This document shows, one piece after another, positions 1 through 64,000 of a stretch of 64,000 nt of DNA. A program made the translations under genes and the position numbers. The stretch's first letter is position 1; every line of letters starts with the position of its first letter. Source of the stretch: Cephaloticoccus sp. GTDB lineage: Bacteria; Verrucomicrobiota; Verrucomicrobiia; Opitutales; Opitutaceae. The stretch spans positions 62,001 to 126,000 of the forward strand of contig JAURHD010000006.1 of assembly GCA_030833445.1 (NCBI GenBank), read 5' to 3'. The notes under the pieces were generated by a model, which saw only the letters and a list, made by a program, of their open reading frames with translations, was not told where the DNA came from and made no database searches.

Positions 1-889
1 AGCTGCAGGCGACCGTGACGATGTTCTTGCCCGCGAACTCGGGCCGCTTGGCGACTTGGATCGCCGACCAGATGTTGGCGCCGGTGGAAATACCACCGAG
101 AATGCCGTCCTGCAGGGCGACTTGGCGGGCAGTTTCGAAGGCGTCGTCGTTGGAGACCTGAATCACCTCGTCGATGATGTCGGTGTTGCAATTCTTCGGG
201 ATGAAACCGGCGCCGATGCCCTGGATCTTGTGCGGACCGGGCTTGCCTCCGGAGATGACCGGACTCGCGGTGGGCTCGACGGCGAAGGTCTTGATCGCCT
301 TGCGCGACTTGATGACTTCGGAAACGCCCGTGATGGTGCCGCCGGTGCCGACGCCTGCGACGAAGGCATCGATCTTGCCACCTGTAGCGGCCCAGATTTC
401 CTCAGCCGTGGTCTTGCGGTGAATCTCGGGATTGGCGGGATTCTCAAATTGTTGCGGCATGAAACCCTTGTCGCCGTGCGTAGCGACAATCTCGTTGGCT
501 TTGGCAATAGCGCCCTTCATGCCCTCGGCGCCGGGGGTGAGGACGATCTCGGCGCCGAGCATGCGCAGAAGCACGCGGCGTTCCTGCGACATCGTCTCGG
601 GCATCGTGAGGATCAGTTTGTAGCCGCGGGAAGCGCAGACAAAGGCGAGAGCGATGCCGGTGTTACCGGAGGTCGGCTCGACGATGACCGTGTCGGGCTT
701 GATTTTTCCGGCCGCTTCGCCGGCTTCGATCATGGCTTTGCCGATACGATCCTTGACGCTGGCGAGGGGGTTGAAGAACTCGGCTTTGACGTAGATGTTC
801 GCGTTCAGACCGGTGGCGATCCGGTTCAGTTTGATGAGCGGGGTATTGCCGATGGTCGCGACAACGTCGTTAAAGATAAGTGAGGACAT
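1..889 (-). CDS. cysK: Cysteine synthase (O-acetylserine sulfhydrylase), 3' end cut by the window
   Basis: Makes cysteine from O-acetylserine and sulfide with PLP in the cytoplasm. The reading frame runs off the window edge; 296 residues are visible of a usual ~305-315. It starts [20 protein letters not shown]. The PLP lysine is K46 in the [10 protein letters not shown] motif, and the [10 protein letters not shown] substrate loop follows. The GTGGTITG phosphate-binding loop is also readable. It lies downstream of an Rrf2-family regulator on the same strand, which suggests control by cysteine status. The cysI-cysH-cysD-cysN operon 4 kb away makes the sulfide it would use. Family assignment is secure; only the extreme C-terminus is missing. 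Confidence 0.95.
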
Positions 890-981
890 AAAGAATATGA
901 AGTATTGAAACGGTTAGCGGTCAAGTCCGGTGCACAAATTCTGTGTCATCGAACGGAGGGGTGAATGGGTTGGTTTTGGGG

Positions 982-1395
982 TTAGATATGATACATTTCC
1001 GCGGAATCTTTGACCACGAAAGTATCCAAGGTGTAACTCTTTGCCTTCTCATCGAGGGTGGCACGAATGGCTTCCCAGATTTCCTTCATCCGGCGACCGC
1101 TGCGGCCCTCATGATTGCTGCTGAACTCGACGAGTTCGCCGTCGATGACTTTCATAATATCATACAGCGAAATCTGTTCTGCCGGCCGAGCGAGGGCGTA
1201 ACCTCCTTGGATCCCGCGCTTGCTGATCAGCAAACCGCCGTTGCGCAATTCACCGAGAATCTGGGCCAGGAAATTGGGAGGCACAGCCTCGGTTTTGGCC
1301 AAATGGTCGATTTGGGCGAGTTCGCCGGTGCCATGAAGGCGGGCCATTTCCGCCATAACCCGGCAGGCATAATCGACTTTAACGGAAATCTTCAC
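982..1395 (-). CDS. Rrf2-family transcriptional regulator, CymR-like
   Basis: A 137-residue winged-helix regulator with the Rrf2 hallmarks: an N-terminal MKISVKVDYACRVM segment, then GGLLISKRGIQGGYALARP and a dimerisation helix. It starts at a GTG. The three clustered cysteines that hold the Fe-S cluster in IscR and NsrR are absent; the only cysteine is C11. That points to the CymR type, which in Bacillus senses cysteine by binding CysK. The cysK gene lies 92 bp downstream on the same strand, matching that model. The CymR-like role is an inference from missing cysteines and context; the Rrf2 family call is firm. Confidence 0.87.
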   Translation of the reverse strand: MKISVKVDYACRVMAEMARLHGTGELAQIDHLAKTEAVPPNFLAQILGELRNGGLLISKRGIQGGYALARPAEQISLYDIMKVIDGELVEFSSNHEGRSGRRMKEIWEAIRATLDEKAKSYTLDTFVVKDSAEMYHI

Positions 1396-1408
1396 TGAAC
1401 AACTAAAG
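1393..1408. promoter_or_regulatory. Possible shared regulator site overlapping the Rrf2 gene start
   Basis: The plus-strand string CACTGAACAACTAAAG overlaps the GTG start of the Rrf2-family gene. A close match (13 of 16 bases) lies at 9622-9637 in the short divergent space between cysI and cobA. Two copies at the two sulfur promoters could be an operator for the Rrf2 protein, including autoregulation. This is a pattern match only, with no clear dyad. Confidence 0.3.
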
Positions 1409-1495
1409 TAGGAGTTATGGGTTCGTCGGCAATCACATTTGCAGGCGGTTTTGGCTTTCGCCTCGCCCCGGCTTCGCGTTCAGTCACCGCACCCC

Positions 1496-2923
1496 ATGAC
1501 ACCCCCGCTCAAGATTGGACTATTTGGGATCGGCCTGGATGCCTATTGGCCCCAGTTCGTTGGATTAAAGGAACGGCTTGAAGGCTACGTCGATCGTGTC
1601 GCGACAAAACTGGGTCGCGAAGGGGTCGAGGTCATCAATCTGGGTTTGGTGGATAATCCAGATCGCGCTTTTGCGGCAGGTCGGGAATTTCGTCAGGCGG
1701 ATGTGGATGTGATTTTCCTCTACGTCACAACCTATGCGTTATCATCCACGGTGTTGCCCGTCGTTCAACGCGCGAAGGTCCCGGTGATCATCCTGAATCT
1801 GCAGCCGGCGGCGGCGATCGACTACGCCGCGTTCAACCGGATGGGAGATCGCACCAAGATGACGGGTGAGTGGCTGGCGCATTGCGCGGCCTGCCCGGTG
1901 CCTGAGATCGCCAACGTCTTCAAGCGCGCCGGCATCACGTTTCATCAAATCACCGGCACCCTGGAGGACGATCCGCAGTGCTGGAACGAAGTGGATGCCT
2001 GGGTTGAGGCGGCGCGGGTGGCAGCCGCGATGTATGGCAACCGGCTCGGGCTGATGGGCCATTACTACGGAGGGATGCTCGACATCTATTCCGACACCAC
2101 ATTGCAGAGCGCGACTTTTGGCACCCAAATCGAGTTGTTGGAAGTAGATGAACTGTCCGCGCTACGCCGCGAGGTGAAGGACGCGGAAATCAAAGCCAAG
2201 CTCGCGGAATTTGAAAAGGCCTTTGACGTGCAGGCGGATTGCCCGGCCGAGGATCTGGCCGAGGCGGCGCGCACGTCCGTGGCCCTGGATCGATTGGTGG
2301 CGGAGTATCGGTTGGGCTCCATGGCCTACTTCTACAAGGGCACGGGCGTGGCAGAAAACGAAGCCACCATCGCTTCGATTATTCTGGGCACCTCGCTGCT
2401 GACCGCACGCGGCATACCTGTTGCGGGTGAATACGAGGTGAAAAATGTGCAGGCCATGAAGATCATGGACCTCTTTGGCGTGGGCGGATCGTTCACGGAA
2501 TATTATGCGATGGATTTCAAGGACGATGTCGTGCTCATGGGGCACGACGGACCCGGGCACATTGCGATTGCCCAAGGCAAGACGAAGGTGCGGCCGCTCG
2601 AGGTTTATCACGGCAAGGTAGGCCGCGGCGTATCCGTCGAAATGGCGGTGAAACATGGTCCGGTCACGTTGCTTTCCGTCATTGAGGCCGGGAACGGAAA
2701 ACTGGCGCTGCTCTGTGCCGAAGGCGAATCTGTGCCGGGACCGATCATGGAGATCGGCAACACCAACAGTCGTTACCGTTTCGCTTGCGGTGCGCGGGAA
2801 TTTGTCACGCGTTGGAATTCACATGGCCCCGCCCACCACTGTGCGGTCGGCGTCGGGCACATTACGGATAAGCTCAATAAACTCGGCGCGTTGCTTGGTC
2901 TCGAAACCATCCGGGTGGTCTGA
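1496..2923 (+). CDS. L-fucose/L-arabinose isomerase-family sugar isomerase
   Basis: A 475-residue protein resembling the L-fucose/L-arabinose isomerase superfamily, in which aldoses are converted to ketoses with a divalent metal. Visible features are an N-terminal Rossmann-like half (KIGLFGIGLDAYWPQF, then DVIFLYVTTYALSS), a central GLMGHYYGGMLDIYSD segment and a C-terminal half with GHDGPGHIAIAQGK, where conserved Asp/His ligands are expected. The chosen ATG begins MTPPLKIGLF; an upstream in-frame start would add 19 residues unlike the family. The next gene is an L-rhamnose mutarotase, so a 6-deoxy-L-sugar such as L-rhamnose or L-fucose is the likely substrate. The exact substrate cannot be read from the sequence. 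Confidence 0.8.
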   Translation: MTPPLKIGLFGIGLDAYWPQFVGLKERLEGYVDRVATKLGREGVEVINLGLVDNPDRAFAAGREFRQADVDVIFLYVTTYALSSTVLPVVQRAKVPVIILNLQPAAAIDYAAFNRMGDRTKMTGEWLAHCAACPVPEIANVFKRAGITFHQITGTLEDDPQCWNEVDAWVEAARVAAAMYGNRLGLMGHYYGGMLDIYSDTTLQSATFGTQIELLEVDELSALRREVKDAEIKAKLAEFEKAFDVQADCPAEDLAEAARTSVALDRLVAEYRLGSMAYFYKGTGVAENEATIASIILGTSLLTARGIPVAGEYEVKNVQAMKIMDLFGVGGSFTEYYAMDFKDDVVLMGHDGPGHIAIAQGKTKVRPLEVYHGKVGRGVSVEMAVKHGPVTLLSVIEAGNGKLALLCAEGESVPGPIMEIGNTNSRYRFACGAREFVTRWNSHGPAHHCAVGVGHITDKLNKLGALLGLETIRVV

Positions 2924-2931
2924 TTTTTGAC

Positions 2932-3025
2932 TGTGGAAATCAGGAAAACTGGAAATTCAGAATCTGACTGGAAGATAATGCCCGCATTTGCCCGACTCAG
3001 GCTTCCAGCTTTCCTGAGTTCCACA
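2932..3025. repeat. Long near-perfect inverted repeat between isomerase and mutarotase genes
   Basis: Two 23-base arms (2932-2954 and 3003-3025) match at 21 positions in inverted orientation with a 48-base loop. The left arm begins TGTGGAAATCAGG and the right arm ends CCTGAGTTCCACA. It could act as a transcription-attenuating hairpin. It could also be a REP/MITE-like dispersed element; a whole-genome search is needed to tell. Confidence 0.75.
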
Positions 3026-3057
3026 ATTAATACTCTAACCCAAACCCCATCCTCACC

Positions 3058-3372
3058 ATGATCCGCCAAGCATTTGTCATGTCCGTTCACGCTGGCTCCG
3101 AAGTCGAATACGAAAAGCGGCACCGTCCCATCTGGCCCGACTTGGAGCGCGTGTTGAAGTCGCACGGCGTGCACAACTACAGCATCTTCCTGCTGGCGGA
3201 GACGCGCCAGCTCTTCGCCTATGCCGAGATCGAGGACGAAGCGCGCTGGAACGCGATTGCGCAGACCCCTGAGTGCAAGCGCTGGTGGAAGCACATGGGC
3301 GATGTCATGCCCTCAAATCCGGACAACAGCCCGGTCGCGGCCCCATTGCGCGAAGTGTTTCACTTGGACTGA
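3058..3372 (+). CDS. rhaM: L-rhamnose mutarotase
   Basis: A 104-residue protein of the RhaM family, a ferredoxin-like-fold dimer that interconverts alpha and beta anomers of L-rhamnose. Typical features are the N-terminal [20 protein letters not shown], the central [20 protein letters not shown] and the [18 protein letters not shown] tail. Length is normal for the family. It follows the sugar isomerase on the same strand but is separated by a 23-base-arm inverted repeat. Its last 13 bases overlap the end of the opposing SGNH pseudogene. Confidence 0.9.
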
Positions 3373-3977
3373 TAATCCGCCAGCCAACCTGCGATGAAGG
3401 CGGCCTGTTTTTCGCGGATCGGTTCGTGGTAGTGCACGTGATCGCAGTAGAGATCTGCGCCGAGGTTCAGGGTGAAGGTGTTCAGGTCGATTACCGGCAC
3501 TCCAGCTTCGCGCATGATACCGTCGGCGATTCGGTTGTAACTTTCGACGTCGGCCCGGAAGCGATGAAACCCGACGGGAAAGGTGTTATGAATGGCCTCG
3601 TCGCAGGGCGTGGTGCGAATCCAGACCAGCTGTGGTTTTAGTTTTTCCGACAGTTTGACGATGGCGTGCAAGTTGGCGGCGTAGGTTTCCGGGCCAACCT
3701 GCTTGGCTCCGGTTTGAATGTTGGTCTTGATGTCGTGCAGGCCGCAATTCACGAGCAGGATGTCCGCATCGATGCCCCCGGCGCGGGCCTTGGCCTGAAG
3801 AAACGCGAGCACGCGGGCGGAATCGCCGCCGTTGGCCCCGGCGGGATTATCGAGATTGAGCATGGCCTCGTCTTCGCCTTCCTTGCGGGCCTAGTCCATC
3901 ACCCCGCGGAGGTGTTGTTGTAGAAATGGTCCGTAGTGGATCGAGATGCTGTCGCCGAGGACGTAGACCTTGCGCAT
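3360..3977 (-). pseudogene. SGNH/GDSL hydrolase interrupted by an in-frame TAG
   Basis: Read from the ATG at 3977, the protein starts MRKVYVLGDSISIHYGPF, with the block I nucleophile Ser10, then hits TAG at 3893-3891 (codon 29). The frame continues after it with ARKEGEDEAMLNLDNP, GANGGDS, NCGLHD and DHVHYH, which supply the glycine, asparagine and Asp-His parts of the SGNH catalytic set. A single TAC-to-TAG change restores Asp-Tyr-Ala and about 205 residues. The remaining open frame from ATG 3863 lacks the nucleophile and cannot be active. It lies 5 bases downstream of the PHP gene. A sequencing error is the alternative explanation. Confidence 0.88.
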
Positions 3978-3982
3978 GGCGA

Positions 3983-4861
3983 TCAGTCGGCGGTGATAAA
4001 GAACGGCTGGGTCCACGCGGCATTGCCGCCACGGCCGAGGCACTCAAACCGCACGTAGCTCGCCTTGGCGGGCACCTCGACTTCGAGCGTCGCGGCCTTG
4101 ACGTTGGCGAATTCGCGGCCGACTTGCTGATACGCGATGATCCGATCTGCGTCGGGGCTTTCGATCCGGATGCGGTTCCCGGTGACTTCGATCTTTGAGA
4201 TAGTTACGCCCGTGGAAGGGTAGAAGCAGCCACGGCGCATCGCCGCGACGATGCCGGCGGGACTGCGGTCCGCGGTGCCGACCACGTTCCACCCGAGTCC
4301 GACATCGGCCCCAGGCAGGTGGCTGTCGTCATGGGCGAAACCCCAGACGCGGCGGCCTTGGGAAAGTAGCCGGTCCCATTTGTCGGTGGCATAAGGGGAA
4401 CCGTCGAGCCGGCCGATGGTGCCGTTGTAAATTTCCATGCCGGCATAGCCCTGCCACTTATCCATCAGTTCGAAAGGACAGTGATTGAAATCGACCAGCC
4501 AGTTGGGGTGATTCACGACGGTGAAGCCCGTGCCGGTGTTGATGTCGTCGATGACTTGCTGTCGGTCGGCAGCAGGTTCGATCAATTTATCCGCCCCAAC
4601 ATGCAGTAAGTGCGGACCGTTGGCGGTGACTTCATTACCCGGCAGAAGCACCAGTCCGTGGGCGTCGAGTTTCGCGTAATCGTCGGCATCCGTCAGGATG
4701 TCATGATCACTGATGGCGAGGAAATCATGGCCCAGGGTGGCATAATCCGCGATGACCTTTTGGATCGGTTGGGCGCCATCGCTGGCAGTCGTGTGAGTAT
4801 GCAGATTGCCGCGGAGCCACTGGCTCGCCGGCGCATCGAGGTAGGGGTTTTCAATTGTCAT
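3983..4861 (-). CDS. PHP-domain metal-dependent phosphoesterase/hydrolase
   Basis: A 292-residue PHP-domain protein. The N-terminus carries the metal-binding HTHTTASDG motif, then ISDHDI, with later conserved histidines in NHPNW and FAHDDSH. The last ~80 residues form a beta-rich segment (RIRIESPDADRIIAYQQ). PHP proteins hydrolyse phosphoesters and related bonds; the substrate here is unknown. No signal peptide is seen. It is 47 bases downstream of cysN on the same strand and 5 bases upstream of the SGNH gene, so the two probably formed an operon. Confidence 0.85.
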   Translation of the reverse strand: MTIENPYLDAPASQWLRGNLHTHTTASDGAQPIQKVIADYATLGHDFLAISDHDILTDADDYAKLDAHGLVLLPGNEVTANGPHLLHVGADKLIEPAADRQQVIDDINTGTGFTVVNHPNWLVDFNHCPFELMDKWQGYAGMEIYNGTIGRLDGSPYATDKWDRLLSQGRRVWGFAHDDSHLPGADVGLGWNVVGTADRSPAGIVAAMRRGCFYPSTGVTISKIEVTGNRIRIESPDADRIIAYQQVGREFANVKAATLEVEVPAKASYVRFECLGRGGNAAWTQPFFITAD

Positions 4862-4908
4862 CGGCCCAGAGAGGATTGCTTAACTCTCAGGCCGGGTCGA
4901 GTCTCCGC

Positions 4909-6276
4909 TTAGATTACGAAATCGGCGTCGTCGGGACGCACCACGGTCTTCGGCGCCAATAGCATGCCGGCGGCGACGGTTGCGTGAGTGCCGGGTTCGA
5001 TCAGAATGAACGAACCGGTCAAAAGATTAGTATGATACCCATCATAGACCAAGGGCTTGGCGGTGCGTAGGCGGATTTCGCCGATGTCATTGAGCTCAAG
5101 TCCGGCGGGGGCGGGACCCGGTTCCAAGGTGGTGATGTCGATACGATGCGTGATTTCACTGACCACGGCCTGGGTGGTGAGCGAGGTGTGCTTGAGCAGG
5201 AATTTGCGGCCGGGCATCAGCGCGCGGGGGTGCATCCAGCAAATCTTGGCGGCGAGCTCGGTGCCAGCGCCGGGCAGTTCTTCCATGCCGATGATCATCT
5301 GGCCCCGACTGATATCGATGTCGTGCTCGAGCAACAACGTGACGGACTGCGGACAAAAGGCTTCGTCGACCGGTCCGCTCAGGGTGTGGATTTCCTTCAC
5401 CTTCGTGGTGAGACCGCCCGGGAGCACCATGACCTGCTGACCGGGGCGAATGATGCCGCCGGCGATCTGTCCCGAGAAGCCGCGGAAGTCATGCAGCTTT
5501 TCATCGGTGGGGTTGTTGGGCCGGTTGACCCATTGCACCGGAAAACGAAAACCCTGCAGATTCCAATCACTCGCGATGTGCACGGTCTCGAGGTGTCCGA
5601 GTAGGGACGGACCGGAATACCACGGCGTCTTGTCGGAGAGCGTGACGACGTTGTCGCCTTGGAGCGCGCTGATGGGGATGAACTTGACGTCCTTGATGTC
5701 GAGGCGCGGCAGGAATTTTTCGAACTCGGCGCGGATCTCGTTGAAGCGCGCTTCGCTCCAACCGACGAGGTCCATCTTGTTGACCGCGACGACGAGGTGG
5801 GGGATGCGGAGCAGGGCGGCGATGCAGGTGTGGCGGCGGCTCTGCTCGATCACACCGGCGCGGGCGTCGACGAGGATGATCGAAAGGTTAGCGGTCGACG
5901 CACCCGTGACCATGTTGCGCGTGTATTGGACGTGGCCGGGCGTGTCCGCGATGATGAACTTGCGGCGCGGCGTGGCGAAGTAGCGGTAGGCGACATCGAT
6001 GGTGATGCCCTGTTCGCGTTCGGCCCGTAGGCCGTCCGTGAGATTGGCGAGGTTAATCTGGCCTCCGCCAGTGAGATCGGCGGAACGCTCCAGCGCTTCG
6101 ATCTGATCCTCCATCAGCGACTTCGAATCATAGAGCAGTCGGCCGATGAGCGTGGACTTGCCGTCATCAACCGAACCACAGGTATTGAAACGCAGGATGT
6201 CGATCGGCGCGTTGGCGGAATGGATGGCGGGAGCAGCGGAGGTTTCAACTTCCGCGGTGTTCGAGGAAACGGACAT
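4909..6276 (-). CDS. cysN: Sulfate adenylyltransferase subunit 1 (GTPase)
   Basis: The regulatory GTPase of ATP sulfurylase, which drives APS formation by CysD. A 455-residue EF-Tu-like protein. G1 is GSVDDGKS (34-41), G3 is DTPGH (111-115) and G4 is NKMD (166-169), followed by two beta-barrel domains. No C-terminal APS kinase domain is fused, unlike CysNC proteins. The start lies 2 bases after the cysD stop, so the pair is tightly coupled. Assignment is secure. Confidence 0.96.
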   Translation of the reverse strand: MSVSSNTAEVETSAAPAIHSANAPIDILRFNTCGSVDDGKSTLIGRLLYDSKSLMEDQIEALERSADLTGGGQINLANLTDGLRAEREQGITIDVAYRYFATPRRKFIIADTPGHVQYTRNMVTGASTANLSIILVDARAGVIEQSRRHTCIAALLRIPHLVVAVNKMDLVGWSEARFNEIRAEFEKFLPRLDIKDVKFIPISALQGDNVVTLSDKTPWYSGPSLLGHLETVHIASDWNLQGFRFPVQWVNRPNNPTDEKLHDFRGFSGQIAGGIIRPGQQVMVLPGGLTTKVKEIHTLSGPVDEAFCPQSVTLLLEHDIDISRGQMIIGMEELPGAGTELAAKICWMHPRALMPGRKFLLKHTSLTTQAVVSEITHRIDITTLEPGPAPAGLELNDIGEIRLRTAKPLVYDGYHTNLLTGSFILIEPGTHATVAAGMLLAPKTVVRPDDADFVI

Positions 6277-6278
6277 GA

Positions 6279-7181
6279 TTAGAAATACCCTTGTTTTTTG
6301 CGATCTTCCATTGCGGCTTCGGAGGCGCGGTCATCGGCGCGGGAACCGCGTTCGGTCACGCGGGCGGCGGCGATCTCGGTGAGAATATCATCCACGCTGT
6401 CAGCGGGAGATTCGATCATACCGGTGCTGATAATATCGCCGATGGTGCGGACACGCACAATGAGGTCGCGCACTTCCTCGTTGGCCTTGGGTGGGAGGAG
6501 ATCGGTGACCGGCAACCACTGGCCCTGACGACGGAAGCATTTGCGTGGATGACTGAAATAGATCGACGGCACTTCGAGTTGCTCGCGCTTGATGTATTCC
6601 CACACATCCATCTCGGTCCAGTTGGAGATGGGGAAGGCGCGCATGTGTTCGCCAGTGTTCACGCGGGTGTTGTAGAGATTCCAGATTTCGGGCCGCTGGT
6701 TCTTGGGATCCCACTGGCCGAAGCTGTCGCGAAAACTGAAGAAGCGTTCCTTGGCGCGGGCCTTTTCCTCGTCACGACGGGCGCCACCGATCAGGCAGTC
6801 AAAACGGAATTCCTCGGCGGCGGCGAGTAGGGTGGGAATTTGCAGGCGGTTGCGGCTGATCTCGCCGGGGGCCGGCGTGGCGATGCCGCTGGCGATCGCA
6901 TCCTCGACCTTGCGCACGATGAGCTTGGCGCCGAGCTGCTTGGCGCGGCGGTCGCGGAACTCATTGAGCTCCGGGAAGTGGTGGCCCGTGTCCACGTTGA
7001 GCAGCGGCATGGTCAACTCGGAGGGACGGAAGGCTTTTTCGGCGAGACGCAGCAGACAGATGGAATCCTTGCCGCCGGAAAACAAGATGGCCGGGCGTTC
7101 GAATTCGCCGGCCACTTCACGCATGATGTGAATGGCCTCGGTTTCGAGATACTGCAGGTGATCGAGATGGTAATTGGACAC
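6279..7181 (-). CDS. cysD: Sulfate adenylyltransferase subunit 2
   Basis: The catalytic subunit of ATP sulfurylase; it forms APS from sulfate and ATP with CysN. The PP-loop is SGGKDS (35-40 from the chosen start), and family motifs NVDTGHHFPE, GGARRDEEKARAKER and PISNWTEMDVWEYI follow. A GTG at 7181 gives SNYHLDHLQYLE at the N-terminus and 300 residues, matching the usual length of ~302. Longer in-frame starts would run into cysH and add an Arg-rich, non-family sequence. GTG at 7208 is a less likely alternative. It lies between cysH and cysN in the sulfur operon. Confidence 0.93.
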   Translation of the reverse strand: MSNYHLDHLQYLETEAIHIMREVAGEFERPAILFSGGKDSICLLRLAEKAFRPSELTMPLLNVDTGHHFPELNEFRDRRAKQLGAKLIVRKVEDAIASGIATPAPGEISRNRLQIPTLLAAAEEFRFDCLIGGARRDEEKARAKERFFSFRDSFGQWDPKNQRPEIWNLYNTRVNTGEHMRAFPISNWTEMDVWEYIKREQLEVPSIYFSHPRKCFRRQGQWLPVTDLLPPKANEEVRDLIVRVRTIGDIISTGMIESPADSVDDILTEIAAARVTERGSRADDRASEAAMEDRKKQGYF

Positions 7182-7234
7182 GGAAGGAGAGATTGCGGAA
7201 ACGGACACGGCGGAGGAGGGCGCGCTAAACGGCG

Positions 7235-7900
7235 TTACTTGGCGACGGTGTCGACGGCTTGCTTGCCCCAGGCGGCGTGCAGCCCGCACTCGCGCTTTTC
7301 GTCGGCTTTGGCCGGATCGAAGTAATCCCACTCGTTGGGCAGATTGTGCTCATCGAGATACGATTCCATGTCGGCATCGCTCCAGTAAAATACGGGGCTG
7401 ACCTTCAGGGCGCCGAAATTCTTGTCGATGGAAACGATGTCGAGTTCGGCGCGGTTCGGGTTCTGCACCTTGCGCAGGGCGGTGATCCAGATCTTGGGCG
7501 CGAGTTCGCTCATGCCGCGTTGAAACGGCTCGAGTTTCATCTGCGTGCTAAAGAGTTTGAGGGCATCTTCCTGGGTGGTGTCCGGCACGGGACCGTAGAT
7601 GGCGTCGCGGTGCGCGACGGTCATCCGGGGCAGGTAGGGCTTGAGGTTGAGCCCAAGCTGGGCGCGCAGTTGCTCCGCATGCTTGTAGGTGGCCTGGCGG
7701 TTGTAACCGTGGTCGACCCAGAGGACCGGAATGTCGGCCTGTGCCTGAGTGGCGAGATGCAGCACCACGGCCTCATAGGGACGGAAGTTGGTGGAAACGA
7801 TGGCGTGGTGGGGCGCTTGATCGATGGCCCACTGCACGATTTCGAGTGGAGTCTTTTCGCGCAGCTCCAAGTTCCATTCGGCGATTTCTTCGGGCTTCAT
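7235..7900 (-). CDS. cysH: Phosphoadenylyl-sulfate reductase-type enzyme
   Basis: Reduces PAPS or APS to sulfite using thioredoxin. 221 residues from the ATG at 7900 (MKPEEIAEWN), 5 bases after the cysI stop. It has the C-terminal KRECGLH motif with catalytic Cys205. That is the only cysteine in the protein, so the paired-cysteine Fe-S motif of assimilatory APS reductases is absent; the equivalent stretch reads ALRKVQNPNRAELD. This is the layout of E. coli-type PAPS reductase, which would need an APS kinase. No cysC is in this window. Cluster-free APS reductases are known, so the true substrate is open. Confidence 0.92.
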   Translation of the reverse strand: MKPEEIAEWNLELREKTPLEIVQWAIDQAPHHAIVSTNFRPYEAVVLHLATQAQADIPVLWVDHGYNRQATYKHAEQLRAQLGLNLKPYLPRMTVAHRDAIYGPVPDTTQEDALKLFSTQMKLEPFQRGMSELAPKIWITALRKVQNPNRAELDIVSIDKNFGALKVSPVFYWSDADMESYLDEHNLPNEWDYFDPAKADEKRECGLHAAWGKQAVDTVAK

Positions 7901-7905
7901 GGTGA

Positions 7906-9597
7906 TCAGGGGTTGGCGGTTTCGGCGGCCTGTTCGGGCCAAAGCACGCGGGCGGCGAAATCGCCGAAGCGTTCGTTGGCGACGCGCTCCGCCTTCCAGC
8001 GTTGGAACAGCGGACCGATCTCGGCTTCGATCTCGGCTTCCTTGATGACTTCCTTGTAAACGCGATTGAGGCGGGTGCCCGAGGCATTGCCGCCGAGCCA
8101 GAACTGGTAACGGCCAGGCGCTTTGCCGACGAAAGCGATCTCGGCCATGTAGGGCCGGGCACAGCCGTTGGGGCAGCCGGTGGAGCGAATGATGATTTCC
8201 TCGCCGCCAAGACCGAGTTCGCCGCCGAGTTTCTCGATGCGGTCGATTAGGCCGGGGAGCATGCGTTCGGATTCGGCGAGACCCAGGCCGCAGGTTGGCA
8301 GCGACGGGCAGGCCATTGAGGCGGCGTGCAGCACCGTGGCCTGCTGGTCGACCTTGACGCCGTGCGAGGCGAGCAACGCGGTGATGCCGTCACGGTCGGT
8401 GTCGGGCACATTGGCGATGATCACGTTTTGGTTGGCGGAGAGCCGGAACTCGACGTGCGGGAATTGCTCCGCGACCTGGCGCAGCGCGGTCTTTTGCGCA
8501 TGGCCAGCGACATTCTTGATGCGGCCGGTCTGGACGTAGAGGGTGAGGAACTGGCTGCCGTCGACCGCGCGATGCCAGCCGTAGAGGTCGCCAGTGGTGG
8601 TGAATTGGTAATCACGGGCGGGCGCGATCTTGATCTCGGCGCGCTGGTTGATTTCGCCGCGCAACCATTCGACGCCCTTTTCCTCGACGACATACTTGAG
8701 TCGCGCGTGTTTGCGGTTGGTGCGGTCGCCGAAATCGCGGTGAATCGTGAGCACGGCCTTGGCGACTTCCACGACCTGATCCGGCGTGATGAAACCGACC
8801 ACGTCCGCAAGGCGCGGGAAGGTCTGCACTTGATTGTGGCTGCGCCCCATGCCGCCGCCGACGGTGAGATTGTAGCCGAGCAACGCGTCACCGTCCGTGA
8901 TGGCGATGAAGCCGAGATCGTTGGTGAACACATCCATGTCATTCACCGGAGGAATGACGAAGCTGGTCTTGAATTTGCGCGGCAGGTAGGTCTTGCCGTA
9001 AAGCGGGTCGACGAAGTTCTTGTTCTCCTCGTCCTCAAGGTTGAGCTGGGCGCCGTCGATCCAGATGGAGTGATAGGCCTTGGTCTGCGGATTCAGGGCA
9101 TCGGCGAGTTTCACGCTGTCCTGATAAACGAGTTCGCGCGCCTTGGTCGTCGCCGGCGTGGGCGACGCGGTGACGTTGCGGTTCACATCACCGCAGGCGG
9201 CGAGGGTGGAGAGGAGCGATTCGTTGATCTTCTTTACGAGGGGTCTCAGACCGGACAGCACCACGCCGTGGAACTGGATGCTCTGGCGGGTGGTGAGGCG
9301 CAGGGTATCGTTGCCGTATTGGGTGGCGAGATCGTCGAAGGTGACCCATTGCTGGGCGGTCATGACGCCACCCGGGATACGGCCGCGAATCATCATCATG
9401 TAGTGCTTGCCGGTCTTGCGCACATCGCGATCGTCCTGCTGATAGGCGCCGTGGAATTTCAGAAACTGCGTGTCGTCATCCGAGAAGCGGTCCGCCGCCG
9501 GATCGGCCATGGTGGCGGCGAGGTTGCCGGCCAGCGTGGGGACGGCATTCTTCAGAATTTCATTGTGGGAGAGCTTGGCTGGTTCGGTTTGCGACAT
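7906..9597 (-). CDS. cysI: Sulfite reductase hemoprotein
   Basis: Reduces sulfite to sulfide with siroheme and a 4Fe-4S cluster. 563 residues with the duplicated nitrite/sulfite reductase fold. The four cluster/siroheme cysteines are C430 and C436 (CPSLPTC) and C475 and C479 (CPNGC). Other motifs include RLTTRQSIQFHG and TVGGGMGRSHN. First gene of the cysI-cysH-cysD-cysN operon. No flavoprotein partner (cysJ) is nearby, so electrons may come from ferredoxin or from a reductase encoded elsewhere. The siroheme genes are divergent from it across 54 bases. Confidence 0.95.
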   Translation of the reverse strand: MSQTEPAKLSHNEILKNAVPTLAGNLAATMADPAADRFSDDDTQFLKFHGAYQQDDRDVRKTGKHYMMMIRGRIPGGVMTAQQWVTFDDLATQYGNDTLRLTTRQSIQFHGVVLSGLRPLVKKINESLLSTLAACGDVNRNVTASPTPATTKARELVYQDSVKLADALNPQTKAYHSIWIDGAQLNLEDEENKNFVDPLYGKTYLPRKFKTSFVIPPVNDMDVFTNDLGFIAITDGDALLGYNLTVGGGMGRSHNQVQTFPRLADVVGFITPDQVVEVAKAVLTIHRDFGDRTNRKHARLKYVVEEKGVEWLRGEINQRAEIKIAPARDYQFTTTGDLYGWHRAVDGSQFLTLYVQTGRIKNVAGHAQKTALRQVAEQFPHVEFRLSANQNVIIANVPDTDRDGITALLASHGVKVDQQATVLHAASMACPSLPTCGLGLAESERMLPGLIDRIEKLGGELGLGGEEIIIRSTGCPNGCARPYMAEIAFVGKAPGRYQFWLGGNASGTRLNRVYKEVIKEAEIEAEIGPLFQRWKAERVANERFGDFAARVLWPEQAAETANP

Positions 9598-9651
9598 GAC
9601 AGAAATTGGAGTTGATTAATTGAGTGAAGAACTAAAGAAAGAGCAAATCAG
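9598..9651. promoter_or_regulatory. Divergent promoter space between cysI and cobA
   Basis: Only 54 bases separate the ATG codons of cysI and cobA, so both promoters and any operator must overlap or extend into coding sequence. It contains GAGTGAAGAACTAAAG at 9622-9637, closely matching the site at 1393-1408 over the Rrf2 gene start. This would allow coordinate control of sulfite reduction and siroheme synthesis. No convincing sigma-70 boxes could be fixed. Confidence 0.45.
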
Positions 9652-10455
9652 ATGAGTAAAGAACAAAAGTTCACTTATGACAGCCCCACGGCAAATGGCC
9701 GCGTAACCTTGGTCGGCGCAGGACCGGGCCCAGCCGATTTGTTGACGATTCGTGGCCTCCGGGCGCTCGAAGCGGCCGAGGTGGTGGTTTATGATGACTT
9801 GGTTAACAACGACTTGCTCGATATTTGCCCGTCCACGGCCAAGCGCATCTATGTAGGCAAGCGTGCCGGGGTGCATTATGTGCCGCAGGAGAAAATCTCC
9901 GAGATTCTTATCGAAGAGGCACGCTTGGGTCAGCATGTCGTCCGCCTAAAGGGCGGAGATCCGCTGGTCTTTGGGCGTGGGGGTGAGGAAATGTCAGCTT
10001 TGGCCGCGGCGGAGATTCCATTTTCAGTCGTGCCGGGCGTCACGGCGGCAATCGCGGCCGGAGCGGGCGTCGGCATCCCGCTGACCCATCGTGATCACGC
10101 TTCAGCGGTGGTTTTTGTGACCGGGCACGAATGCGCCGGCAAAACGGCGAATCGCAATCATGCCGATTGGGCGGCCTTGGCCAAAACCGGAGCGACGCTG
10201 TGCATCTATATGGGGGTGCGGCGTCTGCCGGAGATTACGGAGGCTTTGGTCGAGGGCGGTTTGATGGGAACGACGCCGGTGGCGGTAATCGCCAATGCGA
10301 CCCTGCCGAACCAAAGTGTGCACCTGACGACGCTGGCGGAGGCACCGATCCTGAGCACCACGCTCAAAGGGCAGCCTTCGCTGATCATCGTGGGCGAAGT
10401 CGTGCGCTGGGCGGAGTTGCAGCAGACGATGCAGTCCCTTCAACTCGTCGGGTGA
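9652..10455 (+). CDS. cobA: Uroporphyrinogen-III C-methyltransferase (SUMT)
   Basis: Methylates uroporphyrinogen III twice to precorrin-2, the first step to siroheme, the CysI cofactor. 267 residues of the tetrapyrrole methylase fold. Motifs are VTLVGAGPGPADLLTIRG at the SAM site, VVYDDLV, RLKGGDPLVFGRGGEE and VVPGVTAAIAAGA. It stands alone, without a fused dehydrogenase/chelatase domain as in CysG. The next gene overlaps its stop by four bases (GTGA) and encodes the expected chelatase. Confidence 0.95.
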   Translation: MSKEQKFTYDSPTANGRVTLVGAGPGPADLLTIRGLRALEAAEVVVYDDLVNNDLLDICPSTAKRIYVGKRAGVHYVPQEKISEILIEEARLGQHVVRLKGGDPLVFGRGGEEMSALAAAEIPFSVVPGVTAAIAAGAGVGIPLTHRDHASAVVFVTGHECAGKTANRNHADWAALAKTGATLCIYMGVRRLPEITEALVEGGLMGTTPVAVIANATLPNQSVHLTTLAEAPILSTTLKGQPSLIIVGEVVRWAELQQTMQSLQLVG

Positions 10456-11276
10456 AAATCCTGCTGGTTGACAACGGCTCACTGGAACCGGCCGCCACCC
10501 TGGCGTTGCGCGACCTCGCGCGCCGTTTGAGTGCGCAAACCGGCCGTGAAATTTTGCCCGTGTCATTGTTGCATGCGAACAAGGTGTCCGCGGAGCAGTT
10601 AGGTGGAATTACGGCGGAAACTATCGAGCCGTTTTTGCGCGCGCAGGCTATGGTTGACGAAACCGACTTCGTGGTGTTACCGCTGTTCTTCGGACCGAGC
10701 CGGGCGATCACCGAATACCTGCCCGGGGTAGTCGAGAAACTGTGCGGCGAATTCCCGGCGATTAGCGTGCGCGTTGCGTCGACGCTGTTTGCGACAGGTG
10801 ATGAAACGCTTGCACGGATGTTAGCGGAGCGCGTGCGCGAACAACTCACGGCCGAGTTCACGCAGGGCGAGCCAGTGCGGGTGGCGCTGGTCGATCACGG
10901 CAGTCCCGTGGCGGCGGTGACGGCGGTGCGCGATACCCTGGCCAAGCAACTGGCGGTAAAACTAGGATCCGAAGTGACCGAAGTCGCGGGTTGCAGCATG
11001 GAACGCCGAGCTGGACCCGAATATGATTTTAATGAACCGCTGTTGGCCAAACTCTTAGCGCGCGCCGGCTGGAATACCGGTCCGGTGATTGTGGCGCAGC
11101 TATTTTTGGCCCCGGGACGACACGCGGGTCCGAATGGGGATATTGCGACGATTTGTGCTGCGGCCGCAACCGCATCACCCGCGCTCCGCATCGCGCGCAC
11201 AGCAGTGCTGGGCCCACATCCGGCATTACTCGACCTGCTCGCGAATCGTTTGGCGCAGATCAGCGGGCAGGATTGA
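10452..11276 (+). CDS. Two-domain CbiX/SirB-type sirohydrochlorin chelatase
   Basis: Probably inserts iron into sirohydrochlorin to finish siroheme. A GTG start overlaps the cobA stop (GTGA), giving 274 residues. The protein has two tandem CbiX-like halves. The C-terminal half keeps both expected metal-binding histidines: VDHGSP (H149) and LAPGRHAGP (H224). The N-terminal half has VDNGSL (N8) and FGPSRAI in the same places, so both histidines look lost. One active site per chain is inferred. Neighbour cobA and the cys operon support an iron chelatase over a cobalt one. The precorrin-2 dehydrogenase step is not encoded here. Confidence 0.82.
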   Translation: MKILLVDNGSLEPAATLALRDLARRLSAQTGREILPVSLLHANKVSAEQLGGITAETIEPFLRAQAMVDETDFVVLPLFFGPSRAITEYLPGVVEKLCGEFPAISVRVASTLFATGDETLARMLAERVREQLTAEFTQGEPVRVALVDHGSPVAAVTAVRDTLAKQLAVKLGSEVTEVAGCSMERRAGPEYDFNEPLLAKLLARAGWNTGPVIVAQLFLAPGRHAGPNGDIATICAAAATASPALRIARTAVLGPHPALLDLLANRLAQISGQD

Positions 11277-11306
11277 ATCCAATCCACAAACGAGTTCACT
11301 GCCGCC

Positions 11307-12965
11307 ATGACCCCTGCTGAACTCGCGCAGATTTTTCCGCTTGGTCCCGATTCCCTGAAACAACCGGATGTTCCCGTGGGCCGGGTGGAGAAATGCGAGT
11401 TCAATTCGAGCCGGATCTATCCCGGCACGGTGCGTGACTACTGGGTGTATGTGCCGGCCCAATATCGGCCGACGAAGGCCGCTTGTGTCCTCGTGGTGCA
11501 GGACGGACACGACCATTTGTTCGCAGGTCGGTGGAACACCGCCGTGGTGCTCGACAACCTGATTCATCAAAAGGCGATGCCGGTCACGATCGGAGTGTTT
11601 ATCAATCCCGGGAAAATTCCCCCGGCGCGGGCGGGTGGGATGACGCGGGACAATCGCAGTTTCGAATACGATAGTGCGGGTGACCGCTACGCCCGGTTTG
11701 TGTTGGAGGAAATTTTACCCGTGGTCGCGGCGCGTTTCAAGCTGCGCACGGATGGCAATAGCCGCGCGATCATGGGTGGCAGCAGCGGTGGGTTCTGTTC
11801 GTTGAATGCGGCTTGGTGCCGGCCGGATGCATTTCAACGCGTCGTTTCGATGGTAGGTTCCTTCACCCCGATGCGCGGCGGGCACAGCTTGGCCGCGCAG
11901 GTCAGGCTCACCGAGGCGAAACCGCTCAAGGTGTTCCTGCAGGGTGGCGCGCAGGATCTTGATGTCGCCAACGGCAATTGGTGGACGGCAAATCTCGAAA
12001 TGCTCTCCGCACTGCAGTTTGCCGGCTATGACGTGCAGCATGTCTGGGATGAACGCGCCGGACACAATGAGTTTCACTGCAATATGATTTGTCCCGATGC
12101 CTTGCGCTGGGTCTGGCAGGACTATCCCAAAAAGATAGTCGCGCGGGGTGGGGCGAATCAACCGATCACCCGGATACTTGCCCCGCAGAAAAAATGGCGG
12201 CGGATTTTGACTAATCGCGTGAAGGTTGGAGCAATCACGACGGATGCCAAAGGCACACTTTATTTTGTCGATACCACTGCACAAACGATCTGCCGGTTAG
12301 AGGCGGGTGAACGCGTCACGGTGCTGGCGAAAGCTATACCCGACGTCAGTGCCTTGGCGGTGGGGGACGACGGCACGGTTTATATGGCCCAACCGAAATC
12401 GAAACGGGTGATGCGGGTGCGTGGTTTCGGCCGGCCGAAGGTGCATTCCGCTGGTGTAGAAGTGACCGGAATATGTGCGGCCAAGGATGGACAACTCTAC
12501 GCCACCGAATCCACCAAACATCGCGTTTTACGCTTGGCTGCAGACGGCACAGTCCGGGTTGTGACCCGCGCGGTGCAGCAACCGATGGTGGTGCGACGTT
12601 CCATCGACAGCAGCCAGTTAATCATCGCGAGCGCACGCGGGCATGATGCTTGGCTCGGTCGCATAACCCCGGATGGGAATTTGGAGTGCGTTGAACCCTT
12701 CATGTATTTTGACCGCGCGATCCAGCGGGCGAATCACCGGTGTGATGACTTGGTGGTGACGCGTCCAGGTTGGACGATTGCCGCCCTTGAGGACGGTCTG
12801 ATGATCAATAACCAGAATGGGCTGCCGTCGGGCTTTCTGCCGGTGGCGTCAGGATCTCCTACGGTTCTGGCCTTGGGTGGTCCCCGCGGTGACCAGCTCT
12901 TCATGGTGGTTGAGGGCAAGTTACATGTCCGGCGTATCCGTCTGCTGCCCACGTTGTGGCTATGA
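11307..12965 (+). CDS. Esterase fused to an SMP-30/gluconolactonase-like beta-propeller
   Basis: 552 residues in two parts. Residues 1-~280 resemble the enterochelin-esterase/esterase-D alpha/beta hydrolase family: YWVYVPAQY, then the nucleophile elbow GGSSG with Ser159, and a late GHNEFHC that can supply the histidine. Residues ~300-550 are repeated strand units (TDAKGTLYFVDTT, VGDDGTVYMAQP, AAKDGQLYATEST) typical of an SMP-30/NHL six-bladed propeller. No signal peptide is visible. Possible roles are ester release from sugars or lactone handling. Starts 30 bases after the chelatase gene but is functionally unlike it. Confidence 0.78.
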   Translation: MTPAELAQIFPLGPDSLKQPDVPVGRVEKCEFNSSRIYPGTVRDYWVYVPAQYRPTKAACVLVVQDGHDHLFAGRWNTAVVLDNLIHQKAMPVTIGVFINPGKIPPARAGGMTRDNRSFEYDSAGDRYARFVLEEILPVVAARFKLRTDGNSRAIMGGSSGGFCSLNAAWCRPDAFQRVVSMVGSFTPMRGGHSLAAQVRLTEAKPLKVFLQGGAQDLDVANGNWWTANLEMLSALQFAGYDVQHVWDERAGHNEFHCNMICPDALRWVWQDYPKKIVARGGANQPITRILAPQKKWRRILTNRVKVGAITTDAKGTLYFVDTTAQTICRLEAGERVTVLAKAIPDVSALAVGDDGTVYMAQPKSKRVMRVRGFGRPKVHSAGVEVTGICAAKDGQLYATESTKHRVLRLAADGTVRVVTRAVQQPMVVRRSIDSSQLIIASARGHDAWLGRITPDGNLECVEPFMYFDRAIQRANHRCDDLVVTRPGWTIAALEDGLMINNQNGLPSGFLPVASGSPTVLALGGPRGDQLFMVVEGKLHVRRIRLLPTLWL

Positions 12966-13110
12966 ATCCGGATTGTGGGTCGCGTTTCTGGAGATGACGG
13001 AACCATTCAAGTTCATCACCGAATAATACAAGCATCCCCACGGTGATTGGGCTAGAGTGCGCCAAGTTTTGGTTCGTAACCCCAACCCTCCCATCGAGGC
13101 ACCCCCTGAT

Positions 13111-13902
13111 ATGACCAAGTCCCTGATTCCTGTTGATGCCGCACAAATCGCCCATTGGGTCGAGCAGTTCAACCGCGATGGTTTTCTTTTCATCCAGAAT
13201 GTAATCCCACCTGATCTATGCGCTGAATTGCGCACCGACTTGGATCGAATGCTGATGGATGATTCCGGGTCGAGTGTCGGCAAGTCACCGCAGATGGAAA
13301 TTGTGCTGCGCGCCTTCGAACACAGCCCGGCCAACGTGAAGCTGTTCGATCTCGAGCCGATCGTGTCCCTGGCCGAGGCCCTGATTTCGCCCGATTGTCA
13401 TGTGATCCACAACAACTCATTCAAGACGCCGCCCGGTGGGGGTCTATCCACGTGGCATCAGGACGATGCGGCGCACCTCATCGTGACCGAAGGAGAGGCG
13501 CCGAAAAACATCCGCCTGCCGGTGCTGTTCTTCACGGCGAATTACTACCTGACGGACGTGGACGAAATTGACCACGGCGGCACCGAGGTCATTCCCGGAT
13601 CGCATTTGTTCGGCCGACCGTTGCCGGAGGATCTGACCGGCACGGAATGGGAATCAAAGGTAAAATACAATCTGGGCAAAGCCGGCAGTGTGGTGTTGTT
13701 CAACAATCAGGTCTGGCACCGCGGCGGTCCGAACCGGAGTGAGCGCGTGCGCTACATCACCCAGATTACTTATGCACGCCGCATCATCGGCCACAAATAC
13801 TATCCGTTCATGAATTACCAGATGCCGGAGCACATCTATCGTGATGCGGATCCGCGTTTGAAACGCCTCCTTGGTTTCCTGCCGCGCGGGGCCTATGGTT
13901 GA
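13111..13902 (+). CDS. Phytanoyl-CoA dioxygenase (PhyH) family protein
   Basis: A 263-residue non-heme Fe(II)/2-oxoglutarate dioxygenase-like protein. The iron ligands fit H116-x-D118 in STWHQDDA and distal H203 in NQVWHRGG, with R209 for 2-oxoglutarate. The chosen ATG starts MTKSLIPVDA; a start 54 bases upstream is possible but adds a proline-rich stretch. It ends one base before the end of an opposing PhyH gene. Bacterial PhyH proteins hydroxylate varied small molecules; the substrate is unknown. Confidence 0.87.
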   Translation: MTKSLIPVDAAQIAHWVEQFNRDGFLFIQNVIPPDLCAELRTDLDRMLMDDSGSSVGKSPQMEIVLRAFEHSPANVKLFDLEPIVSLAEALISPDCHVIHNNSFKTPPGGGLSTWHQDDAAHLIVTEGEAPKNIRLPVLFFTANYYLTDVDEIDHGGTEVIPGSHLFGRPLPEDLTGTEWESKVKYNLGKAGSVVLFNNQVWHRGGPNRSERVRYITQITYARRIIGHKYYPFMNYQMPEHIYRDADPRLKRLLGFLPRGAYG

Positions 13903-14859
13903 TCAGCAGATCCGCCGACCGGGTTTGAGGAAATCGTGATTCCACGCGCTGCGATTCAGCGGGAGTTTCTGCCAGTAATATTTTAGATCGTCGCTTTTCC
14001 AATCGGCGTAAATCTCCTCCCACTTGAGGGGGCAATGCGGATTGAGCGAGCTCTCGTCCACCGGTTCATCGATCGCTTGGTAACGCACGTCGAGCGAGAG
14101 CCGGATGCGATCCTTGAACTGACTGCGCAAGGCCTTGTGGACGGTGTGGCTGGGAAAGGTGAGCACGTCGCCGGCCTGATAGTCACCCTCAACCCATGTG
14201 GTCTCGGTGGGGCAGAGCGGCACGGCGAATCCACCGGCCCCTTTCGCGGGTTGCACTGGAAGATACCCTTTTTTGTGTGAGCCTTTCAGCACCGTCAGGC
14301 CGCCCATCTCACGCGAACAGTCGCCGGCCGGAAACCAACAAGTCCAGGTATTGGCACTTCCTTGGATATAGGGAAAATCCTGATGCGGCGGGGTCGGCAC
14401 CATGAATTTGTGCGGGGTGATCATCCGGCAAATATGCCGGGGGTGCACCAGCACCTCGCCGTCGAACAAGGCCCGGTAGATTTCCAGTAGGCGCGGATGA
14501 TGCGGCAACCGGTGAAACGATTCGAGCCGTTGCACATCGTGGTAGGCCTCCTGACTTACGCCTATGTCCGTGCGGTGCATTTCCTCATCCGTCAGGGCGT
14601 TGATGGCATCAAAATCGATCAATCCACCCAATGCATCCTGGCCGGGTTGCAGCCAGCCGTGTTTGCGCACCACGTTGAGGAGATCGGCGCGAACGGCCAA
14701 CACCTCGTTGACCGGCAGGCGTTGTTTGAAAAACAAGTAGCCATCCTCCGCCGCACGTGCGCGCAACGCCATGGGATCCTCCAGTAACGGAGTGGAGTCG
14801 ATGAAAAGACTCTTCTGCACCGAGCGAGGGGGAACCGGTTGGGGCGGCGATACAGACAT
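13903..14859 (-). CDS. Second phytanoyl-CoA dioxygenase (PhyH) family protein
   Basis: 318 residues from the ATG at 14859 (MSVSPPQPVP). The iron site fits H159-x-D161 in TPPHQDFPY and a distal histidine near 241 in SHTVHKAL, with a following arginine. It is only distantly similar to the neighbouring PhyH gene, so a recent duplication is unlikely. It lies 48 bases downstream of a sulfatase on the same strand, which suggests a joint role in breaking down a sulfated or methylated substrate. That role is an inference. Confidence 0.86.
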   Translation of the reverse strand: MSVSPPQPVPPRSVQKSLFIDSTPLLEDPMALRARAAEDGYLFFKQRLPVNEVLAVRADLLNVVRKHGWLQPGQDALGGLIDFDAINALTDEEMHRTDIGVSQEAYHDVQRLESFHRLPHHPRLLEIYRALFDGEVLVHPRHICRMITPHKFMVPTPPHQDFPYIQGSANTWTCWFPAGDCSREMGGLTVLKGSHKKGYLPVQPAKGAGGFAVPLCPTETTWVEGDYQAGDVLTFPSHTVHKALRSQFKDRIRLSLDVRYQAIDEPVDESSLNPHCPLKWEEIYADWKSDDLKYYWQKLPLNRSAWNHDFLKPGRRIC

Positions 14860-14907
14860 GGTGGGGGAGTTAGGCCGAAGTCCCGCCGAAATCAAGCCGG
14901 CGACAAA

Positions 14908-16278
14908 TCATGCCGGCGGCTTGAACAGTTCCGGTTCGCGTTGCCCGGTGGGGAAAGCCGGGGCTGGAATGATTCTGGGGATCTTTTCACCGGCGGCCGC
15001 CATGCGCTTGAGCAGGCGGGTCCTTAGGTCGGCCGTGACCCTGGCATAGGCCTCACCGCCGATCAGGTTGGTCAATTCCCATGGGTCGGCGAGCAGGTCA
15101 TAGAGACAGTCCTCCGTGTAGCTTTCGGCGTTTGCGGCGATCAATGGCTGGCCATCTTTGCCGGGTTCCAAACACCGCACGCTGTATTTCCAGCGATGCG
15201 TGCGGATCGCCCGTCCAGTCTGCGCTTCGCTGAGCTGCACAAACATGTCATCGCGCCATTCCTTGGTTTGATTTTGCGCGAGCGGGAGAATGGAACGCCC
15301 TTCCATTTCGGGAGGCACGGCAATGCCGGCGGCTTCAAGCAAAGTCGGCGGCAGATCCACCAGGCTGATGAGTTCTTTGAATCGGCCGCCGCCGTCAAAC
15401 CCCGGACCGCGCAAGGCGGTGGGCACGCGAATGGAAGCATCGTGGCAGGAGCGTTTGTATTCGCTGTTGCGCGTTTTGAAATGGTTGCCGTGGTCGGAGG
15501 TGAAAAGGATGATGGTGTTGTCGAGCTGGCCCAGACTGCGGAGGGCATCGATCAACCGCCCCAGTGCCTCGTCGAGCCGTTTGATCATGCCGCAGTAACC
15601 GGGCCAATGTTGCGGGGCACTCCCGGTCAATGCCTGCAGATCAGGTGGCAATGGCGATCCGGCGTAACGTTCCTCATAACCATCAGGTGCCGGGTAGTCA
15701 TCGCGATGGTTTTGATGATGCGGCTCGATATAGGAGGTAAAGAGAAAGAACGGCTGGCTGCAGCGACTGCGCTTATCGATATAACGAATGGCGGCATCAG
15801 TGAGGGCGTCGACGCGGTATCCCGGCAATACGTGTTCGTGGCCGTCACCATCCCACACATGGGTTTCATAGGCATCGGACGTGAATTCGAGCGTGTTGGA
15901 GGCGAGCCATTCCTGATAGCCGCCTTGGAGTTCCTTGGGCACGGGTCCGTGATGAGGGTGGGCCAGATGCCATTTGCCGTAGTAGGCGGTGTGGTAACCG
16001 GCATCGTTGAAATAGTGGGCGAGGGTGCGCAGTTCGGGCTTCATCGTCGCACCATTGCACCAGACCCCGGTGTTGGTCGCGTGCATTCCGGTTTGCAGGC
16101 AGGAGCGTGCCGGACCGCAAACCGGTTGGCAGGTGAAACTGTGGGCCACGTGCGTGCCGTGGATGGCCATGCGGTCAAAGTTGGGGGTTAGTCCGAGTTG
16201 CGAACCGTGCACGCCGGTGGTGTCAAACCGCTGCTGATCAGTGAAAAATACGATGACGTTTGGCTGGGGTGACGGCAT
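14908..16278 (-). CDS. Type I sulfatase
   Basis: A 456-residue alkaline-phosphatase-superfamily sulfatase. The formylglycine motif is CGPAR (C54-R58) in PVCGPARSCLQTG. Other motifs are FFTDQQRFDT for metal binding, YYGKWHL, and FTSDHGNHF for the second metal set. No signal peptide is apparent, so it is probably cytoplasmic or weakly exported. It needs a formylglycine-generating enzyme, which is not in the window. It sits upstream of a PhyH gene on the same strand. The substrate cannot be told from sequence alone. Confidence 0.92.
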   Translation of the reverse strand: MPSPQPNVIVFFTDQQRFDTTGVHGSQLGLTPNFDRMAIHGTHVAHSFTCQPVCGPARSCLQTGMHATNTGVWCNGATMKPELRTLAHYFNDAGYHTAYYGKWHLAHPHHGPVPKELQGGYQEWLASNTLEFTSDAYETHVWDGDGHEHVLPGYRVDALTDAAIRYIDKRSRCSQPFFLFTSYIEPHHQNHRDDYPAPDGYEERYAGSPLPPDLQALTGSAPQHWPGYCGMIKRLDEALGRLIDALRSLGQLDNTIILFTSDHGNHFKTRNSEYKRSCHDASIRVPTALRGPGFDGGGRFKELISLVDLPPTLLEAAGIAVPPEMEGRSILPLAQNQTKEWRDDMFVQLSEAQTGRAIRTHRWKYSVRCLEPGKDGQPLIAANAESYTEDCLYDLLADPWELTNLIGGEAYARVTADLRTRLLKRMAAAGEKIPRIIPAPAFPTGQREPELFKPPA

Positions 16279-16421
16279 GGTGGCGATTATCCCAGTTTAC
16301 GGCCGGGAGATTGCAAGGCCAAGGGGCGGTTGAACTGGAATGAACCTGATGGCGGAACCGGGGTCACAGATTGTCACTTGCCAGTAATGCACCCTTGATA
16401 CCTATTACTATACGCACCCTT

Positions 16422-17051
16422 ATGTTGAGTCGGCACCACCATTTGAAATTTCCCCTTATATTGATTGCCCTGGGGATGCTGTTATGGGTTCCCGCCCGGG
16501 CCACGGTGGTTATCCCGCCGGAATTCGAAAAGCTGGCGGCAAAATCCGACTATATCGTCCGCGGACGCGTGACGGCACTTCACTCCGAAATTCAAATCAA
16601 GGGCAACAGCCGGCGGATCTACACTTCGGTTGAAGTGGAAGTGCTGGAAACCATCGCCGGCAACCCTCCGGCCAAATTGGTCCTCGAATGCCTGGGCGGT
16701 CGCGTGGCCGATGAAGAAATGATCGTGGAAGGAGCACCGGTTTTCAAAGTGGGCGCAGAGAGCGTGCTCTTCATCAGTGGCAACGGCCGCGCGCTTTGTC
16801 CGCTGTATGCGATGAATTACGGATATTACCCGGTGCAAGTGGAGGCGGCGAGCAAGCGCCGCTATGTGGCCCGGGGCAACGAAGTGCCGTTGGAAGATGT
16901 CGCCGAAGTCGCACAGCCTTTGTTGGAAGGTGAAGCCGCCATGGTGCAACGGCGGACCAAATCCGCCGCCCTGGCGTTGTCGCCGGAGGAGTTCTCGCAA
17001 AAAATCAAAGCGGTGATCCGACAGGAGGCCACGCGTGATCCGCAGAGCTAA
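16422..17051 (+). CDS. Exported protein of unknown function, partner of the matrixin-like protease
   Basis: 209 residues from the ATG at 16422. An N-terminal signal peptide is clear: MLSRHHHLKF, a hydrophobic core LILIALGMLLW, and an Ala-Arg-Ala cleavage region. The mature part is beta-rich, with IVRGRVTALHSE and KLVLECLGGR, and a segment VLFISGN. I do not recognise a named family. Its stop codon lies inside the start region of the downstream protease gene, whose AGGAGG ribosome site is within this gene. This tight coupling suggests a chaperone, inhibitor or pro-peptide-like partner for the protease. Confidence 0.75.
   Translation: MLSRHHHLKFPLILIALGMLLWVPARATVVIPPEFEKLAAKSDYIVRGRVTALHSEIQIKGNSRRIYTSVEVEVLETIAGNPPAKLVLECLGGRVADEEMIVEGAPVFKVGAESVLFISGNGRALCPLYAMNYGYYPVQVEAASKRRYVARGNEVPLEDVAEVAQPLLEGEAAMVQRRTKSAALALSPEEFSQKIKAVIRQEATRDPQS
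17023..17028 (+). promoter_or_regulatory. Strong ribosome binding site for the matrixin-like gene
   Basis: AGGAGG lies 6 bases before the GTG at 17035, inside the 3' end of the upstream gene. It favours that GTG over the ATG at 17053, which has no comparable site. Good Shine-Dalgarno sites are rare at other starts in this window. Confidence 0.7.
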
Positions 17052-19752
17052 GATGGGGCGACGGCTTGGTGCCGGTTTCTTCGCGTTGGTGCTCGCGGCC
17101 AGTGCCTTGGCCTATGACATCCTCAAGGACAGCAGTGGCATCTATGTGATCGAATGGGCTCCCGGCACCATCACGATGCAAATCAAACTGCCCACGCCGA
17201 GTGCCGCGCTGCAGGACGGCAGTTCCACCTATACCACGCCCATCGTCACTGCGATGCAGGCGTGGAACAGCCTGATTGGGGTTGTGCAATTGGCCGGCGT
17301 GACCCAGAGCCCCGGCAGTTATGCGAATGGCAATCACATCAACGAAATCGTGATGGACGCCAAGGTGGACGGGGAAGACTTCAGTGCCAACACCCTGGCG
17401 ATTACCGTTTCCTATCGTTCCGGCAACAACCGCACGGAAGCGGATATTGTTTTTAATACGGCCTACGCTTGGAATTCCTATCGGGGTAACCTGAAGGGCA
17501 CTCCTGAGGACATCCAGCGCGTCGCCGTGCACGAACTGGGCCATGTCCTTGGTTTGCTGCATCCGAACGAGGCCACGCCACCGCAGTCTGTGTCAGCCAT
17601 CATGAACAGCACGATCAGCAACGTGGAGACGCCGCGCACGGATGACATTACCGGTGCCCGGTTGCTCTACGGTGCGCCCGGTGTGGTGCCAGCCAACGAC
17701 AATTTCGCCAACGCGGCCGTCATTACCCTCAACGGCGAATCCGCTCAGGTAACCGGGGCTACGATTGGCGGCACGGTGCAGGGCGGAGAACCCCGGCACG
17801 ACAGTGAGACGCCCAGCCATTCGGTTTGGTGGCGTTGGACCGCCGCTACCGGCAGCACGGTTACGTTGTCCACCATGGGCAGCAATTTCGACACGGTGGT
17901 CGGGGTCTACACTGGCTCCGCGGTCAATGGTCTGACGCAGGTGGCATCGAACGACGATGAAGAGAGTGGGGTGGTGCGCACCAGCAAGCTGTCTTTCAAC
18001 CCGACCTCGGGCACTACCTATTACATCGCGGTGGACGGATGGAATGGCTATTACGGTCAGGTCACCCTGTCACTCAGCACTGGGGCCGCCAGCACTTTGG
18101 CGCCGGTGATTACGACGCAACCTTCCAATCTGAATGTAAGCACGGGCGGCACTGCGATCTTCAGCGTCAACGCCGCCAATACGCCGACCAGTTACCAATG
18201 GTATTACAACGGCAGCCTGATTTCCGGCGCGACCACCGCCACCTATACATTGGCGACGGTCACCTCGGCCCAAGCCGGCAATTACCGCGTGGTGGTCGGA
18301 AATTCAGTTGGGACTGTCACCAGCAATACGGCCACCTTGAGTGTCTTCACTCCTGCCGTGACGACGCAGGTCGTCACCGCCGGCCACGATGTGACGCTGC
18401 AGACCTCATCCGGCAACGGAGTTTACCAATGGCAGGTGTCAACTGACGGCGGGAACAATTGGTCCAATATCAATGACAACGCCACTTACAGCGGATCGGC
18501 GACGCCTTGGCTCACCATCTGTTCAGCGACGACCAGCCTGAACAACAATCGCTATCGCTATACGATCAATGATCTGGGTGGTTCCACCACGAGCACCGCC
18601 ATTACCCTGAGCGTGGCCGCCGCGTTGATTCCGTTTCCGGTCTCCATTGCGGCGGATGGTTCGGGCAATCTATATGTAACCGACAACTCGACGCATGTCG
18701 TGCAGAAGATCGACTCGGCCAACCAAGTCACGACCTTTGCCGGTGGCAGTGGATCGGCGGGCACCGTTGACGGCACGGGCACGTCCGCTCGCTTCAACCA
18801 ACCAAGCGGCATCAGCGCTGCGGCTAACGCAACCTTGACAGTGGCTGACACGGCCAATGCCACCATCCGGCGAGTGTCCTCTTCGCAAGTAGTGACGCTG
18901 ATCGCGGGATCGACCACGAGCCGCGGCAATGCGGATGGTGCCGGCACGGCCGCCACCTTTGCGATGCCGATCGGCTTGGCGCAGAACAGTGCCGGCACGT
19001 TTTACATCGCCGACGCCACCAACCATACCATACGCGCACTCAGTTCATCGAATGTCGTGACCACTTTCGCCGGAGCCGCGGGTAGTTCGGGTTCGGCCGA
19101 TGGCACCGGTGGTGCCGCTCGTTTCAATTATCCCACCGGGATTGCGGTGGACAGTTCGGGCACTGTTTATGTGGCCGACACCACCAACAACCTGATTCGC
19201 AAGATTACCAGTGGCGGCGTGGTTTCGACCGTGGCCGGTGTCGTTGGAGTGAGCGGCTGGCAAGATGGCACGGGAGCCGGCGCGCAATTCAATATGCCCG
19301 GCGGGCTTGCGGTGGACGGTTCGGGCAATGTTTACGTGGCCGATACCGGTAACTCGGTGATCCGCAAAATTACTTCGTCAGGGGTGGTGACCACTCTGGC
19401 CGGACTCTCGACCATCGGTGGCCTGAAAGATGGCACCGGCAGTAGTGCATGGTTTAATCAGCCCCGTGCGCTGACGGTTGACGCTGGTGGCAATGTTTAC
19501 GTGGCCGATACCGGCAATGCCGTCATCCGAAAAATCACGCCAGCCGGAGCGGTGACCACTTTGGCGCTCACTCAAGGATCGTCCACGGGCGGTGGCAGTA
19601 GCGGTGGCAGTGGAGGAGGTGGCACGACGACTCCGCCTTCGACGGGTTCATCGTCCGGTGGCGGCGGCGGCGGTGGTGCCCCGAGCCTCTGGTTCTTGGG
19701 AACACTCAGTTTACTACTGGGATTGCGTCAATCACGCCGGTGGGCAGCGTGA
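17035..19752 (+). CDS. Exported matrixin-like metalloprotease with Ig, NHL repeats and GlyGly-CTERM tail
   Basis: 905 residues. Residues 1-27 are a signal peptide. A matrixin-type catalytic domain follows with the zinc motif HELGHVLGLLH (166-176). Then come a jelly-roll-like domain (~220-350), an Ig-like domain (~355-435, with YQWYYNGS and GNYRVVV) and a second Ig-like stretch. About five NHL-type repeats fill ~535-845, each with YVADT(G/T)N and (I/V)RKI. A Gly/Ser-rich linker leads to a short hydrophobic helix and a basic end (RQSRRWAA), the layout of a GlyGly-CTERM signal. A rhombosortase gene starts 4 bases later and is the obvious processing partner. Confidence 0.87.
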   Translation: MIRRAKMGRRLGAGFFALVLAASALAYDILKDSSGIYVIEWAPGTITMQIKLPTPSAALQDGSSTYTTPIVTAMQAWNSLIGVVQLAGVTQSPGSYANGNHINEIVMDAKVDGEDFSANTLAITVSYRSGNNRTEADIVFNTAYAWNSYRGNLKGTPEDIQRVAVHELGHVLGLLHPNEATPPQSVSAIMNSTISNVETPRTDDITGARLLYGAPGVVPANDNFANAAVITLNGESAQVTGATIGGTVQGGEPRHDSETPSHSVWWRWTAATGSTVTLSTMGSNFDTVVGVYTGSAVNGLTQVASNDDEESGVVRTSKLSFNPTSGTTYYIAVDGWNGYYGQVTLSLSTGAASTLAPVITTQPSNLNVSTGGTAIFSVNAANTPTSYQWYYNGSLISGATTATYTLATVTSAQAGNYRVVVGNSVGTVTSNTATLSVFTPAVTTQVVTAGHDVTLQTSSGNGVYQWQVSTDGGNNWSNINDNATYSGSATPWLTICSATTSLNNNRYRYTINDLGGSTTSTAITLSVAAALIPFPVSIAADGSGNLYVTDNSTHVVQKIDSANQVTTFAGGSGSAGTVDGTGTSARFNQPSGISAAANATLTVADTANATIRRVSSSQVVTLIAGSTTSRGNADGAGTAATFAMPIGLAQNSAGTFYIADATNHTIRALSSSNVVTTFAGAAGSSGSADGTGGAARFNYPTGIAVDSSGTVYVADTTNNLIRKITSGGVVSTVAGVVGVSGWQDGTGAGAQFNMPGGLAVDGSGNVYVADTGNSVIRKITSSGVVTTLAGLSTIGGLKDGTGSSAWFNQPRALTVDAGGNVYVADTGNAVIRKITPAGAVTTLALTQGSSTGGGSSGGSGGGGTTTPPSTGSSSGGGGGGGAPSLWFLGTLSLLLGLRQSRRWAA

Positions 19753-19756
19753 CGAC

Positions 19757-20347
19757 ATGAAACCGCCCAGCGACTGGCGTAAACGTTTTCCGTGGGTGTT
19801 CGTCGTGCTGGCAGTGTTGGCACTCAGCATTCAATTGAATCCAGCATGGCGCGATGGGTTGCTCTATCAGCGTTCGGCGGTGGCCGGTGGCGAAGTTTGG
19901 CGCGCGTGGACCGGACAGCTCGTGCATTTCGGCTGGCCTCATTTCATCGCGGACGCGGGTCTGTTTCTGATTCTTGGTTGGATGCTGGAGCAGAAACATC
20001 GGCGCTTCACCCTGACGGCGCTAGGATTGATGCCGCCGTTTATATCGGCGGTGCTTTACCTCTTCGATCCGGGGATGGAAAGTTACGGTGGGCTTAGCGC
20101 CGTTAATCTTGGGCTGCTGCTATTCCTTGCCCTGCAGGGTTGGCAGCACAACTGGCGCGATTGGTTCTGGCCGGCCGTGCTGCTGATCTACCTCGGCGAG
20201 GTGATTTTCGAAACAGTATCCGGTGGGACTGGTGGTGGCATGATCCAGTTTGATGATCCCTCGATCAAGGTGGCCACGAGTGCCCACCTTGCCAGTGCCG
20301 CTTATGCCCTGATGGCTTGGGGGTGGTGCCGCCGTCGGACTGGGTAG
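19757..20347 (+). CDS. rrtA: Rhombosortase (rhomboid-family GlyGly-CTERM protease)
   Basis: 196 residues, multi-pass membrane protein. It has the family's WRAWTGQLVHFGWPHF segment, a serine-containing YGGLSAVNLG motif (Ser114) and a late AHLASAAYA helix with His177 as the second catalytic residue. The usual GLSG reads GLSA here. Starts 4 bases after the stop of the matrixin-like gene, whose C-terminus looks like a GlyGly-CTERM signal. Rhombosortases cleave such tails during surface transfer. A single dedicated substrate next door is a strong functional link. Confidence 0.85.
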   Translation: MKPPSDWRKRFPWVFVVLAVLALSIQLNPAWRDGLLYQRSAVAGGEVWRAWTGQLVHFGWPHFIADAGLFLILGWMLEQKHRRFTLTALGLMPPFISAVLYLFDPGMESYGGLSAVNLGLLLFLALQGWQHNWRDWFWPAVLLIYLGEVIFETVSGGTGGGMIQFDDPSIKVATSAHLASAAYALMAWGWCRRRTG

Positions 20348-20356
20348 CCGGGCTGG

Positions 20357-20944
20357 TTACGGCGCTGCTTTGGGCATCGGCGTATTGGCCGGTGAGCCCA
20401 TGTTATTATTGCGGTTAGACGAGTCGTTGCGGGTCGGAATCATCATGCCCGAGAATGTGGCCGTATGTTGATACAGCACAGGCAAGGCAGTGTCGCCGAA
20501 TTTGGCCGCATTGAACCGCCACTTGGTAATCGCGTGCGCAACCAGCAGGGCATAGACCCGATCGTTTTGGTCGTAGCAATAGAGGCTCTCCATCTTGCCC
20601 TCGGCACTCACAAATATCAGGAAACTGGCCGTGGCCTCCATGTCCTGCCATTTCCGACTTTCAGGCAGATTGGGCGGGGTCTCGAACTTGGGTTTTGCGG
20701 GGGTAGCCTGGGCGGGCAACAGCATGAACGTGGTCTTGGCGGGAAGATCGGTCTTGGCGAGTGCGGCCAGCACCGGTCCGGCATCGCCTTTGAGTTGGAG
20801 GAGGGTCTTGGGGCCGAGAAATTCGCCAACGTATTTGGCGTCGAAAATGATGTCCTCAAGGGTGAGGGTCTTTTCTTCGGCGGACGTGGAAATCAATCCG
20901 GTCAAGAGTCCGCACGCTATCAGACAAAGGCGCAGGGTTTTCAT
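20357..20944 (-). CDS. Exported TonB C-terminal-like protein, copy A
   Basis: 195 residues from the ATG at 20944. A signal peptide (MKTLRLCLIACGLLTG) ends near STSAEE. The mature part has a Pro-rich middle and a TonB-C-like end: FLIFVSAEGKMESLYCYD, then AHAITKWRFNAAKFG. It lacks the N-terminal membrane anchor of true TonB, so energy coupling is doubtful. A paralogue lies immediately upstream on the same strand, with the same EKxLTLxDxI start to the mature region. Exact role unknown. Confidence 0.75.
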   Translation of the reverse strand: MKTLRLCLIACGLLTGLISTSAEEKTLTLEDIIFDAKYVGEFLGPKTLLQLKGDAGPVLAALAKTDLPAKTTFMLLPAQATPAKPKFETPPNLPESRKWQDMEATASFLIFVSAEGKMESLYCYDQNDRVYALLVAHAITKWRFNAAKFGDTALPVLYQHTATFSGMMIPTRNDSSNRNNNMGSPANTPMPKAAP

Positions 20945-21032
20945 ACCCCAATCCAAAATAATTTGGAGCCTTGGGAGCAATCCCCGATTAAGGCCTCTTA
21001 GACTTATTGCGCTTCTGCATTTTCCCAACGGC

Positions 21033-21557
21033 TCAATCATCGTGCAGGGTGAAGACGATTGGCACTTGCAAAATCACAGGGACCGTGACGCCGCCAATTT
21101 TAGCCGGTGTATAACTCCATTTAGCCAACGCCGCCGCCGCCGCTATGGCGAACTGAGGTTTGGCGTATTTATAGCAGTAGATGCTGAGCACTTTTCCGTC
21201 TGCTCCAACCAGTATCAGTGAATCGACTTCTCCTACGACCCCTGCCCGACGTAATTGAAATGGATAACGCGGTGGGACGCGCGTTTTGGCCACTGCCGGT
21301 TGACCAGCCTCAGGAAATTGAAACAATGCGGTCTTTTTATCCAAACCGCCTTTTTGAAAGGCGGCCATCAGTTCCTCTCTCTGGTTGGGTGAGCGGGGGT
21401 CTGATTGAACTAACGTCTTGGTGGACAGATGGCTCGCAAGATGATCTGGCGTATAAATCACATCTTTCAACGTGAGCTTCTTTTCTTTGCCGATTGCCAC
21501 AGTTGAGAAACCGATAGCCAGTCCAAATAGAACTACTAGCAGACGGGGAGTCATCAT
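21033..21557 (-). CDS. Exported TonB C-terminal-like protein, copy B
   Basis: 174 residues from tandem ATGs at 21557/21554. A signal peptide (MMTPRLLVVLFGLAIGFS) precedes KEKKLTLKDVIY. The C-terminal half is a clear TonB-C-like domain: RVPPRYPFQLRRAGVVGEVD, LILVGADGKVLSIYCY, AALAKWSYTPAKIGG. Paralogue of the next gene downstream. A much longer in-frame reading upstream is antisense to the sulfatase and was not used. The gene pair may bind peptides or act in envelope assembly. Confidence 0.8.
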   Translation of the reverse strand: MMTPRLLVVLFGLAIGFSTVAIGKEKKLTLKDVIYTPDHLASHLSTKTLVQSDPRSPNQREELMAAFQKGGLDKKTALFQFPEAGQPAVAKTRVPPRYPFQLRRAGVVGEVDSLILVGADGKVLSIYCYKYAKPQFAIAAAAALAKWSYTPAKIGGVTVPVILQVPIVFTLHDD

Positions 21558-21689
21558 GGGTTGTTTAAATATAATTTGCCGTGTGCCAGGCAACTGCAGT
21601 TTCAGGACACTCAAGACGCCACAGGGCTTGCCTCGAGTGCGGGTCAACCAAGGCTTAGGAAGATTCACCCCAACTAGCCCCTTATCCCC

Positions 21690-23153
21690 ATGAAAGCCAT
21701 TGTCGTCATGTTTGATTCCCTCAACCGGAAATGGTTGGAACCGTATGGCGGCGAAGCGGGAGTGCCGACGCCGAACTTTGCGCGGCTCGCCCGGCACTCG
21801 GCAACGATGATGAATTCCTACGTGTGTTCGATGCCCTGCATGCCGGCGCGACGCGATTTGCTGACGGGGCGGCCGGGGTTTCTGCACCGGGGCTGGGGCC
21901 CGATGGAACCGTTTGACGATGCCTTTCCGGAAATACTTCGCGAGGCCGGGGTGCATTCGCATCTCGTGACGGACCACTACCACTACTTCGAGGAAGGCGG
22001 GCAGAATTATCATACCAAATTCTCGACCTGGGATTTTCTGCGCGGGCAGGAAGGCGATCCATGGAAGCCACGGCTGGATAATGGCTTCACGTTGCCCGCT
22101 ACCACCAACCGGCATTCCCCGGAGCGCATCCGACAGGACTTTGTCAACCGACAGCAGGACACCCATTGCCAGACGCGCACGTTCGATGCCGGCATCGAGT
22201 TTATCAGTCAGCATCATTCGACCGACAACTGGATGCTGCAGTTGGAAGTCTTTGATCCGCACGAACCATTTTTTGCGACGGAGGAATGGCGCAAGCAATT
22301 TTCCCCCGACTACGATGGGCCGGTGACGGATTGGCCGACCTACGGCAAACTGACCGACATGGGAGAACGCGCGAAATTGTTGCCGCAATGGCGGCGGGAA
22401 TATGCCGCGCTGCTATCGATGTGTGATCACTCGCTCGGTCGGGTGCTCGATCTGATGGACGAGCATAATCTCTGGCAGGACACGATGTTGATCGTCGGCA
22501 CCGACCACGGATTTTTCCTCGGTGAGCACGGTTTTGTGGCGAAAAATCTCGGTCCGCTTTGGGATGAGGTGGCGCATACGCCACTTTTCATCTGGGACCC
22601 GCGCAGCGAAGTGCAGGGGGGGCAGCGCAACTCGCTCGTGCAGATCATCGACTGGGGGCCGACGTTGCTGGATTTCTTCGGATGCGAACCGACCAAGGAC
22701 ATGACGGGGCATTCCCTACGTGGCGTGATTGCGGCAGACACGCCGATGCGCGACGCGGCGCTTTTTGGTTACACGAACCATTATCTCAATGTGACCGACG
22801 GCCGCTACGTCTACATGCGGGCCAATGATCCCGCCTACACCGGACCGCTGTGGGATTACACGCTCGATCCGGCCAACATGAATGCCCGTTGGCCGCTCGA
22901 AAAACTTCAAGCAGGTGAACCGGTAGGACCTCTATCATTCAGCAAAGGAGTGCCGGTGATGCGTTATCCCACCAAGGCGCTGCATGAGATAACCGCTCCG
23001 CTTGGGTCCCTGCTCTATGATTTGCAGAATGATCCGGCGCAGGAAACTCCATTGGATGATTCGGCCGTGGTGGAGAGGCTGACCGCTCAGGCCAAAGCCA
23101 TCATGGTCGTCATCAATGCGCCGCATGAACAATATGCCCGGGTGGGGTGGTAA
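21690..23153 (+). CDS. Second type I sulfatase / phosphonate monoester hydrolase-like
   Basis: 487 residues of the alkaline-phosphatase-superfamily sulfatases. The formylglycine motif is CMPAR (C50-R54) in SMPCMPARRDLLTG. Metal residues fit MFDSLN at the start and GTDHGFFLGEHG later. No signal peptide is seen. It is only distantly related to the other sulfatase in the window. It lies divergent from the TonB-like pair and 42 bases upstream of an SDR gene, which suggests joint catabolism of a sulfated sugar or alcohol. Confidence 0.92.
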   Translation: MKAIVVMFDSLNRKWLEPYGGEAGVPTPNFARLARHSATMMNSYVCSMPCMPARRDLLTGRPGFLHRGWGPMEPFDDAFPEILREAGVHSHLVTDHYHYFEEGGQNYHTKFSTWDFLRGQEGDPWKPRLDNGFTLPATTNRHSPERIRQDFVNRQQDTHCQTRTFDAGIEFISQHHSTDNWMLQLEVFDPHEPFFATEEWRKQFSPDYDGPVTDWPTYGKLTDMGERAKLLPQWRREYAALLSMCDHSLGRVLDLMDEHNLWQDTMLIVGTDHGFFLGEHGFVAKNLGPLWDEVAHTPLFIWDPRSEVQGGQRNSLVQIIDWGPTLLDFFGCEPTKDMTGHSLRGVIAADTPMRDAALFGYTNHYLNVTDGRYVYMRANDPAYTGPLWDYTLDPANMNARWPLEKLQAGEPVGPLSFSKGVPVMRYPTKALHEITAPLGSLLYDLQNDPAQETPLDDSAVVERLTAQAKAIMVVINAPHEQYARVGW

Positions 23154-23195
23154 TAACCGAACCGACCCTGCTGACTTGATCTAATTTTTACTCTT

Positions 23196-23966
23196 ATGAA
23201 AACACCCCGAAGACTTGAAGGATTGGTTGCCATAGTAACGGGCGGAGCCTCGGGCTTTGGCGAGTGCATCAGCCGCAATTTTGCCACGCTCGGCGCGCGA
23301 ATCGTCGTGGCTGACCTAAAATTGGAAAAAGCCCAAGCAGTGGCGTCAGCCATCACGGCGGACGGTCACGAGGCGGTGGCCTGCCGGGTGGACGTGGCTG
23401 ACTCCGCGGCGATGGCAGCCATGGTGGCGACAGCCCTGGAGCGTTTTGGGCGGATCGACGTGATGGTGAACAATGCCGGGATGAGTCACGACAACCGGCC
23501 GATGCTCGAAGTAGATGAAGCATTTTTTGACCGGCTCTATCAGGTGAACGTAAAAAGCATCTATTTGTCGGCGCAGCATTGCGTGCCGGTTTTTCGCAAA
23601 CAGGGGGGAGGTTGTTTCATCAATATTGGCTCAACGGCCGCAGTGCGTCCGCGTCCGGGACTGTCTTGGTATAACGGTTCGAAAGGTGCCGTCACCCTTT
23701 TGACCAAATCACTCGCGGTAGAGCTCGCGCCCGAAAATATTCGCGCCAATTCGATCAATCCGGCGATCGCCGACACTCCCTTGCTGACGACCTTCATGGG
23801 CACTGAGGATACCCCGGAAAATCGGAAAAAGTTTCTGGCTACCATTCCGCTTGGTCGACTCTGCCAGGCCAAGGATGTGTCTAATGCGGCTGTATTTCTC
23901 GCCGATCCTGAATCGAATTTTATCACCGGCGTTAGCCTGGATGTTGATGGTGGCCGCTGTATCTGA
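23196..23966 (+). CDS. Short-chain dehydrogenase/reductase (SDR)
   Basis: 256-residue classical SDR. NAD(P)-binding TGGASGFG near residues 15-22, NNAG, the catalytic serine in NIGSTAA, YNGSK for the Tyr/Lys pair, and a C-terminal DVDGGRCI. The acidic residue after the second strand (VVADLKLE) suggests NAD(H). Follows a sulfatase on the same strand, so it may oxidise the freed sugar or alcohol. Substrate unknown. Confidence 0.9.
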   Translation: MKTPRRLEGLVAIVTGGASGFGECISRNFATLGARIVVADLKLEKAQAVASAITADGHEAVACRVDVADSAAMAAMVATALERFGRIDVMVNNAGMSHDNRPMLEVDEAFFDRLYQVNVKSIYLSAQHCVPVFRKQGGGCFINIGSTAAVRPRPGLSWYNGSKGAVTLLTKSLAVELAPENIRANSINPAIADTPLLTTFMGTEDTPENRKKFLATIPLGRLCQAKDVSNAAVFLADPESNFITGVSLDVDGGRCI

Positions 23967-24036
23967 TCGACCCAGGTAGTGGGTTGGTCGGGGTGTCAGC
24001 TATACTATAGCAACAGCCCGAAACTTTCAGACTTTG

Positions 24037-24103
24037 CCGCAGATGGCGCGGATGAGCGCGAATAGTCCCTAGTTTTATCCGCGGCTATATGCGTAATCTG
24101 CGG
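24037..24103. repeat. Nested inverted repeat in the SDR / MYG1-like intergenic space
   Basis: Outer arms CCGCAGAT (24037-24044) and ATCTGCGG (24096-24103) enclose inner arms CGCGGAT (24047-24053) and ATCCGCG (24077-24083). The 180-base space has no gene. The palindromic layout is like dispersed verrucomicrobial repeat elements. It sits between convergent genes and might also end transcription. Confidence 0.6.
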
Positions 24104-24147
24104 GAGAAGAAACCACCCAAATAGTCTAAAAATACGGGATGGTGGTA

Positions 24148-25026
24148 TTAGACTCCAGCAATCTTGAGCAGCTTCCGCAACCGTTGAGGATCGGTCGCGG
24201 TGGTCTTGGCGACAAACCCTCGCAAGTGCGCGAAGTGCACATCCGGTTCATTGGAAATTTTCGTGAAGTCCAACCGCGGATGATCGCGGTGTTTGGAGAG
24301 GCCGTAGCCCACGCTGCGTCGATCGGGTGAGACGATGGCCACCACGCGGTCGTCCAGACCCTGCTCCATCACATAGCGGTCCAGTCCGGCGGAAGGTTCC
24401 TCGGGCAACGGCTCTGTGCGGGGGAGAAAGAGCACTGCCGGGACTTTGCCATCGCTATCCGTGAGTTCATCGAGCGTCCACACTTCGGCATGTTTCCCGA
24501 TAAAAGTCAGTCGCTGCCGCAGTGAGCGCAGGTAGTCGAGCAAGTCGGCCCCGATCAGCTGCATCATCGCCCACAAAGGTTCGCCTTCACGATGTTCGTT
24601 GGCGGCGGCGAAGCGCCGCAACAACGTGCCGTCGATGGGGGAGTAGAGCTGGTTGATGGCGTCCCGTTTCACGCCGAGCCATCTGGCGGTGGCGTTGGGA
24701 CCGCGGCAGTCGAACCATTCCGCCGGTTCCAGCCAGTCGCAAAACGCCTTGGCATCTTCGTAAAGTCCGAGCGCTTGCAACACGAGGGAAAGCGAGCAGG
24801 TCGGGGCGGCGTCATCCGGGAGTTGATGGTGATCGAAATTGTTCAGCGCGGGATCATGTGCGTGGCCGACATCCACGACCGCAACAGCAGCATCAGTCAG
24901 ATCGGCATCGGTGGGTTCGCGCCGGAAGATCGTGACGGGCTGGGTGGCGAGCAGGACGCAGCAAGCCAGAAACTCGTCTTTGTGGGCACTGCCGGGATGA
25001 GTGAGGATGGTGGAGAAAGGCGTCAT
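24148..25026 (-). CDS. MYG1/UPF0160-family protein (DHH-like)
   Basis: 292 residues. The family's metal-site motifs are present: LTHPGSAHKDEFLACC near the start, then VVDVGHAHDPALNNFDHHQ, a DHH-type phosphoesterase signature. The C-terminal part has VGYGLSKHRDHPRLDF. MYG1 relatives are predicted metal-dependent nucleases or phosphohydrolases, with a mitochondrial RNA-processing role in eukaryotes. It is convergent with the SDR across a 180-base repeat-bearing space. Confidence 0.82.
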   Translation of the reverse strand: MTPFSTILTHPGSAHKDEFLACCVLLATQPVTIFRREPTDADLTDAAVAVVDVGHAHDPALNNFDHHQLPDDAAPTCSLSLVLQALGLYEDAKAFCDWLEPAEWFDCRGPNATARWLGVKRDAINQLYSPIDGTLLRRFAAANEHREGEPLWAMMQLIGADLLDYLRSLRQRLTFIGKHAEVWTLDELTDSDGKVPAVLFLPRTEPLPEEPSAGLDRYVMEQGLDDRVVAIVSPDRRSVGYGLSKHRDHPRLDFTKISNEPDVHFAHLRGFVAKTTATDPQRLRKLLKIAGV

Positions 25027-25188
25027 TCAGATTCACCTCAGCATACCCCTTCGATAAAGACCATCTGGTTTATGCGATAAGGGTGGCCCTGACAATTCGC
25101 TGCCACAGCCACGACGTCTTCGTTCCTGATTGAATTTACCCCGAAGACTTCACGGGTGAGGGCGCTGCTTTGGCGCGGGATGCAAAGC

Positions 25189-26703
25189 TCACGATTTGAT
25201 CGTCAGCTGTGTATCCCCCGAGGGATCGCGTTCGAGGTGCCAGTCGGTTTCGGTGATTTTTTCCAGGAAGGCTTCGTCGTGACTCACGAGCAGCATCGCG
25301 CAGGGACAGTCGGCGAGGGCTTGTTCGAGACATAGGATACCGGGCAGGTCCATGTGGTTCGTGGGCTCGTCCATCACGATGAGGTGCGGGCCGCGGACAA
25401 TGCCAATGGCGAGGAGGAGCTTGCGGACTTCACCCGGGCTGGGGAGAGCGCTCTCCAACAGTCGCGCCGGCCGTGAGCCGAGCCGGCTGATCGTGGTCAT
25501 TACCCGGCCCTGTTCGTCATTGGGCAGACGTTTGATGGTTTCGAGTAGCGCGCGTGAATCTTCGGCAGAAATTTCCTGCGGCACCGTCACGAGTTTTTCT
25601 TCGGGCAGTTGGAGGTTGGCGAGCAGGTGGCGGATCAGCGTGCTTTTGCCGAGACCGTTGGCGCCGGTCAGGGCGATGCGACTCGTGCCGCCGATCTCCA
25701 GATCGGGAAAGTGCAGTTGGCGTCCGCCGCCCAATGGCAGGCTGCCCGCCGGCAAACGCAGGAGAAAGTCCCGCGGGATGAAGGATGCGCCATCCACCCA
25801 AATGCCGGTTTCATAACGTTTCTTCACGGAGATCTCCGCGCGTTGGGCGGCTACTTTGCCGGCACGTTGGTTCATGAGTGAGACCATTTTTCCGGAGTAG
25901 GCGTCCTTGCCGGTCAGTTTGGCGAGGTTGCGCATGGCGCGGCCATCGTGGTCGTGAATGGGAATCTTCTTCTGTTTGGATCCACGCGAGGCCGAAGCCT
26001 TTTGGTCGGCGATGACACGGCGGCGTTGGGCTTCGGCTTTGAGCCGATTCTCGGTGCCGCGCAGGGCCTCGTTGGTATGGCGGACGGCTTTCTCGTCGTT
26101 GTCCTGCTGTTCCAGCGCCGCTGTCACACCGCCCGGTCGCAGCACCGCGTCAGGAGGATCGATCAAGAGGCATTGCGTGCAAAGCTCATCGAGCAGCGCC
26201 CGGTCGTGGCTCACCAGCAGGCCGATGCCGGTGAACTCTTTCAGGGCGAGTAGCAGCAGGCGTCGCGCATCGGCGTCGATGTGATTGCTCGGTTCGTCGA
26301 GCGCAAGGACGGCTGGCTCCCGCCAGAGGGCCACAGCGATTTGCGCGCGCTTGCGTTCGCCATGACTGAGGGTGGACCAGCGTTCCGGCCAGTCCTCGCT
26401 GATGCGCAGGCGCGCCTTGAGCACGGTGGCATCGGGTGCCCAGATGAAATCCTCGAAAAACTCGGGCGCCTCGTCCGTGCGTTGGGCGACGTAAAGCGAC
26501 AGGCCTTTGCGTTGCACCGAACCACTCTGCGGAGCGAGCTCGCCGGTGGCCACTTTCAACAAGGTGGTCTTACCCGCGCCATTGGGGCCGACGATGCCGG
26601 TCCAGCCCGAGGGGAAATGCACAGTCAGCTCCGTGAACAAGGGCGTGGTCATCCCGGGATGCGCAAACTCTACGGATTGAAAGACCAACAGGGCGGATGC
26701 CAT
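25189..26703 (-). CDS. ABC-F family ATPase
   Basis: 504 residues with two ABC cassettes and no membrane segments. First cassette: GPNGAGKT (39-46), LSHGERKRAQ and VLALDEPSNHID. A charged, Lys/Arg-rich linker follows. Second cassette: GANGLGKST, signature SPGEVRKLL (a weak LSxGE form) and LIVMDEPTNHMD. ABC-F proteins act on ribosomes, in translation factor or antibiotic-protection roles. The shortened second signature sets it apart from EttA and Uup. No antibiotic link is implied. Confidence 0.88.
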   Translation of the reverse strand: MASALLVFQSVEFAHPGMTTPLFTELTVHFPSGWTGIVGPNGAGKTTLLKVATGELAPQSGSVQRKGLSLYVAQRTDEAPEFFEDFIWAPDATVLKARLRISEDWPERWSTLSHGERKRAQIAVALWREPAVLALDEPSNHIDADARRLLLLALKEFTGIGLLVSHDRALLDELCTQCLLIDPPDAVLRPGGVTAALEQQDNDEKAVRHTNEALRGTENRLKAEAQRRRVIADQKASASRGSKQKKIPIHDHDGRAMRNLAKLTGKDAYSGKMVSLMNQRAGKVAAQRAEISVKKRYETGIWVDGASFIPRDFLLRLPAGSLPLGGGRQLHFPDLEIGGTSRIALTGANGLGKSTLIRHLLANLQLPEEKLVTVPQEISAEDSRALLETIKRLPNDEQGRVMTTISRLGSRPARLLESALPSPGEVRKLLLAIGIVRGPHLIVMDEPTNHMDLPGILCLEQALADCPCAMLLVSHDEAFLEKITETDWHLERDPSGDTQLTIKS

Positions 26704-26786
26704 GGCGGGATGGTGAAGACGCGTTCGGTGCCCGCAATGCCAAGTTGAGGGTTGCCCGAAACGGGGTTGGGGTGGTGGGGTAAGTC

Positions 26787-28895
26787 ATGACGTCATTGCC
26801 TAAACCCCGTGGGCTGCGCCCCGTTTTCTACGCTTGGTTGATTGGATTGAGCCTGTTGTTGGCCGGAACGGCCCGGGCTGAGTTCACCGGAAGCGATTGG
26901 GCCGGTAAGTGGGTCCTTATCCCGGAGCAGAGCAGTGCCTTGGATGTGTTTGATACGGTGTCGCTGGAATTTCAGTCGGTCTCGACGGATCACGTAGTTA
27001 TCAACGAAAAGTGGGGTTCGCGACGGTCGCATGCCGAGTTGTTGGATTTGCAACTGGGCGGCGCGGTCAACGCCGTGCCGATCGAGCACAAGGTTTTTGC
27101 GAGTAATGTCTTCATGGGGGTGCGCCGCGAGGTCGGGGCGAATCGGGCGATCGTGGCGAAATGGGCCAAGCCCTTTGCTGAGCTCGAACTACAGGAGACG
27201 CTGCCGATCGTTTCGTCGCAGGGGCATCGCACCCTGAGCTATCGCACCACACTGTCACTCAATGCCGACGGCACCATCTTGACTTGGCGGGTGCAGCGGC
27301 CGACGCGGCCTGCCGATGAACCGCAGGTATATCGACTCAAACGCGAGGGATATCGCGATGCGTTTTACATGACCATGAGCGACAACTGGGGTATCGACCA
27401 AGACCTGCCGGAGCAGGCCGCGCTGATCACGTTGCAAGGCGTGGTGAACCAGCAGGGCCCGCAGTTATATTTCGTTTATGGACCGGAGTGGGACTTCCGT
27501 TTCACCGGGCAGATCAAGGATTACTACCAGGCCAAGAAGGCGTTTTCGTTCAAGGAGCTGAAGACGTTCCGGCAGGCGCTGACCACCTTCAAAGATCAGG
27601 TGCACCGCTACATCGTCTGGGACAAGGAGGTGCGCACGTCGTTGATTGTGGCGTTCACGGTGGCCGGATTGGAAAAGGCGATTGTAGTGCCGGCTGACCT
27701 GATCCCGTTGATGGAAGAATTCGGGCTCAAGCAGGTCGCGGATTTTCGCGGCAAGTTTACCGGGATGAGTGACGTGGAAATTTACCGCTGGGCCCACGAC
27801 CAGTATTGGGAACGCTGCAGCAAAGACGCCATCGTGTGGATGGGTGGGGATGCGGGCAGCCGGATGCGGCCGGGCGTCGCCGACTTCGGCATGATGCAAC
27901 GTTGTTTCTTCACCGACCTTTCGACTGACGCGAACAACCCGAAGTGGGCGGAGGAATATAAACTGGCGGACAAGCTGCTCGGCGAGATGAACCCGATGGC
28001 GATGTGCTTCGGCTGGCACTCCTATGCGAAGGACAAGGAACGTGATCATGTGAAGTTGGCCTCCTCACATTTGGTGCGGGTGTCCGGCCTGCACACGTTG
28101 CCCAACACGAGTTTCAACTCACAGGTTCCACTGACCCCTGGCTTCACCTTCCGCAATCACCCCAACGTGAAGGAGGGCGAAACCCACACTCCGGAAAAGA
28201 AGGTTTACATCGCGGCGGTGCAGACGGACTCGCTTGGCATCGGTGCGTGGACCCGGCCGGGGCGGGGCACGATTCCCTACGCGTGGCAGGTCTCGATGAA
28301 CTGGCTGTGGATGTCGCCCTCGGTGCTAGAGATGTTCTATGATCAGGCCACGCCGAACGACTTGTTCATCGCGGGGCTTTCGGGTCCGGGTTACATGTAT
28401 GCCAAGGCGATTCCGCCGGCCGGCCTGCCGCAGGTAATTGCAAAGTCACGCGAGTTCATGTCGAAGCTCGATCTGCATATTTTCGAGTTCATGGATTACT
28501 CCGAGGGCGCCTCGATCGAGGGAAATCCCGATCTGCCGCAATCGTTGATCAACACGTATTTCAAGGAGATGCCCGAGGTGATCGGTTTCCTTAATGGTTA
28601 TGCCCCCGCCTATACTTTTGTGCATCAGGATGGCCGCGTGCTGGTGTCTTACGATTACTACATGTCGGAAGGGCGTTCGGAACGCGAGGTGGTTGCCGAT
28701 CTGCGCGAACTCGCCGCGATCAATGACAAGCGGCCATACTTCCTGTTGATGCATGTGCGCCAGTGGAGCGATATCACGCGGGTGAAAGCCGTGCTCGACG
28801 AGCTCGGGTCGGCATTCGAGGTCGTGCCGTTGGATGTGTTTTTGAAGATGGCCGCTACCGATCCGACGTTCGAGACCTATACGCGGCCGGAATAA
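26787..28895 (+). CDS. Exported GxGYxYP protein fused to an N-terminal beta domain
   Basis: 702 residues with a signal peptide (core FYAWLIGLSLLLAG). Residues ~33-190 form a beta-rich lipocalin-like domain starting WAGKWVLIPEQSS. Residues ~195-702 are the GxGYxYP domain, a putative glycoside-hydrolase-like family; its name motif reads GPGYMYA (533-539), with the final Pro changed. The same two modules occur on the opposite strand 80 bases away as separate genes (28975-30606 and 30621-31136). The fused and split copies face each other, as after an inverted duplication followed by fusion or fission. Confidence 0.83.
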   Translation: MTSLPKPRGLRPVFYAWLIGLSLLLAGTARAEFTGSDWAGKWVLIPEQSSALDVFDTVSLEFQSVSTDHVVINEKWGSRRSHAELLDLQLGGAVNAVPIEHKVFASNVFMGVRREVGANRAIVAKWAKPFAELELQETLPIVSSQGHRTLSYRTTLSLNADGTILTWRVQRPTRPADEPQVYRLKREGYRDAFYMTMSDNWGIDQDLPEQAALITLQGVVNQQGPQLYFVYGPEWDFRFTGQIKDYYQAKKAFSFKELKTFRQALTTFKDQVHRYIVWDKEVRTSLIVAFTVAGLEKAIVVPADLIPLMEEFGLKQVADFRGKFTGMSDVEIYRWAHDQYWERCSKDAIVWMGGDAGSRMRPGVADFGMMQRCFFTDLSTDANNPKWAEEYKLADKLLGEMNPMAMCFGWHSYAKDKERDHVKLASSHLVRVSGLHTLPNTSFNSQVPLTPGFTFRNHPNVKEGETHTPEKKVYIAAVQTDSLGIGAWTRPGRGTIPYAWQVSMNWLWMSPSVLEMFYDQATPNDLFIAGLSGPGYMYAKAIPPAGLPQVIAKSREFMSKLDLHIFEFMDYSEGASIEGNPDLPQSLINTYFKEMPEVIGFLNGYAPAYTFVHQDGRVLVSYDYYMSEGRSEREVVADLRELAAINDKRPYFLLMHVRQWSDITRVKAVLDELGSAFEVVPLDVFLKMAATDPTFETYTRPE

Positions 28896-28974
28896 GCCGG
28901 GCAGCCGGAAAAGGTGTCGCGCTCACCACGGTAATGTCAGGCGAAGCAGTTTGGTTGCGCGACTGCGACGGTGC

Positions 28975-30606
28975 TCAATACGGATTGTGCACAACGGGGT
29001 CACCGGGCTGCTGGTAGCGCGTGCGGAATGTCGGGGCTTGGCCGGCGATGGAGAGGAAGACATCGATCGGCACGATTTCGTTTTCCTCTTTCAAGCTGCC
29101 CAGGATTGCCGCCACGCGTTCTATGCTGGATGACTCGCGCACGTGGATGAGCAGGTAGTAGGGACGTTTGGGATTTAGCGCGATGAGCTCTTCCAGATCG
29201 GCGACGATTTCTTCATCCGGATGATTCGCGCTCAGATAATATTCGTAAGACAGCAAGGCGCGCCCATCGCGATGGGCGTAGGTGCGGGCGGCGCCGTAGC
29301 TATTGGTGAAGCCGAGGATTTCCGGGTAACCCTGGAAGATCAGATCAACGACTTCCTTGGTGAGATCGGTGCTGCCGACGTGACGGTTGCCCTCCGAATA
29401 ATCCATGATGTCCATCACGCGCAGATCGAGATCCCGGTTAAGCCGGCGGACCACGGCTTGGAGGGCCGGGTAGTGTTTCGCCGGCACTGCCTTTGGGTAG
29501 AGATAGCTCGGAAACGCGAAGGAGTTGAAGTGGTCGTTCGGCGTGGCACCCTGATAAAAATACTCCAGCACACCCGGGGCGAAATCCACCCAACTCATGG
29601 GGAGGCCCCAGGTGTAGGGCAGTTTGCCGCGACCCGGCTTGGTCCATGCGCCGATCCCGATGCTGTCGGTCTGGGCGAGGGCGATGTAGACTTTCGCTTC
29701 CGGCTTGGGTGGATTGGCCGGATCGACACTGTGGTGGTTTTTAAAGGTGAAGCCCTTGCTGAACGGGATCTGCGCATTGAAGCTTAGATTTGGCAGGGTG
29801 TTGAGTCCCTCCATGCGCAGACCGTGACTGGAGGTCAGTGCGACCTGCTGCCCCTCGGTGTCCTTGGCGTAGGAATGCCAGCCCATCACGAACGCATTGG
29901 GGTTGAGCTCGGTGTAAATCTTGTTCGCGAGAGCGAGTTCTGCGGGGTGGCGTGGGTTGTTCGAAAGATCGGTGAAGAAGGCGCGCTGACGCACGCCCCA
30001 GTCCGCCATGCCGGGTTCGAGAATGGTGCCATGATGACCGCCGAGCCAGAGCACGACGTCGCGGCTGCATCGATTCCAGTAACGGTCCATGGCGATGGCG
30101 TAGATTTGGGCGTCATCCATGCCGGTGAAGTCCCCACGCAAGTCGGTGATTTGGGTGAGGCCGTGCTTTTCTGCGAGTGGGATCAGGTCTGCCGAAACGA
30201 CCACGGCATCTTCCAAACCTGCCACCGTGAAGGCGACGATGAGTGATGTGCGCACATCCTTATCCCAGACGACGTAGCCCTTGGCGTGATTGCCGAGTGC
30301 CGCCAAGGCCGCGTCGGGTGTCGCCAAATTGGTAAAGGTGATGCCATGTTTCTGTTCATAGAAGGCCCGGACCGGCTTGGTGATCTGCCATGGCCATTTG
30401 GCACCGTATTCAAGGTAAAGCCTCGGCTGATCCCGGTTGGCGAGGCCCTGCAGACTGATGATGAGGGCATGCTCCGGAAGATTGCCTTGGATCGTCCAGT
30501 CGTCCGACATCTGCATGACATAGGCTTGGGCCGGCACATCTGCCCGTAGCAATGGGGTCGTGACGAGGATGAAAGCGAACGTAAGGAGGGAAAGGCGGAA
30601 TTTCAT
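28975..30606 (-). CDS. Exported GxGYxYP-domain protein, stand-alone copy
   Basis: 543 residues from the ATG at 30606. Signal peptide MKFRLSLLTFAFILVTTPLL. It aligns along its length with the C-terminal ~510 residues of the convergent fused gene: shared MSD(N/D)W start, VWDK(E/D)VRTSLIVAFTVAGLE, MGWHSYAKD-like and GIGAWT(R/K)PGRG. The name motif reads FPSYLYP (365-371), so both glycines are lost. The module that is N-terminal in the fused copy is encoded by the gene 14 bases upstream. Confidence 0.83.
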   Translation of the reverse strand: MKFRLSLLTFAFILVTTPLLRADVPAQAYVMQMSDDWTIQGNLPEHALIISLQGLANRDQPRLYLEYGAKWPWQITKPVRAFYEQKHGITFTNLATPDAALAALGNHAKGYVVWDKDVRTSLIVAFTVAGLEDAVVVSADLIPLAEKHGLTQITDLRGDFTGMDDAQIYAIAMDRYWNRCSRDVVLWLGGHHGTILEPGMADWGVRQRAFFTDLSNNPRHPAELALANKIYTELNPNAFVMGWHSYAKDTEGQQVALTSSHGLRMEGLNTLPNLSFNAQIPFSKGFTFKNHHSVDPANPPKPEAKVYIALAQTDSIGIGAWTKPGRGKLPYTWGLPMSWVDFAPGVLEYFYQGATPNDHFNSFAFPSYLYPKAVPAKHYPALQAVVRRLNRDLDLRVMDIMDYSEGNRHVGSTDLTKEVVDLIFQGYPEILGFTNSYGAARTYAHRDGRALLSYEYYLSANHPDEEIVADLEELIALNPKRPYYLLIHVRESSSIERVAAILGSLKEENEIVPIDVFLSIAGQAPTFRTRYQQPGDPVVHNPY

Positions 30607-30620
30607 GCAGACTACTGAGT

Positions 30621-31136
30621 TCAGATTTTCTGATAAACGTGGACGACCGGCCGCTTGCGACTGGAGCGGTGCTGCACTTCGCGGAGAGTTTGACCGTCGT
30701 CGGACACTTGCAGCGTGCGTGTCACCTTGACGGGGATTTCGCCCTGTTGAGTTTCCAGCACCATATTGATGCTGAGCCGCAAGGAGTGTCCTGCATTGAG
30801 CCATTCGGGAGTGACCTCGATGCGGTTGTCGTGCGCGAGCCAGGCATCAATGTGCCGATTGTCCCACCACCCCTCGACGGTCGCGGTTTGGGCCTTGGGC
30901 TGATTGGCCAGATCCAGTGTTTCTTGGGCTACGCGTGTGCCCGCGGAATAATGACGGACGACCGCTAGTCGGTCATCTGTCACGGATATATCCATGGTGA
31001 GGTCGCTCCACGGGTCGAGCGAAGTGCTTTGTGTGGTATCAAGTTTCCATTGGCCGTTGTAGGCCGGATTGGCGGCAGCGGTGAGTGGAAGCGCACCGAT
31101 GCACAGGCAGAGGAGGAAGCGGGGGAGTAAGTTCAT
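30621..31136 (-). CDS. Exported beta-domain protein, stand-alone N-module of the GxGYxYP pair
   Basis: 171 residues with a signal peptide (MNLLPRFLLCLCIGALPL, cleaved near TAAANP). The mature part starts YNGQWKLDTTQSTSLDPW and resembles residues ~33-190 of the fused protein at 26787-28895 (WAGKWVLIPEQSSALDVF). No known domain name is assigned. It lies 14 bases upstream of the stand-alone GxGYxYP gene and is probably co-translated with it. The two probably form a secreted complex equivalent to the fused protein. Confidence 0.75.
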   Translation of the reverse strand: MNLLPRFLLCLCIGALPLTAAANPAYNGQWKLDTTQSTSLDPWSDLTMDISVTDDRLAVVRHYSAGTRVAQETLDLANQPKAQTATVEGWWDNRHIDAWLAHDNRIEVTPEWLNAGHSLRLSINMVLETQQGEIPVKVTRTLQVSDDGQTLREVQHRSSRKRPVVHVYQKI

Positions 31137-31247
31137 GTCAGACTATGACGTGAGTCTGCCCGAACCATCGAAGTGAATCGAGACGCAATCGCGTGAATAT
31201 TCCCGACTCGACGTCACCGACCCGGCTTCGCAACGTGTTATCACTAC

Positions 31248-32261
31248 ATGGCACGACGCTGGCAAACGATGTCCCAAGAGCGATTGCTCGATCTGCGACT
31301 CTGCGACCTCGATCTGCACATCGAGGGTTCGATCATGGAGGAGCGCACGGAGCGCCTTGATGAGGAACTGGCGGCCAAAGGCCTGCGGTTTCGTCCACAC
31401 TACTGGGTGGGTGCCGAATGGTTTACGCCGGACGGGGTGCCCGGAGTAGCGATCCCTTTCGCCTTGGTGCATCCGCGGCTAACCCGACTGGAGGCCGAAG
31501 TGATGTTGGATGTCGAGGGCTACGCCACGCCTGAGTGCATGAAGATTCTGCGGCATGAGGCCGGACATGCGATCGACAACGCCTATCGCCTGCACCGCCG
31601 CAAGCGTTGGCGTGAACTGTTCGGATCCTACACCGACCCGTATCCCGATTCCTATCGTCCCCGGCCCAACAGCCGCCGTTTCGTGCAACATCTGACCGGT
31701 TGGTATGCCCAGGCCCATCCGGCGGAGGATTTCGCCGAGACCTTTGCGGTGTGGATGACCCCGGGTTACCCGTGGCGCAAGCGCTACGCCGACTGGCCCG
31801 CCCTCGAGAAACTCGAATACGTGGATGAGTTGATGAAGGAGATCGCTGACCAAGTGCCGCCGGTGCGTTCGCGCCGACATGTCGAACCGTTGAGTGAACT
31901 GAAGATCAAGCTACGGGACCACTATGCCCAGAAGCGCGAGGCCTATTCGATCGAGTGGCCCGCTTACTACGATCGCGACCTGCGCCGCATCTTTAAGGAA
32001 AACCCACCCAACCAGCAACGCATGTCGGCGGCGGCATTTTTACGCACCTGGCGGGCGGAGTTGAGTCGCACGGTCGGTGAAAATTCAGGCGTGCCCGTTT
32101 ACACGGTGGACCATTTACTCAAGACCATGATCGAACGCTCCCGCGACCTAAAGCTGCGTTTGCGCGACTCGCCCCGCCGCACGCGGGAGAACATGCTGCT
32201 CATGCTGATGATGCATACAATGCACGTCGCCCACGCCGGATACCCAAGGATCGCCGTATGA
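31248..32261 (+). CDS. Predicted zinc metallopeptidase (HExxH)
   Basis: 337 residues, no signal peptide. HEAGHAID at 103-110 gives two zinc histidines and the catalytic glutamate; the glutamate in HPAEDFAETFA (E164) is the likely third ligand. This resembles the putative zinc-binding metallopeptidases often beside ATP-grasp genes. The C-terminal half is Arg-rich with helices. Its stop overlaps the start of the ATP-grasp gene by four bases (ATGA). A cytoplasmic peptide-processing role is inferred. Confidence 0.78.
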   Translation: MARRWQTMSQERLLDLRLCDLDLHIEGSIMEERTERLDEELAAKGLRFRPHYWVGAEWFTPDGVPGVAIPFALVHPRLTRLEAEVMLDVEGYATPECMKILRHEAGHAIDNAYRLHRRKRWRELFGSYTDPYPDSYRPRPNSRRFVQHLTGWYAQAHPAEDFAETFAVWMTPGYPWRKRYADWPALEKLEYVDELMKEIADQVPPVRSRRHVEPLSELKIKLRDHYAQKREAYSIEWPAYYDRDLRRIFKENPPNQQRMSAAAFLRTWRAELSRTVGENSGVPVYTVDHLLKTMIERSRDLKLRLRDSPRRTRENMLLMLMMHTMHVAHAGYPRIAV

Positions 32262-33286
32262 AACTTCTGCAACGCAAACTTAACATCATCACCCTCATGC
32301 ACTCCGATCTGGTGCCACCAGAGTCGATCGAGGGGTTGAAGGAGAAGGATATCCAACCTTGGAAGATGGAATACGATGTGCAGGCGACCCTGCAAAACAT
32401 GGGGCACCACGTGCATCCGGTCGGTATCTACAGTGACCTGGGTATTGTGACCGACGCGTTGGACCGCGTGAAGCCCGACATCGTATTCAACATGCTGGAG
32501 GAGTTCGATGGACAGGTGCTATTTGACCAGCATGTCGTGTCATTTCTGGAATTGAAGCGAGCGCGCTACACCGGGTGCAATCCGCGTGGGCTGACCCTCG
32601 CGCACGACAAGGCACTTTCGAAAAAGATCCTCGCCTACCACCGTATCCCGGTTCCGGCCTTCGCGGTATTCCCGCCCGGCCGGAAGGTGAAGCGTCCGCC
32701 CAAACTCGCGTTTCCCTTGTTGGTAAAATCCCTGATTGATGAAGGTTCGGTCGGGATCTCCCGCGCCTCGGTGGTGAGTGATGATGTGGCGATGATGGAG
32801 CGGGTGGAACTGATTCACCGCCAGACGAACAACCCCGCCATTGCGGAACAATACATCCCCGGACGCGAAATCTATGTGAGCGTGGTCGGCAACGAGCGAC
32901 TGCAGACTTCCAATCCATGGGAGCTGGTGCTGGAACATTTGCCCGAGGGCGCACCCAATATCGCGACCAGTCGTTTGAAGTGGGATTACGCGCATCAGAC
33001 GAAAATGGGCATGACCACGCGCCCGGCTGAACTCGATCCGGATCAGCGGAGAAATCTCGATCAGCTATCCAAGCGCATCTATCGAGCACTGCACCTCAGC
33101 GGCTATGCGCGGTTGGATTTTCGCATGTCGACGGAAGGTCGGTTCTATCTGTTGGAGGCGAACCCGAATCCCTGCCTTTCTTTGGGCGAGGACTTTGCCG
33201 AGGCGATGGAAAGCGCCGGCATGGGTTACGCTGCCTTGCTCGATCGCATCCTGCGACTCGGGCTGAGCTATCGTGGGGTGGCGTAA
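32258..33286 (+). CDS. ATP-grasp ligase, D-alanine-D-alanine ligase-like
   Basis: 342 residues. N-terminal Rossmann-like region (LNIITLMHSDLVP), then ATP-grasp domains with LLVKSLIDEGSVGISRASVV, IAEQYIPGREIYVSV and the metal site LLEANPNPCLSLG. Long for a true Ddl active site; the N-terminus lacks the usual HG(R/K)xGE dipeptide-ligase loop. It joins amino acids or peptides in most relatives. Overlapped by four bases with the metallopeptidase and followed 33 bases later by an HxD protein. A peptide-tailoring ligase is more likely than a cell-wall Ddl. Confidence 0.82.
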   Translation: MKLLQRKLNIITLMHSDLVPPESIEGLKEKDIQPWKMEYDVQATLQNMGHHVHPVGIYSDLGIVTDALDRVKPDIVFNMLEEFDGQVLFDQHVVSFLELKRARYTGCNPRGLTLAHDKALSKKILAYHRIPVPAFAVFPPGRKVKRPPKLAFPLLVKSLIDEGSVGISRASVVSDDVAMMERVELIHRQTNNPAIAEQYIPGREIYVSVVGNERLQTSNPWELVLEHLPEGAPNIATSRLKWDYAHQTKMGMTTRPAELDPDQRRNLDQLSKRIYRALHLSGYARLDFRMSTEGRFYLLEANPNPCLSLGEDFAEAMESAGMGYAALLDRILRLGLSYRGVA

Positions 33287-33311
33287 GCTTTAAGCGAAAA
33301 GCTGAAAGCTT
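33285..33311. repeat. AAGCTT-type inverted repeat after the ATP-grasp gene
   Basis: Arms AAGCTTT (33285-33291) and AAAGCTT (33305-33311) flank 13 bases, overlapping the TAA stop. The same word family recurs at 49012-49087. May act as a weak terminator or a mobile short repeat. Confidence 0.5.
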
Positions 33312-33319
33312 CCAAATTC

Positions 33320-34039
33320 ATGCGTGCTGATACGTCAGATGATTCCTTGGTCGGTTATCCGCGAATCAAGATGGTGGGGAGTTTTGAAGAGCTGATCGGC
33401 ACGCCGTTTCGCGACGGCGTCAATGCGCTCTGTTGGCGACGGGAGTTGCCGGGGGATTTTGCCGCGGTGGTGCGGGCGGTGGGAGCACTCGATGAAATCA
33501 CCACCATTGATGATGAATCGCTACGTGCGCTCGATCTCAGTGCAGCAGGTCGGGTGGCGCGGGATATCCTGTTGGAGGATCAACGGCTCCTGCAGGCACA
33601 TGGGCTCTCCCCGATCCTCGATTGTATTCCAGCCTACCCGCGTGATGTATCCGATGAACCGGTGCCGACGGATGTGTATTCGTTTCACGTTGATAGCGCC
33701 ACGACCGAGACGGACACCTGGCTTTGCACCTATCATGGTGCTTCGTCTGAAGGTCTGAGTAACGAAGCAGCGATCAGGCGGGTGGATGTGCCCGCGACGC
33801 GAGCGGCCTTGCTCAAAGCCTACGGAGGTCAGGATGACGCCGACTTCCGGATCTATTTAGCCGAGCACTGCTACGATCTGCATTATGTGCCCCAGTCAAA
33901 TGCTCAACTCTTTGCCTTTGGGGTCGGGAACCTGTGGCGGATTGCCACGGCGTGGCCGGGTTGTCTCGTGCCGCCCTGTATTCATCGCGCCCCGGCGACC
34001 CGGCAGGGACATCCGCCGCGCTTACTGTTGATCAGTTGA
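33320..34039 (+). CDS. Unrecognised protein with HxD and late HR motifs (possible DUF1826-like)
   Basis: 239 residues, no signal peptide. I do not recognise it securely. FHVDS contains a H-x-D pair and CIHRAPATRQ near the end offers a distal histidine and arginine. That spacing is like cupin-fold Fe(II)/2-oxoglutarate enzymes and the uncharacterised DUF1826 family. It follows the metallopeptidase and ATP-grasp genes on the same strand after 33 bases, so it may be the third part of one system. The lipocalin gene is convergent 5 bases downstream. Confidence 0.55.
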   Translation: MRADTSDDSLVGYPRIKMVGSFEELIGTPFRDGVNALCWRRELPGDFAAVVRAVGALDEITTIDDESLRALDLSAAGRVARDILLEDQRLLQAHGLSPILDCIPAYPRDVSDEPVPTDVYSFHVDSATTETDTWLCTYHGASSEGLSNEAAIRRVDVPATRAALLKAYGGQDDADFRIYLAEHCYDLHYVPQSNAQLFAFGVGNLWRIATAWPGCLVPPCIHRAPATRQGHPPRLLLIS

Positions 34040-34043
34040 TCAC

Positions 34044-34568
34044 TCAGCCGGTCGGTTGGGGCACTTTCGCGATTCTTGCTGGATCGTAGCCTTGGCCCCG
34101 GATGCGCTCCAGGATGCTTTGATAGGTTTCGTCGGGGAGCTGACGTTCGCGGGCGAGAACCCATAGAAGTTTGCGTCCCGGGGTGGCGACCACCGCCCAA
34201 CGATAATCCGGGTCTAACTCCAGCACCAGATAGGTTGAGGTGATCGGCCAGATGAACTGCACTTTCCACTCGGCGTTGGTCTCGCGATTCACGACTTCGG
34301 CCGTGCCGTGCCAAGTCTTCTCCGGGGCTTCGAAGCTCCCTTTGCGGAAGGTAAAGTCGTTGCCCAATTTACCATCCGGCCGGCGCGTGTAGGTGTCGTA
34401 GCTGGCGACCTTTCCGTTTTCGAGGAAGTAAGGGATGTTTGCGATGACATACCAGCGACCGAGGTAACGCTCGAGATCGACATGATCCACCGTGCGGAGT
34501 GGCGGCTTATCTGACGTCGTGGCGCAGCCAATCAGCAGGAGCGGTAGCAGGTAAGGCAGTAAACGCAT
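34044..34568 (-). CDS. blc: Outer-membrane lipocalin lipoprotein
   Basis: 174 residues. Lipoprotein signal with lipobox LLIGC (C15). The bacterial lipocalin motif YLGRWYV (35-41) follows, with YTRRPDGKLGND and the late Trp-rich YRWAVVATPGRKLLWVLAR. Blc binds lysophospholipids and fatty acids in the periplasm. Length is normal. A broken GDSL hydrolase lies just upstream on the same strand, perhaps once an esterase partner. Confidence 0.9.
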   Translation of the reverse strand: MRLLPYLLPLLLIGCATTSDKPPLRTVDHVDLERYLGRWYVIANIPYFLENGKVASYDTYTRRPDGKLGNDFTFRKGSFEAPEKTWHGTAEVVNRETNAEWKVQFIWPITSTYLVLELDPDYRWAVVATPGRKLLWVLARERQLPDETYQSILERIRGQGYDPARIAKVPQPTG

Positions 34569-34643
34569 TTACTCTGTTACGAGTGAACACCGGTTGTGGA
34601 CGCATATCCACTTGCAACGATCAGTGCGGTGAGGCCTCAGACC

Positions 34644-34958
34644 TTACGGCGTGGTGATTACCTGCTGACGAGTGCGCAGCGCAGTCACGTCGTTGGTCCC
34701 GCAAAACAACGTGGCGATATCGGGCTACATCGCGAGGGCCGCCTCAAGCTGTTGATCCCGCACTTGTCGCGTGGTCAGTCCTCGGACGGCGAGATTGGCA
34801 TAGTGCAATCCGCCACCTTGTGACGTGTCGATGCGTTCCGCGAGCCGTTGCGACCAACCCCGGTATCCACCGTTGCCATCCGGATCGTCGATGCCCTCGG
34901 TCGAGCTGTCACCGAGGGCAACATAACGCTTAAATGATGGGGTGTGGTCCCGGGACAT
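34644..34958 (-). pseudogene. GDSL/SGNH hydrolase remnant with two in-frame stops
   Basis: From the ATG at 34958 it reads MSRDHTPSFKRYVALGDSST, with the block I serine near residue 18. TAG at 34727-34725 interrupts it. The frame continues with PDIATLFCGTNDVTALR, block III of the family, then TAA at 34646-34644. An AAG-to-TAG change explains the first stop. The Asp-His block that should follow is missing; the lipocalin start lies 75 bases on. It is the second SGNH gene in the window broken by a TAG. Confidence 0.82.
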
Positions 34959-35103
34959 GGCATGATCCTGCCGCACGGCACCGTGCACGCGAGCCCACTT
35001 CGTGAATCGTGGTTTGACCGCTTTTTGCGGAGGTATCGGCGCAGAGACTGGAATGATCAATCCCGGTTCAGGAAGGTTCGTTGCCGGGGTCGGCCCACTG
35101 ACA

Positions 35104-35298
35104 TCAAGGGGTAGAGGTCCGGGTTTTCTTGGTAGTGAGATGCCGCAGGTGGCTCAGGGCGTAAAAGGAAACGCTGAAGAGAATGGCGTAATAGACAACG
35201 AGGACAGCGATGCGGCTGGGTGTGAGATCCTTGCTGATATCGCCAAGCAGGATGGTGACGATGGCACGTCCAGTATGAATCCCGGCACTAAGCCATCG
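35104..35298 (-). pseudogene. Truncated membrane-protein remnant (3' end only)
   Basis: An open frame of 64 codons with no ATG start reads RWLSAGIHTGRAIVTILL, then a hydrophobic helix (IAVLVVYYAILFSVSFYAL) and a basic tail to TGA at 35106-35104. It looks like the C-terminus of an integral membrane protein whose 5' part is lost. It is head-to-head with the phospholipase-D remnant, and both lose their 5' ends at about 35292-35298. I cannot name the family. Confidence 0.5.
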
Positions 35299-35603
35299 TC
35301 AAGCGCTATGCGCAGGATTTCCGTGAACGCCACTGGCCGTGGACACCGTTCCCAGAAGTCTACTATGACCCGCGGGCGCTTGAAACCGACAGTAAGGTTC
35401 GCGCCAGTCTCCACGCCAAGATCGTGGCCGTCGACCGCCGGAAGATATTCATCACGTCAGCCAACTTTACGGAGGCCGCTCAGCAGAGGAACATCGAGAT
35501 GGGGCTACTGTGTGCTGTGCCTTACCTAGCCGAGCGGGTCTGCTCGTATTTCGAGGGACTGCGCAACTCTGGGCAGTTACTTCATCTTGGAGAGAATTGG
35601 TAG
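35292..35603 (+). pseudogene. Phospholipase-D nuclease remnant (possibly DrmC-like)
   Basis: The frame after a TAA at 35289-35291 has no start codon but encodes about 103 residues of a PLD-family C-terminus: FPEVYYDPRALETD, then the HKD motif SLHAKIVAVDRRKIFITSAN and EAAQQRNIEMGLL. Stop is TAG at 35601-35603. The H-x-K-x4-D plus SAN pattern is the second half-site of PLD nucleases, including DrmC of DISARM. The N-terminal half-site is absent, so it cannot be active alone. It is read in a different frame from the longer plus-strand open frame here. It suggests a lost defence or restriction module. Confidence 0.7.
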
Positions 35604-35695
35604 CGCATCAGCGTGCCGCTAGTCTAGCTATGAGGTCACACTCGAAGCTTTGATTGGGCTCTCCAATACGGCAAGCTCCGGCACACTAAAATAAA

Positions 35696-35723
35696 GAGAC
35701 CCGGTCTGGTGGGACCGGGTCTC
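35696..35723 (-). terminator. Intrinsic terminator for the RNase E/G transcript
   Basis: An 11-base perfect stem (GAGACCCGGTC 35696-35706, GACCGGGTCTC 35713-35723) with a 6-base loop. On the minus strand it is followed by TTTATTTTAG, as in a rho-independent terminator. It lies 71 bases past the RNase E/G stop. Confidence 0.85.
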
Positions 35724-35724
35724 G

Positions 35725-35781
35725 AAAAACAGAATTAACTACGTGGAAAAACAGAATTAACTCAAAAAAACAGAATTAACT
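35725..35781. repeat. Three direct copies of AAAAACAGAATTAACT
   Basis: Copies start at 35725, 35747 and 35766, with spacings of 22 and 19 bases. They lie in the 3' untranslated region of the RNase E/G gene, between its stop and the terminator. Too short and irregular for a CRISPR. Might bind a protein or RNase E itself. Confidence 0.8.
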
Positions 35782-35793
35782 CCTCGGACCATT

Positions 35794-37542
35794 TTACCGA
35801 TATTCTTCGCCGGTGGTGGCGTTGATGATCTTGTAATTCTCGACGTGGTAATTGAGGTCGGCGCGGAAGGCCAAGTTGACCCCGTAGAGTGATTCCATGC
35901 GCACCAGCAGGTCGGCGTCTTCGCTGCGAAGGCGTTCGAGGATGCTGGGGTGCACAAGCACGCGGAGGGAGTAATCACCCTTGCCATGCTTGGCCGTGAG
36001 GCGGCGAATGACCGAGGAGAGCTTGCGTTGCAACTCGACCGACATCGTCGTGGCGCTCTTCACAATGCCGCGGCCGCGGCAATACGGGCAGTCGGTGTAG
36101 AGGTTGGATGAGAGCGACTCCTGCTGGCGCTGGCGGGTCATCTGCATGATGCCGAGCGTCGAAATGGGCAGGATGTGGTTCTTGGCTTTGTCCTGCGACA
36201 TCTCCTCGACCATCTTGTCGTAGATGGCGTTGCGGTGACGTCGCTCCTTCATGTCGATGAAGTCGATGATGACGAGACCACCAAGATTGCGGAGGCGGAT
36301 CTGGCGGGAGACCTCGACCGCGGCCTCCAAGTTGACGGCGTAGATGGTGTTCTTCTCGTCGCCGCCACGGTTCTTGTGCGAGCCGGTGTTGACGTCGACG
36401 GAGATGAGCGCCTCGGTTTCATCGATGATGATCTCGCCGCCGGAGGGCAGGGAGACGCGACGTTGGAAAGTCTGCTCGATCTGGCGCTCAATGTTGAAGC
36501 GTTCGAAGATCGGGATGGTGTCGTCGTAATAGGCGATCTTGGCCGCGGAACGCTTGGAGATCAGGCTGACGAGATTCTGGGTGCGCTCGTGGCCGGCCTT
36601 GTCATCGATGAGCACGCGGTCGACCTCTTCGGTGAGGAAGTCGCGCACGGTGCGTTCAACAAGATCGGGTTCCTGATAAAGGCAGGCCGGCGAACGCTCG
36701 GTCTGCATCTTCTGGGTGATCTCCTCCCACTTCTTCAGCAGGATGTGCAGGTCGCGGATGAAGTAACGGGTCTTCTTGCCCTCACCGGCGGTGCGCACGA
36801 TCACGCCCATGCCCTCGGGAATGGTGAGTTCGTTGAGCATCTGCTTGAGGCGCTTGCGCTCGGTGGGGTCCTCGATCTTGCGGGAAATACCGCAGCCATC
36901 ACTGAAGGGCATCAGGATGAGGTAACGACCGGGGAAGGAGAGATTGGTGGTGGTGCGCGGGCCCTTGGTGCCGATGGGACCCTTGGTCACCTGGATGACG
37001 ATCTCCGAACCGGGAGGATACATCTTGGGGATGTCCTTGATGGTGGGATCGGCGCGACGGGAGGTGTCGTTCTTGCGCTTGTTGACGCGCACGACCTCGA
37101 CGGAAGAGTCGGCGGCCGCGGGGAGCATGTCCCAGTAATGCAGAAACGCGTTCTTGGTGTAGCCGATGTCGACGAAGGCGGCCTTGAGGCCGGGGTCGAG
37201 ATTCTTGATGCGGCCCTTGTAGATGCCGCCGACCATGCGGCTGTCGGAATCGCGCTCGATCTCGAATTTTTCGAGCTTGCCGTCAACGAGCAGCGCAACG
37301 CGCTTTTCGAGCGGTTCCGCATTGATGATCAGTTCGCGATAACTGCCCTTTTCCTTTTGGAAAACGGAGAGGATTTTTTGCAGCAACGGCCGTTGCTTGG
37401 AGCGCTCGGTGGCGCCGGCTTTCAGTTCATCACTGTTGACGCTGGCAGCGGCGGTGACGGGTGGGGGATTGGCCAGTTCCTCGTCATAGTTGTGGGCGGG
37501 ATCCTGCGGGATCCCGGCGTTGGATGGTGAATTGTCGCTCAT
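35794..37542 (-). CDS. rng: Ribonuclease E/G
   Basis: 582 residues from the ATG at 37542 ([10 protein letters not shown]). After a ~70-residue acidic leader comes the S1 region ([23 protein letters not shown]), a 5'-sensor/RNase H-like domain and the catalytic DNase I-like domain with [15 protein letters not shown] and IIDFIDM. The zinc-link is CPYCRG. No long scaffold tail as in E. coli RNase E, so RNase G-like in size. It cuts single-stranded AU-rich RNA. rodA lies 99 bases upstream on the same strand, as in many bacteria with mre-rod-rng clusters. Confidence 0.93.
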
Positions 37543-37641
37543 GGTGCGTATCTTGGGTATGGTTAACGGGGCACCGGAGTGCGGCGGTTGCGGCGCAGGA
37601 AATCCCGGCAGAGCGTTCAATATCGGGGCAAAGCTTCATGT

Positions 37642-38871
37642 TTAGGTGAAGTCCTTACGGAACCGATAGACGCTCTGGACCAGTCCTTGCAGCAAGCAGC
37701 AACTGAGCACAAAGGAGCCACCGTAGCTAATGAAGGGAAGTGGTATGCCCGTGATGGGCACGAGCCCGATAGTCATGGCGATGTTCACAAACACGTGCAC
37801 CATGAATAACACGGTGACACCCACGGCAATAACTGTGCCGAGGCGATCGCGGGCGAGCCCGGCGATGCGAATGCCATTAAACATAACCAGTCCAAACAGG
37901 CTGAGAACCGTGAGGCTTCCCAATAAACCTTTCTCCTCGGCGATAACCGAGAAAATGAAATCGTTGTGTGCGACGGAGCGGGGCAGGTAGCCGAGCTGGG
38001 CCTGCGTGCCCTCGGTCCAACCCTTGCCCAAGACCCCGCCGCTTCCGACGGAGATGAGGGACTGGCGTTGGTTCCAACCGATCCCCATGGGGTCGATTTT
38101 ATCGGGGGCGACGAACGAAATGATGCGATTACGCTGATAGTCGTGCAACGGCACGATGGAGTGCGGCTCGAATTTGCCGCGGTCGCGCAAATAGGAGTAA
38201 TTGTGGGACTCCATGAAATTCGCGTAACGCCATGTATCCCACGCCACGATGCTGACAACCAGCAAGAAGGCGGCGAGCGCACCCGCGAAAAAGCGGGATG
38301 AGAGCTTGGATACGAAGAGCATGGAAAAGACCATCGGGGGCAGCACTATGGCCGACTTCAGGTCGGGCTGTAGCAGGATAAGAACCAAGGGGAAACCCAC
38401 CGCAAGTGCCAATTTGCCCAAGACCCCCAAGGATTGACGCACCGTGCCAATCTGGGAGCGCAGGAGGAGGCTCGCCGTGATGAGTAAAACGGCAACTTTC
38501 GCTGTTTCAGAGGGTTGGAAAGCAAAGAAGCCGAAATCGAGCCAGCGCTGAGCCCCATAACGTTCGCTGCCGATACCCGGAATCAGCACAATGAGCAGTG
38601 GGAGCATGGCCAGGCCGTAGAACCAGTGCGCCACGCTCAACCAAAACCGGTAGTCGATCAGGGAAACTGTGACATAAATAGCCGCTCCGCCGGTCAACCA
38701 GATCAATTGGATGATCCAGTTGGTGCCACCGACCGATAATTGGGCACTGTAGATGAAAAACACCCCGAATATACCTAACCCCAATATGGCCAATGGATTA
38801 ACCATATCCCAACGCCCACGGGTGTTCGTTTTGAAAAAACTGAGAGTATCGAGTGGGGAGGAAAGCTTCAC
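37642..38871 (-). CDS. rodA: Rod-shape peptidoglycan polymerase RodA (SEDS)
   Basis: 409 residues with ~10 membrane helices. SEDS motifs: GAQRWLDFGFFAFQPSE, LQPDLKSAIV, GSGGVLGKGWTEG, HNDFIFSVIAEEKGLLGS and ITGIPLPFISYGGS. It polymerises lipid II during elongation with a class B PBP. The LPRSVAHNDFIF segment is typical of RodA rather than FtsW. Neighbour of RNase E/G downstream and of an O-antigen ligase-like gene upstream. Confidence 0.93.
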   Translation of the reverse strand: MKLSSPLDTLSFFKTNTRGRWDMVNPLAILGLGIFGVFFIYSAQLSVGGTNWIIQLIWLTGGAAIYVTVSLIDYRFWLSVAHWFYGLAMLPLLIVLIPGIGSERYGAQRWLDFGFFAFQPSETAKVAVLLITASLLLRSQIGTVRQSLGVLGKLALAVGFPLVLILLQPDLKSAIVLPPMVFSMLFVSKLSSRFFAGALAAFLLVVSIVAWDTWRYANFMESHNYSYLRDRGKFEPHSIVPLHDYQRNRIISFVAPDKIDPMGIGWNQRQSLISVGSGGVLGKGWTEGTQAQLGYLPRSVAHNDFIFSVIAEEKGLLGSLTVLSLFGLVMFNGIRIAGLARDRLGTVIAVGVTVLFMVHVFVNIAMTIGLVPITGIPLPFISYGGSFVLSCCLLQGLVQSVYRFRKDFT

Positions 38872-38884
38872 GCGCAGACGCAGC

Positions 38885-40363
38885 TCAAGCAGATGCGTCC
38901 GGGTTTGGCAATGACTCGGGCTCAGTCAGGTCAATTTCGTCAGATCGGGGCGTTTGCCGGGATTCGGCCGCCGCGATCCCGAGGAGGCTCCAGAAGACCA
39001 CCGCGCCCATCGGTCCCTCCAGCACGACCCCGAAACAGGCACTGATCAGGATTATCCATGCAGCGCACCATGCGCCCAAAGCCGGGTCACGGCGGCGGGC
39101 ACTCCGGATTATATTCAAGGCAATCAGACCGGTTATAATCAGCAGGGGAATCGTTCCGGCGGCCCCAGCACGACCAAAAAGGGTCAGCATGACGTTGTGT
39201 GGACTGCGCACATCGAAGTCTTCGCCTTGCTCGGGATAATATTCGCTCACGAACCGGCTGGCCAGATCGGTGCCGAAACCGAGGCCGAACCACGGATTTC
39301 CATCCACGGTTTCCATAATCACGGCATGCCACCACACGATGCGGAATCGGTTGTTGTCACCCTTGGATGCGGTTTCGTCACCCGTATAGCGACGTTCGCC
39401 GGTTGGATCCACCAAGGATAAGGCGCGTTCGTAGGTGCCATACAAGGGAGTTTGTTTCCATGAAGTGTTCGTGATGAACGCGAAAAAGAGGATCCCCACC
39501 ACCGCGACTGTCCCCGCGGCGGCCTGAATCCCGACAAAACGCCAGCGCCGACCGATTACCAGGAGGACCAGAACAGAGACGAGTCCGACCAAGGACGCCC
39601 GATTGTTCGAGGTCAGCGCGATTCCCATCATCAGCAAACTGGCCCAGATGGCGACCGACAGGTGGCGCTTTTCGTTGCGATAATAAATTAGCAGCGAACC
39701 AGCCACCAGCATGGTGCCGACGAGGTCACCCTTATACAGAATGATCGGGATACCCCGAATGGTGAGAATCTCATAAAAAAAGCCCGGTAAGTAATCGATG
39801 ATCGGATACAGCACCATCATGCCAACACACCCGACGGTAATGCAGCCATACAACCAACGCCGGTGCCGTTGATCTGCCGCCAGTTGCTGGGCGATGAAGA
39901 AAAAAGCCGCATAATACACCGTGGCGAAATCCCGGATCGCGTAAAATCCGTGCGCTCGCAGATCAAAAAACATGCGCCCCCCACAGATGCCCAACCAAGC
40001 CAGAATGGTAAAGTTCAAGGCATCGGTGCGCACTGGCAGCTTGCGACGAAATGCACATTGCACCACGACAAGGATGCCGGCTACCAACAGCACAAACTCC
40101 GCGGGCAGGAGCGGGAAGAAGCTTACAAGTGATATCTGGGCAAAGCCGCGATTACCCGCGACGTAGCCACAGAGAACCGCGCCGAGCAAAATCACATCGA
40201 TGGGCAGATGCAGGATCCGGGTCAGTGCGAACATGCTCAACAACCCCGCGATCAGCAGCGGCCAGAAATACTCCTGCTGGGCCAGTCCGGCGCCGAACCA
40301 GAGCGCCAAGACAATGGCGGCGATCGTGGTCAGCCGGTTACGCCAGATGGGGGAAAGACTCAT
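38885..40363 (-). CDS. O-antigen ligase / polymerase (Wzy/WaaL-like) membrane protein
   Basis: 492 residues from the ATG at 40363 (MSLSPIWRNR). About 11 membrane helices with a large periplasmic loop near residues 310-400. The ligase-type motif is SPHNVMLTLFGRAG. TSNNRASL precedes the loop. WaaL-like proteins attach polymer to lipid A or polymerise O-units; sequence alone cannot separate the two. First gene of the surface-polysaccharide cluster, upstream of rodA and divergent from a GT2. Confidence 0.82.
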   Translation of the reverse strand: MSLSPIWRNRLTTIAAIVLALWFGAGLAQQEYFWPLLIAGLLSMFALTRILHLPIDVILLGAVLCGYVAGNRGFAQISLVSFFPLLPAEFVLLVAGILVVVQCAFRRKLPVRTDALNFTILAWLGICGGRMFFDLRAHGFYAIRDFATVYYAAFFFIAQQLAADQRHRRWLYGCITVGCVGMMVLYPIIDYLPGFFYEILTIRGIPIILYKGDLVGTMLVAGSLLIYYRNEKRHLSVAIWASLLMMGIALTSNNRASLVGLVSVLVLLVIGRRWRFVGIQAAAGTVAVVGILFFAFITNTSWKQTPLYGTYERALSLVDPTGERRYTGDETASKGDNNRFRIVWWHAVIMETVDGNPWFGLGFGTDLASRFVSEYYPEQGEDFDVRSPHNVMLTLFGRAGAAGTIPLLIITGLIALNIIRSARRRDPALGAWCAAWIILISACFGVVLEGPMGAVVFWSLLGIAAAESRQTPRSDEIDLTEPESLPNPDASA

Positions 40364-40465
40364 GCGAAAACAGTTCAACCCATGACAAAGGCCGGAAGTA
40401 AAACCAGCCATAAACACAACGGGCTGAGCTTGCCACGCAGATGGCCAGCGCCAAATTTGGGCAAC

Positions 40466-41452
40466 ATGGCTTTGGTTTCAATCGTCATGGTCTGTCATAT
40501 TGACACCCCATTTGTTCGTCCCGCGGTGCGCAGTATTTTTGGCCAGAGCCTGCAGGATTTTGAATTGGTTTTTGTGAACAACGGCAGCGGGCTGGTGCCG
40601 GATGAATTCGGTGAGATCGGTCACGATCCGCGTTTCCGCTGGGTGAGTTTGCCGGAAAATCTGGGTATCGCGGCTGGGCTCAATGCCGGAGTGGAGGCAG
40701 TGACGGGAGACTATGTCGCATTTCTGGATTCGGATGATATTGCGTTACCCACCCGGCTGGAGAAACAAGCCACCCTATTGCAGCGTGACGCACGGCTGGG
40801 TTTGGTGAATTGCGGGGTCGCGACCATCGATGAGCAAGGCCACATGACCGGCCGGCTGTTTGTGTTGATCGATGGGGCCGAGCAGAAAGTTTTTTCCGCC
40901 TATTATTCGAGCACCATCACCTCTACTTTCATGGTCCGGCGCGAAGTGGCGCAGACTTTTTTGCAACGGGCCGGATTCAAGACCGCGGTGGATTATGATT
41001 TTTTGTCGCGAGTGGCGGAGCAATGGAATTTGGCCGGCGTGCCCGAGATCCTGTTGCATTATCGACGGCATCCCCTGCAGGTCACGGTTACTTCTCGCGA
41101 TGAACAGGTGTTTAATGAATGCATCGTCCGGTTGATCACGGCACGACGCCGCAACGGGGAGGAGGAGGAGCTGGAGGAGATTGAAACTGAATTCGCGCAT
41201 TGGCGGCGTTCGCCCCCGCCGCAGGCCGTGATGTTTGCGGCGTTCGCCCGCCGTTTCCTAAACGAGGGTTTCAACACGCTGGCGGTCTATCACGCACGCA
41301 AGCTGCTGGGAGTGAAGCGCACGCCCGGGACCGCACTGCATGGCTTGCGAATTCTGGGCGGGGCGCTGGCGCGTGATCCGGGCCGGGTATTTTGGCTACT
41401 ACGAATTCTCCTGACCGGCCCCGTGCGGGCGCATGGCCTCACGCCGTTTTGA
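40466..41452 (+). CDS. Glycosyltransferase family 2
   Basis: 328 residues from the ATG at 40466 (MALVSIVMVC). GT-A fold with VSIVMVCHIDTPF, NLGIAAGLNAGVE and the metal/UDP motif FLDSDD. The later ED-like segment VDYDFLSRVAEQW is typical of GT2. No membrane segment except a possible C-terminal helix. The end overlaps the convergent flippase gene by 14 bases. A sugar-adding step for the polysaccharide is likely; donor and acceptor unknown. Confidence 0.88.
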   Translation: MALVSIVMVCHIDTPFVRPAVRSIFGQSLQDFELVFVNNGSGLVPDEFGEIGHDPRFRWVSLPENLGIAAGLNAGVEAVTGDYVAFLDSDDIALPTRLEKQATLLQRDARLGLVNCGVATIDEQGHMTGRLFVLIDGAEQKVFSAYYSSTITSTFMVRREVAQTFLQRAGFKTAVDYDFLSRVAEQWNLAGVPEILLHYRRHPLQVTVTSRDEQVFNECIVRLITARRRNGEEEELEEIETEFAHWRRSPPPQAVMFAAFARRFLNEGFNTLAVYHARKLLGVKRTPGTALHGLRILGGALARDPGRVFWLLRILLTGPVRAHGLTPF

Positions 41453-42674
41453 ACAGTGCCCGATGGGCCAGAGGGCGTTTCACCAGCCACGGGATGAGCG
41501 TGCTGCCAAACAACCACCAGCGGAATGCCGTTTCGCCCAGACCAGCCGAAATGCCGCAACCGATCACCAGCACCGCGGCGGTGACCAGATCAACCGGACC
41601 GCAGGCGGATTCACGTCGGGCCGCCAGTAAAACCGTGTGATAAAATTGCCCGGTGATCAAATTCAGACCGAAGCAGCCGGCGGGAAAAATCCAGACCAAC
41701 GCCGGCAGATAGGCGGGATCAATGATGGGCCCAACCAGAAAAGGGGTGATCCAGTTCAGCACGACCAGCCCCAACAGGCTGACCAGGGTATAGCTCAAAG
41801 CCATGCGATCAACGAACCGAAGCAATCCTGCGTGAGTCGCTTCAGGTTGGTCTGCGCGCAGGAACAACACCGGCTGCAGGTATTGGATGAAAATACCGCC
41901 TAGCACGGTGGGCACGATCAACGCCACATTGCTCGCCAGGGTGAAATGTCCGGCCGTCTCGGCGCCAAAACAGGCCGCGACCAGCCAGCGGGTCATGCTG
42001 TTTAATATCCACGCGGTAATGGCGAGGGTGACAAACAGTCCGCCGGTGTAGGCCGGATCGGTAGCCAATGGGAGTGCTTTGCCTTTTCCCACGCCCCAAT
42101 ACCCGTGCAAGGCCCAAAGCCCGCTGGCAGTGGTGACCAATGCGTGCCCGGCAAAACCGAGCCACAAACCAAACCACTGTCCCCCCGAAGCAAAATACAA
42201 CAACGGTGGCCCAAAGGTCCGCGTCAGTGCGCCAATGGCGGAGAGGCCACAGTCCTGCCAATTTTTCCGGGCTGCTTGCAGGGCGGCCTGCACCACCGCA
42301 AATAAGGTGAGCAACGCCGCGGCGATCATAATGCCGGCCATTGCTCCCGGACTGCCCAAGACCATGCCGCCACCGATGGCCGGCAACAACAGCCAGGGCA
42401 ACTTGCGTTTCCATGATTGGTAGATCCCTGCGAACAAGGCCGCGCGATTTTCTGCCCCCGCCCAGTGGCGCGAGACATATTTGATCAACCCGGCGTGAAC
42501 CACCACGGCTCCGGTGGTGGTGAAAGTAAGGAATATCCCGTAGCGGCCGAAATCTTCAGGGGAGACCAACTGGGACGTGACCTTGACGCCGACAATACCG
42601 CACAAAACGCCAAACCCCTGCGCTAGCAGAATGGGCAGCATATGGAGGTTGAATTCCTGGCGGGATAATTTCAT
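41439..42674 (-). CDS. Polysaccharide flippase (Wzx/MATE-like)
   Basis: 411 residues with ~12 membrane helices. The start MKLSRQEFNLHMLPILLAQG and SPEDFGRYGIFLTFT are typical of the polysaccharide-biosynthesis (RfbX/Wzx) family in the MOP superfamily. These flip lipid-linked oligosaccharides to the periplasm. Convergent with GT2 (40466) by 14 bases; divergent from GT4 with a 133-base space. Substrate unknown. Confidence 0.85.
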   Translation of the reverse strand: MKLSRQEFNLHMLPILLAQGFGVLCGIVGVKVTSQLVSPEDFGRYGIFLTFTTTGAVVVHAGLIKYVSRHWAGAENRAALFAGIYQSWKRKLPWLLLPAIGGGMVLGSPGAMAGIMIAAALLTLFAVVQAALQAARKNWQDCGLSAIGALTRTFGPPLLYFASGGQWFGLWLGFAGHALVTTASGLWALHGYWGVGKGKALPLATDPAYTGGLFVTLAITAWILNSMTRWLVAACFGAETAGHFTLASNVALIVPTVLGGIFIQYLQPVLFLRADQPEATHAGLLRFVDRMALSYTLVSLLGLVVLNWITPFLVGPIIDPAYLPALVWIFPAGCFGLNLITGQFYHTVLLAARRESACGPVDLVTAAVLVIGCGISAGLGETAFRWWLFGSTLIPWLVKRPLAHRALFKTA

Positions 42675-42807
42675 CCGGATGCTAGATGCGGAGGTGCACG
42701 GGGATCACGGTGGGATATCGAGGCAGGGAAATGAGGTGCATGCAGCACAATTGTCAGTGCAAGTCCGGCTTGCCGCCCGCCGGTAAGTGTGGGGTGATTC
42801 ATTTGCA

Positions 42808-43863
42808 GTGCACGTCGCCCTCGATACCAATGCCCTCTATACAACCCGCGCAGGGGTGGCGCGCTATGTGCGGGGGCTGCAAGCCGGTCTTGGAACCATC
42901 GCCCCGACCGATTTTAAAATCGGTCCATTGGCATGGCCGGTGGAGAATTTTGCCTACGTGCAGCCGCAACGCATGCTGAAAACCGCTTGGCGCGAACTGG
43001 TTTGGGCCCGGTTAAATGCGCCGCGTCAGTTGCGGTCCATGGGAGCGGATTTGCTGCATTCGACGGGACTATCCTTGGTCCCCCATCCGCCCTGCCGCGA
43101 AGTCGTGACTCTACATGACTTGGCGGTTTTGCGTCAGCCGCAACGATTCCGGCCATGGCAGCGTCATAGCGGTTTGACGCGGCTGCAGCGGCTCAAATAT
43201 GCCGATCACGTCATCGCGGTCAGTCAATTCACGGCCGATGAAGCCATGGCATGGTTGGACCTGCCGGCCCAAAAAATCACGGTCGTCCATCATGGGGTGA
43301 CCCTGGCGGAACAGGAGGACATCCCCCCGAATTTGCCGGCCGAGTTTTTTCTATTCGTGGGTTCACTGGAACCGGGAAAAAATCTAGCGTTGCTGCGCCA
43401 AGTATGGCTCGAGGCCCAAAGCCGGGGAACCCCCTTGCCGCCGTTGGTTATCGTCGGCGCGCGATGGGTGGGCGTGGCGACGGAAGGAAGTGCCCCGGCG
43501 GGCTGGCATTTCATGGGACATCAATCCGATGCAGTTTTGTTGGCGCTCTACCGCCGAGCCCGGGCGCTGTTGTTTCCCAGCTTGCATGAAGGCTTCGGAC
43601 TCCCGGTGCTGGAAGCGATGGCGGCGGGCTGTCCGGTGATCTGCGGATCGGTGGCCAGTCTGCCGGAAGTCGGAGGTGATGCCGTATCATATGCCGGACT
43701 CACCGTCAGCGAATTCGCGGCTGCAATAAATGAACTCCTGACGAACCATGAACGTCGCCGGGAGTTGGTTGAGGCCGGATTGGCTCAAGCCAAAAATTTT
43801 AATTGGGCGACCTGTGCGCAAGCGACCTTTGAGGTATATCGCAGCGTCCTTGCTTCCCGATGA
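42808..43863 (+). CDS. Glycosyltransferase family 4 (GT-B)
   Basis: 351 residues. GTG at 42808 starts HVALDTNALYTTRAGVARYV; another GTG lies 21 bases upstream. GT-B motifs: AVSQFTADEA, FLFVGSLEPGKNLALL and the donor site HEGFGLPVLEAMAAGCP. Likely a sugar transferase acting on a lipid-linked polysaccharide. Overlaps the next GT2 gene by four bases (ATGA), so they are translationally coupled. Confidence 0.88.
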   Translation: MHVALDTNALYTTRAGVARYVRGLQAGLGTIAPTDFKIGPLAWPVENFAYVQPQRMLKTAWRELVWARLNAPRQLRSMGADLLHSTGLSLVPHPPCREVVTLHDLAVLRQPQRFRPWQRHSGLTRLQRLKYADHVIAVSQFTADEAMAWLDLPAQKITVVHHGVTLAEQEDIPPNLPAEFFLFVGSLEPGKNLALLRQVWLEAQSRGTPLPPLVIVGARWVGVATEGSAPAGWHFMGHQSDAVLLALYRRARALLFPSLHEGFGLPVLEAMAAGCPVICGSVASLPEVGGDAVSYAGLTVSEFAAAINELLTNHERRRELVEAGLAQAKNFNWATCAQATFEVYRSVLASR

Positions 43864-44756
43864 AAACTTGCGTGTGGGTGGTGATCCCCAGTTATTACCG
43901 ATTGGAGTTGTTGCAAAGGGCGCTGAATTCCTTGGGCGATCAGGGACCGGCCTTGGCCGGGGTGATGGTGGTGGACAACAGCGGTGGCCAAGCAACCTTG
44001 CCGGTTAAGTTGCATGCCCAACCGGAGATCAGAGTGGTCACGCCCAGTGAAAATTTGGGCACGGCGGGAGGCCTTGCTCTGGGGATGCGCACCGTGTTGG
44101 GGACTACAGCCGCCACTCATTGTTGGATCATGGATGATGATGCGGAAGCCGGCAGCGGGGTGTTGCGCGCCATGCTGGAAGCGTTGGATTCAGCCGGCGC
44201 GGAGGTGGCAACTTCCTTGTTGATCGATCACCGCGGGAAGGTGGCTTGGTATCCCGGCCCTTTGCCGCAACCGGCTTGGAATGTAATTCGTAGTGGAGTG
44301 ACTCCGCAGGAATTTAGGCAACGTTGCGGAGCGACGCCGTTGCCTTGGACCTGGGCAACCTGGGCCAGTATGCTTGTGACTCGTAAGGCGATTGAGGCGG
44401 TCGGTCTGCCCGATGTGGATCTGTGGTATCAGGGCAGTGACATCGAATACACCCTGCGCCTGTCTTCTCATTTCCCCTGTGTCTTGGCCCCCGCGGCTGT
44501 CTGCGCCCATCTTCCCCCGCCGGGGGATCAATCCAAGCAACGCATCAAATCCTACTGGGCCTTACAAAACGGCGCTTACATTGCCACCCGGCTGCCGCAC
44601 GGCCGCCGCAGCTTGCGCCACCTGCCGGGTAACCATTTTCGCCATTGGAAAGCCCAACACTATCAGCTGCGTGCCCTCACTGAAAGTTTTCGGGCATTTT
44701 GGCGCGGCGCAATTTGTGGCCGGCGGGTCGGGCGCGCGGAATATGCCGCCGTTTAA
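43860..44756 (+). CDS. Glycosyltransferase family 2
   Basis: 298 residues. Start MKTCVWVVIPSYYR, NLGTAGGLALGM and acidic metal motif WIMDDDAEAG fit the GT2 family with a rhamnosyl- or galactofuranosyltransferase-like layout. The WYQGSDIEYTLRL segment is the expected acceptor-side motif. Coupled to the upstream GT4 by ATGA and overlaps the convergent GT9 gene by four bases. Confidence 0.87.
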   Translation: MKTCVWVVIPSYYRLELLQRALNSLGDQGPALAGVMVVDNSGGQATLPVKLHAQPEIRVVTPSENLGTAGGLALGMRTVLGTTAATHCWIMDDDAEAGSGVLRAMLEALDSAGAEVATSLLIDHRGKVAWYPGPLPQPAWNVIRSGVTPQEFRQRCGATPLPWTWATWASMLVTRKAIEAVGLPDVDLWYQGSDIEYTLRLSSHFPCVLAPAAVCAHLPPPGDQSKQRIKSYWALQNGAYIATRLPHGRRSLRHLPGNHFRHWKAQHYQLRALTESFRAFWRGAICGRRVGRAEYAAV

Positions 44757-45673
44757 TTGTCCAACCAGGTGGTCAATCGTTTCCAGACTGCATCGGTATT
44801 GATCTCCATCAGGCAATGCGGGGTGGAGTAGCGGCAATAATCACGACAGGGTTTGTATTTGCAGGGAGCACCGTTGATCCATGTGCCCTTGGGGTGCTGC
44901 GTCGCGAAAACTTCCGGCAGTTGGGGACCAATGGTAAAGGTGGGCACGCCCAGGAGGGCCGCGATGTGGCCCGGACCGGAATCATTTCCGATGAAATGGT
45001 CGGCCGTGGCTAATTTCTCAATCAAAGCATCGAGGCTGCCTTGGGTCTCGTCGATCTGGGTGACCTGCCAACCGGCCGCCGTGAGTTGATTTGCAATGGT
45101 CGCAAACCTTTCCGTGGGCCAGCGCCGGGTTGGTTGGGCGGCTCCGATGTGGATGACGATGTGTCGACCTGATGGGGGCCTCAGTGGGAGGGGCTTAACT
45201 TCCCACCCGAATCGATGGGCGTGTTTTCCCCAATAGGCAGTGCGATGCAGGTTCAGTGGCGGTGGCAGGGCATGGCTCAGGAGCAGGCCGGATCCGGCCC
45301 GAGGGAAGCCGATCACTTGATCCGCTCGTGTGAGGCGCAAAAAGAGATGCTCGCGGGGATCGGGTCGCGCGCTGACGGCGGCGGAAAAACGGCGGTCTTT
45401 GAGCTGGAGCAAGATTTGCCGCATTTCCTGCCAGGGCCAGCGATTCAGTCGGTATTTCCCTTTAAACACGGTCCAGGGTGCGTCGAATTCGATCAGTTCG
45501 ACTTCGGGTGCGAACCGTTTGAGCAAGGGAGCCGCATAAGCTTTGGCGAGTAGGGTGACTTGGGTATGGCGAGCGGCTGTTTGCAGGAATGGCATGGCGA
45601 GCGCGAGATCGCCCAAACCCCATAATTCGGTCACGAGCAGTCGTTCGATGGGTGCTGGAGTTGGTTTTGCCAA
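44753..45673 (-). CDS. Glycosyltransferase family 9 (heptosyltransferase-like)
   Basis: 306 residues from a TTG at 45673 (AKPTPAPIERLLVTELWGLGD). No ATG is in frame nearby; upstream reading lacks family sequence. GT-B features: LLVTELWGLGDLALAMPFL, IHIGAAQPTRRWPTERFA and FIGNDSGPGHIAALLGVP. GT9 enzymes add ADP-heptose to lipid A core or related sugars. The start is only 24 bases from the divergent exosortase start. Confidence 0.85.
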   Translation of the reverse strand: MAKPTPAPIERLLVTELWGLGDLALAMPFLQTAARHTQVTLLAKAYAAPLLKRFAPEVELIEFDAPWTVFKGKYRLNRWPWQEMRQILLQLKDRRFSAAVSARPDPREHLFLRLTRADQVIGFPRAGSGLLLSHALPPPLNLHRTAYWGKHAHRFGWEVKPLPLRPPSGRHIVIHIGAAQPTRRWPTERFATIANQLTAAGWQVTQIDETQGSLDALIEKLATADHFIGNDSGPGHIAALLGVPTFTIGPQLPEVFATQHPKGTWINGAPCKYKPCRDYCRYSTPHCLMEINTDAVWKRLTTWLDN

Positions 45674-45697
45674 TTCGCGGAAGTTAAGTTCTAAATT

Positions 45698-47353
45698 ATG
45701 CGGATGACAAGAAACCTGCACCCTGATCGCACCAACCTTTGGGCGGCTTTGATCTGTGGCTTGGTCGGTTTCGGAGTATTTCAATTCTGGGGTAATCCCA
45801 CTCACGGTTATATCGCGTCGGATTCGTTGTTTTACTGGTGGGGGTTTCAATGGGTTAATCCGTCCTCGGAGACGGAGCACGGTTGGATGATCTTGGGGCT
45901 TAGTCTTTGGCTGTTTTGGCGCAATGCCCGGGCCATCCCCATTGGTCCGAACCCGGCAGTTCCCGGGCGCGCACTGGTTGTCATGGCGGCCGGACTGGCC
46001 CTGCACGTCCTTGGCTATGCCGTGCAACAGGCGCGCATATCGATCATCGGGCTGTTGGTTTTCACGGGAGGTGGTTTGATGCTGGCTGGCGGGCGTCGCT
46101 GGGGTCGCGCGGCCGTGTTTCCGCTGTGGTTCATGATCTTTGCCATCCCGATCAATGTATTGGACACGGCGGGTTTTTGGCTGCGCATGTGGGTGATTGA
46201 TGCGAGTTACCAGATCGCCCACTTGGCCGGTATCGATGTGGTGCGTAACGGCACGCAGCTTTTCTCGCCGGACGGACATTACCAATATGATGTAGCGGCA
46301 GCCTGTTCCGGGGTGCGCTCGTTGATGGCATTGACGGCGCTTTCATTGTTGGTGGGTTATCTGAATTTCAAGTCGTGGTGGGCACGGACCCTCGTGCTGT
46401 TGCTGAGTTTCCCTTTCACCTACGTCGGCAATGTGGTGCGGATTTCCGCGATCATTCTTTTTGCCCAATGGTGGGGGCAGGATGCAGGTATGCTGGTGCA
46501 TGAATGGGCGGGATTTGTGGTCTTCGTCATCGTGCTCGGTGGTGTGCTCGCGACGGTCAACCTGTTGGGCCGACTCGTGCCGGGCAGCTTGCAGCAGCCC
46601 GGACTTACGAACGCTCCATTTTGGTCTGCGCCCACCACTGCAAATGATTTTGGCCGGAAGCAAATTTATGCCGTGGTCCTGGGCGCGGCGATTCTGGCCG
46701 TGGCCGCGGTCAACCTGACGAGACATTTTGATACCCTGCCGTTACGATCGGACAGCGGAATTTTATTGAATGAAGATGGCATCGATCCGGTGCCTTTGCC
46801 GGCGTTCATTGGGGTGGATTGGATTGGACGCACGGCGCCGGTTTCGGCCATTGAACGCGAGATCCTGCCACCGGACACCGGTTATTCCCGGCGCACCTAT
46901 GTCGCGCTGCATCAACCGGGTCACGGCGTATTTTTGTCGATTGTGCTCAGTGGACGTGATCGCACCTCGATCCACCGACCTGAGTTGTGCGTGACCGGGC
47001 AAAGATGGACCATCCATGGACAGACGAAGCATCAATTCCAACTCGACGAAACGGGTGCCTTGATTTTACCGGCCACGCTCCTGCATCTGGTTCAGGACGA
47101 TCCTCGCAACAATCGACAGTTGCCGGCGCTGATCGCGTATTGGTTTGTGAACAGTGAGCGCGTGGTCGCGACTCACTGGGAGCGCATGTTTTGGGGCGCT
47201 TGGGACCGTTTGCGTCATGGCCGGGCGGATCGGTGGGCCTATGTTCTGGTGCAAACCGATGCAGTGGATGGAGAAGCCGCCGCATTGTCCCGGATGCAGG
47301 AAGTGCTCAAGGGCACAGTGCCCGAGTTTCAGCGCTCGTTACCGGCAAACTGA
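45698..47353 (+). CDS. Exosortase fused to an EpsI-like domain
   Basis: 551 residues. N-terminal ~300 residues are an exosortase with about 8 membrane helices; the active set is Cys203 in AACSGVRSL, Arg248 in GNVVRIS and His268 in VHEWAG. After one more helix the C-terminal ~200 residues are EpsI-like (DUF3485) with TSIHRPELCVTGQRW. Exosortases cleave PEP-CTERM-type tails and are usually tied to exopolysaccharide. The adjacent glycosyltransferase cluster fits. No clear PEP-CTERM substrate was found in the window. Confidence 0.92.
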   Translation: MRMTRNLHPDRTNLWAALICGLVGFGVFQFWGNPTHGYIASDSLFYWWGFQWVNPSSETEHGWMILGLSLWLFWRNARAIPIGPNPAVPGRALVVMAAGLALHVLGYAVQQARISIIGLLVFTGGGLMLAGGRRWGRAAVFPLWFMIFAIPINVLDTAGFWLRMWVIDASYQIAHLAGIDVVRNGTQLFSPDGHYQYDVAAACSGVRSLMALTALSLLVGYLNFKSWWARTLVLLLSFPFTYVGNVVRISAIILFAQWWGQDAGMLVHEWAGFVVFVIVLGGVLATVNLLGRLVPGSLQQPGLTNAPFWSAPTTANDFGRKQIYAVVLGAAILAVAAVNLTRHFDTLPLRSDSGILLNEDGIDPVPLPAFIGVDWIGRTAPVSAIEREILPPDTGYSRRTYVALHQPGHGVFLSIVLSGRDRTSIHRPELCVTGQRWTIHGQTKHQFQLDETGALILPATLLHLVQDDPRNNRQLPALIAYWFVNSERVVATHWERMFWGAWDRLRHGRADRWAYVLVQTDAVDGEAAALSRMQEVLKGTVPEFQRSLPAN

Positions 47354-47405
47354 TCGGGAGAAAGCTTGAGCTTTGCTCCCTGCCACCTAGCTTCCTCGCC
47401 CTTTG

Positions 47406-48983
47406 ATGTCAGCAAGTGCAGCCACCATCGCCTCGCTTTTTGCTGCCAGCAGCCCTTTTGACTGGCAGCTGGCGGTTGCCTTGTTGCTCGGCATGGGCGT
47501 CGGCTTTTTTGTGGTCTGGGCCGTGACACGCAATACCCGCCGATTGGCCCATGAAAACGCCGCTGAATTGATTGAAGTGGCGCGCCGTGAAGCCGCGGTC
47601 GCGGCGGAAGAGATCAAACAGAAGGCAGCGGAAGAAATCCGTCAAAAACACGCCACCCTGAGCAAGGATTTTTCCCGACACGAAATCGACAGCGAGGTGC
47701 GCTTGCGCGAGATCCGGGCGCACGAAGAATCACTGGCGTTGTTGGATTATCAATTGGAGCAACGGCAGGAACGGGTTAACCGTGAGAATGCCGCGGTGCG
47801 CCAGGCGCGTGATGCGATCCGGGCAATGTCGAAAAGTGTCCGCAAGCGACTGGAGGGCGTTTCGCAAATGGATGCTGAGGCCGTGAAGGAAGCCTTGCGC
47901 GAGGAAGTCATGCTGGAGTGTCAGGATGAACTGCGGGCCCTGCGTCGCGAGACCTTGGAGAAATCCGAACGGGAATTGGAGATGGAGGCGCAGCGCACGC
48001 TGATTGCCACCATGCAGCGTTTGGCCATCCGTCCGAGCAACGATCTGACGGCCACGATCATCCAGCTGCCGAGCGAAGAAATGAAGGGCCGCATTATCGG
48101 GCGGGAGGGCCGCAATATCAAAGCCTTTGAATCCGCCACCGGCGTGACTGTGCTGATCGATGAATCACCGCAGACGGTGCTGATTTCCTCTTTTGATCCG
48201 GTGCGCCGCGAAGTGGCGCGCAATGCGCTCGAGGCCCTCGTGGTCGATGGCCGGATTCATCCGGCCACGATTGAGGAGTTTGTGAAACGGGCGCAGGATG
48301 AAGTGGGCGCCACGGCCACCCAGGCCGGGGAAGATGCTGTCGCCCGACTCAACATCAACGGGCTCCATCCGGAGATTATCAGCCTGCTTGGCAAGTTGCG
48401 CTACCGGTTTTCCTACAACCAAAACGTGTTGGATCATTCGATCGAAACGGCGTTTCTCGCTTCCATGATTGCGAGCGAGGTCGGGCTTGATCCCAATTTG
48501 GCCAAGCGTGCCGGACTGTTGCACGATATCGGCAAGGCGGCGTCGGCAGAGCTCGAGGGCAGCCACGCGCACATTGGCGCGGAATTCATCAAGCGTTACG
48601 GGGAGACCCCGATCGTGGTCAATGCGGTCGAGGCTCATCACGAGGAAGTAAAGCCCGAGACGGTCTACGCCGGATTAGTCATTCTTGCGGATACCATTTC
48701 CGCGGTGCGCCCGGGGGCCCGCGCCGAATCTATTACGGGTTACGTGCAACGGTTGGAGCGACTGGAACAACTCGCGACTTCCATCGAGGGTGTGCAGCAG
48801 GCCTTTGCGATCCAGGCGGGCCGGGAAATTCGGGTGGTGGTTGCCCCGCATATGGTGACCGATGACCGGGCCCGTGAAATCGCCCGCGAACTGCGCCAAC
48901 GGGTGGAGACCGAGTTGGAATACCCGAGTGCGATCAAGATCACCGTAATTCGTGAACAGCGCTTTACCGAAACCGCCACATGA
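47406..48983 (+). CDS. rny: Ribonuclease Y
   Basis: 525 residues from the ATG at 47406. N-terminal membrane helix (LAVALLLGMGVGFFVVWAV), a long charged coiled coil (~45-195), a KH domain (GRIIGREGRNIKAFE) and an HD domain (LLHDIGKAASAELEGSHAHIG). A membrane-bound endoribonuclease for mRNA turnover. The same window has RNase E/G, so both degradation initiators coexist. Full length for the family. Confidence 0.95.
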   Translation: MSASAATIASLFAASSPFDWQLAVALLLGMGVGFFVVWAVTRNTRRLAHENAAELIEVARREAAVAAEEIKQKAAEEIRQKHATLSKDFSRHEIDSEVRLREIRAHEESLALLDYQLEQRQERVNRENAAVRQARDAIRAMSKSVRKRLEGVSQMDAEAVKEALREEVMLECQDELRALRRETLEKSERELEMEAQRTLIATMQRLAIRPSNDLTATIIQLPSEEMKGRIIGREGRNIKAFESATGVTVLIDESPQTVLISSFDPVRREVARNALEALVVDGRIHPATIEEFVKRAQDEVGATATQAGEDAVARLNINGLHPEIISLLGKLRYRFSYNQNVLDHSIETAFLASMIASEVGLDPNLAKRAGLLHDIGKAASAELEGSHAHIGAEFIKRYGETPIVVNAVEAHHEEVKPETVYAGLVILADTISAVRPGARAESITGYVQRLERLEQLATSIEGVQQAFAIQAGREIRVVVAPHMVTDDRAREIARELRQRVETELEYPSAIKITVIREQRFTETAT

Positions 48984-49011
48984 GCGCGAGCTGCCTCGCG
49001 CAACCATAAGC

Positions 49012-49087
49012 CCAAAGCATTAAGCGATAAGCTTTAGCTACCCTTGGTGCATTTTGCTTTAAGCTTTAGGCTTCCTGCTTATCGCTT
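49012..49087. repeat. AAGC/GCTT-rich inverted repeat before queF
   Basis: AAGCGATAAGC (49022-49032) pairs with GCTTATCGCTT (49077-49087) across 44 bases; inner GCTTTAGC and GCTTTAAGCTTTAGG words add further pairing. Same AAGCTTTA word family as 33285-33311. May serve as an rny terminator or be a dispersed element. Confidence 0.65.
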
Positions 49088-49093
49088 CCCTTT

Positions 49094-49459
49094 ATGGCCG
49101 ATCTAAAGATCCTCGAAACTTTTCCCAATCCCGCATCGCATCGCGATTTTCTGATTGAGCACACGCATCATGAGTTCACCTCCGTGTGCCCGATGACCGG
49201 TCATCCTGACTTTGCCGATATCTCATTGAGCTATGTGGCGGACAAGACCTGCGTCGAACTGAAGTCGCTCAAGCTTTACTTCCACGCTTATCGCAACGAA
49301 GGAATTTATTTTGAGGCCGCGACCAACAAGATTTGTGACGACCTCGGCAAGGCTTTGAAACCGCGTTCGTTGAAGATCATCGCCAACTGGAAGGCGCGCG
49401 GGGGATTCAGTTCGCGCATTACCGCAGAGTGGAAGTCACCCAAGCGGAAAAAGAAATAA
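49094..49459 (+). CDS. queF: NADPH-dependent 7-cyano-7-deazaguanine reductase
   Basis: 121 residues, the short unimodular QueF of the T-fold family. It reduces preQ0 to preQ1 in queuosine synthesis. Catalytic Cys32 is in TSVCPMTGHPDF with Asp39, and the QueF motif ELKSLKLYFHAYR begins at E55. Basic tail KSPKRKKK. No other queuosine gene is in the window. Confidence 0.95.
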   Translation: MADLKILETFPNPASHRDFLIEHTHHEFTSVCPMTGHPDFADISLSYVADKTCVELKSLKLYFHAYRNEGIYFEAATNKICDDLGKALKPRSLKIIANWKARGGFSSRITAEWKSPKRKKK

Positions 49460-49463
49460 TTAC

Positions 49464-50228
49464 TCAGCTCTGCAAGCCGGCAATCACCGCGGCATGCAGC
49501 TCCGGGGTGGCGGCAGCGACAGTGGCATCGGCCGGGTAGGGCTGTCCGCCTTTCCAATCAGTAATGACACCGCCAGCGCCGCGAATTACCGGCACGAGTG
49601 CAGCGATGTCCCACGGATTCATGATGGGGTCGATCATGATGTCCGCATGGCCCGACGCAACGAGCAGGTAGCCGTAGCAGTCGCCCCAAGTGCGGACGAG
49701 TTTTGCCTGGGCGAGGAATTCATTGGAGCCAGATCCCATCCGGTTGCTAAAATTGAAGGGATCACTGGTAAGCAAAGTGGAAGCGGCGAGCTGAGTCGTC
49801 TTGCGTGTTTGCACCGGTCGGTCGTTCAAGGTCGTGCTATGACCGTCGCCGATCATTAACTGCCCCAGAATAGGCTGGTGAATGCAGCCCAGCACGGGCT
49901 GACCATTATGCAACAGGGCAATCAAGGTGCCCCAGAGTGGCACGCCGGTGATGAAACTTTTCGTCCCGTCGATGGGATCGAGCACCCAGACAAATTCCGC
50001 GTCAGGTCGATCGCTACCATGCTCTTCACCGATGATGCCATGCTGTGGATATTGCTTGGCCAACATGGTTCGGATCAACTCCTCCGCACCACGATCCGCC
50101 GCGGTGACGGGGGTATGGTCCGCCTTGGTCTCGACTGCGAGCCCGGTCTGTCCGAACAGAGGACGGATGAATTCACCACTGGCTTGGGCCAGTTCAATCA
50201 AGCAGGCGCGGTAGGGGCTCAGATCCAT
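49464..50228 (-). CDS. Inositol monophosphatase-family phosphatase (HisN-like)
   Basis: 254 residues from the ATG at 50228 (MDLSPYRACL). Metal motifs: GEEHG, the DPIDGTKSF signature and the late NPWDIAALVPVIRGAGG. Lithium-sensitive phosphatase superfamily. The layout matches histidinol-phosphatase (HisN) or inositol phosphatase; sequence alone cannot decide. Divergent from an SDR gene by 94 bases. Confidence 0.88.
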   Translation of the reverse strand: MDLSPYRACLIELAQASGEFIRPLFGQTGLAVETKADHTPVTAADRGAEELIRTMLAKQYPQHGIIGEEHGSDRPDAEFVWVLDPIDGTKSFITGVPLWGTLIALLHNGQPVLGCIHQPILGQLMIGDGHSTTLNDRPVQTRKTTQLAASTLLTSDPFNFSNRMGSGSNEFLAQAKLVRTWGDCYGYLLVASGHADIMIDPIMNPWDIAALVPVIRGAGGVITDWKGGQPYPADATVAAATPELHAAVIAGLQS

Positions 50229-50322
50229 GTTGAGATACCGTGGCGCTGAAGGGGCCGGTTTGTCCAAGCGAAACGACGCTATCGGCTTGCGATTTTATCC
50301 ATCCGGGCAACAGCGTCGCGCC

Positions 50323-51123
50323 ATGAATCCTCCGGTTGATTCCCTTGCGGACAAAATTGCATTCGTCACTGGCGCGGGCTCCGGTCTCGGAGAGGCTATC
50401 GCCCGTCTATTGGCGGGTTGCGGCGCCAGGGTGGGGCTGGTTGATCGGGATGCTGCAGGGGGTAAACAACTCGCTGATGAACTGTCCGCGAGTGGCTGCA
50501 CGGTGCTGGCTTTGTCGGCGGACGTCACGGCGGCGGACCAATTGGCCGCGGCGGTTGCCGAGATCGAACATACCTGGGGTCGACTTGATATTGTGGTGGC
50601 GAATGCCGGCATCAACGGCGTCTGGGCACCTTTGGATGAGATCACGCCCGAGGAATGGGATCGCACCTTGGACATCAACCTCAAGGGCACTTTTATGACC
50701 GTGCGGGCCTGCACTCCGTTGCTGAAAAAAAGCGGCGGCGGATCAGTGATCGTCGTCTCGTCGCTGATGGGCACGCGCATGTTCAGCAGTTCCGGCGCCA
50801 CGGCCTATGCTGCGAGTAAGGCGGCTCAGTTGGCTTTTGGGCGGATGATCGCACTTGAACTGGCTAAAGATAAAATACGGGTGAACACGATCTGTCCGGG
50901 GGCTTTCTCGACCAAGATCATGCAAGCCACGGAGTCGCGTAATCGGAGTAATCTCCATCTGCCGGTGCTTTTCCCGGAGGGCAAGGTGCCGCTGACTGGA
51001 GGACCCATAGGCGAACCCATTCAGGTGGCGCGTCTGGTCTGGTTTCTGGCCTCTGACCTGTCTGACCACATTACCGGCACCGAAATTGTGATTGATGGTG
51101 GTCAGTCACTCTTGGCGAGTTGA
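50323..51123 (+). CDS. Short-chain dehydrogenase/reductase
   Basis: 266 residues from the ATG at 50323 (MNPPVDSLAD). Classical SDR: TGAGSGLG, VANAG, catalytic serine in VVSSLMG, YAASK and the C-terminal IVIDGGQSLL. The aspartate in LVDRDAAG suggests NAD(H). Slightly long loop SRNRSNLHLP before the C-terminus. Substrate unknown; not closely similar to the SDR at 23196. Confidence 0.9.
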   Translation: MNPPVDSLADKIAFVTGAGSGLGEAIARLLAGCGARVGLVDRDAAGGKQLADELSASGCTVLALSADVTAADQLAAAVAEIEHTWGRLDIVVANAGINGVWAPLDEITPEEWDRTLDINLKGTFMTVRACTPLLKKSGGGSVIVVSSLMGTRMFSSSGATAYAASKAAQLAFGRMIALELAKDKIRVNTICPGAFSTKIMQATESRNRSNLHLPVLFPEGKVPLTGGPIGEPIQVARLVWFLASDLSDHITGTEIVIDGGQSLLAS

Positions 51124-51188
51124 CGGTGGTGCGCGCGTAGATTGCGGATTTGCCTCGGATTTTCCTGGGCCTTGTATTGCGTCGAACC

Positions 51189-51863
51189 GTGACTACCCCG
51201 TGGATTGAACAACCCATTCATTTTCTCGATTTCGAGGGTAGTATTGCCACCGGCATCGTCGAATATGGGCTCGTTACCTTGCAGCACGGGGCGGTGGTAG
51301 AGACAGCGACCCGGTTGTGTCGGCCGAGTGGCAAACTACGCGTCGAGGATATCGAGGTGCATGGACTTGATGATACCATGCTGGCTGATACGCAGCCATT
51401 ATCGGACGACTTTGCGCAGTTCATGGCCTGGCGTGAAACCGGACCACTGGCGGCGCATTTTGCCGGCACGGAAAATTCACTGCTCAAGTCAGTCTGGCCC
51501 TATCCGCGCACCGCACCCGATTTTACGCGTCCGGGTCGTCCAGCCAACGATTGGGGGCCATGGATTGATACGGGTTCACTTTATCGGCAGATTTATCCAC
51601 AGCTGGAATCCTACAAACTAGCAGAGGTGGTCGCGGTTTGCGGTTTGCAAGGTGAACTGGATGAGCTGGCCGCACGCTACTGTCCGCCCGATCGCTGCCA
51701 GTATCACGCGGCCCTTTACGATGCTCTGGCCGGGGCGGTGCTCCTCCTCTACCTGGCACGCGAGCCACAGATTGCCGCGTTCAGTTTAATGCAGCTACTG
51801 GCACTCAGCACCTTGGACGGCGGCAAACGTGATGCGTTGCAGCAGGGCAGTTTGTTCGACTGA
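51189..51863 (+). CDS. DEDDh-type 3'-5' exonuclease-like protein
   Basis: 224 residues from a GTG at 51189 (TTPWIEQPIHFLDFEGS). Motif I is FLDFEGS; a later DTGSL and YHAALYDALAGAV give the other acidic residues and histidine of the DnaQ/RNase T fold. Not long enough for DNA polymerase itself. May trim DNA or RNA. A start 39 bases upstream at an ATG is possible. Confidence 0.75.
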   Translation: MTTPWIEQPIHFLDFEGSIATGIVEYGLVTLQHGAVVETATRLCRPSGKLRVEDIEVHGLDDTMLADTQPLSDDFAQFMAWRETGPLAAHFAGTENSLLKSVWPYPRTAPDFTRPGRPANDWGPWIDTGSLYRQIYPQLESYKLAEVVAVCGLQGELDELAARYCPPDRCQYHAALYDALAGAVLLLYLAREPQIAAFSLMQLLALSTLDGGKRDALQQGSLFD

Positions 51864-51864
51864 G

Positions 51865-52659
51865 TCAGCCCCAGTATTCCGGTTGGCTTTTTCCGGTAGG
51901 CGGCGGGTATTTAGCCCAACCGAATTTCTGAACAACGATATCCAGCAGATAGCGAGGATTATGAAACAGATACCGGGACCAAAGTCGGCCCGGTTCTTGA
52001 GCAAATCGGTAAAGCCATTCGAAGCCGAAACGTTGCATCAACGCCGGCGCCATCTTGCGCTCACCGGCCCAAAGCGCAAAGGCCGCTCCCACCGCCAAGG
52101 TAGGCATCGGTAGCAATGGTTTCATGGCGTGCACCCAATGTTCTTGGCGCGGACACCCCAAGCCGCAAAAGACCAATCGGGCTCCACTGGCGATAATGTC
52201 CCGTGCATCGGCTTCCGCTTCGTCGGCGCTGATCTGCCTGAAACGCGAAGGTTTAGTGCCGGCGATGATTAACCGGGAGTCCCAATTGCGGAGGCGGACA
52301 CAAAGTTTGTCCAAGGTTGCCTGGGTAGCACCGAAAAGGAAAACGGGCAGCCCCTCCCGGGCGGCGGCCTGACATACCTCGCGCATGAGAAAGGGGCCGT
52401 AAACCCGGTCGGCGAGGTCGGTTTCATGCAGCCAGTTCAAGGCCCAGCGGACCGGCTGGCCGTCCGGCGTAGCGAGATCCAGACAATTGAGTTTGCGTTG
52501 ATAATTGGGGTCATTTCGCGCCTCGCCCAACGCATGCACGGCCAGAGCCGCCGCGGCCAGTGGACGACGATCTTGGGCTGCCTTGATTAGTTCGCTTGTG
52601 GCCGTCTGATAATCCACGGCCGAAATCAAAGTGCCCAAAATGTTATGACGAGGTGGCAT
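51865..52659 (-). CDS. WecG/TagA/CpsF-family glycosyltransferase
   Basis: 264 residues. GT26 motifs: NCLDLATPDGQPVRWAL, FLFGATQATLDKL, VFCGLGCPRQEHWV and a C-terminal PGRLWSRYLFHNPRYL. These transfer a ManNAcA- or ManNAc-type sugar to an undecaprenyl-linked acceptor. Start ATG overlaps the MFS stop (TAATG), so the two are coupled. It extends the surface-polysaccharide theme outside the main cluster. Confidence 0.9.
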   Translation of the reverse strand: MPPRHNILGTLISAVDYQTATSELIKAAQDRRPLAAAALAVHALGEARNDPNYQRKLNCLDLATPDGQPVRWALNWLHETDLADRVYGPFLMREVCQAAAREGLPVFLFGATQATLDKLCVRLRNWDSRLIIAGTKPSRFRQISADEAEADARDIIASGARLVFCGLGCPRQEHWVHAMKPLLPMPTLAVGAAFALWAGERKMAPALMQRFGFEWLYRFAQEPGRLWSRYLFHNPRYLLDIVVQKFGWAKYPPPTGKSQPEYWG

Positions 52660-53879
52660 TAGGCAGCAGGGGTCTGTTCACTCAACAAAGGTTTGCGGTT
52701 TGACCAGGCCAACATCAACGCGAGACCGACAAAGAGCACCAGACCGATAAAGGCCGAGGAAGAGTCGGCGCGGATGACCAGATAGATGGCGCCCAGCTGC
52801 ATCAGGGTGCGCAACGATCGATCCACCGCGGCAATCACGACGTGAACACGACCGATGATGGCATTGGGCACCTCGTTTAACATCAATGAACCGCGAGCCA
52901 CCCGTGAACCGGCATTGCCCAGGCCCAACAGGATGAGGGCGGCATAGAAAGCGGGCACGATGTGCAGGCTGCCCAGCAGCACCAACCCGACGATGAAGGT
53001 CGCCATCATAAAGAGTGCGACGTTGGCCGCGGCATGTCGGACAATGAGTTTGGGCGCCACAATGGCGGCGACGATCGCGCCAAAGGCAAAAGCCATTTCC
53101 CCGCGACCATAGACGGACGCCGGTGCTTGCAGAATATTTTGGACGTAAATGGGAAACAGATAGTTGCCTGTCATCACCGCGACAAAAGGCGCCGTGGTGC
53201 AGAGGATAAAGGTCGTGAATTGAGGCCGGGCCTTCAGCCAGGACAGACCTTCCCCCATTGATTTCCAGGCATTCGATTTACCGGGCTCCTTGGAAATATG
53301 CGTGGCTTTATAGGGCAGGGTGCGTTGCAACGTGAAACTGAAAAGGTAAGTGCCGGCATCACAGAGCAGGATGACGTAAAACGGCACATAGACGAGCATC
53401 ACACTGGCCAATCCGCCGGAGAGCAGGGAGGCCGTCTGTCCCTGAATTTCCATCAGCCCCACGAGTTGCTGGTAATGCCGTTTCTCGAAGACCTGCTGCA
53501 CAAAGGCGAATCGCGCCGGGAAATGCAGGGTGTAGTAAAGCATGCCGGTGAAATAGAGGGTGACCAGTTGCCAAGTGGCGGTTTCACCGGTCAGCAGCAT
53601 CCACGTGGCCATCGTCAGCGTGGCGGTGGCCCCGAAGAGTTCTCCGGCGAGCAAAGCGGCCTTGCGTGAGTGCCGGTCGAGCCAAGCACCGTAGTAGGGC
53701 ACCATCAGGAACAGGCAGATGGTCGCCGCGACCGTGATGTAACCAAAAATGCGTTCCCCGCCGGGTCGCTGCACAAGCAGCCAGGGAATGGCGACGATGG
53801 TTACGCCCGACCCGATCGAGCCCATAATATTTGCCAACAGGAGACGCCGGATACGCCAATCAGCCAGGAGCTCTTTCAT
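52659..53879 (-). CDS. MFS transporter
   Basis: 406 residues from the ATG at 53879 (MKELLADWRI). Twelve-helix MFS with YGAWLDRHSRKAALL in the 2-3 loop, typical of the drug-proton or MFS_3 group. Translationally coupled to the WecG-like gene by TAATG. Divergent from a GNAT gene by 90 bases. Substrate unknown. Confidence 0.88.
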   Translation of the reverse strand: MKELLADWRIRRLLLANIMGSIGSGVTIVAIPWLLVQRPGGERIFGYITVAATICLFLMVPYYGAWLDRHSRKAALLAGELFGATATLTMATWMLLTGETATWQLVTLYFTGMLYYTLHFPARFAFVQQVFEKRHYQQLVGLMEIQGQTASLLSGGLASVMLVYVPFYVILLCDAGTYLFSFTLQRTLPYKATHISKEPGKSNAWKSMGEGLSWLKARPQFTTFILCTTAPFVAVMTGNYLFPIYVQNILQAPASVYGRGEMAFAFGAIVAAIVAPKLIVRHAAANVALFMMATFIVGLVLLGSLHIVPAFYAALILLGLGNAGSRVARGSLMLNEVPNAIIGRVHVVIAAVDRSLRTLMQLGAIYLVIRADSSSAFIGLVLFVGLALMLAWSNRKPLLSEQTPAA

Positions 53880-53969
53880 GAATTGTGAGATCCGATCAGA
53901 AGGAACTGGGGCATGGAACGAGTTTTTGTTTGCGAAGCACCCGAGACAAGCGGCGAATGCGCATCCTTG

Positions 53970-54557
53970 ATGCAACCCGAACCCATCATCCTGACCGGGC
54001 GCCACGTGCGCCTTGAACCCCTTTCACCGGCCCACGCAGCCGATCTGGCCGAGGTCGGGGCTGAAGCAGAAATCTGGAAATACCTGCCCAGTTCACCGCC
54101 GTCCTCATTGGCGGCCGTGGAAGCGTGGATTGCGACGGCCTTGGATGAACAGGCCCGCGGCCTCAGGCTACCTTTTGCCATTATCGACCTGCGCACTGGC
54201 CGAGCGGTGGGGAGCACCAGTTACTTGGATATCGCTCCGGCTCACCGTCGCATCGAAATCGGTTGGACTTGGCTGGGTGCCCCGGCACGGCGCACGTTCA
54301 TCAACACGGAATGCAAATCCCTGCTCCTGCGACATGCTTTTGAAACGTTGGGCTGCGGCCGGGTGCAATTGAAGACGGATGGCCGCAACTTGCGTTCGCA
54401 GACCGCGATCCTGCGCATCGGCGCCAAATTGGAAGGGGTGTTGCGCCAGCACATGGTGCTGCCTGACGGCCATGTGCGGGACACGGTGATGTATTCAATC
54501 ACTGCAGAAGAGTGGCCGGCGGTGAAAGCACGCTTGGCGTCAGCACTGCAACGTTAG
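53970..54557 (+). CDS. GNAT-family N-acetyltransferase (RimJ/RimL-like)
   Basis: 195 residues from the ATG at 53970 (MQPEPIILTGRHVRLEPL). The RimJ/L layout is seen: RLEPLSPAHAADLAEV, GSTSYLDIAPAHRRIEIGWTW and QLKTDGRNLRSQTAILRIGA for acetyl-CoA. A start 57 bases upstream would add a non-family leader. Likely acetylates a protein or small amine; target unknown. Confidence 0.85.
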   Translation: MQPEPIILTGRHVRLEPLSPAHAADLAEVGAEAEIWKYLPSSPPSSLAAVEAWIATALDEQARGLRLPFAIIDLRTGRAVGSTSYLDIAPAHRRIEIGWTWLGAPARRTFINTECKSLLLRHAFETLGCGRVQLKTDGRNLRSQTAILRIGAKLEGVLRQHMVLPDGHVRDTVMYSITAEEWPAVKARLASALQR

Positions 54558-54599
54558 TCCGCACTGGACGGTATTACTCAGAAAGTCCAAGATCGCCAT

Positions 54600-56504
54600 A
54601 TGACAAAACATTCCCGCCTCCTGATAGGCAGTTTGGCCACCATTGTTATGACCACCGCATTCAGCCCCAGTGCCTCGGCGAAACCCGAGACCAGTGATCG
54701 CGCGGAGATCCCTGATGTCTACAAATGGGACTTCTCCAAAATCTATCCTTCTTGGGAAGCTTGGGAGGCAGATCTTAAAAAGCTCGAGAGCTACATCGGT
54801 GACTATGCCGCACTCAAGGGATCCTTGAAATCCGGGCCGGAAGCCGTGCTCAAGGCCTACCAGATGGAGGACGAAATCGGGAAACTCCAATACAAGCTGT
54901 ATTGCTACACGAGTCTCCAACGCGACGTCGATTCGCGTAACACCGATGTGTCGGGTAAATTTCAGCGGGTGTTGGCCGTATTTGCCAAATTGGGCACTGC
55001 CTCATCATGGTTCACCCCGGAACTCCTGCAGATTCCCGAAGCAACCTCGATGGAGTGGATCAATGCGACAGCGGCATTGAAGCCGTATAGCTTCCCTATA
55101 ACCGAGTCATATCGTCAGCAGGGTCACGTGCTCGACGAAGCGGGCGAACGCATCATATCGTTTTCGTCCCAATTCAACGGCACGCCCCGCAGCGTCTATC
55201 AGGAGCTGAGCACTTCCGACGTGAATTTTCCGACGATCAAGTTGTCGGATGGCAAGGAAGTGAAAGTGTCCTACGGCGGTTATTCGCAGGTCCTCAACAC
55301 GGTGCGTAATCAGGATGACCGCGCGGCCGCGTTCAAAGGCCACTACGAAACCTACGCCGCGAACAAGAATACCTACGCCGCCATCTACAACGGAATCCTG
55401 CAGCGTGATTGGTTCGTCGCGCAGGCCCGCCAGTATCCCACCACCCTGGCGGCCGCGCTCGACAGCGACAACGTGCCGGAGTCCGTTTACAAGACCTTGG
55501 TCGAGACCGTGCGCGCCGGCACCGGTCCGGTGCAGCGCTACATGAAGGTGCGGCAAAAAATGTTGGGCGTTGACGCTTATCACCTCTACGACGGTTCGTT
55601 GCCGTTGCTGGAAGACAACCGGGAGTATGCCTATGACGACGTGAAGGCGACCGTGCTGGAATCGGTGAAACCGCTGGGAGCGGACTATCAGGCCAAGATG
55701 GAGAAACTTTTGGGCGGCGGCTGGCTCGACGTCTATGAGAACGACGGCAAGCGTAGCGGCGCTTACAGCATGGGGGTTTACGGGGTGGGCCCGTTCATGC
55801 TCATGAACTACAATGACACGCTGGATGCCGTGTTCACCTTTGCGCATGAACTGGGCCACTCGATGCACACGGTGCTTGCGCATGAAACCCAACCGTTCTC
55901 GACCGCCAGCTACACCATTTTTGTGGCGGAGGTTGCTTCGACGACCAACGAGCGCTTCCTGCTCGAACTCTTGCTGAGCCGCACCGAGGACCCGAAGGAA
56001 CGCTTCCTGCTCCTGCAGCATGCCATCGACAATATCGTGGGCACCTTCTACACGCAGGTGCTGTTTGCTGATTACGAGTGGCAGGCACATCAGTTGGTGG
56101 AGAATGGGCAGCCGGTCACACCGGACTCGCTCTCGAAAATCTACTTTGGGCTGCTCGATACCTACTACGGTGATGCGGTGACAAAGGACGAACTCTATCG
56201 CTATACGTGGACGCGCATCCCGCACTTCTACAACTCACCCTACTACGTTTACAAATACGCCACTTGCTTCGCGTCCTCGGCCCAACTTTTCAAGGCCATG
56301 ACGACTGGCTCGACAGCAGAGCAATCCGCCGCACGCGAACGTTACCTCACCTTGTTAAAGAGTGGCGGCAATGACCAGCCGATGAACCAGCTGCTCAAGG
56401 CCGGGGTGGATCTCAACAAGCGCGAGACGATCCAGGCGGTAGTGGATCAGATGGACGAACTGGTGACGCGACTAGAAGCCGAGGCCGCCAAGATCCAACC
56501 CTGA
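54600..56504 (+). CDS. pepF: Exported M3-family oligoendopeptidase F
   Basis: 634 residues. Zinc motif HELGHSMH (H416-E417-H420) in an M3 catalytic domain, with the late family segment YYVYKYATCFASSAQLF. Unlike cytoplasmic PepF, it starts with a signal peptide (LLIGSLATIVMTTAF, cut near ASAKPE), so it should act in the periplasm or on the surface. Length is normal plus the leader. Confidence 0.91.
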   Translation: MTKHSRLLIGSLATIVMTTAFSPSASAKPETSDRAEIPDVYKWDFSKIYPSWEAWEADLKKLESYIGDYAALKGSLKSGPEAVLKAYQMEDEIGKLQYKLYCYTSLQRDVDSRNTDVSGKFQRVLAVFAKLGTASSWFTPELLQIPEATSMEWINATAALKPYSFPITESYRQQGHVLDEAGERIISFSSQFNGTPRSVYQELSTSDVNFPTIKLSDGKEVKVSYGGYSQVLNTVRNQDDRAAAFKGHYETYAANKNTYAAIYNGILQRDWFVAQARQYPTTLAAALDSDNVPESVYKTLVETVRAGTGPVQRYMKVRQKMLGVDAYHLYDGSLPLLEDNREYAYDDVKATVLESVKPLGADYQAKMEKLLGGGWLDVYENDGKRSGAYSMGVYGVGPFMLMNYNDTLDAVFTFAHELGHSMHTVLAHETQPFSTASYTIFVAEVASTTNERFLLELLLSRTEDPKERFLLLQHAIDNIVGTFYTQVLFADYEWQAHQLVENGQPVTPDSLSKIYFGLLDTYYGDAVTKDELYRYTWTRIPHFYNSPYYVYKYATCFASSAQLFKAMTTGSTAEQSAARERYLTLLKSGGNDQPMNQLLKAGVDLNKRETIQAVVDQMDELVTRLEAEAAKIQP

Positions 56505-56510
56505 AATTGC

Positions 56511-56987
56511 TCAGGCCGGAAGGGAGATTTTCGACTCGGCCGCGACAATGGCGGCGACAAATTCCTCGGCCGTGGCTGCCTCCATCAAGGCTGCCCGGTT
56601 GGCCGGGTCATTAAAGATTTTGCACAGCGAACTCACGACCATGAGGTAGTCCGTCGGGTTTGATTTGGGCGTGCCGAGCACAATCATCAAATGAACGGTT
56701 TCATTGCAGTTGGTGAAGTGCACTCCGGCTGTGCTGCGACCCACGGCCACCACGATATTATTGACGTGTTGGGTCCGGGCATGGGGCAGGGCTATACCGT
56801 GGCCCAGATAGGTGGTATCGAGTTGTTCCCGGGCGAGGAGCTCCTGATAGAAACCGTTGAAGTCGACCACCGCGGGATGACTGGCCAATGGTCCGGCAAC
56901 TTCTTGTAACGCCGCGGCATGCTCGCCGCTTTGCACATTGAGATTAATGTGGGCGGGAGCGAGCAGGGTGGAGATACGTCCGGGCAT
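56511..56987 (-). CDS. PTS EIIA domain protein (fructose/Ntr type)
   Basis: 158 residues from the ATG at 56987 (MPGRISTLLA). The phospho-acceptor is His69 in GHGIALPHART, with His63. This is the PtsN/fructose EIIA fold. It stands alone without EIIB or EIIC nearby, so a regulatory role as in the nitrogen PTS is likely. It is downstream of gyrA on the same strand. Confidence 0.88.
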   Translation of the reverse strand: MPGRISTLLAPAHINLNVQSGEHAAALQEVAGPLASHPAVVDFNGFYQELLAREQLDTTYLGHGIALPHARTQHVNNIVVAVGRSTAGVHFTNCNETVHLMIVLGTPKSNPTDYLMVVSSLCKIFNDPANRAALMEAATAEEFVAAIVAAESKISLPA

Positions 56988-57063
56988 TACTGATATTCCT
57001 GATGAATACTGAAGCTTAAGGAAATACGGTCTGGTTGGTAGTATTTGTGCACCGTTGATTCGC

Positions 57064-59538
57064 TTATGCAGTGGTGTCCTCGCCCAGCGCCGCCGCTTCC
57101 TGTTCTTCGTCGGTTTCGACGATGCGGGCAATGCTGAGGATACTATCACCCTCAGCTAAGGTGAGAAGTTTTACGCCCTTGGCCCCACGGCCGGTTTCGC
57201 GAATTTCCTTCACCCGGGTGCGGATACTTTGGCCCTTGGTAGTGAGTAGCATAACCTCGTCGGTTTCATGGACCCCGAGCGCACCGGCCACGGCGACGGA
57301 ACCGTCGTCCGGCAGGTCGATGGCGATGACACCGGTGCCACCACGCGACGTCAGGCGATAATCTTCAAACGGCGTGCGCTTGCCGATACCGTCCTCGCGG
57401 GCGATGAGCAGCCGAGACGCGGGATCACACACCTGCACGGATTGCACGAAGTCGCCGTCGATCTTGAAGCGCATGCCGGTGACGCCCTGGGTGTCGCGGC
57501 CTTGAACGCGCAGGCCGGACTCATTGAAGCGCACGGCCTGACCGCGGTGGCTGACGAGGATAATCTCGTTCTGACCATTGGTGAGCACGCAACCGACAAG
57601 ACTGTCGTCGTCGCCCAACTTGATGCCGCGGAGGCCGCCTTCACGAGTGGCATTGGTATAATCACTGAGCGTGGTCTTCTTGGTGATGCCATTCTTGGTG
57701 GCCATGACCAAGTGCATGTCATCCTTGAACTCGGAGACACAAATCATCGCCGCAATGCTTTCCCCTTCGGAGAGGCGCAGGAACGAAGTAACCGAGCGGC
57801 CCTTGGAGGCGCGGGTGCCCTCCGGCACGTCGTAGACCTTCTTGACCAAGCACTGTCCGGTGCTGGTGAGGAACAGGATGTAATCATGGGTGCTCGCGGT
57901 GAAGAGATGCTCCACGAAATCCTCGTCATAGGTATCGGTGCCGATGATGCCCTTGCCGCCGCGCTTCTGGGAGCGGTAATCAGTGACGGGAGTGCGTTTG
58001 ATGAAACCAAGGTGGGAAACCGTGATGACGCAGCCCTCGTTGGGGATGACGTCTTCCATGCGGAATTCACCGACGGCCGCGGAGATCTCCGTGCGGCGTG
58101 GGGTGGCGTATTTGGCCTTCATCTCGAGCAACTCGGACTTGATGAGGGCGAAGAGTTTTTCCTCGGAAGCGAGAATGCTGCGGAGTTCATCGATGATGGC
58201 CATGAGCTCGGCGTATTCGGCTTCGATCTTGCCGCGTTCCATGCCGGTTAACTGATAGAGGCGGAGTTCGAGAATGGCATCGGTCTGGCGCTCGGAGAGC
58301 GGATACTTGGCCATCAACTTCTCCTTGGCTTCCTGCCGGTTGGCGGAGGCGCGGATAATCTTTACGAAATCGTCGAGGTTATCGAGGGCGATGATGTAAC
58401 CCTCGAGAATGTGCGCGCGGTCCTCGGCCTGTTTCAGACGATAACGGGTGCGGCGGGTGATGACATCGCGGCGGTGCTCAATGTAGCACACGATGAGTTC
58501 CTTGATGTTCATCTGCTTCGGCCGTTTCTGGTCGAGCGCGAGCAGGGTGACACCGAAGGAGGACTCGAGGGCGGTCTTCTGGAAGAGCTGGTTGAGGATC
58601 GGCTTGGATTGCTCGCCGCGCTTGAGCTCGATCACGATGCGGGTGTTCTCGTCGGACTCATCGCGCAGATCGCGAATGCCCTCGATGACCTTTTCGCTGA
58701 CGAGATCGGCGATGCGGATGACCAAGTTGGCGCGATTCACGTTATACGGAATTTCCGTAATCACGATCTGCTCCATGCCAGTCTTGGTTTCCTCCGTGTG
58801 GGACTTGCCGCGAATGCGGACGATGCCCTTACCGGTCTGCAGGTAACTGAGAATGCCTTCGCGACCGGCGATCAGACCGCCGGTGGGGAAATCCGGGCCC
58901 TTGATGATATTGCACAAGTCTTCCACCGGAATCGACGGGTTGTCGATGATGGCGCAGGTGGCGTCGATGATCTCGCTCAGGTTGTGCGGCGGGATGTTGG
59001 TGGTCATGCCGACGGCGATGCCAGTCGAGCCATTCATCAATAAATTGGGCAGGGCGGAGGGCATCACCGTTGGTTCGGTGGTGGACTCCTTGTAGTTGGG
59101 CACGAAATCAACCGTGTCCTCTTCGATGTTCTTGGTGAGGTCCTCGGCGATCTGGTTGAGTCGGCACTCCGTATAACGGTAGGCGGCTGGCGGGTCGCCG
59201 TCCACGGAACCGAAGTTACCTTGCGGATCGATCAGCGGGTAGCGCATGACCCAAGTCTGGGCGAGGCGCACGAGTGTGTCGTAAACGGAGGAGTCACCGT
59301 GTGGGTGATAGTTTTTCAACACTTCGCCGACCACGCCGGCGCACTTGTCGAAAGGACGATTGTGCAGCAGGCCTTCGCGCAACATCGCGTAGAGGATGCG
59401 GCGTTGCACCGGTTTGAGACCGTCACGCGCATCGGGCAAGGCGCGCGAAACGATGACCGACATCGAATACTCGATGTAGGCCGTCTGCATGATGTCGGTG
59501 ATATTGGCCGACGATAGTTTCTCGTTAGAAGTGAACAT
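57064..59538 (-). CDS. gyrA: DNA gyrase subunit A
   Basis: 824 residues. The catalytic tyrosine is Tyr122 in AAYRYTE. Quinolone-region positions are Ser83 and Asp87 ([10 protein letters not shown]), the wild-type form. The GyrA-box QKRGGKG marks gyrase rather than ParC. It introduces negative supercoils with GyrB. Separated from gyrB by a GxxExxY gene. Confidence 0.97.
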
Positions 59539-59574
59539 TCAGGGAAGAAGATTAAGCGCGAAGACGCGAAGATG

Positions 59575-59982
59575 CTAAGATTGGAAATCCAGATTCAGGA
59601 CGCGGGTGATGCCGTCTTTGATCAGAGGAACATTGAAATTTATCAGTAAACCCAGCGGCAACTTGAGCAGCTTGAGATAGGTAGTGGTTTGGACGCGATG
59701 TATGGGTTGGATGGATTCGACTGTCTTTAATTCGACGAGCAGGGTGCCATTGATGAGCAGGTCTAACCGGTAGGCATTTTCGACCGTCTGACCGCGATAA
59801 TTGAGCGGCAAGATTTTCTCTCGCTCCAGTTGCAGCCCGCGCAGGCCGAGTTCTATCACCATGCAATCCTGATAGGCGCGTTCCAACAAACCTGGACCGA
59901 AGGTGCGATGCACGGCATAGGCGGCGTCCACAGTCTGTGTAGCCAGCCGCTCCGTTTCGGCAGATATCACCACTTGTTTCAT
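59575..59982 (-). CDS. GxxExxY-family protein between gyrB and gyrA
   Basis: 135 residues. The family motif is in GPGLLERAYQDC, with the later LLINGTLLVELKTVESI typical of this PD-(D/E)xK-like nuclease-fold family. Function unknown. It is 32 bases after gyrB and 36 bases before gyrA on the same strand, so it should be on the gyrase transcript. Its insertion there is unusual. Confidence 0.86.
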   Translation of the reverse strand: MKQVVISAETERLATQTVDAAYAVHRTFGPGLLERAYQDCMVIELGLRGLQLEREKILPLNYRGQTVENAYRLDLLINGTLLVELKTVESIQPIHRVQTTTYLKLLKLPLGLLINFNVPLIKDGITRVLNLDFQS

Positions 59983-60014
59983 GACTTCGCATCTTGGCAG
60001 CTTTGCGCTAAAAT

Positions 60015-62612
<2,598 letters not shown>

Positions 62613-62707
62613 TTAGGAAAAAAGCGGCACGCGGAGGCCGTTAATTTGGCCATTACGTGAGAGTTTCGTTTGACCGGGGAGGGCACACCGGCAAGCTGAC
62701 GCCCACC

Positions 62708-63421
62708 ATGCTGAGTCCGGTGCTTGAAAAGCTCTTAATCCTCCAAGATCGCGATGCCAAACGCCTGGGAGTTGAGGCGCAGTTAAAGGCCATTCCGGGG
62801 GAAATTTCCTTGGTGGAGCAGAAGATTGCTACGGAGAAGGCGGCCATAGACACGGCTCGCAATGAGATGCGCCACCTCGAATCCGAGAAGAAGCTGCTCG
62901 AGACGGAAATCGGTTCGGCCGAGGACAAGCTGGCCAAATACCGCACGCAGCAGCTCTCGGTGAAGAAAAACGACGAATATCAGGCGCTCACCCACGAAAT
63001 CGCGACGATGGAGGGCAAAGTGGGCGAGCTGGAGGAGAAGGAGCTCGGGATCATGTATTCCATCGATGCGGCCAAACAGCGGTTCACTACCGCCGAAGCC
63101 GACCTGAAACAGAACATTTCCGGCCATGAGAGCCGCATTGCCACCCTGCGGGAACGCGAAACCAATCTTAAGGCCGAATTGGCCACGGTTAACGCCGAGG
63201 TAGCCACGGCTCGGGAACCCGTGGAAGAACCTGCTCTACGGCTCTATGACCGCATTGCCGCCCGGCAAATGCCCGTTTGCGTGCCTTTGAGGGGCGGCAA
63301 GTGCGGTGGCTGCCATTTGAAGGTGTCCTCCGAGGTCGAATCAGGCGCCCGGGGCAAATCAACCGACGGCGAACTCGCGACTTGCGACCAGTGCGGACGC
63401 TTGGTTTATTGGGAATCCTAG
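62708..63421 (+). CDS. Coiled-coil protein with C4 zinc ribbon
   Basis: 237 residues from the ATG at 62708 (MLSPVLEKLLILQDRD). A long coiled coil (~5-175) ends in a C4 zinc ribbon: KCGGCH and CDQCGRL. This is the CT398/zf-RING_7 family, known in Chlamydia to bind sigma-54 and type III/flagellar parts. No flagellar genes are here. Its stop codon overlaps the first base of the RNase P RNA by one nucleotide. Confidence 0.87.
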   Translation: MLSPVLEKLLILQDRDAKRLGVEAQLKAIPGEISLVEQKIATEKAAIDTARNEMRHLESEKKLLETEIGSAEDKLAKYRTQQLSVKKNDEYQALTHEIATMEGKVGELEEKELGIMYSIDAAKQRFTTAEADLKQNISGHESRIATLRERETNLKAELATVNAEVATAREPVEEPALRLYDRIAARQMPVCVPLRGGKCGGCHLKVSSEVESGARGKSTDGELATCDQCGRLVYWES

Positions 63422-63864
63422 TTTTGGGGCCTGATGATCGCTCCGAGTTCTTTGATCCCAAGGCGCGGGTAATGCCGCGCCCGTCTGAGTTCGGAGAGGA
63501 AAGTCCGGACACCATAGGGCAGGATGCCGTGCGAGGGTAACCAAGCACGGGCGCGGCGCGTCAAGGCGCCGTGACGGAGAGTGTCACAGAGAATATACCG
63601 CCCGGTGGGCAACCGCCGGGTAAGGGTGAAAAGGTGGGGTAAGAGCCCACCGCGTCACCAGTAATGGTGGCGGCACGAAAAACCCCTTCCGGTGCAAGGC
63701 AAAATAGGAGACTGGGCGGCCCGTCCATTAGTCTCGGGTATGCCGCACCCGGCTAAGCTTTTCGGAGCTGCGCCGGGCTGGTCCGTCGTGAGACGGGTTT
63801 GAGAGAAATGATCGTCGAAGCGCTGCAAGGCGTGGAACAGAATCCGGCTTACCGGCCCCAAAAC
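63421..63864 (+). ncRNA. rnpB: RNase P RNA, bacterial type A
   Basis: The catalytic RNA of RNase P. Conserved GAGAGGAAAGTCCGGAC is at 63494-63510 and ACAGAATCCGGCTTA near 63837. P1 is an 11-base perfect pair: GTTTTGGGGCC (63421-63431) with GGCCCCAAAAC (63854-63864). Length ~444 nt is long for type A. The first base is shared with the upstream gene's stop codon, so it may be processed from that transcript. Confidence 0.96.
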
Positions 63865-63885
63865 TAGGAACTATTTACAACGGAA

Positions 63886-64000
63886 TCAGAAGCTCATCAT
63901 AGCACTGTAGGCGGCCCGGTCCGCGGCCGTGGTCAGCTCGCGCCACTTGGAGATGCCATAGGGATCATCGGTTTCAAAATTTTCCAGCGACTCATCATAG
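63886..64000 (-). CDS. Partial C-terminus of an unrecognised protein
   Basis: 38 codons read YDESLENFETDDPYGISKW, then RELTTAADRAAYSAMMSF and TGA at 63888-63886. The frame stays open to the window edge. Acidic, no membrane segment. I cannot name the family. The 5' part is outside the window. Confidence 0.6.
   Translation of the reverse strand, partial: YDESLENFETDDPYGISKWRELTTAADRAAYSAMMSF

What the first reader, a model, noticed from the sequence alone, without database searches (positions are those of the whole stretch)
31248..34039. Coupled metallopeptidase / ATP-grasp ligase / HxD-protein set, possible peptide-tailoring system
Seen: a cytoplasmic HEAGH metallopeptidase overlaps an ATP-grasp ligase by ATGA, and an unrecognised HxD...HR protein follows 33 bases later. 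Known: ATP-grasp ligases of this type join peptides in tailoring systems, sometimes beside peptidases. Inferred: ligate, oxidise, then cleave. The ligase lacks a clear Ddl dipeptide loop.
Basis: partly seen in the sequence, partly recalled or inferred. Interest (0 to 1): 0.72.

Follow-up and report, generated by a model that had tools for sequence, protein, structure and literature searches.

The report
Paired zinc-peptidase and peptide-ligase genes
Two overlapping genes, a probable zinc peptidase inside the cell and an ATP-driven ligase that makes peptide-like bonds, are kept together in distantly related bacteria and probably act as a make-and-cut pair on a still unknown substrate; the third gene named in the finding is only a neighbour.

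Summary
In detail: a HEAGH metallopeptidase gene (MP, 31248-32261) overlaps a Ddl-like ATP-grasp gene (ATPG, 32258-33286) by ATGA, and a third gene follows after 33 bases. The third is DUF1826.

The three-gene reading fails. DUF1826 lies beside the pair in 1 of 41 related loci. Its homologue is found in 16 of 33 other genomes tested: 12 lack the pair, and in 4 it lies far from it.

The two-gene core is strong. MP lies beside ATPG in 38 of 41 loci from several phyla. In 672 sampled genomes, 64 of 65 with a close MP have ATPG next to it; the other MP ends at a contig edge. No other gene is widely conserved there. Linkage is weaker for distant MPs, and some genomes keep the ligase alone.

ATPG is not the cell-wall Ddl. 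MP is a PF15887 zincin. Best reading: a ligase/peptidase module acting on one substrate, with RimK-RimB-like logic from different enzyme families. The substrate and the reaction are untested.

The parts
31248..32261 (+). MP: zinc metallopeptidase-like protein, 337 aa, PF15887 Peptidase_Mx core plus a C-terminal part of unknown fold
   Evidence: PF15887 33.9 bits against cut-off 27; H103, E104, H107, H157, E160, D161, E164 in 34 of 34 aligned rows and kept in 7 more distant MPs
31554..31568 (+). HEAGH zinc motif of MP (residues 103-107)
31716..31739 (+). HPAEDFAE of MP (residues 157-164), which holds the likely third zinc ligand
   Evidence: H157, E160, D161, E164 in 34 of 34 rows; the ligand role is inferred
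32258..32261 (+). ATGA overlap: start of ATPG inside the stop of MP
   Evidence: a 4-base overlap also in 23 of 39 loci and 54 of 85 distinct pairs (where the script prefers that start if present)
32258..33286 (+). ATPG: Ddl-like ATP-grasp ligase outside the Ddl clade, 342 aa
   Evidence: PF07478 95.1 bits against 24; TIGR01205 104.4 against 245.65; model pLDDT 90.6, best Z 32.5 to P. aeruginosa DdlB, rmsd 2.6 over 300 residues; tree
32978..32983 (+). Lys241-Trp242, in the place of the Ddl loop Lys-Tyr
   Evidence: alignment with Ddl of the same genomes; 34 of 34 rows
33155..33172 (+). EANPNP (residues 300-305): Mg/ATP-side motif with NPNP in place of the N-T/S-x-PG of Ddl
   Evidence: E300, N302, P305 in 34 of 34 rows; comparison
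33320..34039 (+). DUF1826 gene: a neighbour, judged not part of the module
   Evidence: PF08856 25.7 bits against 22; beside the pair in 1 of 41 loci; unlinked in 4 of 4 other tested genomes that hold both

Best explanation
MP and ATPG are a two-enzyme module. ATPG uses ATP to turn a carboxylate into an acyl phosphate and joins it to an amine, making an amide (peptide or isopeptide) bond. MP is a cytosolic zinc peptidase that cuts a bond in the same substrate, most likely trimming or reversing what the ligase made. That is the logic of the RimK ligase and RimB protease. Inferred from family membership, conserved residues and predicted fold: the ATP-grasp chemistry and the zinc-peptidase chemistry. 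Shown by comparison: the two genes belong together, and the ligase is not Ddl. Inferred only: that both act on one substrate, and that MP acts after ATPG. Unknown: the substrate.
For: MP is beside ATPG in 38 of 41 loci from Verrucomicrobiota, Acidobacteria, Planctomycetes, Krumholzibacteriota and Gammaproteobacteria, plus one MP fragment at a contig end (L019). In 672 sampled genomes (288 of the window's phylum, 199 Planctomycetes, 185 of the gammaproteobacterial class) 65 have a close MP (E <= 1e-100) and 64 of these have ATPG next to it; the other (G533) stops at a contig end. A second, distant subfamily has the two genes tail to tail instead, in 5 of 7 genomes of the window's phylum and in G444, so the link does not rest on one inherited operon. 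No other neighbour family in more than 5 of 41 loci or 2 of 40. Protein distances of the two correlate (r 0.80, 32 loci, 0 of 2000 permutations). Catalytic residues of both kept in 34 of 34 rows. Separate Ddl in 20 of 20 tested genomes. For the order: 6 of 70 sampled genomes with a close ATPG have no MP beside it, as do the genomes of L008 and L009, whereas no close MP clearly lacks the ligase. So MP seems to depend on ATPG more than the reverse. Precedent: RimB removes glutamates that RimK adds and stimulates RimK (PMC11957791, abstract; PMC12239564, passages).
Against: No activity, substrate or complex is shown. Of 17 sampled genomes with a distant MP (E between 1e-100 and 1e-56), 10 have no ATPG beside it and in G445 it is about 3 kb away, so the wider MP family also works without this partner. 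The distance correlation may simply reflect shared species history. Two of the six ligase-only genomes (G495, G430) lie 926 and 773 bases from a contig end, though most of an adjacent MP should still have shown; G303, G380 and G430 hold a distant MP elsewhere. Foldseek found no significant fold match for MP (best E 0.15). RimK and RimB are different families, so that comparison is only functional.
Confidence: 0.42

Rival explanations
1. Small-molecule version: ATPG makes a dipeptide-like metabolite (for example a compatible solute) and MP hydrolyses it when it is no longer needed.
For: ATPG has the fold of dipeptide-making Ddl (Z 32.5). Relatives of ATPG occur as tandem pairs beside a GNAT acetyltransferase and a lysine-2,3-aminomutase-like protein (L103-L106; Pfam hits for L103 and L105), a setting that suggests modified amino-acid products. 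No other enzyme is needed at the locus.
Against: The catalytic part of MP resembles endopeptidases that cut peptides and proteins (PPEP and lethal-factor fold, Z about 7 to 10). The tandem relatives are separate branches in the tree and have no MP beside them in the five clusters read (L102-L106).
Confidence: 0.25
2. Cut first, join second: MP cleaves a cellular protein or peptide and ATPG then modifies or cyclises the freed piece, as proposed for some ATP-grasp/peptidase loci without precursor genes.
For: No conserved short ORF lies next to the pair. A published survey proposes this order for two ATP-grasp branches that are linked to peptidases and have no detectable precursor (PMC8939145, passages). 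The MP gene comes first in the operon form.
Against: Eight genomes keep the ligase without an adjacent MP, which is harder to explain if MP makes the ligase's substrate. The RimK hit of ATPG is below the Pfam cut-off, so it is not close to the RiPP-type ligases.
Confidence: 0.2
3. Cell-wall role: ATPG is a second Ddl-type enzyme for peptidoglycan precursors and MP a murein-peptide hydrolase.
For: Ddl-like fold and PF07478 membership.
Against: Below the NCBIfam Ddl cut-offs shown, outside the Ddl clade, loop Tyr replaced by Trp and the first Ser of the GSS motif by Gly or Ala. The 20 tested genomes have another, better Ddl. No cell-wall gene family recurs beside the pair.
Confidence: 0.08
4. 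One reading: ligate, oxidise with the HxD protein, then cleave.
For: Gene order in the window and in L003 only.
Against: DUF1826 not beside the pair in 40 of 41 loci, and in 16 other genomes unlinked from it or present without it. DUF1826 has been drawn in Zur-regulated COG0523 gene clusters instead (PMC2770081, one figure-legend passage).
Confidence: 0.02

Closest known systems
RimK-RimB (rim operon of Pseudomonas)
   Same: An ATP-grasp ligase and a protease encoded together in the cytosol; the protease removes what the ligase adds (PMC11957791 abstract; PMC12239564 passages).
   Different: The ligase here is Ddl-like, not RimK (PF08443 14.6 bits against 21); the peptidase is a zincin, not a retropepsin; no MP-ATPG fusion was found among the loci scanned, whereas a RimB-RimK hybrid is reported.
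[quoted passage not shown]
   Same: Fold and ATP-binding residues.
   Different: Outside the Ddl clade, Lys-Trp for Lys-Tyr, below the curated cut-offs, and the genomes have their own Ddl.
Graspetide-type loci with peptidases and no precursor (branches 7 and 8 of PMC8939145)
   Same: ATP-grasp genes linked to peptidase genes without a detectable precursor (passages).
   Different: Those peptidases are of several families and other genes occur; here one peptidase family and one ligase family, alone. Kinship to those ligases was not tested directly.
Anbu operon
   Same: A peptidase-like protein and an ATP-grasp protein in one operon (PMC6376114, abstract and passages).
   Different: It also has alphaE and transglutaminase-like genes and an Ntn-hydrolase; no such neighbours recur here.
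PPEP / lethal-factor-like zincins
   Same: Predicted fold of MP residues 5-202: Z 8.2 to PPEP-3 (rmsd 3.9, 133 residues) and 10.1 to the catalytic part of lethal factor (rmsd 4.8, 155 residues).
   Different: About 14% identity, no sequence match to them in the PDB, no visible signal peptide, an extra C-terminal part.

Membership tests
Peptidase_Mx (PF15887) | Score over the Pfam gathering cut-off | tested here: met
   33.9 bits against 27, over residues 101-170 only
Peptidase_Mx (PF15887) | HExxH zinc site | tested here: met
   H103, E104, H107 in 34 of 34 rows and in 7 distant MPs
PPEP / M34-type zincins | Shared catalytic-domain fold | tested here: inconclusive
   Best Z 10.1 and 8.2, but no significant Foldseek hit (best E 0.15)
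Ddl | Score over the curated cut-off (TIGR01205) | tested here: not met
   104.4 bits against 245.65; all 25 families shown of 43 are below their cut-offs
Ddl | Clusters with Ddl in a tree | tested here: not met
   18 Ddl rows and 62 other rows are split with SH-aLRT 100 (quick tree)
Ddl | Lys-Tyr of the substrate loop and Ser of the GSS motif (roles recalled) | tested here: not met
   Lys-Trp in 34 of 34; Gly 23 and Ala 11 of 34 in place of the first Ser
Ddl | D-Ala-D-Ala ligase activity | not testable with these tools
   needs an assay
RimK | PF08443 cut-off | tested here: not met
   14.6 bits against 21
RimK-RimB system | Retropepsin-like protease partner | tested here: not met
   The partner matches PF15887, a zincin family
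Graspetide (RiPP) locus | Conserved precursor peptide next to the ligase | tested here: not met
   799 short ORFs within 1 kb of 37 pairs; no family in more than 3 loci. A precursor elsewhere is not excluded
Graspetide (RiPP) locus | Ligase belongs to the graspetide ligase families | tested here: inconclusive
   No such family among the 25 of 43 NCBIfam hits shown; no direct comparison was made
Anbu operon | Anbu, alphaE and transglutaminase-like genes | tested here: not met
   No third recurrent neighbour family; MP is not an Ntn-hydrolase by Pfam
Known anti-phage defence proteins (PADLOC) | Match to a PADLOC model | tested here: not met
   0 families for 3 of 3 proteins at E <= 0.1
Three-gene peptide-tailoring system of the finding | Third gene conserved beside the pair | tested here: not met
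   1 of 41 loci; unlinked in 4 of 4 other pair genomes with a homologue
DUF1826 (PF08856) | Pfam cut-off, third protein | tested here: met
   25.7 bits against 22; the genome-wide family search did not recover it in G000

The most novel reading that the evidence does not exclude
A dedicated reversible conjugation system: a non-Ddl member of the Ddl fold (Lys-Trp loop) writes an amino acid or peptide onto a cellular protein, and a lethal-factor/PPEP-fold zincin working inside the bacterium erases or trims it. It would be a third, independent design of the ligase/protease switch beside RimK-RimB.
Probability: 0.2. Interest if true: 0.78.

Novelty: new variant of a known kind. Interest (0 to 1): 0.5.

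Why it matters
Ligase/protease pairs that add and remove amino acids are few, and where studied they control ribosomes or polymer pools (RimK-RimB, PMC11957791 abstract). Here two other enzyme families have been kept together, often translationally overlapped, in several phyla, with no other recurrent partner at the locus. That makes the question small and testable: two purified proteins and one pair of deletions could reveal the bond that is made and cut. It also warns that Ddl-type annotation of this ligase family would be misleading.

Tried and rejected
True Ddl for the ligase: rejected. Third gene as part: rejected. A first whole-genome test with the DUF1826 family found it in 2 of 34 genomes but missed the window's own copy, so it was repeated with the window protein. 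Precursor peptide: none adjacent. MP-ATPG fusion: none in the loci scanned. Mobile or defence role: no MP match in the plasmid or phage collections, no PADLOC (E <= 0.1) or PHROGs (E <= 0.01) match for the three proteins. A promoter scan found none and no terminator-like site between ATPG and DUF1826; a hairpin there is not exceptional (19 of 200 shuffles fold as well). MP against PDB sequences: two chance-level hits only.

Fold: the listed matches of MP cover residues 5-202, so the C-terminal part was not really tested. The residue mapping onto Ddl is by sequence alignment; the model coordinates were not inspected.

Rows left out: alignment A1 has 34 of 42 ATPGs and A2 34 of 40 MPs (near-duplicates and truncated ones dropped). 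The tree has 18 of the 20 Ddl loci (two fell below the script's length filter or were duplicates). The 'tandem' group is a label for all other relatives, not all of them tandem. Neighbour lists use a simple longest-ORF caller that sometimes picks an antisense frame. The output was cut; L107-L110 were re-read.

Literature: ten searches listed no paper on this pair, but only their listings and the passages named were seen, in an open-access library. Iyer et al. 2009, the most likely place for an earlier mention, is not held, so earlier description is not excluded.

Full report
What is there. The three ORFs and the spacing are as reported. The first is a Peptidase_Mx zincin (PF15887), the second a PF07478 (Ddl C-terminus) ATP-grasp protein and the third DUF1826. 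The set is a transcription-sized block between a divergent gene upstream (30621-31136, -) and a convergent lipocalin-like gene downstream (34044-34568, -).

The pair is real. A scan of one genome per species with the ligase gave 41 related loci (the tool's pattern search finds close relatives only). MP is encoded just upstream in 38, as a fragment at a contig end in L019, and not in L008 and L009, whose genomes hold no MP at E <= 1e-10. The overlap is exactly 4 bases in 23 of 39 loci and in 54 of 85 distinct pairs in a wider set (the script chose that start when present). The loci come from Verrucomicrobiota, Acidobacteria, Planctomycetes, Krumholzibacteriota and Gammaproteobacteria. Greedy ORF clustering found no other neighbour family in more than 5 of 41 loci or in more than 2 of 40 further loci.

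Whole-genome test. In 288 genomes of the window's phylum a close MP (E <= 1e-100) is in 15, each with ATPG beside it; one more genome (G056) has only a close ATPG (E <= 1e-90). In 199 Planctomycetes 39 have a close MP, each with ATPG beside it (in G482 ATPG is split over two matches); five more (G303, G362, G380, G430, G495) have ATPG without adjacent MP. In 185 genomes of the gammaproteobacterial class 11 have MP; ATPG is beside it in 10 and the eleventh ends at a contig edge. Together 64 of 65, and 6 of 70 ligase genomes without an adjacent MP. Presence is patchy: two genomes of the window's own genus have neither gene.

A second arrangement. In 5 of the 7 genomes of the phylum with a more distant MP (E about 1e-90), the ligase relative lies tail to tail with it (L060-L064); the planctomycete G444 shows the same (L185). 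This is independent support that the two functions go together. Against it: for 10 of 17 genomes with distant MPs no ligase lies beside them, and in G445 it is about 3 kb away.

The ligase. Its model (pLDDT 90.6) has the Ddl fold (best Z 32.5, rmsd 2.6, 300 residues). The ATP-grasp residues K118, K157, E197, R285, D287, E300 and N302 are kept in 34 of 34 rows (their catalytic roles are recalled from Ddl). But it is far under the Ddl cut-offs, falls outside the clade of 18 Ddl rows with support 100, has Lys-Trp for the Lys-Tyr of the Ddl loop and Gly or Ala for the first Ser of GSS. Each of 20 genomes tested has another match to the Ddl model that is better than ATPG, over the cut-off in 17 and slightly below it in 3. 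So it makes an amide bond, but most likely not D-Ala-D-Ala. Relatives occur in tandem beside a GNAT acetyltransferase and a lysine-2,3-aminomutase-like protein, which suggests amino-acid-like substrates in the wider family without fixing the substrate here.

The peptidase. HExxH and the H157-E164 motif are invariant in 34 of 34 rows, and these residues remain in seven distant MPs. The model (pLDDT 88.8, pTM 0.75) gives no significant Foldseek match (best E 0.15). A second look aligns residues 5-202 to the lethal-factor/PPEP zincin fold (Z 10.1 and 8.2). This is a statement on fold only.

The third gene. DUF1826 is beside the pair only in L003 among 41 loci. With the window's own protein as query, 17 of 34 genomes have a homologue: the window's own, 12 without the pair, and 4 with the pair (G091, G271, G122, G274), where it lies from about 0.1 to over 5 Mb away in contig coordinates. 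Hence it is a common gene of the family that happens to sit here.

How it may work. ATPG activates a carboxylate with ATP and joins it to an amine; MP hydrolyses a bond of the same substrate. That ligase-only genomes exist but no clear MP-only genome among the close MPs suggests that MP acts on what ATPG makes; this is a weak inference from few cases. The best-studied parallel is RimK-RimB, in which the protease removes the glutamates that the ligase adds and stimulates the ligase (PMC11957791 abstract). Small-metabolite and cut-first versions remain open.

Novelty. No paper on this pair appeared in ten searches of an open-access library; a key 2009 survey of ATP-grasp gene neighbourhoods is not held. 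I rate it a new variant of a known kind, the ligase/protease pair.

Noticed in passing
L103-L106: Four-gene cluster of two tandem Ddl-like ATP-grasp ligases, a GNAT acetyltransferase and a lysine-2,3-aminomutase-like radical SAM protein in other genomes of the phylum (Pfam-checked in L103 and L105); L102 has the tandem ligases and GNAT without the aminomutase beside them.
   Followed up: partly
26787-28895 (+) and 28975-30804 (-): Two convergent GxGYxYP glycoside-hydrolase-like genes of similar sequence upstream of the pair (the second checked with Pfam; the first recognised by eye).
   Followed up: no
33285-33311: Short hairpin (AAGCTTT...AAAGCTT) between ATPG and DUF1826; not exceptional against shuffles.
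   Followed up: partly
L030: The record is titled a Klebsiella pneumoniae MAG, but its ligase groups with those of other gammaproteobacterial MAGs; the title may be wrong.
   Followed up: no
L066-L067 (G274:C1:208339-208877): A second, partial MP-like stretch spread over two matches, about 5 kb from the intact pair in G274.
   Followed up: no
G116 and G207: Two genomes of the window's own genus lack both genes, so the pair is gained or lost over short times.
   Followed up: no
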